DNA from: Gammaproteobacteria bacterium
GTDB taxonomy: Bacteria; Pseudomonadota; Gammaproteobacteria; SZUA-229
Assembly (NCBI GenBank): GCA_029882215.1
Contig: JAOULC010000034.1
Span: forward strand, 1-32,428
DNA: 32,428 nt
Direction of reading: 5' to 3'
Part shown: one piece after another, positions 1-32,428 of the stretch
Position numbering within the stretch: the first letter of the stretch is position 1
Layout: every line of letters starts with the position of its first letter
Notes under the pieces: generated by a model
What the model was told of the DNA's origin: nothing
The model's database searches: none
The model's input: the letters and a program-made list of their open reading frames with translations, nothing else
Position numbers and translations under genes: made by a program

Positions 1-636
1 AAAACAACTCCCGGCACAGACGGTGAACGACGCGATTTAAAGCTGGAATTAAAAGTACTGGCTGATGTTGGTCTGCTGGGTTTACCAAATGCCGGTAAAT
101 CGACGCTTATCCGCGCCGTATCATCAGCCAAACCTAAAGTTGCCAACTACCCTTTTACAACCATCCACCCTAATCTTGGTGTTGTTCGGGTTGATGCTTT
201 GCGCAGTTTTGTTATTGCCGACTTACCTGGCCTGATTGAAGGCGCTGCCGATGGTGCAGGACTTGGTCATCGCTTCTTAAAGCACCTGATGCGCACTCAT
301 ATCTTATTACACGTGATTGATATTGCCCCGCAAAATGAAGCCGATCCGGTTAAAGATGCACAAAAAATACTGCATGAACTCGAACTCTACAGCCCTGAAC
401 TATGCGACAAGCCTCGCTGGTTAGTACTGAACAAACTGGACCTGGTGAACGATGATGAGCAAAATGAAATCTGTGATCGCATCATAAAAGAATTGAACTG
501 GGACGGTCCAGTCTTTAAAATCTCCGGTATCAGCGGCGCAGGCACTAACGAATTGACGTTTGCCCTTATGAATTTTATTGAAGAGAGTGAACGTGAACCG
601 GAAACACCTGAGTCAGACGAAACGCTGGGTAATTAA
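1..636 (+). CDS. obgE: GTPase ObgE/CgtA, 3' part
   Basis: This is the C-terminal 211 residues of the Obg GTPase, a ribosome-associated protein of 50S assembly and stress control. The reading frame is open from base 1, so the N-terminal glycine-rich Obg fold lies outside the window. The G motifs are intact: P-loop GLPNAGKS (visible residues 27-34), switch region [24 protein letters not shown], and a final SGISGAG. The spacing and the Obg-specific DLPGLIEGA rule out Era or EngA. The stop lies inside the start of proB, so the two genes overlap and are probably one transcript, as in other Gammaproteobacteria (rpmA-obgE-proB). Nothing is degenerate, and the truncation is only the window edge. Confidence 0.97.
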
Positions 637-1720
637 AATTGGCAGCTCCTTAGTTACCAACAAAGGTCAGGGACTAGATCAGCAAGCCATACAGGCATGG
701 AGCGAGCAAATCTCCCGCCTGCAACAGTCTGGCATTGAGTGCATTCTGGTCTCATCCGGTGCGGTTGCAGAAGGTATGGCACGGCTTGGCTGGAACCGCC
801 GCCCCAAAGCAGTTCACGAACTACAGGCCGCTGCCGCTGTCGGCCAAATGGGTTTAGTACAGTCCTACGAAAGCTGTTTTCGCAAACACAATCTTCATAC
901 CGCGCAGATACTATTAACTCACGATGACCTGTCAAACCGGGAACGTTATTTAAATGCGCGTACCACACTAAAAACACTGCTCAGTCTTAACATCATCCCG
1001 ATCATCAATGAAAATGACACTGTCGCTACCGATGAAATTCGGTTTGGCGATAATGACACACTGGGCGCACTGGTGGCGAACCTTGTAGAAGCCGATACGC
1101 TGGTCATTCTTACCGATCAGCAAGGCCTGTATGATAGAGCACCGGAACTGGCAGGAGCCAAGCTGGTTGAACAGGCCGAAGCCGACGACCCGCTATTATT
1201 AAAAATGGCCGGCCCCAGTGCCGGCACACTGGGAATGGGCGGGATGAGCACCAAGATAACAGCAGCCCAAAGAGCCTCACGCTCTGGCTGCAGTACACTT
1301 ATCGCCAGCGGGACTGAAAAAAATATTTTATTACGGCTGCGAGATGCAGAAAACATCGGTACTTTGCTAACCCCATCAGCTGAGCCACTGGCAGCACGCA
1401 AGCAATGGCTGGCCGGACACTTACGACCAAAGGGATCAGTCAGCCTTGATACCGGTGCCACAAAGGTTTTACAGGAAAATGGCGGCAGCTTGTTAGCCGT
1501 CGGTGTCACAGCCGTCAATGGTACTTTTTTACGCGGCGATCTGATTTCATGCCTGGATCAGGACGGGCATGAAATCGCCCGTGGTCTTGTTAATTACAGC
1601 GCCACAGAAAGCGGCAAAATTAAAGGTCTCGCCAGCCATCAAATTGAACAAATTCTGGGTTACATTGATGAAAAGGAATTGATTCACCGCGACAATCTGG
1701 TATTGATTAATAAACAGTAA
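593..1720 (+). CDS. proB: Glutamate 5-kinase
   Basis: Glutamate 5-kinase catalyses the ATP-dependent first step of proline synthesis in the cytoplasm. The amino-acid kinase domain shows KIGSSLVTN near the N-terminus, VSSGAVAEG, the substrate loop [10 protein letters not shown] followed by [12 protein letters not shown], and [14 protein letters not shown]-terminal PUA domain starts near [16 protein letters not shown], giving the usual full length of about 375 residues. The start is uncertain: GTG 593 is preferred because AAGAGAG (581-587) sits five bases upstream, but GTG 587 and TTG 578 are in frame. All three lie inside obgE, so translation is probably coupled to it. proA is not adjacent. 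The next gene is on the other strand. Confidence 0.96.
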
Positions 1721-1748
1721 ACTCTGCTGGCAGAACAATATAAAAGAG

Positions 1749-3311
1749 CTAAGCTGTTAATTCTTCATTATTCATCTTTTCATCATAAAAGACATAAGGT
1801 ATTTTGTTTCGCTTTGAGTGATACATGGCCATATCCGCGCAGTGCATCAGCACCTCACTCGAATCACCATCATAGGGAAACCGTGCAATACCAATACTGA
1901 TACCAACTTCAATCTCGTGCCCGTCTATATTAAACACCTCATTCATAAATGCCGTTATTTTCTCAGCCACCGAGACTGCAAACTCTTTTTCATTAACAGC
2001 ATATAAGATAATTGAAAATTCATCACCGCCTATTCTTGCTACGGTATCTGAGTTTCTTAGTGCCCGTTTCAGCCTTTTTGACACCGCCTTTAATAACTCA
2101 TCGCCAATATAATGACCCAGCTCATCATTAACCGATTTAAATTTATTAAGATCCATCATCATCAGCATAAATTCAGAACGGGCTTGATCGCGCCTGGCTA
2201 ACAGTGATATTTGTTTTAGCCTGTCAAATAATAGGGCGCGGTTGGGAATACCGGTGAGCATATCGGTAAAGGCTGCCACTTCCAGCTCAGCGTATAAATC
2301 ACTGAGTCCCCCCGTCAAGCCATTCAGCTCATTTGCCAGACTGACCAGTTCCTGACTGCCAGACACCGCCAGTTCATCCTGCAAAAAACGCCGGTCACTG
2401 CGAATGTTTTTCATATAGCCATTGATTTTTTCCAGCGGACAAATAATTGTTCTTCGATAGAACACCAGTGCGACAAACATCGCCACTAACGTACTGACAA
2501 CAATAAAACTAATCAGCCCGATTCTGCTTTTGAACAGATTTTGCTTGAGCAAAGACACATCGGTTGCAAAATAAAAATTAGCCAGCGGCTTTACATTACC
2601 CGCATGATTTTCATAGCGCACGAGCATAAATTTATGCATTTCGTCTTCAGCAGGCCAGCTTACAGAACGAAACAGCTCATCATGCTTCTCATTAGTAATG
2701 CGAACGGCTATCCCCAGCCCCTTTTCACCTTTAGCCAGATTAATCAGCGGATTAACGATAACCGACAAATAACCTTTTAAGCGCAAACCACCGACAGGAA
2801 CCAGCGTCACCAAACGCAGTTCGCCGTTGAAAACACAGGACTGATGAATCACCTTAAATCGTGCTGCTCCCTGTCGTTTTTTTGCATCAGCAACTGGCGA
2901 AGCACAGAGACCATTCTGTTCCACAACACTGCTATTTGTTGACTCAAATAATTTATTCAGTTTTTCGTCGTAAATAATAATCTTCTTAAGATCCAGCACC
3001 CCAAGTGTTACATATGCACGATGAAACTGCTCATCCAGATAATTTTCAACTTGTTGCTTTTCTGCTGCCTGAGTAACTCTTTTGAAATCACTGTCCGACT
3101 GAACTGACAATGCCAGTGATTCTGTTTCATCCTTCAGCTTATCCCACAAATGGTGTATTTCCAGCTCGATCACCTGAGTAAACATCTGCCGTCTGTTATC
3201 AAGTGTCTGCTGATAATAAACCTCACCGGTCATTAGTGTAAAACCCACACTGAGCAAGCCCATTAACAGAATGGTCATTAATAAATTGGTGCGCATCGAA
3301 TAGTATTTCAT
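1749..3311 (-). CDS. Membrane diguanylate cyclase with periplasmic sensor and GGDEF domain
   Basis: The 520-residue protein has a TM helix at about 9-27, a periplasmic region of about 230 residues, a second TM helix at about 262-285, a HAMP-like linker with ICPLEKI, and a GGDEF domain at about 346-510. The active-site GGDEF (428-432) is intact. RNSD (419-422), five residues before it, matches the RxxD product-inhibition site, so it should make c-di-GMP and be feedback-controlled. No EAL domain is present. The periplasmic part resembles a CACHE-type sensor in size only, and it carries two cysteines, C136 and C159. Its ATG follows the stop of the rhodanese gene with no gap (TAAATG), implying translational coupling. 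The activating signal is unknown. Confidence 0.93.
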   Translation of the reverse strand: MKYYSMRTNLLMTILLMGLLSVGFTLMTGEVYYQQTLDNRRQMFTQVIELEIHHLWDKLKDETESLALSVQSDSDFKRVTQAAEKQQVENYLDEQFHRAYVTLGVLDLKKIIIYDEKLNKLFESTNSSVVEQNGLCASPVADAKKRQGAARFKVIHQSCVFNGELRLVTLVPVGGLRLKGYLSVIVNPLINLAKGEKGLGIAVRITNEKHDELFRSVSWPAEDEMHKFMLVRYENHAGNVKPLANFYFATDVSLLKQNLFKSRIGLISFIVVSTLVAMFVALVFYRRTIICPLEKINGYMKNIRSDRRFLQDELAVSGSQELVSLANELNGLTGGLSDLYAELEVAAFTDMLTGIPNRALLFDRLKQISLLARRDQARSEFMLMMMDLNKFKSVNDELGHYIGDELLKAVSKRLKRALRNSDTVARIGGDEFSIILYAVNEKEFAVSVAEKITAFMNEVFNIDGHEIEVGISIGIARFPYDGDSSEVLMHCADMAMYHSKRNKIPYVFYDEKMNNEELTA

Positions 3312-3761
3312 TTATTTTTTTAAAAAGGGAAAACCTTTCTCCAGCCACTCTTCGAATCCCCCGCGAAACCAGTAGAGTTTTTTATAACCGCACTTCTTCG
3401 CCACCTTTATTGCAATTGCACTACGTCCGCATTTAACGCCATTACAGTAAAATAAAGCAGGATGCATTTTATCGGGTATTATTTTAGCTAGCGAGCTGCA
3501 ACTGGTTTCACTGTCCGGCAAGCTGACTGATGATTCAAGATAGCCCAGTTTCCTGTCACCACTGATGCGTGAATCCACTATTATTACCTCATCTGTCTGC
3601 TCGATTAAGTTAATAACACCGTCTGCGCTGACTATTTCTACATCTGCAATAAAATCCGGTGTCCGGACTTCTCCCGCGCATATACCGACTGAAACTGCCC
3701 AGAGAGAAAAAATAGGAAATACGATCGTTTTTTTATAAGCTGCGTCAAACAAAAAAAACAT
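3312..3761 (-). CDS. Periplasmic rhodanese-domain protein
   Basis: This is a 149-residue single rhodanese domain behind a Sec-type signal sequence (hydrophobic segment about 13-27, likely cleavage near ICA-GE). The catalytic loop CNGVKCGRS (106-114) has C106 as probable persulfide-carrying cysteine and a second cysteine, C111. It is the longer CxGxxCxxS loop rather than the classical six-residue CxxGxR form. A longer in-frame start exists at 3782, but AGGAGG lies five bases before the ATG at 3761, which decides the start. It is first in a two-gene unit with the diguanylate cyclase. Sulfurtransferase activity follows from the family. The physiological donor and acceptor cannot be told from sequence. 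Confidence 0.88.
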   Translation of the reverse strand: MFFLFDAAYKKTIVFPIFSLWAVSVGICAGEVRTPDFIADVEIVSADGVINLIEQTDEVIIVDSRISGDRKLGYLESSVSLPDSETSCSSLAKIIPDKMHPALFYCNGVKCGRSAIAIKVAKKCGYKKLYWFRGGFEEWLEKGFPFLKK

Positions 3762-3764
3762 TAA

Positions 3765-3772
3765 CACCTCCT
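3765..3772 (-). promoter_or_regulatory. Strong Shine-Dalgarno of the rhodanese gene
   Basis: On the minus strand this reads AGGAGGTG, a near-perfect anti-16S match. It is placed five bases (counting from AGGAGG) before ATG 3761. It lies inside the longer reading frame that starts at 3782, so it argues for the shorter protein with a normal signal peptide. Confidence 0.75.
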
Positions 3773-3899
3773 GTCTCACCATGCACTGTGATCACTGCCT
3801 ATACCCGTGCATACTGGTTATATTTATTTTATTCCAGACTCATTTGGATATTATTAATTACCCATCACCTCAAATTTCTAAAACCATAATAGCATGTTA

Positions 3900-5084
3900 T
3901 CAAGCTGAAGCACCTGCAACATAACCCGATGACCAGGCCCACTGGAAGTTATATCCGCCCAGGTGCCCTGTAACATCCAGCACCTCTCCCACAAAATATA
4001 CTCCCGGGCTGAGCTTTGACTCCATTGTTTTTGAAGAAATTCCTGCTGTATCAACACCGTTCAAAGTTACTTCGGCTGTTCTGTACCCCTCTGTTCCCGA
4101 CGGCTTTAATTTTAGATCTGTAATACTGCTCGCGACTTTTTTCAGTGCGACATCAGGAATTTCAGCAATAGATTTGCCGGCATACTCAGGCCAGAATTTT
4201 TTTTCCAGCTCAAGAATCAGGCTTACTGGTAAATAGTTGGCTAGTAGGTTCTTTAGTAAAGATTTCGCACGTTGCTGCTTCAGATCCAGTAACATCTCTG
4301 TCACATCAGCATCAGGTAATAAGTTTATATTTACATCTTGCCCCTCTTGCCAGTAATTTGATATTTGCAGCACAGCAGGGCCGCTTAAACCCCGGTGCGT
4401 GAACAGTATATTTTCGCTAAAACTCTGCGTCGCAGTTTTAACCGTGGCTCTTATCGCTATGCCAGAGAGCTTTTCACTGAGGGATTTAAACCAGTCACTA
4501 AAGGTAAACGGTACCAGACCCGCTCTTACTGACAGCACCTGATGACCAAATTGTCGTGCAAGCTCATAACCATAGCCAGTCGATCCCAGAGTCGGTATCG
4601 ATAAACCACCGCTTGCCACAACCAGTGACTGACAATGAAATTCACCCTGACTGGTTTTCAGTAAATAACCGTCTTGATAAGCAACGCTTTTACAGTCACA
4701 ACGCAGACGTATATCCACTCCTGTTTCGTCACACTCGGTCTTTAGCAGATTTAAAATCTCTTTAGAGCTGTCATTACAAAATAACTGACCGTGTTCACGC
4801 TCATGAAACTCAATTCCATACTTTTGCACCAGCGCGATAAAATCCCACTGCGTGTACTGACTCAGCGCAGATTTAACGAAGTGCGGGTTATGGCAAATAT
4901 AATTTTCGGCTTCAATTGTATAATTGGTAAAATTACATCTACCTCCGCCAGACATAAGTATTTTTTTACCGATTTTATTACTGCTTTCGAGTACCAGCAC
5001 CTTACGGCCTCGCCGAGCTGCCGTCATTGCACACATCAAACCAGAAGCACCAGCACCTATTACAACAACATCAAAAACGTCCAC
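3900..5084 (-). CDS. BaiN/YhiN (HI0933) family FAD-dependent oxidoreductase
   Basis: A 394-residue flavoprotein of the HI0933/YhiN/BaiN family. The N-terminal dinucleotide-binding motif VVIGAGASG (residues 7-15) is followed by the family signature SGGGRCNFTN at about 45-54. The C-terminus has GHLGGYNFQWAWSSG, the second FAD-binding segment. Length is normal and the frame is intact. Members are widespread soluble flavoproteins whose substrates are mostly unknown; some gut bacterial members reduce steroid intermediates, which should not be transferred here. It is divergent from the EamA transporter with about 100 bases between them and is followed by the rhodanese-cyclase pair. Family is secure, reaction is not. 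Confidence 0.92.
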   Translation of the reverse strand: MDVFDVVVIGAGASGLMCAMTAARRGRKVLVLESSNKIGKKILMSGGGRCNFTNYTIEAENYICHNPHFVKSALSQYTQWDFIALVQKYGIEFHEREHGQLFCNDSSKEILNLLKTECDETGVDIRLRCDCKSVAYQDGYLLKTSQGEFHCQSLVVASGGLSIPTLGSTGYGYELARQFGHQVLSVRAGLVPFTFSDWFKSLSEKLSGIAIRATVKTATQSFSENILFTHRGLSGPAVLQISNYWQEGQDVNINLLPDADVTEMLLDLKQQRAKSLLKNLLANYLPVSLILELEKKFWPEYAGKSIAEIPDVALKKVASSITDLKLKPSGTEGYRTAEVTLNGVDTAGISSKTMESKLSPGVYFVGEVLDVTGHLGGYNFQWAWSSGYVAGASA

Positions 5085-5183
5085 ACAACCTCACAAAATA
5101 CCTGTTCAAAATTATCTGATAATCCGCTATCAAGCCACTCAATATCTAAGTTAGAATAGCGTTTAATCAACCGGAATCCTTAA

Positions 5184-6050
5184 ATGAAAAACCACCTTGA
5201 AGGCCTGCTATCTGTCCATAGCGCTGTATTTATTTTTGGACTCACAGCGCTATTTTCTAAATTTATTACACTGTCTGCTATTGAAATAACTCTGCTGCGC
5301 AGCGTGTTCGCTGTTATCGCTATCGGTGTTTATATCATCTATCTGAAAGAGTCGCTTTTGCTCAATAGTAAGCGCGATTATCTGATTGCCAGCATACTGG
5401 GTTTTTTCCTTGCAACACACTGGGTGACGTATTTTCACTCCATGCAAATTTCATCCGTGGCTATCGGCATCATCGCGCTTTACACATACCCCGTCATTAC
5501 GGTTTTTATTGAGCCCTTTTTCCATGGTGAGCGGCCACATATTAAAGACATTCTCAGTGCTGTGGTGGTCTTATTTGGTATCTATCTATTAGTACCTGAA
5601 TTCTCTATCGACAATCAGACCACATTAGGCGTTTTCTGGGGGGTATTTTCAGCCTTACTATTTTCCATGAGAAACATCATTCACGGACGCTATTTCAAAG
5701 CCTACCCGGCAAGACATGCCCTGTTCTATCAGACACTGGTCGTGTTTATTCTTTTGTTGCCTTTTGCAGGGCAAATCATCCCTCAGGTTAATCAGACGCA
5801 GTGGCTGCAATTGCTTCTACTGGGCATAGTTTTCACGGCTCTGCCGCACACCCTGTTTGCTAACAGTCTGTTACACTTGAAAGCAAAAACAGCCAGTCTG
5901 GTCGCTTGTATGCAGGTGGTCTACGGCACACTGTTTGCTGCAATATTTCTGGCAGAAATGCCGGACTGGAGAACAGTTATTGGTGGCATTATTGTTATCA
6001 GTGCCGCAGCCTATGAGACTGTTACCAGTGGCAAGCAGGTTAAATCCTGA
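5184..6050 (+). CDS. EamA/DMT-family transporter
   Basis: A 288-residue inner-membrane protein made almost entirely of hydrophobic segments, consistent with ten TM helices in two EamA repeats (about 8-135 and 148-280). Features typical of the drug/metabolite transporter superfamily include the short loop LLNSKRDY after helix 2 and LHLKAKTASLVACMQVVYG near the last repeat. Family members export amino acids, purines or other metabolites, and the substrate cannot be inferred here. A Shine-Dalgarno-like GGAA sits about eight bases before the ATG. It converges on the flavoprotein gene at 6129-7523. Confidence 0.9.
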   Translation: MKNHLEGLLSVHSAVFIFGLTALFSKFITLSAIEITLLRSVFAVIAIGVYIIYLKESLLLNSKRDYLIASILGFFLATHWVTYFHSMQISSVAIGIIALYTYPVITVFIEPFFHGERPHIKDILSAVVVLFGIYLLVPEFSIDNQTTLGVFWGVFSALLFSMRNIIHGRYFKAYPARHALFYQTLVVFILLLPFAGQIIPQVNQTQWLQLLLLGIVFTALPHTLFANSLLHLKAKTASLVACMQVVYGTLFAAIFLAEMPDWRTVIGGIIVISAAAYETVTSGKQVKS

Positions 6051-6128
6051 TTCTATTTAGTCGCAAGAACAGGCAGCCGCTGAATAAAACAGGCTCATGC
6101 CTGAATCATGAACCAGTTTTATACTTCG

Positions 6129-7523
6129 TTATTTTGGCTGATGTCCGTTAAAAACTCTGCCAGGTAAATCTTCATTCACATGCATTTCATCATCACCCAG
6201 AAGATCTTTTTTAATGCCATCCTCATCGACTGTACAGCCGAGAAAATCCGCTACTGTTCGCATATCAATTTCTGCATTCTCTATGCAGGAGGTTCCACCC
6301 GGTGAAGGCGTCATATTAAAAATCGCACCAACACCGGTATTGATTTTTGCCTCACCCATTAACAGTTTGGCATTTACTTTATCAATTAACTGAGGGCGCA
6401 CACCGCCAACACGGCTCGCAAACTTCAGGTCTTTGAATTTCAGCGAAGGCACAATTTTTCTGACATCATGTAAAAATAAAATTTTACGGATCAACGGGAT
6501 TTCAAACAGCATGTTTTTAAACATATAGTTGCGAATATCGCGCACCTTTAACAAATCCCAGAGTACTTTTGCCACTTTGCTGTCAAAGCGAAAAATCTGA
6601 AAAAAGTCAGGCATTGTTTTCAGGTTATAACGCTCAAGAATAGGCAGCACAACTGCCGTTGGCCCGAAGCGCGTTTCTCCCGGCACCAATACATCCGGGT
6701 CACCATGGATAGCTGCAAAAGGTAATGCATCATTTTGCACGGTGTAGACCTTTCCATTCAGACATTGCGGCGCAAAATAATAACTGCCCGCAACCGGCAA
6801 ACAGGAATAATGCAAACCAAAACCCAGTTCATGCGCCATCATCAGGCTATGACCACCTGCGCACACCACCAGTGAACGGGTCTGATAACAAGTGCCATTG
6901 GTTTCTATGATAAACCGGTCGTCTTCGATTTTAATGTGGCTGACCATTTCATTAAAATGAATATCCACTTCTTTATCTTCAATTTTCTGCGCCTCCCGCA
7001 CAAACGAGCAGGATAAGGCCTCAAAATTCATCGCGGTATATTCATCGGTTGAACCCAGCGCAAGCACCTCATCTTCACGGAAATGCCCGTCTACCATAGC
7101 AACATTCGGTTCAATTTTCGCGATATCTTTTTTATCCAGTAGCTTGAGATTCGGATAATGCGCTGAAAATACTTTAAAGCGCTCTCGTAACAACTCGCAC
7201 TCTTTCTCGCCCACAGCCAAAACCATTTTCGGGTATTTGAAAATAATGTGGTCTATGTCAGCCTGGGCCGTTGCATAGTTTCGCAACATGCTCGCCGCAC
7301 GCTTAACCTTTAAGGCTTTGTCGAGCGTATAGTTTGTTTCAATATCACCACAATGTAGCGTCTGACTGTTATTACTCGATAATGAATTAACTCTGGCAGG
7401 CGCGGCATACTTCTCAATCAACCCGATACGCTTAATATCTGTGTACTTTGCTGCCATATAAAGCAGGGCCGTGCCAGACACACCGCCACCAATTATTAAC
7501 AAATCATATTGGTTTGATTTCAT
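6129..7523 (-). CDS. mqo: FAD-dependent oxidoreductase, probable malate:quinone oxidoreductase (epsilonproteobacterial type)
   Basis: The 464-residue flavoprotein begins with the FAD-binding motif IIGGGVSGTALLY. The following segment, IEKYAAPARVNSLSSNN then QTLHCGDIETNYT, strongly recalls the shorter MQO found in Helicobacter, Campylobacter and Sulfurimonas. Those enzymes oxidise malate to oxaloacetate at the inner face of the membrane and reduce quinone. C-terminal FAD contacts are suggested by FNMTPSPGGTSC. No TM helix is seen, in keeping with a peripheral membrane enzyme. It is downstream of rpsT but separated by a hairpin terminator, so it likely has its own promoter. A lactate or 2-hydroxyglutarate dehydrogenase of the same superfamily remains possible. 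Confidence 0.78.
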   Translation of the reverse strand: MKSNQYDLLIIGGGVSGTALLYMAAKYTDIKRIGLIEKYAAPARVNSLSSNNSQTLHCGDIETNYTLDKALKVKRAASMLRNYATAQADIDHIIFKYPKMVLAVGEKECELLRERFKVFSAHYPNLKLLDKKDIAKIEPNVAMVDGHFREDEVLALGSTDEYTAMNFEALSCSFVREAQKIEDKEVDIHFNEMVSHIKIEDDRFIIETNGTCYQTRSLVVCAGGHSLMMAHELGFGLHYSCLPVAGSYYFAPQCLNGKVYTVQNDALPFAAIHGDPDVLVPGETRFGPTAVVLPILERYNLKTMPDFFQIFRFDSKVAKVLWDLLKVRDIRNYMFKNMLFEIPLIRKILFLHDVRKIVPSLKFKDLKFASRVGGVRPQLIDKVNAKLLMGEAKINTGVGAIFNMTPSPGGTSCIENAEIDMRTVADFLGCTVDEDGIKKDLLGDDEMHVNEDLPGRVFNGHQPK

Positions 7524-7569
7524 TTTTAACTCGCGAGATTATGTAAAGTGATTTTAGACTATGGCTGAA

Positions 7570-7575
7570 ATTATA
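7570..7575 (-). promoter_or_regulatory. Candidate -10 box for the MQO-like gene
   Basis: The minus strand reads TATAAT here, a consensus sigma-70 -10 hexamer about 47 bases before ATG 7523 and downstream of the rpsT terminator. The -35 region at 17-18 base spacing is poor (AATTAC/TAATTA), so this is only a candidate. Confidence 0.3.
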
Positions 7576-7622
7576 CCGGCCACATCACTGAAGTAATTAA
7601 CTTAAGGCAATATCAGGACAAT

Positions 7623-7661
7623 AAAAAAGCCGGCCCTGAATTACCATGGACCGGCTTTTTT
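7623..7661 (-). terminator. Rho-independent terminator of rpsT
   Basis: Six A residues, the stem GCCGG pairing with CCGGC (extended by CC/GG past one mismatch), then six T residues. The A and T runs make it symmetrical and potentially bidirectional. It lies 25 bases beyond the rpsT stop and before the MQO-like gene on the same strand. Confidence 0.85.
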
Positions 7662-7686
7662 ACATCAACACTACATGTATCAGCAA

Positions 7687-7947
7687 TTACATTGCAACAA
7701 CAGAAGCATTAAGACGGCTCTTATGACGAGCAGCCTTGTTTTTATGGATCAGGCCCTTAGAAACCATACCATCAATAACAGGAACAGCTGCTTTATACGC
7801 GTCTTCAGCGGTAGCTTTCTCACCAGCCGCTACAGCATAGATAACTTTTTTAACGTATGTACGAAACATAGAACGCATACCAGCATTACGCTGACGTCTG
7901 GTTTCAGCTTGGCGTGCGCGTTTTTTAGCTTGTGCAGAATTAGCCAA
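7687..7947 (-). CDS. rpsT: 30S ribosomal protein S20
   Basis: An 86-residue basic protein that binds 16S rRNA early in 30S assembly. It carries the family pattern [14 protein letters not shown] at the start and [16 protein letters not shown] near the end. The frame is open 26 codons further upstream, but homology places the start at TTG 7947, with GGAG seven bases before it. A UUG start is also used by Escherichia coli rpsT, where the weak start takes part in translational autoregulation. Whether that control applies here is inference. The gene is divergent from murJ, as in related genomes, and is followed by its own terminator. Confidence 0.96.
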
Positions 7948-7995
7948 TGGAAGTCTCCATTCACATTGAAATTTAAGATCGCGTATTCTGCCAGC

Positions 7996-8025
7996 TTTAT
8001 ACCCATATTTCAACCGCATTAACAA
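7996..8025 (-). promoter_or_regulatory. Candidate sigma-70 promoter of rpsT
   Basis: On the minus strand, TTGTTA (8020-8025) and TATAAA (7996-8001) are separated by 18 bases. A transcript from here would have a leader of roughly 40 nucleotides before the TTG start, containing the GGAG ribosome-binding site. The rest of the 7948-8219 gap shows no gene; it must also hold the murJ promoter, which I could not place. Confidence 0.45.
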
Positions 8026-8219
8026 ACTAATAAAACAAAAGCTTTTATCTCTAATGACTCAACTCCATAGCCATTTATCACAATCGAATAAATCGCTATA
8101 CAAATCAGCGGTAAGTATTTAGCACAGCGGCTAAAAATAAAAGCCTGTGCCTCAGCGCCTGTGTGGCATAAAATGACGAGACAATAAATCCTCCAACATA
8201 TAGATAACTTGAAATTTAC

Positions 8220-9767
8220 GTGAAACTGCTCCGTTCTACTGCCATTGTCAGCATAATGACCACTATCTCCCGCTTTATGGGTCTGGCAAGAGACATTATT
8301 TTTGCCCATGTCTTTGGTGCAAATGCCGGTACAGATGCTTTTTTTGTTGCCTTCAAAATCCCCAACTTCTTACGTCGGTTGTTTGCTGAAGGCGCTTTTG
8401 CCCAGTCTTTTGTACCTGTTTTCTCTGAATATAAAGAAACCCGTTCCCGCACCGCTTTAATCGACTTACTGGATCACGTTGCCGGGAGTCTGGGCGGTGT
8501 ATTGCTGCTGATCACCACCCTTTGTGTGGCTGCTGCGCCGCTCGTGGTCATGGTCTTTGCACCCGGATTCATTGATGAGGCGGATCGTTTTTCATTAACC
8601 ACCGATATGCTGCGCATCACCTTTCCGTATATTTTCTTTATTTCCTTAGTGGCATTTTCGGGTGGCATCCTCAATAGTTTCAACCAGTTTGCGGTGCCGG
8701 CCTTTACACCTGTATTCCTTAATATCTGCCTGATCGGCGCCGCTTTATGGGCTGCGCCATTGTTTGATCGTCCTGTTATCGCGCTTGCCTGGGGTGTGGC
8801 GCTAGCCGGTTTCACCCAGCTGGCTTTCCAGATTCCGTTCCTGCTGCGACTTGGTCTATTACCCAGACCCCGGCTTAAACGAGACCATGAAGGCGTCAAA
8901 CAGATCAGCAAACTGATGTTACCGGCCATCATTGGTTCCTCGGTAGCGCAGATCAACCTGCTACTAGATACAGTGATTGCTTCATTTTTAATGGCCGGCA
9001 GCGTCAGCTGGCTTTATTTTTCTGACCGTCTGGTCGAATTCCCACTGGGCGTGTTTGGTATTGCACTGGCCACGGTGATTTTGCCTAGCCTGTCGAAACA
9101 ACATGCCAATAAATCCAGCGAAGACTTTAATCGTACGCTGGACTGGGCATTACGTCTGGTGATGCTGATCGCAGCCCCCGCCGCTCTGGGGCTATTACTA
9201 CTGTCACAACCGATACTGGCAACACTATTTCAATACGGTGAATTCACACTGCATGACAGTTACATGTCATCCCTTAGTCTGATGGCCTACGCACTGGGTC
9301 TGCCGGCCTTTATCATTATAAAAGTACTGGCACCGGCATTCTATGCCCGTCAGGACACAAAAACACCGATGAAGATCGCGGTCAAAGCGATGATTGCCAA
9401 TATGGGACTGAATATTTTATTTGTCGTGCCCATGGTCTATTACACTTACGAGGCGCCACACGTTGGTCTTGCACTGGCTACCACCGCCTCGGCTTATCTG
9501 AATGCAGCACTGCTGTTATTTGCTTTACGCCGCCAGCAAATCTACCAGCCCCTTAGAGGATGGTGGCGTTTGACGTTGCAGCTAATTCTGGCCAACAGTT
9601 TACTCGCCGGTTTTCTGCTTTACTGGTCACCAGCACTCGAAATATGGTCAAACTGGTCACTGCAAGAGCGCCTGTTTCAGCTGCTGATCAGCATAGTAAT
9701 TGCGGCCACGGTTTATTTGATCAGCCTTTTATTATCCGGTTTACGACCAGCTCAGTTAAAACACTAA
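8220..9767 (+). CDS. murJ: Lipid II flippase MurJ
   Basis: MurJ moves lipid II across the inner membrane for peptidoglycan synthesis. The 515-residue protein has about 14 hydrophobic segments and the conserved N-terminus MTTISRFMGLARD then GTDAFFVAFKIPNFLRRLFAEGAF, which matches the MOP-family MurJ signature. The start is GTG 8220, the first in-frame start, and aligns with the N-terminus of other MurJ proteins; no good Shine-Dalgarno is visible before it. It heads the run murJ-ribF-ileS-lspA-fkpB-ispH. The gap of 110 bases to ribF suggests an additional promoter there. Confidence 0.96.
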   Translation: MKLLRSTAIVSIMTTISRFMGLARDIIFAHVFGANAGTDAFFVAFKIPNFLRRLFAEGAFAQSFVPVFSEYKETRSRTALIDLLDHVAGSLGGVLLLITTLCVAAAPLVVMVFAPGFIDEADRFSLTTDMLRITFPYIFFISLVAFSGGILNSFNQFAVPAFTPVFLNICLIGAALWAAPLFDRPVIALAWGVALAGFTQLAFQIPFLLRLGLLPRPRLKRDHEGVKQISKLMLPAIIGSSVAQINLLLDTVIASFLMAGSVSWLYFSDRLVEFPLGVFGIALATVILPSLSKQHANKSSEDFNRTLDWALRLVMLIAAPAALGLLLLSQPILATLFQYGEFTLHDSYMSSLSLMAYALGLPAFIIIKVLAPAFYARQDTKTPMKIAVKAMIANMGLNILFVVPMVYYTYEAPHVGLALATTASAYLNAALLLFALRRQQIYQPLRGWWRLTLQLILANSLLAGFLLYWSPALEIWSNWSLQERLFQLLISIVIAATVYLISLLLSGLRPAQLKH

Positions 9768-9827
9768 ATCTTGTCTGACTCAGGGATTTTCTCAGCGGTT
9801 GATCGAGCCTTTAACTTGAAAAAGCCG

Positions 9828-9833
9828 TATAAT
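9828..9833 (+). promoter_or_regulatory. Candidate -10 box upstream of ribF
   Basis: TATAAT lies 44 bases before the ribF start in the murJ-ribF gap. No good -35 hexamer is present at 16-18 bases: TTGATC at 9799-9804 is too far away. It is a weak candidate for an internal promoter of the ribF-ileS-lspA-fkpB-ispH run. Confidence 0.3.
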
Positions 9834-9877
9834 CATGACTTTGAGTCACATTAATTAAGCCTGAACGCTACTAAAAT

Positions 9878-10813
9878 ATGTATCTTATCCGCGGTCTTCA
9901 TAATCTACGTTCCCAGCACAAAGGCTGCGCGCTCACCATTGGTAACTTCGATGGCGTTCATTTAGGACATCAGGCCATTATCCGCCACCTACACGAACAA
10001 GCCCGTCGCCTTAATTGCCCGGCCGGGGTCATGACCTTTGAACCGTTGCCGCATGAATACTTTAGCCATGAAAAAAGCTCTGCCCGACTGAACCGGCTGC
10101 GGGAAAAATTCCTCGCCCTGCAATCAACCCGGACAGACTTTCTGTTATGTCTTAAGTTCAACCGTCAGCTGGCCGCAATGACAGCCGATGAGTTTATTTC
10201 TCAGATACTGGTTGATCAGCTTAATATTAAATATCTACTGGTTGGCGATGATTTCCGCTTTGGCAAAGGCCGCAACGGTGATTTTACGACCTTAAAAGAA
10301 GCCGGCGAGAAATATAGCTTTGAGGTAGAAGATACCGCCACACAGGTTCACCTGCAGGAACGCATCAGCAGCACCCGCATCCGCGATGCACTCAGTCTCG
10401 GACAGTTACCACTGGCGGCGCAAATGCTTGGACATGACTATAATATCTGTGGCCGCGTTGCTCATGGCGATAAACGTGGCCGTACCATCGGCTTCCCCAC
10501 TGCCAATATCAAATTATTCCACCGCAATATTCCTTTAAGCGGTGTTTACGCCGTACAAATGCAAATGGCTGAGCGTAAAATTCTGGGTGTTGCTAATATT
10601 GGTAAACGGCCGACCGTAGACGGCGTCAATATCCAGCTAGAAGTGCATTTATTCGATTTTGCAGAAGACATCTACGGACGGCATGTTTGTGTAAATTTTC
10701 AGCATAAAATACGCGAAGAAAGGAAATTCGAATCACTGGATGCGTTACAATCTCAAATACAGCTAGATTGCGACAGCGCTAAAGATTTTTTTATTTCAAC
10801 CAACTCAATATAA
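9878..10813 (+). CDS. ribF: Bifunctional riboflavin kinase / FAD synthetase
   Basis: The enzyme converts riboflavin to FMN and FMN to FAD in the cytoplasm. The N-terminal nucleotidyltransferase domain has [10 protein letters not shown] (22-31) and the later [10 protein letters not shown] motif. The C-terminal flavokinase domain contains [16 protein letters not shown] at about 196-211 and ends near residue 300. Total length of 311 is normal for the bifunctional form. It is followed after 14 bases by ileS, the conserved ribF-ileS pairing. Two large flavoproteins at 3900 and 6129, and thiO, are potential users of its FAD. Confidence 0.97.
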
Positions 10814-10827
10814 ACCAGGAACCCCAA

Positions 10828-13653
10828 GTGGCTGACTATAAACACACCCTAAATCTCCCCGATACAGATTTCCCAATGCGCGGCAACCTGCCTGCACGCG
10901 AGCCTCAGATTCTTGCTCAGTGGAAAGAAAATGATTTGTACGGCCAGATACGTAAGAAAAGTGAAGGTTGTGAGCCATTTATTTTGCACGATGGTCCGCC
11001 GTATGCAAACGGTGATATTCATATCGGTCATGCCGTTAATAAAATTTTAAAAGACATTATTGTTAAAAGCCAAACCATGAGCGGCAAAAATGCGCCTTAT
11101 GTACCGGGCTGGGACTGCCATGGCTTACCGATAGAACTACAGGTTGAGAAAAAAGTCGGTAAAGCCGGCGTCAAAGTCGATGCCACAACCTTTCGTAAGA
11201 AATGCCGAGAATACGCCGGCAAACAGGTCGATGGCCAGCGCAATGACTTCATTCGTTTAGGTGTGCAGGGTGAATGGAATAACCCGTACCTGACAATGGA
11301 CTATAAATTTGAAGCCAACATCGTTCGCGCACTGGGCAAAATTGTTGATAACGGCCATCTGCATAAAGGCTCAAAGCCGGTTCACTGGTGTCTGGATTGT
11401 GGCTCCTCGCTGGCCGAAGCGGAAGTTGAGCATCAGGATAAAGTATCCGATGCGATTGATGTTGCTTTCAAAGCGGTTGATGCCGGGCAAGTTTTAAAAG
11501 CCTTTGGTACCGATCAGGGCGAAGGTGATGTTGCAGCGGTTATCTGGACCACAACACCATGGACACTGCCAGCTAACATGGCGGTTTCACTGCACCCGGA
11601 ACTGACTTACGTACTGCTGCAGGTCAATACTGAATTCGCGCCAATGCGACTGATTTTAGCAGAAGCGCTCTATGAGACAGCTGTGCAACGCTACAGTGAA
11701 GATCAGGCACGGGTGCTTGGCCGCTGTGAAGGTGCAGAGCTCGAAAACATGCTGCTGCAACACCCGTTTTATGATCGCAAGGTGCCGTTAATTTTAGGCG
11801 ATCATGTCACCACAGACGCCGGTACGGGTGCCGTACACACCGCCCCGGGTCACGGTCAGGAAGATTTCACGGTAGGTCTTAAATACAATTTAGAAGTTTA
11901 CAACCCGGTTGGCAGCAACGGTGTTTTTATTGCCGATACTGAACTGGTCGGCGGTCAGCACGTTAATAAAGCCGGGCCGATTGTGCTGGAAAAATTAAAA
12001 GCAAACGGCGTACTTTTAAATCACACAAAAATAACGCACAGCTACCCGCATTGCTGGCGTCATAAAACACCGATTATTTTCCGTGCGACACCGCAATGGT
12101 TTATCAGCATGACGCAAAACAGCCTGCGTGATAACGCCAACCGCGCCATTAAGGAAACCAACTGGCTGCCCGACTGGGGACAGGCTCGTATTGAGGGCAT
12201 GGTTAACAACCGCCCGGACTGGTGTATTTCCCGTCAGCGCACATGGGGCGTGCCTATCACGCTGTTTGTGCATAAAGACACAGCCGAACTACACCCTGAT
12301 ACCTCGGCTTTAATTGAAAAAGCGGCCTTACTGATCGAAAAGGAAGGTGTTGATGCCTGGTTCAATTTAGAGCCTTCAGACCTGCTGGGCGACGATGCCA
12401 TTAACTACGATAAAGTGGTCGATACATTAGATGTCTGGTTTGATTCCGGTGTCACCCATCAAGCCGTACTTGAGGCACGTGATTATTTACAGTCACCGGC
12501 CGACTTATATTTAGAAGGTTCTGATCAGCATCGCGGCTGGTTCCAGTCATCACTATTAACTGGTGTGGCTATCAACGGCAAAGCACCCTACAAAACAGCG
12601 TTAACACATGGCTTTACCGTTGATGCCAAAGGTAAAAAAATGTCGAAGTCGATTGGTAACACAGTCGAGCCACAAAAAGTCTGCAATGCACTCGGTGCTG
12701 ATATTTTACGTTTATGGATTGCATCCACAGACTACTCGGCAGAAATGAGTGTGTCCGATGAAATTTTCAAACGCACAGCCGATTCATATCGCCGCATTCG
12801 TAACACCGCACGTTTCTTACTGGCCAATCTTAATGGTTTCAACCCTGAAACTGACATGATCAATCCCGGCGACATGCTGGCGCTTGATCGCTGGGCCGTC
12901 TCGCACACAGCCAAACTGCAAAATGAAATCATTGATGCTTACAAGAGCTATAATTTCCACCTGATTTATCAAAAGCTGCATAACTTCTGCACCAATGAAC
13001 TTGGTGGGTTTTACCTCGATATTATCAAGGATCGTCAGTACACCACTCATACTGACAGTATTGCACGCCGCTCTGCACAAACAGCGCTTTATCATATTAT
13101 CGAAGCTATGAGTCGCTGGCTGGCACCTATTTTAAGTTTTACCGCTGAGGACATTGCCGCCTCTATTCCAGCTAATAACGGTAAGTCGGTGCACCTTAAA
13201 AACTGGTATGAAGATTTATTTGAGCTGACAGATAAAGACACACTAAGCCATGCCTTCTGGGATATGGTTTTGCAAGTACGTACTGCTGTCAGCAAACAGC
13301 TTGAGCCTCTGCGCGTCTCCAAAACCATCGGCTCATCACTCGATGCTGAAGTCGATCTTTATTGCAATGCGGCACTGAAGCAGCAACTCGACGCACTGGG
13401 CGATGAATTGCGTTTTGTCCTGATCACCTCCTATGCCCGGGTATACACTGCTGACTCTCAGCCTGAAAATACCGAGGCCGTGATGATCAACGATCAAACC
13501 GTATGGATTAAAACCAGTGCCTCTGCACACGCCAAATGCACTCGCTGCTGGCATCACCGCGAAGATGTTGGTCAGCACACAGAACACGATGAACTTTGTG
13601 GTCGCTGTGTTGAAAATGTCGACGGCAATGGCGAACAAAGAGAGTTTGCATAA
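10828..13653 (+). CDS. ileS: Isoleucyl-tRNA synthetase
   Basis: A 941-residue class I aminoacyl-tRNA synthetase. HIGH is at 65-68 and KMSKS at 604-608. The CP1 editing domain between them includes [14 protein letters not shown] and [15 protein letters not shown], needed to hydrolyse Val-tRNA(Ile). The C-terminus has a zinc site formed by C904, C907, C924 and C927. This is the bacterial type (IleS1) with full length, not the eukaryote-like mupirocin-resistant type. The start is GTG 10828 with AGGAA about nine bases upstream. The gap to lspA is only three bases, so the genes are co-translated. Confidence 0.98.
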
Positions 13654-13656
13654 GCA

Positions 13657-14145
13657 ATGAATAGTATCAAAGTTCCTTTATATAAATGGCTGTCTGTTAG
13701 TACACTGATTGTGTTAACAGACCAGTTGACCAAGCAACTCATTGAGCACTCTTTTCAGCTTTATGAACGCCTTGCCATCATGCCATTTTTTAATTTAACG
13801 CTGGCCTATAATGAGGGCGCGGCGTTTAGTTTTTTAAGTGATGCCGGTGGCTGGCAGCGCTGGTTTTTTTTGATCCTGACCAGCATTATCAGTGTTGTAC
13901 TCTTTTTCTGGCTAAAAAAATCACAGTACAAAATCGAATCTCTTGCACTGAGCTTTATTCTTGGCGGTGCCATTGGAAACTTCATCGATCGCTTTCTGTT
14001 TGGTCATGTTATCGACTTTCTTGATGTTTATTATAAAACACATCACTTTCCTGCCTTTAACGTTGCTGACATGGCCATCAGTGGTGGCGTGATGCTACTC
14101 ATTGTCACTACATTTCTTCAGCAGCCCGATAAAAAAGAACACTAA
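13657..14145 (+). CDS. lspA: Lipoprotein signal peptidase
   Basis: LspA removes signal peptides from diacylated prolipoproteins at the inner membrane. The 162-residue protein has four hydrophobic helices. The catalytic aspartates are D120 in GHVIDFLDV and D138 in FNVADMAIS; conserved TDQLTK (21-26) and YNEGAAFSFL (51-60) are present. The start ATG lies three bases after the ileS stop, and its stop is five bases from fkpB. This ileS-lspA-fkpB-ispH order is standard in Gammaproteobacteria. Confidence 0.97.
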   Translation: MNSIKVPLYKWLSVSTLIVLTDQLTKQLIEHSFQLYERLAIMPFFNLTLAYNEGAAFSFLSDAGGWQRWFFLILTSIISVVLFFWLKKSQYKIESLALSFILGGAIGNFIDRFLFGHVIDFLDVYYKTHHFPAFNVADMAISGGVMLLIVTTFLQQPDKKEH

Positions 14146-14149
14146 CGAA

Positions 14150-14587
14150 ATGTCTCACCAAATTAATCAAAACAGCCACGTTACTTTACACTACCGCATT
14201 TCACTCGAAGACGGTACTGAGCTTGAAACCAGCTTTGGCGATGAGCCACTGGAATTTTCTATGGGTGAAGACACCCTCACTGAAGGCATGGAGCTTTCAA
14301 TTCTGGATCTTTCAGCAGGCGATAAACAAACTATTACACTCTCACCCGATCAAACCTATGGCCCGCGTGATCCGTCAAACATACACGATATTCTTGTCGC
14401 TGATTTTCCGGATGATATAAAACCGGAGAAAGGCCAGGTCATTGCTTTTGATACACCGGCCGGTGATGATATTAATGGCATAGTAATTGACATAAAAAAT
14501 GACAAGGTCTCGGTAGACTTTAACCACCCGCTAGCCGGCAACCATCTTGTTTTTGAAGTTGAAATATTAAAGGTTAATAATGACTAA
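14150..14587 (+). CDS. fkpB: FKBP-type peptidyl-prolyl isomerase, SlpA/FkpB type
   Basis: A 145-residue cytoplasmic FKBP-type prolyl isomerase with the SlpA layout. The FKBP strands flank an inserted flap (IF domain) in the middle, seen around [13 protein letters not shown]. The opening [20 protein letters not shown] and later [19 protein letters not shown] are typical. The in-frame start further upstream (14102) would run into lspA; ATG 14150 gives the family's normal N-terminus. The last eight bases overlap ispH, so translation is coupled. Its role is probably chaperone-like, and the client is unknown. Confidence 0.94.
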
Positions 14588-15527
14588 GCCACATATTAAA
14601 ATTTCACTTGCCTCACCTCGCGGATTTTGTGCCGGTGTGGATCGCGCCATTGAAATAGTTGAACGTGCTATTGCCAATTTTGGTGCACCCATCTATGTCC
14701 GTCACGAAATCGTACACAATGCACACGTCGTCAATAACCTGAAAGAAAAAGGCGCGGTCTTTGTTGAAGAACTGCATCAAATACCGGACGGTGCAACCGT
14801 TATTTTTAGCGCCCACGGTATTGCCAAAAAAATTGAAGATGAAGCCCGCGATCGAGGCCTGCAAATTTTTGATGCTACCTGCCCTCTTGTCATAAAGGTA
14901 CACATGGAAGTCGTACGCCATGCTAAAGCCTCACATGATGTCATTCTGATCGGTCATGCCGGTCATCCTGAAGTAGAAGGTACCTTAGGTCGTTTTGATA
15001 CCCAGTACGGTGGCAGCATGTATCTGATAGAGTCGATTGATGATATCGGAAAATTAAACATTGCCGCCAATAAAAAGCTGGCTTATGTAACCCAGACCAC
15101 TTTATCCGTTGATGAAACCGCTGATATCATTCGGGCTTTAAAGAGTCACTTCCCCGACATTATAGAACCGCGTAAAGATGATATTTGCTACGCCACACAA
15201 AATCGCCAGGACGCCATTAAAACTCTGGCGACTGATACAGACCTGATCCTTGTGGTAGGCTCACCCAACAGCTCGAATTCAAACCGCCTCAGAGAACTCT
15301 CTGAAAAACTGGGTACAACCGCTTATTTAATTAATGATGCATCGGAAATCAATCTCGACTGGCTGAAAAATAGCAGCAATATCGGTATTTCAGCCGGCGC
15401 CTCAGCACCTGAAAACCTGGTGACTGAAGTCATTAACTTTCTCGAGTTACATGGTGCTCATTGCCCGGATCGTGGTGAAAAGTTTAATGAGAATGTCGTT
15501 TTTTCTTTACCTAAAGAATTACGTTAA
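14580..15527 (+). CDS. ispH: 4-hydroxy-3-methylbut-2-enyl diphosphate reductase
   Basis: IspH is the last enzyme of the MEP pathway and makes IPP and DMAPP using a [4Fe-4S] cluster. The three cluster cysteines are C17 ([10 protein letters not shown]), C101 (DATCPLV) and C203 ([11 protein letters not shown]). Substrate-binding residues H46, H79 (SAHG) and E131 (GHPEVEGT) are in place. At 315 residues it is full length. It is the last gene of the murJ-ispH run and is followed immediately by a strong terminator. It supplies isoprenoids for undecaprenyl phosphate, which links it to the MurJ step. Confidence 0.98.
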
Positions 15528-15528
15528 A

Positions 15529-15561
15529 AAAACCCCCGTCAGCATAACTGGCGGGGGTTTT
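15529..15561 (+). terminator. Strong hairpin terminator after ispH (probably bidirectional)
   Basis: A 14-base stem, AAAACCCCCGTCAG with CTGGCGGGGGTTTT (one G-U pair), closes a five-base loop CATAA. It begins two bases after the ispH stop and ends 25 bases before the pilE stop on the opposite strand. A and T tracts flank both sides, so it can serve both convergent operons. Confidence 0.92.
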
Positions 15562-15585
15562 CGATAACCGATAATTAATCCTTAG

Positions 15586-15999
15586 TTATTTAACCCAGCA
15601 CTCAGCCGGGGTTTTTACAAAAGCATCTGTCAGGGTTAATACTGTACAGTCCACGGCTCCTTCTTTATCACCTGCCTGTGGACCAGCCGGATCAGCTACC
15701 GCCTGTAATTTATAAGTGCTGGCCGTGGCACTAACAACAGACAAGGTATAATAGCCATGCTCTGTGTTTGCACCGCCAATTAATGCAACATTCGTTGTAT
15801 AAGACCCTGCATTATTTCTTAAAACATATTGCACCTGCAGATCAGACATTCTTTGTAATGCACTGGTTGCATCTGCGCGCCCCGTTTTTTGTATAAAGTT
15901 CTGATACTGCGGCATCGCGATAGTGGCGAGAACTGCAATAATTGCGACCGTAATCATGACCTCAATCAGGGTAAAGCCTTTTGTGTACATTTGTTTCAT
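15586..15999 (-). CDS. pilE: Type IV minor pilin PilE
   Basis: A 137-residue type IV prepilin. A short basic leader ending in Gly8 precedes FTLIEVMITVAIIAVLA, with Glu at +5 for subunit contact. PilD would cleave and methylate it. The C-terminal region has C118 and C134, likely a disulfide-bonded D-loop ending near the C-terminus. A good ribosome-binding site (AAAGAGAG) lies upstream of ATG 15999. It is the last gene of the minor-pilin operon, next to ispH, exactly where pilE lies in Pseudomonas. A major pilin role cannot be excluded from sequence, but position favours a minor pilin. Confidence 0.92.
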   Translation of the reverse strand: MKQMYTKGFTLIEVMITVAIIAVLATIAMPQYQNFIQKTGRADATSALQRMSDLQVQYVLRNNAGSYTTNVALIGGANTEHGYYTLSVVSATASTYKLQAVADPAGPQAGDKEGAVDCTVLTLTDAFVKTPAECWVK

Positions 16000-16012
16000 A
16001 GTAAATCTCTCT

Positions 16013-19000
16013 TTAATTTCTTAATGTATCTTCATACCAGAATAATTTTCTCGCCTGATCATTATCTGGGTTCTGTACCGGTTCTGTACCGACGATAATC
16101 GCACTGCCGTCTTTGGTGTAAATAGGCGCAGGGTTAGGTGGTATACCACCACGAACCAATTTATTGCGGCGATCTTCTGCCGTCAAGTTATCTGTTGAAT
16201 CGACCAGCGTATCGAAATTAAATTTCGGTGTCGCATCGGTTACTGACATGAAATAAACATATCCGGTACCATCCGCTGGTTTACAGGCATCAGCAGAGTT
16301 GGTCTCAAGTGGCACATAGGTTGTTGCCACAACCAGACCTCCGATAATCAGCACTTCTGATAACCCCTTCTCACCAACATAACTGCCATCTGATTCTTTC
16401 AAATCTATATACCAGCCTGATGCGGCATTTAATAATGCCACTTCGGTTGCAGCGGCTGTTGCTGACCCCTGGCCGATGGTGTTACTACTGGCATCGTATA
16501 AGTCACTTTCAACAATGCCTGTCCCAGCGGAACCATAAGGATCTGTTGCGGGCGGTTTGTTAAACACATACGGGTCACGCAACATATAAATTTTATCATG
16601 ATTGTCCGTATTTAACGGATGCGCACGATAACCGGAACTCATTGCCAGTGACAGGTACGCCGCTTTACCTGGCTCTTCGATAATCGCCACATCGGGTGGA
16701 TAATAAAAGCGGTGATTATCTGCAGCTGTTACACCCGATAGGCTAGCCACGCGATTGATATCAATCAAAGCACTCAGGTCAGTATCTGCAGCACCTTTAC
16801 CTGGCTGAATATCTACCCGCCAGATTTGTCCGCCCATATCACCAAGATAGATTCTGTCCAGATAGCCATTGGCACTAACGTCAACCGCCTTAGGTCTTGC
16901 CGGTATACTGTACTGCATGTCTGCCACTTCAAGATCAGCCCCAGAGCCAGTAGGGCCAGCCCACCATAGCCTTGCGCCAGTCAGTGCATCTATAATGTAT
17001 ATAGCCCGGCCTACATCATCAACGGTTCTGACACTGTTAGCATCCTGATCCAGATCATAACCACCGGCAAATACGGCTACGTGTCTTTTTAATCCGCCAA
17101 TCTGCAGTTTCTTAAGCTGAATATTTGACCAGCTCTGACCTAACTCAACAAAATCACCGGTGCCGCCTTTAATAATCCACATAAGCACAGGGTTTGCGCG
17201 GTCAGTGACATCCATGGCGTAATAATTACGGCCACCACGACGTTCACCAAAGTAAATATAAACCTTATCACCGGTCTCAATCACACCATTAGAGTTATTG
17301 TCGATGACCAGTGAGCTCACAGAGCCATCCAGACCATAGGCTTTACCGCTGCCGGCGACATCACTGAATACGGTGTCCTGCAGTCCGAGCATTTCTTGCG
17401 GAATAAAGGAAAATATTTCTGTACCATCACGCGTATCAATGGCATGCAATACACCATCGTTAGTCGCTACATAAGCGGTTATATCGGGTTCATCATCCGG
17501 TCCGGCATACTGTACAAGTCCGGGCTCTGAATGCAACGGATCTCCCATAAACTGACGGGCATCTGTGGCATCATTATCAGAGTCATCATCATTAACATCC
17601 ACGCCACGCATCCACTGAATCAGGCTGATTCTGTATGCATCATCCTTGGCTGTAATGTTTAATAAATCTTTTGTTAGCAACGCATTTGTTTCAAGTACTT
17701 TGTTCGCATCAACATTCAGTGCGACATTGCTTGCTGTCGCCGCGCCGGTATATGTGTAAACCGTCCGTGTATTAATTTCACCAACAGCCCCGCCCAATGT
17801 TACCTCACCGCCATCTGGCAAGCCTACAGGATCTGTCCAGTAACTGTATGCCTGATCATCAAAGAAGCCTGTGATCTGATTAATGGCAGGCTGGTTCTTT
17901 TGATCCTCTATGACTGGTATGCCATCAATAAAAACCAGCTTGAAGCGTTTGAAGTTACCATCCCAGTGCGGGCCTATAGCAGGCTTGAACAATGTGAAAT
18001 ACAAGTCATTACGGTGAGTTGTTCGGTTAAATGCGTTAACCGATACCGCCGGCGATGAAAAGGTTGTATTAACCGATAAAATCTCAGCAATAATCTGATT
18101 AAATACTTCTGCCAACTCTATGGCATCACCCGCAGTATAGTAACTCGCACCACTGCGGTTAGCCGCGCTCTCCAGTAAAGGAAAATCATCCGCAAAACCT
18201 ACTGTATAGGTAGAGACCGTCTGCAAATCAGCCAGACCATCGTATACATCATGAAGATGCATATACTCTGCCAGCTCATCCAGACAATTATCAACACAGC
18301 CACCGGTCACCGCCACAAAGCCAGGTAACAAAGCGATCTTCGAGTCTGCATCGCCATCCCACGTTGCTTCACCATCAGACAAATAAATATTAAAGTTTTT
18401 CTGGCAGGCGTATTCAATCGGTGATACATAGTGCTTAACACTACCGACATTATAAGTAACACCGGTCGAGTTAGTTGGTGTCGACGTTAATCCATAGTCG
18501 GCCGGTTTTCCCGACCAGTACAAATAGTTTTCATATAAAACCTCAGACAACGGTGTACCACCGGATGCACTAAGTGCATTGATCAGCGGCAAAAAATTGC
18601 CACGAGCGGCTGTCACATCAGTAACCGGATATCGCACCGGGCCACCCTGTGAATTAGCGCTATCAAAACGCATAAAGCCGATATTAATATTGTTAGTACT
18701 GGTAACCACATCAGCGGTTACTTCTTTAACAACGGTTATACGGTCAGAAACCGCATCAGTATTTGTCTTTGTCCAGTTTAAATAATTACCCGAATATAAA
18801 ACATAACCCCGGCTCACAGCATTCCAATCCAGACTATTTGCCAGAGCGGCGGTATAAGGTCCCTCTGCTCGGTTGGCAATATACAGATTACCCGTAGTTG
18901 ACAAACCATGAACACCTGAATCGGCCTTACATTCAACATATCGATCAATCTGACTTTGTGCCAGATCATCCCACTCATCTCTGTTCGTACCGGTAACATC

Positions 19001-19420
19001 TTTCCACTGTGCAACACGATCCTGGTACCAGCCAGAGGCAATCGCCGGATCGGTAGTCTCAACAGGTGGCACAGTATTGTACAAAGGGTTCATCGCGGCA
19101 TTACATTTTAAGGCCGTTTTATTAAAATAATTTTTAGTTCCACAACTCGTAATCAAGGCACCTGTGGAATAATAAACTCTGGTATCACTAAAGCAGCCAC
19201 TATAAACAGTGTTGACATCATAATCAGCACGTACTGCCACAGCCGCATCCATACTGCCCGATGTATCAATAATGAACATCAGGTTTGGCTTAACCTCGGG
19301 AGCAGTACTCGCGTTGCCGACATAAATTTCAATGTCCTCTGCCAGCACAGTCGCTGCAATTGGCATGCTTAGCAGCATTGTAATTACTGATCGCGCCAAT
19401 TTTTGATTTAAAGTTTTCAT
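16013..19420 (-). CDS. pilY1: Type IV pilus tip adhesin/assembly factor PilY1
   Basis: A 1135-residue exported protein. The signal peptide ends near VLA-ED (residue 27/28). A von Willebrand A domain follows, with the metal-site motif DTSGSM at 52-57. The C-terminal half is the PilC/PilY1 beta-propeller, recognisable by YVATNDGVLHAIDTRDGTE and FGERRGGRNYYAMDV. A calcium-loop-like DNNSNGVIETGD precedes the latter. In the family PilY1 sits at the pilus tip, promotes assembly and adhesion, and its calcium site controls retraction. GAGGT lies just before the ATG. Length and domains are normal, with no frameshift. Confidence 0.95.
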   Translation of the reverse strand: MKTLNQKLARSVITMLLSMPIAATVLAEDIEIYVGNASTAPEVKPNLMFIIDTSGSMDAAVAVRADYDVNTVYSGCFSDTRVYYSTGALITSCGTKNYFNKTALKCNAAMNPLYNTVPPVETTDPAIASGWYQDRVAQWKDVTGTNRDEWDDLAQSQIDRYVECKADSGVHGLSTTGNLYIANRAEGPYTAALANSLDWNAVSRGYVLYSGNYLNWTKTNTDAVSDRITVVKEVTADVVTSTNNINIGFMRFDSANSQGGPVRYPVTDVTAARGNFLPLINALSASGGTPLSEVLYENYLYWSGKPADYGLTSTPTNSTGVTYNVGSVKHYVSPIEYACQKNFNIYLSDGEATWDGDADSKIALLPGFVAVTGGCVDNCLDELAEYMHLHDVYDGLADLQTVSTYTVGFADDFPLLESAANRSGASYYTAGDAIELAEVFNQIIAEILSVNTTFSSPAVSVNAFNRTTHRNDLYFTLFKPAIGPHWDGNFKRFKLVFIDGIPVIEDQKNQPAINQITGFFDDQAYSYWTDPVGLPDGGEVTLGGAVGEINTRTVYTYTGAATASNVALNVDANKVLETNALLTKDLLNITAKDDAYRISLIQWMRGVDVNDDDSDNDATDARQFMGDPLHSEPGLVQYAGPDDEPDITAYVATNDGVLHAIDTRDGTEIFSFIPQEMLGLQDTVFSDVAGSGKAYGLDGSVSSLVIDNNSNGVIETGDKVYIYFGERRGGRNYYAMDVTDRANPVLMWIIKGGTGDFVELGQSWSNIQLKKLQIGGLKRHVAVFAGGYDLDQDANSVRTVDDVGRAIYIIDALTGARLWWAGPTGSGADLEVADMQYSIPARPKAVDVSANGYLDRIYLGDMGGQIWRVDIQPGKGAADTDLSALIDINRVASLSGVTAADNHRFYYPPDVAIIEEPGKAAYLSLAMSSGYRAHPLNTDNHDKIYMLRDPYVFNKPPATDPYGSAGTGIVESDLYDASSNTIGQGSATAAATEVALLNAASGWYIDLKESDGSYVGEKGLSEVLIIGGLVVATTYVPLETNSADACKPADGTGYVYFMSVTDATPKFNFDTLVDSTDNLTAEDRRNKLVRGGIPPNPAPIYTKDGSAIIVGTEPVQNPDNDQARKLFWYEDTLRN

Positions 19421-19466
19421 CTGTACCTCGAATTCTGCTGCATTACTTCTGTTGTTTACCCGGCTA

Positions 19467-19796
19467 TTAGTAGATCTTTATTCTTGTCACTAAGCGCGTT
19501 TTTAAATCATAAAATGCAACACCCGGCTTTCCCGACTGTGTTGTAGCTCGCGTTAGCCCCACTTTTTTCCCGGCAATAAATAACTGGGTAGCAGGTGTGA
19601 TTTTAAGCACCTGTGTTTCACAACGCTGGCACACTTTGCCCGTGATGATACCGCTTAAGTCTTTGCTGATTTTTATACTCAAAGCCTCTGACTCAATGGC
19701 CCCTTCAATCATCTTCAGGTTTTCAGACGCTCTTACCGAATGAATACTTACTGTTAACGCAAGTGTTGTCAGCACAGATAAAATAATTTTTTTCAT
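19467..19796 (-). CDS. Small exported protein with CxxC motif in the minor-pilin operon
   Basis: I do not recognise this 109-residue protein. It has a clear Sec signal sequence (MKKIILSVLTTLALTVSIHS, cleavage likely near VRA-SE). The mature part of about 86 residues has C56QRC59 and is otherwise predicted beta-rich. A longer frame starts at 19835, but ATG 19796 gives the normal signal peptide and has GAG eight bases upstream. It lies between pilX and pilY1. Pseudomonas also has a small gene, pilY2, in this operon but on the other side of pilY1, so homology is not implied. The paired cysteines suggest a periplasmic disulfide or metal site. A role in PilY1 folding or secretion is only a guess. 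Confidence 0.75.
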   Translation of the reverse strand: MKKIILSVLTTLALTVSIHSVRASENLKMIEGAIESEALSIKISKDLSGIITGKVCQRCETQVLKITPATQLFIAGKKVGLTRATTQSGKPGVAFYDLKTRLVTRIKIY

Positions 19797-19819
19797 TAGA
19801 AACTCATCCTCGAACATTC

Positions 19820-20254
19820 TTATTCCGCAGTACAATCCTGAGCACTCTTAAGACCAATTGCCTGTACAACTCGGCTCGTGGCCTGACCACCGCAGCCGTT
19901 TGCAATACCCGTTGACTGGACACTGTATATATTTTCAAACGAAGCCTTTTCAAGACTGCCGCCGTATATTCGCTGACAGCCCAGATAATCCACTGACGTA
20001 CTTGCCGTGGTATTTGTACCGGCTATCGCGCAATCAAATGCCTGTGGCCACGTACCGCCTCTGTCAACCTGCAAAATAGATGTGTTGATACATGATAGCG
20101 TGGCCTGAAAAGCATCATTATGAGTCTGTGAGTTACAGGCAATTTTTAATTCAAGCGTGGTATTACTCATACTTGAAACACCCATTATTGTTAGCACCAG
20201 CAGCATTACCAAACCCAGAACCAGAGCAACACCTCTTTGTTGTTGAAACTTCAC
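19820..20254 (-). CDS. pilX: Type IV minor pilin PilX
   Basis: A 144-residue pilin-like protein with the PilX N-terminal helix: RGVALVLGLVMLLVLTIMG then VSSMSNTTLELKIACNSQ. The glycine before VALV is the expected prepilin peptidase site. Unlike the other pilins here, it has no Glu at +5, which is normal for PilX. The start is GTG 20254, with GGAGG six bases upstream; the open frame reaches back to 20341, but that part lies inside pilW. The start lies one base past the pilW stop (TGATGTG), so translation is coupled. Several cysteines lie in the C-terminal part. Confidence 0.88.
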   Translation of the reverse strand: MKFQQQRGVALVLGLVMLLVLTIMGVSSMSNTTLELKIACNSQTHNDAFQATLSCINTSILQVDRGGTWPQAFDCAIAGTNTTASTSVDYLGCQRIYGGSLEKASFENIYSVQSTGIANGCGGQATSRVVQAIGLKSAQDCTAE

Positions 20255-20255
20255 A

Positions 20256-21305
20256 TCATCCTCCGGTTGCCGTTTTTTTATGCATTCTGTTTTGTAACTT
20301 AACCACTGTTGACATGACCACGCGTCGGAAACCATCGTCAAATAATTGTGCCGGCCTGCCGGCCAGACTCAAGCTTTGAGTTTCAATAGCAGTGCCCGAA
20401 GCATCGGTCAATAAATCAGCATGTTGCGCCCTGATCAGCACCCAGAACTGAACAGACTTAACCTGACTAAGATCAATCTTTTCAACACCTTGCATCAATG
20501 CACTGTTTCCGTCCACATACATATCTACGGAGCCGTCATTATCATTATCCCAGCCCAGCTGTACCTGCAGGTCTTCAACCCCAGGGATCAGCATCGTGTT
20601 AGTAAGAGAGGGGCCGATCGCTAACTCCACTCGATGTAACGAAGGATAATTATCGCCGTCAAAGTCGGTAAATTTATTTACAAAATAAGTCCGCGCCTTG
20701 AGTCGAAAATTTTGCGGTACAAGATCAGCTATATCTCTGCTAAATTGTGGAGCAGTCGGGCCGATAAATAGCTCACCATGAAAGCTATTGGCATAAATAT
20801 AAACAACATTGGCTGCAAGATCCGCATCAGCAATCGGCGCCGGTGGCGCATACTTTACCACCAGCACATCTGTGTTTGGCACATACTGGTCACTAGGGAT
20901 ACAGGTATCGGCATAGGGGTTACTGTTTTCTGAAACAAAAAACGACTCATTCAGATTTCGGTACCAGTCTGCTGCGCAATCACCGGCTAGCGTCGGGTAA
21001 ACGTCTGTCAGCTCACGCGAGCGGCCAAAGGCCGGATCCACACCGACAGCACCGGCAATTTCTGAATCGTTATTAGTGCGCCCCCACAAGCCGGCATGGC
21101 GAAGATCATAAGAAAGTGTGCGCAAAGAAAAGCGCGCATCATCTATTAACTGAGTTTGCAGCTCGATTGCACCCTGTGCGACACGGCCATTTGAAAAAAC
21201 TTTAAAGACACCCGCTATTAAAAATGTGCCAATAGCCATCGAAATTAACAACTCGATTAGGGTAAAGCCCATTATTGTCGAGCGTGATTGCGAAAGATTT
21301 CTCAT
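20256..21305 (-). CDS. pilW: Type IV minor pilin PilW
   Basis: A 349-residue minor prepilin with a 13-residue leader ending in Gly, then FTLIELLISMAIGTFLIAG and Glu at +5. The long globular part includes the PilW-typical DARFSLRTLSYDLRHAGLWG soon after the helix. The length agrees with PilW, the largest minor pilin. It would form part of the priming complex at the pilus tip with PilV, PilX and PilY1. Its ATG is two bases after the pilV stop. Its stop overlaps the ribosome-binding region of pilX. Confidence 0.93.
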   Translation of the reverse strand: MRNLSQSRSTIMGFTLIELLISMAIGTFLIAGVFKVFSNGRVAQGAIELQTQLIDDARFSLRTLSYDLRHAGLWGRTNNDSEIAGAVGVDPAFGRSRELTDVYPTLAGDCAADWYRNLNESFFVSENSNPYADTCIPSDQYVPNTDVLVVKYAPPAPIADADLAANVVYIYANSFHGELFIGPTAPQFSRDIADLVPQNFRLKARTYFVNKFTDFDGDNYPSLHRVELAIGPSLTNTMLIPGVEDLQVQLGWDNDNDGSVDMYVDGNSALMQGVEKIDLSQVKSVQFWVLIRAQHADLLTDASGTAIETQSLSLAGRPAQLFDDGFRRVVMSTVVKLQNRMHKKTATGG

Positions 21306-21307
21306 GT

Positions 21308-21814
21308 TTAATTAGCCCCTGGTATTTGCTGTATCTTTGAGAAATACGACATATTTTCACCACGTTCTTTCCAGTAAACCGTAATCGTTGCAATCGGTGG
21401 TACGGCTGCATCATCAATCACTATTGAAGCATCGGTATCTGTATTGTCCGGCAAGCCACCATTGGTTAACGACTGCTCCCATTGATACAAATCATTTGAC
21501 GCAAGATCTGCTGGACTGCACTGAGTCGCAAGTATTGTGGCACTGCGTGTATCACAACCCTTATCAATACCAACCGTACCCAGTGCCAGTTCATAGTCTG
21601 TGATCGCTGCCGCTGAATTTGCACGAATACGCTCAATCATCTCGGACACTTTAGTGATGGCGATACTTTTAAGCATTGCCGTCTGACTTGCTTTAACCGC
21701 TGTGGTTTGCAAACCCGCAACACCTAACAAGCCTATTGATAAAATCAGAAAAGCCAGCAACACTTCAATTAAATTGAAGCCGGCCTGCTTTTTAATATTG
21801 ATAATTTTTTTCAT
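21308..21814 (-). CDS. pilV: Type IV minor pilin PilV
   Basis: A 168-residue minor prepilin. The leader MKKIINIKKQAG is followed by FNLIEVLLAFLILSIGLLG, with Glu at +5. The next segment, VAGLQTTAVKASQ, is typical of PilV. Cysteines in the central part could form a disulfide. It is the second gene of the operon, 11 bases after fimT, and it is nearly joined to pilW. Function is by family and position: a tip-complex minor pilin needed for efficient pilus assembly. Confidence 0.92.
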   Translation of the reverse strand: MKKIINIKKQAGFNLIEVLLAFLILSIGLLGVAGLQTTAVKASQTAMLKSIAITKVSEMIERIRANSAAAITDYELALGTVGIDKGCDTRSATILATQCSPADLASNDLYQWEQSLTNGGLPDNTDTDASIVIDDAAVPPIATITVYWKERGENMSYFSKIQQIPGAN

Positions 21815-21825
21815 AATCTGTGAAC

Positions 21826-22395
21826 CTATGGACAGTTAATGTCACGAGTAGATGCAACACGCCCTGAGATATTCAGTCTAACTGCCCGTGCATGCTCAGT
21901 ATCATTCGTCATACATATCTTAAATGTGCCGAACTGATTAGCACCGGTCCTATCCATAGGTTCTCCGGCCGGCGCGGCAAAAGAAACATAACCGGATATA
22001 TTCGCTGCAGCCTCGACCTGAATTGTTAATCCACTAAACGCTGGCTTTCCAGATACCGACAATAATGTATCGACAACACCGCCATCAAAATCACCCGTAT
22101 TATCTGCATCATGAAAAATAACCCAGCCTTCATTCCATGGCACAACATTACCGCCACAAGTAGGCGTTTCGCTACTTGCATTGTTACTCGAGCAGACGAC
22201 CACTCTGTCCTGCAAGCGAATAGAAGTACTTCTTGCATATTGAAAAGCGGCAACCAGATCATTATTCGCTGTAGTAAGTGCTGAGTTGAGCTGCACATTA
22301 TTTAAAAATGGCACAGCAGCGACCGAAACAATACCAACGATCGCCATAACAATCAGTACCTCGAGCAACGTATAAGCTTGAATATATTTTTTCAT
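21826..22395 (-). CDS. fimT: Type IV minor pilin FimT/FimU (GspH family)
   Basis: A 189-residue GspH/FimT-family pseudopilin. The hydrophobic start is YTLLEVLIVMAIVGIVSVAA with Glu at +5, followed by NNDLVAAFQYARSTSIR, the usual FimT/GspH helix. The residue before the cut site is Ala, not Gly (MKKYIQA-YTLLEV), which is unusual for prepilin peptidase. ATG 22395 gives a seven-residue leader. An in-frame ATG at 22413 would give 13, and neither has a clear ribosome-binding site. It is the first gene of the operon, in the place of fimU/fimT in Pseudomonas. Which of those two it corresponds to cannot be settled here. Confidence 0.85.
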   Translation of the reverse strand: MKKYIQAYTLLEVLIVMAIVGIVSVAAVPFLNNVQLNSALTTANNDLVAAFQYARSTSIRLQDRVVVCSSNNASSETPTCGGNVVPWNEGWVIFHDADNTGDFDGGVVDTLLSVSGKPAFSGLTIQVEAAANISGYVSFAAPAGEPMDRTGANQFGTFKICMTNDTEHARAVRLNISGRVASTRDINCP

Positions 22396-22561
22396 AATTA
22401 CTTTATAACACATGGTTTGAGTAATATATTGACAGGGTTATCAGGCGAGAATCAAGCGCAGATAAGCGGCTATGACCTGTCAGTTTATTTTACAATGTCA
22501 TCCTGACAAGCCATTGAACCGTAAACAAACGGAGTTAATGACAATACTTCGAGTACTATAT

Positions 22562-23650
22562 CTAATGTTCCGCTTCTATACTATAGTCCAGTGGATTTAA
22601 AAGCGGTTCGCGCTTTAGAATAATATCTGCGGCTTGTCTTGCACAAGCCGGCCCCAGCACAACGCCATTTCTGAAGTGACCTGCATTAAAAAACAAACCC
22701 TGCACATCCGGATGCTCACCAATATAAGGCACGCCGTTATCAGAGCCAGGACGTAAGCCGGCCCAGTGATGTTCTATTGGCAGACCCGACAACAGCGGCA
22801 TCATTTCTATTGCAGACTGATATAATTCTTCTTTAGCATTATTAGTCAACTCTTTTTTAAAACCTGTGTACTCTAGGGTACTGCCAACTAATATCCGGCC
22901 GTCTTGCCGCGGAATAATATAACGACCCGCCGACAACACAATTCGCTGTACTAACCCCGGCGTTCCTTTTAACAAAATCATCTGGCCTTTTACTGGCTGA
23001 ATCGTTGTCTCAATTTTTAATTGTTTTAAAATCTGGCCACTCCAGGCGCCACCGGTAATCAAAACATTGTCGGCTTCAAAGTGTTTTTCTCCGACACTCA
23101 CACCCTGTACTTTATTATTCTTAATACGCACCCCGCTAACCGCTGCTTGCTCATGCAGGGTAATTCGCCGGCTGTTAATAACCGCACGCATAGCTTTTAC
23201 CAGCCGCGGATTTCTCAGCTGTGCAACCTGTGGCATCCACAGCGCATTTTTAGTCTGTGAGTTTAGTGCAGGTTCACACTCCAGCGGCAAGTTACCGCTC
23301 AGTGCCTGTAATTCAATATTATTTTTTTCAGCCCACTTAATGGCCTGCTGCTTTTCATCCTGATCAAGAATGAGCAAACCACTTTTCTGATACTGCGGAT
23401 CGATACCTGTTTCCAGCTGCAAGGTATCAAGCAATGACGGGTAATGTTGCTGACCATAGCGGGCCAGCTCAGTCACCGCATCCGGATAACGCCAGGGATA
23501 CAGAGGTGAAATAATTCCGCCGCCTGCCCAGGACGACTCGCTACCAACCTCGGCCCTTTCCAGCAATATAACTTTTGCCCCAGCGCGCTCTAACTCTAAC
23601 GCGGTTAAAACGCCACTGATTCCCGCGCCGACAATAATACAGTCTGCCAT
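22562..23650 (-). CDS. thiO: Glycine oxidase ThiO
   Basis: A 362-residue FAD-dependent amine oxidase that makes iminoglycine for the thiazole ring of thiamine. The N-terminus is MADCIIVGAGISGVLTALEL with the GxGxxG motif, then SSWAGGGIISPLYPWRYP, typical of ThiO. The C-terminus has HHWAGLRPGSDNGVPYIG and FRNGVVLGPACA. An in-frame ATG five codons upstream (23665) is possible. It is divergent from thiS-thiG with a small unknown gene between. A related D-amino-acid oxidase gene sits beside the pilin cluster in Pseudomonas, so the position is conserved. A different primary-amine substrate is possible, but the nearby thiS and thiG support ThiO. Confidence 0.9.
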   Translation of the reverse strand: MADCIIVGAGISGVLTALELERAGAKVILLERAEVGSESSWAGGGIISPLYPWRYPDAVTELARYGQQHYPSLLDTLQLETGIDPQYQKSGLLILDQDEKQQAIKWAEKNNIELQALSGNLPLECEPALNSQTKNALWMPQVAQLRNPRLVKAMRAVINSRRITLHEQAAVSGVRIKNNKVQGVSVGEKHFEADNVLITGGAWSGQILKQLKIETTIQPVKGQMILLKGTPGLVQRIVLSAGRYIIPRQDGRILVGSTLEYTGFKKELTNNAKEELYQSAIEMMPLLSGLPIEHHWAGLRPGSDNGVPYIGEHPDVQGLFFNAGHFRNGVVLGPACARQAADIILKREPLLNPLDYSIEAEH

Positions 23651-23805
23651 AGTGCTAAATATCATCCCACATGCTGAAAGCTAGTCAGCACGCTCTTTTA
23701 CTAATAAAAACCGCATTATTGCTAATATTCCTGCAGATAGAAAGTAATGTCCTTATTAATACACTAATTGATACTCTCTCTGACAAATTGACAGCGCCTA
23801 TATGA

Positions 23806-23842
23806 TTTACAAATTTGTTACAGTTTGGCCATAGTTTGTAAA
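23806..23842. promoter_or_regulatory. Inverted repeat, possible operator, upstream of the 116-residue gene
   Basis: TTTACAAA (23806-23813) and TTTGTAAA (23835-23842) form an eight-base inverted repeat with a 21-base spacer; the right arm is within the palindrome GTTTGTAAAC. It lies in the divergent region between thiO and the gene at 23926. TTGACA (23788-23793) just upstream is a consensus -35 box, but no good -10 at standard spacing was found. It may be a regulator site or chance in an AT-rich gap. Confidence 0.3.
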
Positions 23843-23925
23843 CACTTCTCTGCTCACGGTGAATTAGACTTCAGTCTCTTAATTACATTCATAATGACTA
23901 CCTATCGCTGAGGACTTTATTCGTC

Positions 23926-24276
23926 ATGAATAGCAAAAAGGTTTCCAACTTGTTCACACAAGCAGATCATAGTAAGGCCAGATCATATGAAATAAAGCTT
24001 GATTTGACCGCTCAGCAAATAAGTGAAATCCTCGATGACCGACTGGGACAGATCATAGAAAGAGAAAGTGATGACTTTGATAACCTTTTAAACCTCGCCG
24101 AACAGGTTAAGCCATCAAATTTAAGTGATGCATTTTGTCAGTTATTTGCCACCGAGCTTAGTTCACTACTGACGACACTGATGAGCGCTGAAAGCGACAG
24201 TTATGAGGTGATCAACTTTCAACACCGCATGCTACGAGCGGTTGCCGAAGCAGTCAGCTCTACGAAAACCGCTTAA
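23926..24276 (+). CDS. Hypothetical protein, helical and acidic
   Basis: A 116-residue protein I do not recognise. It has no signal sequence or TM helix and is predicted mostly helical, with acidic stretches such as IIERESDDFDNLLNLAE. GAGGAC about ten bases before the ATG serves as ribosome-binding site, and codon use looks like that of its neighbours, so it is probably a real gene. It sits between thiO (divergent) and thiS (same strand, 106 bases downstream). No thiamine-related domain is visible and no cysteine motif is present (a single Cys). Its link to thiamine synthesis is positional only. Confidence 0.7.
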   Translation: MNSKKVSNLFTQADHSKARSYEIKLDLTAQQISEILDDRLGQIIERESDDFDNLLNLAEQVKPSNLSDAFCQLFATELSSLLTTLMSAESDSYEVINFQHRMLRAVAEAVSSTKTA

Positions 24277-24382
24277 CCGACCCTCTTCATTAATACTCAC
24301 GCCTCCCTAAAACACATAACCGCCCCTATAAATAGTAGTGTTCTTTAGTGTACAATGCCTGCCTCATGAAGCGAGCGACACG

Positions 24383-24604
24383 ATGAATATTATTCTCAAC
24401 GGCAGCACCCGGACAGTTGCAAATCAATGCACCATTAGTGACCTTATTGAGCAGCTTGGATTAACAGAAAAGCGACTTGCTGTTGAAGTGAATCTCGATA
24501 TTATTCCTCGTAGTCAGCACCCGCATCACCAGCTTCAGGAAAACGATAAAGTCGAAGTGGTTCATGCCATTGGCGGCGGCTGCTTAAACACAGACAAATG
24601 CTAA
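24383..24604 (+). CDS. thiS: Sulfur carrier protein ThiS with a C-terminal tail
   Basis: A 73-residue ubiquitin-like sulfur carrier for thiazole synthesis. It begins MNIILNGSTRTV, and the C-terminal core is KVEVVHAIGGG. In most ThiS proteins the diglycine is the very C-terminus, which ThiF adenylates and which then becomes a thiocarboxylate. Here it is followed by CLNTDKC, seven extra residues with two cysteines. A longer frame from 24338 exists, but ATG 24383 gives the normal N-terminus. The gene is 39 bases from thiG. thiF and a protease are not in the window. Confidence 0.92.
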   Translation: MNIILNGSTRTVANQCTISDLIEQLGLTEKRLAVEVNLDIIPRSQHPHHQLQENDKVEVVHAIGGGCLNTDKC

Positions 24605-24643
24605 TGTTCTTCCTATCTATTAAAGTACACAGAGACCGTTAAA

Positions 24644-25423
24644 ATGAATGATCCGTTAGTTATCGCCGGCGTTGAATACAACAGCCGTCTGCTGGTTGGC
24701 ACCGGTAAATACAAAGACATGCAGGAAAGCAAACTGGCAACCGAAGCCAGTGGTGCAGAAATCGTCACGATTGCGATTCGCCGCAGCAATATTGGCCAGA
24801 ACCCAGACGAGCCAAACCTGCTCGACATATTACCTCTCGACAAATACACCTTATTACCGAATACCGCCGGCTGCTATAACGTAGATGATGCAGTGCGCAC
24901 CTGCCGTCTGGCACGTGAATTACTGGATGGACACGACTTGGTCAAACTGGAAGTACTTGGCGATGAGAAAACTTTATTCCCTGATGTTGCAGCCACTTTG
25001 CAAGCCGCAGAAATTCTGGTTAAAGATGGTTTTAAAATCATGGTGTACACCAATGATGATCCAATTATGGCGAAACGACTTGAAGAAGCAGGCTGCGTCG
25101 CGATCATGCCACTGGCCGCACCCATTGGCTCAGGTCTGGGGATTCGCAATCCGTATAATATTCTTGAAATTGTTGAAAATGCCAATGTACCTGTTCTGGT
25201 TGATGCCGGTGTGGGCACCGCATCGGATGCGGCGATCGCAATGGAGCTGGGGGTAGACGGTATCTTAATGAATACCGCAATTGCCGCTGCACAAGACCCT
25301 GTATTGATGGCACACGCCATGAAAAACGCCACAATTGCTGGCCGTCAGGCCTTTAAAGCAGGTCGCATGCCGCGCAAACGTTACGCCTCAGCCTCTTCAC
25401 CTATTGACGGTACCTTTTTCTAA
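24644..25423 (+). CDS. thiG: Thiazole synthase
   Basis: ThiG is a TIM-barrel enzyme that joins DXP, dehydroglycine and ThiS-thiocarboxylate into thiazole phosphate. At 259 residues it is full length. The Schiff-base lysine is K101 in [10 protein letters not shown]. Also present are [12 protein letters not shown], the phosphate-binding [11 protein letters not shown] and [13 protein letters not shown]. It follows thiS and precedes trmB. The thiS-thiG-trmB order is also found in Pseudomonas. No TPP riboswitch was found upstream of thiS. Confidence 0.97.
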
Positions 25424-25444
25424 ACCCAAGCCAGTATTTTTATC

Positions 25445-26134
25445 GTGACCAAAACAATCCGCCGTACCATCAAAAGTTTTATTCTGCGTCAGGGCCGCCT
25501 GACGCTTGGCCAGCAGCGCGCACTGGATGAACAATGGCCTGTTTTTGGCATTGACTACAGTCCCGAGCCATTAGATTTCAACAGCCTCTTTGGAAATAAC
25601 CAGCCTGTAGTGCTTGAAATTGGCTTTGGTAATGGCGAGTCGCTGGTGCAGATGGCGATTGAAAGCCCGGAGCTTAACTTTATTGGTATTGAAGTACACC
25701 GCCCCGGGGTCGGGCATATTTTGCATTTAATACAGGAAAGCGGGGTTCAAAACCTGAGGGTAATGAATCATGATGCCATTGATATTTTACAGCAGCAGAT
25801 TCCTCAGCACAGCTTAAGCCGGGTACAGCTATATTTTCCCGACCCCTGGCATAAAACAAAACACACAAAACGCCGTATCGTCCAGCCAGCATTTCTCGAC
25901 ACCCTGGCCACACTCCTGCGAGAAGATGGTCAGATTCACTTCGCCACCGACTGGAAGGATTACGCCAGGCAGATGATGAAGACACTGGAAGAGCACCCGC
26001 AATTTATCAATAACGCGGCTATAAACGAATACAGCCCAAAGCCGGACTACCGCCCGGTAACCAAGTTTGAGCGCCGCGGTCAGCGACTCGGACATGGCGT
26101 ATGGGATCTTCTTTTTTCACTAAAGCACAAATAA
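25445..26134 (+). CDS. trmB: tRNA (guanine-N7)-methyltransferase
   Basis: TrmB makes m7G46 in the variable loop of tRNAs using S-adenosylmethionine. The 229-residue protein has the SAM-binding motif VLEIGFGNGES and the family motifs FIGIEVHRPGVGH and FPDPWHKTKHTKRR, followed by the C-terminal TKFERRGQRLGHGVWDL. The start is GTG 25445, 21 bases after thiG, without a strong Shine-Dalgarno. It is probably co-transcribed with thiSG, though functionally unrelated. Confidence 0.97.
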   Translation: MTKTIRRTIKSFILRQGRLTLGQQRALDEQWPVFGIDYSPEPLDFNSLFGNNQPVVLEIGFGNGESLVQMAIESPELNFIGIEVHRPGVGHILHLIQESGVQNLRVMNHDAIDILQQQIPQHSLSRVQLYFPDPWHKTKHTKRRIVQPAFLDTLATLLREDGQIHFATDWKDYARQMMKTLEEHPQFINNAAINEYSPKPDYRPVTKFERRGQRLGHGVWDLLFSLKHK

Positions 26135-26245
26135 CCTCACACCGTTCACAGGTTTTCATCGTCTGCTAACGAGCAGTCTGACTTACAAAGCTCAACCCCA
26201 TACTTTTTTTCTTGCGACAGTGATCATTTTTGTATCAACCAGTCA

Positions 26246-26285
26246 CAGGCCATGCACTCGCCTGTCTCTGGCCTGCGAGTGCATG
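26246..26285 (+). repeat. Two mutually exclusive hairpins upstream of the SulP gene
   Basis: CATGCACTCGC (26251-26261) and GCGAGTGCATG (26275-26285) form a perfect 11-base stem with a 13-base loop. CAGGCCA (26246-26252) and TGGCCTG (26269-26275) form a second seven-base stem that uses part of the same bases, so only one can fold at a time. No T run follows, so it is not a classical terminator. The element ends 61 bases before the SulP start. It may be a transcript switch, an mRNA-end stabiliser for trmB, or a protein-binding palindrome. The rest of the gap 26135-26346 shows no gene. Confidence 0.55.
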
Positions 26286-26346
26286 CTAATTCCCTACTAC
26301 AAAACTAAGTGATACCATCGATAGAAAATACCGGGGAAATCAGCTT

Positions 26347-27996
26347 ATGAATATCATCAATGGCCTGCACTTTAATAACCTGAAAGGCGACTTAAGCGGT
26401 GGTCTTGCAGCAGCCATTGGCGCACTACCACTGGCAATTGCATTTGGTGTTTTATCCGGCGCAGGCCCGATGGCTGGTATTTATGCCGCTATCTTCATTG
26501 GCTTTTTCGCTTCACTAACAGGTGGCACAGCCAGCCAGATTTCCGGCCCAACCGGCCCGATGACGGTATTAATGACCGCTATCTTTATGCAATACAGCAG
26601 CGCCGATCCGGTTCACGGTTTGGCGATTGGCTTTAGTGTGGTGATGCTCGGCGGACTTTTTTTAATCCTGTTCGGCGTATTCCGAGTCGGCCAGTACATT
26701 AATATGATTCCTCACCCGGTTATTTCTGGCTTAATGAGCGGACTGGGTGTCACCATTATTTTGCTTCAGATCGCGCCACTATTGGGCCACGCCAGCCACG
26801 ACACTACCTGGAATGCGTTATTACAGCTCCCCTCTGTATTCGCCCACCCTGCAACAGAAACCGCCTTGATCGGCGTACTTGCATTGGTTCTGCTATTTTT
26901 CCAGCCAAAAACCATCGGTAAATACATCCCTTCGCCATTCACCGCGCTGCTGGTTAGCAGCATCATATATCTACTTCTATTCCCGGATAGTATGATTAAA
27001 ACCATTGGCGAAGTCAGCATTAGTTTGCCGCAGCTACACTGGCCTGTTTATAGCCCCGAACTACTTACTGATATCGTAAAATCTGCATTGGCTCTGGCAG
27101 TACTGGCCACTATAGACACCCTAATCACCTCGTTAGTGGCTGACAACATCAGCCGCACCCAACATGACTCAGATCGCGAACTGATCGGTCAGGGAATTGC
27201 CAATTTTGCTTCCGGACTGTTTGGCGGCCTCGCCGGTGCCGGCTCCAGCATGCGCACCGTTATGAATGTGCGCCATGGCGGCCAGACTCCCTTGTCCGGT
27301 ATTTTTCACTCCGCCATTATCATCATTATTGTCTGGCTATTTGGCCAGTTTATAGCCAGCATCCCGCACACTGTACTTGCTGCTATTTTAATCAAAGTCG
27401 CCTTTGATCTGATCGACTGGGATTACATAAAAAGACTGCATAAGTCGCCAAAGCCAGCCATCGTGATTATGTTTCTGGTGTTATTACTTACTCTGTTTAT
27501 CGACATGATCATCGCCATTGGCAGCGGTATAACTCTGGCCAGCTTACTCTTTATGAAGCGCATGTCAGATCTGCAGCTAGAAAAAACATCAACCATCACT
27601 CACCCTGAGCAAGAACACCCGCTATCAGCCGAGGAAAGCCAGTACTTGCAGCAAGCTGATGGCCGCATATTATTATTCCATGTTAGTGGTCCAATGAGTT
27701 TTGGTGCTGCCAAGTCGATGGTCAAACGCGTTTCATCGGTTGATAACTACGAAGCACTCGTGCTGGATCTTAGTGACGTACCGATTATCGATTTCACCTC
27801 CTCGCTTGCCATTGAAGACATTATTCTGGATGCACAGGAGGCTGGTCATCATATCTTTATCAGCGGTGCCAGAAACATGGTTAAAGACGTACTGACCCGA
27901 CAAGGCATTATGGCTCATTTACTGCCTGGTCATGAGTATTCAAGCCGGCTAGATGCCTTAAAACACGCTCATCAACTACTCAATAACACGCATTAG
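26347..27996 (+). CDS. SulP-family inorganic anion transporter with STAS domain
   Basis: A 549-residue inner-membrane transporter. The N-terminal LSGGLAAAIGALPLAIAFG and the signature GGTASQISGPTGPMTVLM are typical of SulP, with about 12-14 membrane helices to residue 410. A cytoplasmic STAS domain covers about 440-545, with VLDLSDVPIIDFTSS in the conserved loop. SulP members carry sulfate, bicarbonate, or dicarboxylates. The next gene is phosphoribulokinase, which makes bicarbonate uptake for CO2 fixation a reasonable inference, although sulfate remains possible. A weak AT-rich ribosome-binding region (GGGGAAATC) lies ahead of ATG 26347. Confidence 0.92.
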   Translation: MNIINGLHFNNLKGDLSGGLAAAIGALPLAIAFGVLSGAGPMAGIYAAIFIGFFASLTGGTASQISGPTGPMTVLMTAIFMQYSSADPVHGLAIGFSVVMLGGLFLILFGVFRVGQYINMIPHPVISGLMSGLGVTIILLQIAPLLGHASHDTTWNALLQLPSVFAHPATETALIGVLALVLLFFQPKTIGKYIPSPFTALLVSSIIYLLLFPDSMIKTIGEVSISLPQLHWPVYSPELLTDIVKSALALAVLATIDTLITSLVADNISRTQHDSDRELIGQGIANFASGLFGGLAGAGSSMRTVMNVRHGGQTPLSGIFHSAIIIIIVWLFGQFIASIPHTVLAAILIKVAFDLIDWDYIKRLHKSPKPAIVIMFLVLLLTLFIDMIIAIGSGITLASLLFMKRMSDLQLEKTSTITHPEQEHPLSAEESQYLQQADGRILLFHVSGPMSFGAAKSMVKRVSSVDNYEALVLDLSDVPIIDFTSSLAIEDIILDAQEAGHHIFISGARNMVKDVLTRQGIMAHLLPGHEYSSRLDALKHAHQLLNNTH

Positions 27997-28012
27997 ACGC
28001 TATATCCCAAAT

Positions 28013-28039
28013 GGGGCAGCTTGCGAAGACAAGCACCCC
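28013..28039 (+). terminator. Weak hairpin after the SulP gene
   Basis: GGGG (28013-28016) plus GCTTG (28019-28023) pairs with CAAGC (28030-28034) plus CCCC (28036-28039), with a small internal bulge and the loop CGAAGA. It lies 17 bases beyond the SulP stop. A run of six T residues appears only 15 bases later (28055-28060), so termination would be inefficient at best. The rest of 27997-28201 holds no gene, and the phosphoribulokinase promoter must be there or further upstream. Confidence 0.35.
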
Positions 28040-28201
28040 AAGGGATAATGATTCTTTTTTAAACAACAATAAATGACCAGCCATAGGTGAGCACCCCTAA
28101 AAAAGCTGGCAAAAAATTCACCAGCCTTGTCATAACTCGCTTTAAAGCCTGGACGGGGCTCGCAAAAAGTTTGTAAGACTTAAACCATCTAGGAGACATC
28201 G

Positions 28202-29083
28202 ATGTCTGTAAAACACCCTGTTATTGCTGTTACCGGTTCATCTGGCGCTGGAACGTCATCTGTAAAGAAAGCTTTTGAACAAATTTTCCGCCGCCAAAAT
28301 ATCTCACCGGTAGTCATCGAAGGCGACAGCTTTCACCGCTATGATCGCGCAGAAATGAAAGAAGCCCTAGTAAAAGCCGAAGAAGACGGCGTTATTCTGA
28401 GTCACTTCGGTGCAAGAGGTAACCTGTTCGATAAACTAGAAGACCTGTTTAAATCCTATGGCGAATCAGGCACCGGTAAACGCCGCTTATACCTGCACAG
28501 CGAAGAAGAAGCAGCACCATACGAAGGCCTTAGTCCTGGCCAGTTCACACCGTGGCAGGATGTACCGGCTAACACGGATCTGATGTTTTATGAAGGCCTG
28601 CACGGTGGCATCAAGACCGAAGAGTCCGATATTGCATCACAGGTAGACCTGCTGGTTGGTGTTGTGCCCATTGTAAACCTTGAATGGATCCAGAAAATTC
28701 ACCGTGATAATGCGGAACGTGGTTATTCAGAAGAAGTCATTGTTGAAACCATCATGCGTCGTATGCGTGACTATATTAAATACATCACACCGCAGTTTTC
28801 ACGCACCGATATCAACTTTCAGCGTGTACCGACAGTTGATACATCAAACCCGTTTATCGCGCGTGATATTCCAACACCAGATGAAAGCATGATCGTTATT
28901 CGCTTCAGAGACCCTAAGAAGTTTAATATCGACTTCCCTTATCTGCTCAACATGATCCACGGTTCATTCATGTCTCGCCGTAACACAATTGTTGTACCGG
29001 GTGGCAAAATGTCATTAGCGATGGAAATCATTCTGACACCAATCATTCATGACATGCTGGAAAAATCTAAGAAATCCCGTTAA
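28202..29083 (+). CDS. cbbP: Phosphoribulokinase, class I
   Basis: Phosphoribulokinase makes ribulose 1,5-bisphosphate, the CO2 acceptor of the Calvin cycle. The 293-residue protein is the proteobacterial octameric class I type. The P-loop is GSSGAGTS (12-19). D42, R49, E131, K165 and R168 fall at the positions described for the Rhodobacter sphaeroides enzyme. AGGAGA lies seven bases before the ATG. RuBisCO and other cbb genes are not in the window, so the gene stands apart from any cbb operon. Class I enzymes are usually activated by NADH, which is expected here from family knowledge. It is followed by a terminator. Confidence 0.97.
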   Translation: MSVKHPVIAVTGSSGAGTSSVKKAFEQIFRRQNISPVVIEGDSFHRYDRAEMKEALVKAEEDGVILSHFGARGNLFDKLEDLFKSYGESGTGKRRLYLHSEEEAAPYEGLSPGQFTPWQDVPANTDLMFYEGLHGGIKTEESDIASQVDLLVGVVPIVNLEWIQKIHRDNAERGYSEEVIVETIMRRMRDYIKYITPQFSRTDINFQRVPTVDTSNPFIARDIPTPDESMIVIRFRDPKKFNIDFPYLLNMIHGSFMSRRNTIVVPGGKMSLAMEIILTPIIHDMLEKSKKSR

Positions 29084-29101
29084 GCATAATGAGTGTTCTG
29101 T

Positions 29102-29121
29102 CTGCATCAGGCTTGATGCAG
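29102..29121 (+). repeat. Perfect short hairpin after phosphoribulokinase
   Basis: CTGCATCA (29102-29109) and TGATGCAG (29114-29121) form a perfect eight-base stem around the four-base loop GGCT. It starts 18 bases after the cbbP stop and 12 bases before the true terminator. No T tract follows. It could stabilise the mRNA 3' end. Confidence 0.6.
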
Positions 29122-29133
29122 TACGAAAGAATA

Positions 29134-29163
29134 AAAAAAGCCGGTTTTATAACCGGCTTTTTT
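29134..29163. terminator. Bidirectional terminator between cbbP and the HTH-receiver gene
   Basis: AAAAAA, stem GCCGGTT with AACCGGC around the loop TTAT, then TTTTTT. The element is symmetrical and sits between two convergent genes, so it can end transcripts from both. Confidence 0.93.
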
Positions 29164-29188
29164 GTATTTTCAGGCCATCAAAGCACTA

Positions 29189-29758
29189 TCAGCCCGACTT
29201 CAGATTCAGTACCGACAATAATTCAGCCGTATCAATGGGTTTTTTCAGGCAAGCTTCAGCGCCTGCTGATAGCATCTGCTCTACATTTTCATCACTGGGA
29301 TAACCCGTCATACCGATAATCCGGATGTTTTTTAATGCACGATCTGTTTTCATCATCTGGCAAATCTGAAAACCATTAATGCCCGGCATCATAATATCCA
29401 GCAAAACAACATGAGGCTTAAAACTTCTGAATTTTAAGCCCGCTTCAAAGCTGTAACTCGCCAGCTCAACTTCCACATTCTTATATTTACTCAAGAAATC
29501 AACCAGAAAGCTCCCAAACTCAGCTTCATCATCTATTATCAGAATACGAGTCATACCCGGGTTACCACGCAAACTCATGCCTCTTGACTCTGCAAACTCT
29601 TCAATATCTTCATACTTGAACCGCCGGTGACCACCCGGTGTTGTCAATGCCTTCAACGATCCTTTCTGTGCCCAGAACCTGACCGTTGTTGGTGACACCA
29701 GCAACAGCTCAGCCACCTCATTGGGTGTTAATAATTTTTCCGTATCCATTTCATTCAC
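29189..29758 (-). CDS. Regulator with N-terminal MerR/excisionase-type HTH and C-terminal receiver domain
   Basis: A 189-residue protein. Residues 8-56 form a MerR-like helix-turn-helix (LTPNEVAELLLVSPTTVRFW then TTPGGHRRFKYEDI). Residues 70-188 form a CheY-like receiver with D76/D77, phosphoacceptor D121 in VVLLDIMMPG, T151 and K173 in KKPID. This is the reverse of the usual receiver-first order. All catalytic receiver residues are present, so phosphorylation is likely. No histidine kinase lies nearby. It converges on phosphoribulokinase and is divergent from the aldo/keto reductase gene. ATG 29758 is used; the fourth codon is also ATG. Target genes are unknown. Confidence 0.9.
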   Translation of the reverse strand: MNEMDTEKLLTPNEVAELLLVSPTTVRFWAQKGSLKALTTPGGHRRFKYEDIEEFAESRGMSLRGNPGMTRILIIDDEAEFGSFLVDFLSKYKNVEVELASYSFEAGLKFRSFKPHVVLLDIMMPGINGFQICQMMKTDRALKNIRIIGMTGYPSDENVEQMLSAGAEACLKKPIDTAELLSVLNLKSG

Positions 29759-29848
29759 GACGCAATACCCACTAGTAATCAGATAGCATTAAGTTTAGGA
29801 TAAATTCATCGAAATTCGCGTTTAGAAACAAAATATTTACAAAAAATT

Positions 29849-30889
29849 ATGAAATATAAACATCTCGGCAATACCGACATAAAAACCAGCCTGATCTGTC
29901 TAGGCACCATGACTTTTGGTCAGCAGAACACAGAAACGGAAGCCCACCAGCAAATGGACATGGCACTGGACTATGGCGTCAACTTCTTTGATACCGCTGA
30001 ACTCTATGCCATACCGCCCAAAGCGGAGACACAAGGCTTAACCGAACAATACATTGGCAGCTGGTTTAAACAGCGAAATAACCGCGATAATATCATCCTT
30101 GCCTCGAAAGCGGCCGGCCCCGGCGCCGGCTGGGTCGATCACATACGTGGCGGCCCGCGCCTGAATAGAGACCACATGAGCAGGGCACTGGATGCCAGCT
30201 TGCAGCGACTGCAGACTGACTACCTCGACCTTTACCAGATGCACTGGCCGGAACGCAGTACTAATTACTTCGGTGTTCTGGGTTATAAGCATGATGACAA
30301 CGAAGAGATTGTCGCCATTGAAGAAACGCTGTCTGTATTGAATGAATTCGTTAAAGCCGGAAAAGTCCGCCAGATCGGCATATCAAATGAGACCCCCTGG
30401 GGTGTAATGCAATATCTGATGCTGGCAAATAAATACAACTGGCCAAGAATTGCCAGCATTCAAAACCCCTATAACCTGTTAAACCGAAGTTTTGATGTCG
30501 GCTTGTCTGAAATGGCCATTCGCGAGAATGTTGGCCTGCTGGCTTACTCACCACTCGGCTTTGGTATGCTCACTGGTAAATATCTTAATGATCAAAAACC
30601 CGATAATGCCAGACTGAGCCTGTTTCCTGATTACTCCCGTTACAGCAATGAGAACGGCATCGCAGCGACAGCCGCTTATGCCGAGCTAGCCCGCGCAAAT
30701 GATTTAACACCAACGCAGCTGGCTCTGGCGTTTGTGAATCAGCAACGTTTTACCACCGCTAATATTATTGGAGCGACGACGCTGGAGCAGTTAAAGGAAA
30801 ATATTGAGAGTGTTGATGTTGTGTTGGGTGAAGATGTTCTTAAGGAGATTGAGTTGATTCATCAGCGGTATACGATACCTTGTCCTTGA
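29849..30889 (+). CDS. tas: Aldo/keto reductase, Tas family
   Basis: A 346-residue NADP(H)-dependent aldo/keto reductase. It closely resembles Escherichia coli Tas, including GTMTFG, PPKAETQGLTE, QNPYNLLNRSF and the closing pattern HQRYTIPCP. The catalytic tetrad is D48, Y53, K87 and H132. The start is fixed by similarity (MKYKHLGNTDI); no Shine-Dalgarno is visible in the AT-rich leader. The physiological substrate of Tas proteins is not settled. It is divergent from the HTH-receiver gene across 90 bases, where a regulatory link is possible but unproven. Confidence 0.93.
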   Translation: MKYKHLGNTDIKTSLICLGTMTFGQQNTETEAHQQMDMALDYGVNFFDTAELYAIPPKAETQGLTEQYIGSWFKQRNNRDNIILASKAAGPGAGWVDHIRGGPRLNRDHMSRALDASLQRLQTDYLDLYQMHWPERSTNYFGVLGYKHDDNEEIVAIEETLSVLNEFVKAGKVRQIGISNETPWGVMQYLMLANKYNWPRIASIQNPYNLLNRSFDVGLSEMAIRENVGLLAYSPLGFGMLTGKYLNDQKPDNARLSLFPDYSRYSNENGIAATAAYAELARANDLTPTQLALAFVNQQRFTTANIIGATTLEQLKENIESVDVVLGEDVLKEIELIHQRYTIPCP

Positions 30890-30968
30890 TTAATGCCCAA
30901 TATAAAAAACAAAGCAGGCTACAAATACCCTACTCAACCATTGCACTCTAATGTAACAGGAATTACTG

Positions 30969-31952
30969 ATGAGAGAAATCGAGAGGAATAAAACTCAAAA
31001 GTTAATTAGAAAAATAGAAACTGGAGTATTTGATGAAAATGATATCGATATCCTTTTTATGAAATTAAGAGCTTATTCTATTGAATTTCCAGTATTTCGA
31101 GAAATATCAGATTTCGTAGCTCACAACGACTTACGAAACAAAGGCATCTCCAATCAATCACTAGAAACAATGTATTTAAGAATGAAATTTTTCTTAGAAT
31201 ACAATTCTCCAAAAAAAACTCTTGATTTAAGCAATCCATTTCCTCTTTGGATAAAGCGTTTAATAAAATTTCAGATAGGTAAAATTGACGAAGAAATTCT
31301 TAGAAACAAGTTCAATGTTACAAAACATAGACTTATATCTAGAATTGAAAACGGCTTTAGAAATGATAATCTAAATAAAATAGCCACCTACAAACAAGGA
31401 AAACTATCATCTGAAACATTTAATGCTATTCAGCACGCAATGAGTTTTATCAACGGCAATCCTGCATTTACTCAAAGCGATATGATAAACGAACTTATTA
31501 ATGTTTTAAAAAAAAACAAAATAATTTTCAATGAGAACTCAATTTATGCACTATCAAATAAAATAACTATGTGCATACTTTTGTTGTTTCATAAAGTCGA
31601 ATTCGATTTCAAAGGATATAAGCCAGGTAGCTGCGAAATAGCGTGCGAAAAAGAGCTCATAGCCCACAATATAAAACTGGTCGACGATAACGGAAACGAA
31701 GTTGAACATTATGAATCATTTGGAAATCTATATATAAGTGGAAAAATCACCTTAAATGATAACGGGAAAGACATATCTATTTCACACAGCATCATGCCAA
31801 CTGATTTAGATACAGAAACATGGTGCAATGAAAACTTGTTTCACATCGGTCCATTAAGTGAAGACATACCAAATCACATGTTTAAGAAAATAAATTTAAG
31901 AGGCACTCTCACTTTAGATAACGACTTTAAGCTATCAAATAAAATCACTTGA
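30969..31952 (+). CDS. AT-rich gene of unknown function
   Basis: I do not recognise this 327-residue protein. It has no signal peptide or TM helix. The N-terminal half (1-215) is predicted helical and basic, with FVAHNDLRNKG at about 48-58. The C-terminal part (about 215-327) looks beta-rich, with GNLYISGKITLNDNGKDISIS. Lines sampled by eye give 23-47% GC, mostly near 30%, clearly below the surrounding genes, with AT-rich codon use. AGGA eight bases before the ATG supports translation. It stands alone between conserved genes. These traits suggest recent transfer. A defence or toxin-type role is possible but not shown by any catalytic motif. Confidence 0.75.
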   Translation: MREIERNKTQKLIRKIETGVFDENDIDILFMKLRAYSIEFPVFREISDFVAHNDLRNKGISNQSLETMYLRMKFFLEYNSPKKTLDLSNPFPLWIKRLIKFQIGKIDEEILRNKFNVTKHRLISRIENGFRNDNLNKIATYKQGKLSSETFNAIQHAMSFINGNPAFTQSDMINELINVLKKNKIIFNENSIYALSNKITMCILLLFHKVEFDFKGYKPGSCEIACEKELIAHNIKLVDDNGNEVEHYESFGNLYISGKITLNDNGKDISISHSIMPTDLDTETWCNENLFHIGPLSEDIPNHMFKKINLRGTLTLDNDFKLSNKIT

Positions 31953-32070
31953 AACAACAAAAGACAACCGCCTTTGACTGTTATTTAGAGTTCGAGCACA
32001 TAACACCTATGTTTGGCTCGACTACTAAAATCCAATAACCTTTAAAGAAACAAACAATAAAATAAGAGGC

Positions 32071-32428
32071 TTATTTTATTGCTTCAAACACCGAGCTCAT
32101 CGCATGATCAAACACTGAATGATTCATAATAAGATGCGCTTTATCATTTTTTAAATCTTCCGCAAACTCCTGCGCGGTTCTTTCCGTCACACAATCACCA
32201 TTATGATCAACAAAAACCAGCAATGCTTCTTCAATAATAATGATAGAAAGCTTCAGCCTGCGAACCCGCTCATTTTCCATTGTTATACGGAACCAGGTAC
32301 CGGGCCTTACATCACCCGGCAGCAGCCTTAACTGATCTCGCATACTCACAGGTTCATCCGGATACCTTTCTATTATGCCAACAGGTTCATTAACAGTAGC
32401 CACATCATCACTCACTTTATCCAGTATA
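32071..32428 (-). CDS. DUF1631-like protein, C-terminal part
   Basis: The frame is open to the window edge, so only the last 118 or so residues are visible. A GTG at 32415 is in frame, but no upstream stop is seen and a larger gene is likely. The visible part contains LRPGTWFRI-like VRPGTWFRITMENERV, then LLVFVDHNGDCVTERTAQEFAEDL and a final VFDHAMSSVFEAIK. This is the pattern at the C-terminus of long DUF1631 proteins, which often resemble PilZ-like folds. Function of DUF1631 is poorly known. A short free-standing gene starting at the GTG is the alternative. Confidence 0.6.
   Translation of the reverse strand, partial: ILDKVSDDVATVNEPVGIIERYPDEPVSMRDQLRLLPGDVRPGTWFRITMENERVRRLKLSIIIIEEALLVFVDHNGDCVTERTAQEFAEDLKNDKAHLIMNHSVFDHAMSSVFEAIK

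Follow-up and report, generated by a model that had tools for sequence, protein, structure and literature searches.

A rhodanese and a membrane receptor encoded side by side probably form one environmental sensor in Gammaproteobacteria

The contig JAOULC010000034.1 of a gammaproteobacterial assembly (GCA_029882215.1), analysed here as a window of 32,428 nucleotides, carries a rhodanese gene (3312-3761) directly upstream of a gene for a diguanylate cyclase with a predicted periplasmic domain (1749-3311). This arrangement raises the question of whether the two proteins work together and, if so, what they report to the cell. To our knowledge, it is largely open how sulfur oxidisers detect reduced sulfur that lies beyond the cytoplasm and how they decide among swimming, attachment and respiration. 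Both genes lie on the minus strand, with the following features.

3312-3761, minus strand: rhodanese, single-domain, predicted to be exported, 149 residues (PF00581; Shine-Dalgarno AGGAGG; model pLDDT 91.5)
3420-3446, minus strand: active-site loop C106-N-G-V-K-C111-G-R-S (C-X4-C, C-X6-R), residues 106-114
3498-3500, minus strand: rhodanese C88, found only in pairs whose sensor has C136 and C159
3390-3392, minus strand: rhodanese C124, a Trp in 20 of the 28 pairs without the sensor cysteines
3309-3314, minus strand: TAA-ATG stop-start junction, the rhodanese TAA being 3312-3314
1749-3311, minus strand: sensor diguanylate cyclase, 520 residues (PF00990)
2538-3218, minus strand: periplasmic double-Cache-like, LuxQ-like sensor domain, approximately residues 32-258, from the model and hydropathy
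2904-2906, minus strand: sensor C136
2835-2837, minus strand: sensor C159, a Trp in most of the cysteine-free class
1806-2273, minus strand: GGDEF domain with an intact GGDEF (428) and an RxxD I-site (419)

The original prediction proposed that the two genes are translated together, and the abutment of the rhodanese stop and the cyclase start as TAAATG was confirmed. The rhodanese start at 3761 was favoured over the longer open reading frame starting at 3782 because AGGAGG (3767-3772) lies 5 nt upstream of this ATG. No Shine-Dalgarno sequence was visible in the local sequence just before the cyclase ATG. This, together with the abutting codons, makes termination-reinitiation coupling from the rhodanese to the cyclase plausible.

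The rhodanese matched PF00581 with an E value of 8e-9 (36.3 bits against a gathering score of 22.2) and reached no curated NCBIfam cut-off. Its hydropathy profile contained a single N-terminal hydrophobic stretch (11-32), in agreement with the predicted export; export and membrane topology of both proteins were assigned from hydropathy alone. The predicted model adopted the rhodanese fold, and the structural matches listed for it included at least 50 rhodanese chains with Z scores from 17.3 to 13.1, among them the single-domain rhodanese GlpE (1gmx, Z 15.0). The second sequence match in the PDB was 1qxn, titled 'sulfide dehydrogenase', which we take to be Sud of Wolinella, a periplasmic polysulfide sulfurtransferase. 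The canonical rhodanese loop has six residues, C-X4-[RK]. The loop here is instead C-X6-R, two residues longer than those of 6mxv and 1qxn in the alignments, and contains a second cysteine. Of 109 pairs, 108 kept the loop as C-N-G-x-x-C-x-[RK]-S, with the putative catalytic residue C106. Thus the protein differs from GlpE and Sud in its longer loop, its second cysteine and the tie of its gene to a receptor. In one pair (L095:1614-2144), both cysteines of the loop are gone from the rhodanese (HGNGVQSNR), yet the rhodanese gene overlaps that of the receptor; judged from its sequence, the protein is possibly a dead-enzyme co-receptor.

In the cyclase, two hydrophobic segments (8-31 and 259-293) bracket approximately 227 residues that include C136 and C159, close to the periplasmic domain of about 230 residues originally described. 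The protein matched PF00990 with an E value of 2.3e-43, and the intact GGDEF and the inhibition site, which reads RNSD, were found as predicted. The model of the sensor domain, built from 101 sequences, had a pLDDT of 92.9 and a pTM of 0.87. Model, structural matches and hydropathy together indicated a long N-terminal helix and two PAS-like lobes between two transmembrane helices. The first four structural matches were LuxQ periplasmic domains (Z 14.2 to 13.6), aligned at 3.3-3.6 Å across 189-198 residues; the best had 189 aligned residues at 3.5 Å. The LuxP-LuxQ complexes 2hj9 and 1zhh were also among the matches listed. KinD scored within one Z unit of LuxQ, followed by other double-Cache chains, such as DctB, and CHASE4 chains at 1-3 units below. 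With Foldseek alone, KinD ranked first and LuxQ 13th. Because of this near tie and the Foldseek ranking, the LuxQ match is evidence of the fold, not of the mechanism. The domain shares its double PAS-like architecture with CHASE4 c-di-GMP receptors, the CHASE4 chains having Z scores of about 11. However, no Pfam Cache or CHASE match was found for the cyclase of this locus at E values up to 1, which distinguishes it from the dCache and CHASE4 c-di-GMP receptors (e.g. PA2072/IsmP). Similarly, none of the 11 Pfam families listed for 44 paired receptors was of the Cache type.

The adjacent pair proved to be conserved across genomes. A first survey covered 116 relative genomes, 53 of which had a rhodanese match at an E value of 1e-8, and at the loci fetched, nearly every strong rhodanese directly preceded a protein resembling the N-terminal half of the cyclase. 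In named genomes, the best 80 of 342 rhodanese relatives were retained, and 71 of these had the sensor directly downstream. The other nine comprised three near a contig edge (L109, L133 and L166) and six solo copies beside unrelated genes. The neighbours of the solo copies, named by reading only, were sugar-nucleotide dehydrogenase/epimerase-like genes (L103, L106, L108 and L134) or an ABC-F-like ATPase (L139 and L152). Across loci L034-L177, with the same strand required, the sensor lay directly downstream of 126 of the 144 rhodaneses and was missing behind 18; 108 of the pairs were non-redundant. The median gap between the two genes was 16 nt, and 97 of the 108 pairs were separated by no more than 60 nt, these gaps and overlaps being approximate because the receptor starts are those of the longest frames. 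Adjacency this frequent far exceeds what chance would give. Unrelated rhodaneses, taken as a control at three loci only (L066-L068), had no receptor beside them. One contig filed under Afipia, an alphaproteobacterium, carries the pair otherwise seen in Gammaproteobacteria (L102) and is possibly misbinned.

A sample of 369 genomes drawn from the class was not seeded by the pair. The sensor profile matched 41 of these genomes (E 1e-6) and the rhodanese profile 117 (E 1e-15), including 31 with a strong rhodanese of at least 145 bits, a cut-off chosen after the scores had been seen, with one row only (a chemoreceptor-type locus in genome G089) falling at 138-155 bits. The sensor was present in all 31 strong-rhodanese genomes. 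Conversely, among the 32 genomes whose sensor scored 165 bits or more, 30 had a strong rhodanese, as did 31 of the 41 when every sensor match was counted; in one of the other two strong-sensor genomes (G385), a short rhodanese frame adjoins the sensor. At the level of loci, a rhodanese lay directly upstream at 33 of 60 sensor loci (23 of 50 newly fetched and 10 known earlier), or, by sensor strength, at 31 of 44 strong loci and 2 of 16 weaker ones. At one of the 27 loci without an adjacent rhodanese, a rhodanese ends 120 bases upstream. Thirteen of the 44 strong sensors had no adjacent rhodanese, and 11 of these were in genomes with a strong rhodanese elsewhere, the only exceptions being the two strong sensors of G243. 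In a phylum-wide sample of 388 genomes, five had a rhodanese match (E 1e-25), and the strong range was reached only in the genome of this locus. A plasmid search returned two weak Azospirillum matches, and the one inspected lay inside a NiFe-hydrogenase cluster. The genome G089 (L038, L060, L062, L075, L215, L226, L232 and L236) contained seven sensor and eight rhodanese matches (E 1e-15). Its outputs include the chemoreceptor and kinase types, yet it had no soxB or dsrA match.

The receptors behind the rhodanese varied in their outputs. Pfam assigned GGDEF to 28 of the 44 paired receptors, EAL to 9, MCP to 4, HisKA to 1 and HAMP to 19. Further paired receptors that were scanned included chemoreceptors (L038, L089 and L096) and kinases (L075, L122, L157 and L177); some output classes came from motif searches and are rougher than the Pfam assignments. 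Three HAMP-PAS receptors paired with a rhodanese ended in a region of about 190 residues (L042:3071-3637, L049:6747-7322 and L053:6640-7227) that had no Pfam match at an E value of 0.1 and two chance-level NCBIfam matches only. From its sequence, this region is a possible undescribed output domain. The variation in outputs implied that the rhodanese goes with the sensor and not with c-di-GMP. A link to c-di-GMP alone was thereby ruled out, since kinase, chemoreceptor and unassigned outputs occur in the same pair.

A second tier of rhodaneses, scoring 84-145 bits, was collected from 21 of the 27 class-sample rows of at least 84 bits (G285:C130, G170:C48, G230, G348, G336 and G410:C12 were left out) and two added from the first survey. 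Of these 23 places, 15 had the rhodanese directly before a different receptor, one had a receptor-like protein (L277) and seven had no receptor behind. The receptors were judged by reading to be of one kind, 14 of the 15 being aligned and six scanned, and all six scanned were chemoreceptors. Their sensor scored as double-Cache in Pfam for some members, and profile alignment related it to the sensor family of the pair (hhalign probability 93, E 3e-7, 216 columns). The C-X4-C motif was kept in all 15 rhodaneses before that receptor, and also in the second rhodanese of L261, which precedes a response-regulator-like gene, both read by eye. At L060, a kinase with a double-Cache domain follows a rhodanese of the same family. 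At L277 (2729-4813), a rhodanese that lacks the loop cysteines (YSDGPTG) immediately precedes a receptor-like protein whose sensor is of another type. Two solo rhodaneses (L275 and L276) come from genomes G117 and G205, each with a rhodanese-less sensor elsewhere (L225 and L228).

The two partners have also diverged together. Among the 105 of 109 pairs used for trees and distance tests (four short pairs were left out), the pairwise distances of rhodanese and sensor correlated with r of 0.64, against 0.13 for the best of 1000 shuffles. The correlation persisted within the cysteine class (0.51 versus 0.20 for the best shuffle) and within the other class (0.85 versus 0.41). For 13 genomes with several operons, 360 between-genome comparisons were made, and rhodanese and sensor agreed on the best match in 314 of them, while 300 trials of swapping partners within genomes gave a mean of 163 and a maximum of 242. 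The two-class cysteine split explains part of this agreement; of the 97 comparisons left undecided by the split, 89 agreed. The nearest neighbour was identical for both partners in only 54 of the 105 pairs.

The carriers of the pair were enriched in sulfur-oxidation genes. A dsrA match was found in 23 of the 31 carriers and in 95 of the 338 other genomes (Fisher 6e-7), and a soxB match in 24 of 31 and 129 of 338 (Fisher 3e-5), tests that ignore kinship. The counts are of matches at an E value of 1e-40, including five genomes for soxB and six for dsrA that fall below the curated cut-offs. Seven carriers had neither gene, three of them from one genus; the genome of this locus matched both. Among the best 80 of 342 relatives, named carriers included metagenome-assembled genomes of Thiobacillus, Sulfuricaulis and Thiohalobacter, and one cultured species, Thiohalophilus thiocyanatoxydans (L120), carries the pair. 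The proposed passage from sulfur to c-di-GMP is supported in its sulfur half by this enrichment, but not as a link specific to c-di-GMP, because kinases, chemoreceptors and an unassigned output occupy the same position. Elsewhere on the contig are type IV pilus genes (16013-21305, minus strand; PilY1-like 16013-19420, PilW-like 20256-21305) and a gene for a SulP-family sulfate permease with a STAS domain (26347-27996).

Since the rhodanese gene lies directly before the receptor gene across this group, most of whose members bear sulfur-oxidation genes, the rhodanese and the membrane receptor probably work together as one environmental sensor. LuxP-LuxQ, the AI-2 receptor of Vibrio, offers the closest likeness in our structural matches. 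LuxQ receives its signal by way of a distinct ligand-carrying protein of the periplasm, LuxP, whose gene lies directly before the receptor gene, and the same order was found here. We lean, a little beyond an even chance, towards a LuxPQ-like co-receptor in which the CX4C-loop rhodanese takes the place of LuxP and informs the receptor of sulfane sulfur or of thiol redox state; the contact, the ligand and the direction of effect are what we infer. In the periplasm, the exported rhodanese would dock on the double-Cache domain as a co-receptor, in the manner of LuxP on LuxQ. Its C106/C111 loop would take up sulfane sulfur (thiosulfate, polysulfide or persulfide) or follow the thiol redox state, and the loaded and empty forms would set the Cache domain differently. 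This state would be relayed by the second transmembrane helix and the linker that follows, and would change the output: c-di-GMP synthesis at this locus and, among its relatives, probably the breakdown of c-di-GMP, the activity of a kinase or chemotaxis. The likeness has its bounds. LuxP, which binds AI-2, belongs to the sugar-binding type of periplasmic proteins, whereas the partner here is a rhodanese and not a periplasmic-binding-protein homologue; the outputs vary and are mostly c-di-GMP enzymes, and for the pair we infer both the complex and its ligand.

The cysteines outside the loop were scored in 107 of the 109 pairs, two being unscorable. Sensor C136 and C159 were both present in 79 pairs and both absent in 28. 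Rhodanese C88 and C124 occurred together in exactly the same 79 pairs and in none of the 28, all of which keep both loop cysteines. On a tree built without those columns by a quick method, the four-cysteine state required one change. The correlation thus reflects a pair inherited in two lineages, not repeated co-change, and a reading as many independent co-changes was ruled out. In the models, C136 directly precedes a helix in the lobe that also contains C159, the latter on a strand, while C88 starts a helix and C124 follows a helix behind the active-site loop; our guess is that C88-C124 and C136-C159 form two structural disulfides. The absence of the sensor cysteines in 28 pairs that keep the loop showed that they are dispensable where the loop is kept.

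The original prediction had the rhodanese possibly passing persulfide to, or informing, the cyclase sensor, whose C136 and C159 it singled out. These data spoke against the two cysteines as acceptors: as a general mechanism, the hand-off was rejected in view of the 28 pairs, the single tree change and the persistence of both cysteines in sensors without an adjacent rhodanese. The broader alternative, in which the loop dithiol opens or persulfidates the C136-C159 pair of the sensor by hand-off or in a redox variant, can point to all 79 sensors with both cysteines having a rhodanese with C88 and C124, and to the redox precedents of HmsC-HmsD and PdeC, periplasmic cysteines being known to give redox control of c-di-GMP enzymes (PMC8846402). 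The same three observations weigh on it, as does the consensus of second-tier sensors, which has no cysteine, and we regard it as very improbable.

Enzyme and receptor might instead act without contact, the rhodanese making or removing a small periplasmic sulfur compound for which the double-Cache domain is itself the binding site. Direct binding of small ligands is usual for domains of this kind, and ligand-bound double-Cache chains are many among the structural neighbours of the sensor. The near-invariant loop and the existence of sensors without an adjacent rhodanese would also fit. However, the operon pairing and co-divergence exceed what a shared diffusible product would need, and the L095 rhodanese stays paired though its loop cysteines are gone; we consider this reading unlikely. 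It is less likely still that the genes are plain operon neighbours, a detoxifying periplasmic sulfurtransferase sharing its transcript with a receptor for some other signal. Some rhodaneses and some sensors of the family do stand alone, but the pair is conserved between deeply diverged lineages, its outputs vary, the receptors fall into two branches and the partners have diverged together.

Another known system close to the pair is HmsC-HmsD of Yersinia, in which a periplasmic protein bearing cysteines regulates a diguanylate cyclase that itself has a domain in the periplasm (PMC8846402). In the passages on this system, HmsC is not called a rhodanese and no family with varied outputs is described. 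The word rhodanese is absent from this review of c-di-GMP sensing. Literature searches, some only partly listed, returned no description of a rhodanese paired with a cyclase, chemoreceptor or kinase in titles and abstract openings. Tentatively, and with more doubt than we attach to the co-receptor itself, the pair may represent an undescribed receptor class, in which a rhodanese provides double-Cache receptors with a periplasmic subunit that senses sulfur or redox state, and one input module is wired, depending on the sulfur oxidiser, to c-di-GMP synthesis, c-di-GMP breakdown, kinases or chemotaxis.

The pair constitutes a defined two-gene module, with more than 100 loci, one cultured species and exact residues available for testing. 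Should the co-receptor reading hold, several receptor types would use an enzyme fold as their sensing subunit, and cells could judge sulfane sulfur outside the cytoplasm through one input module with several outputs.
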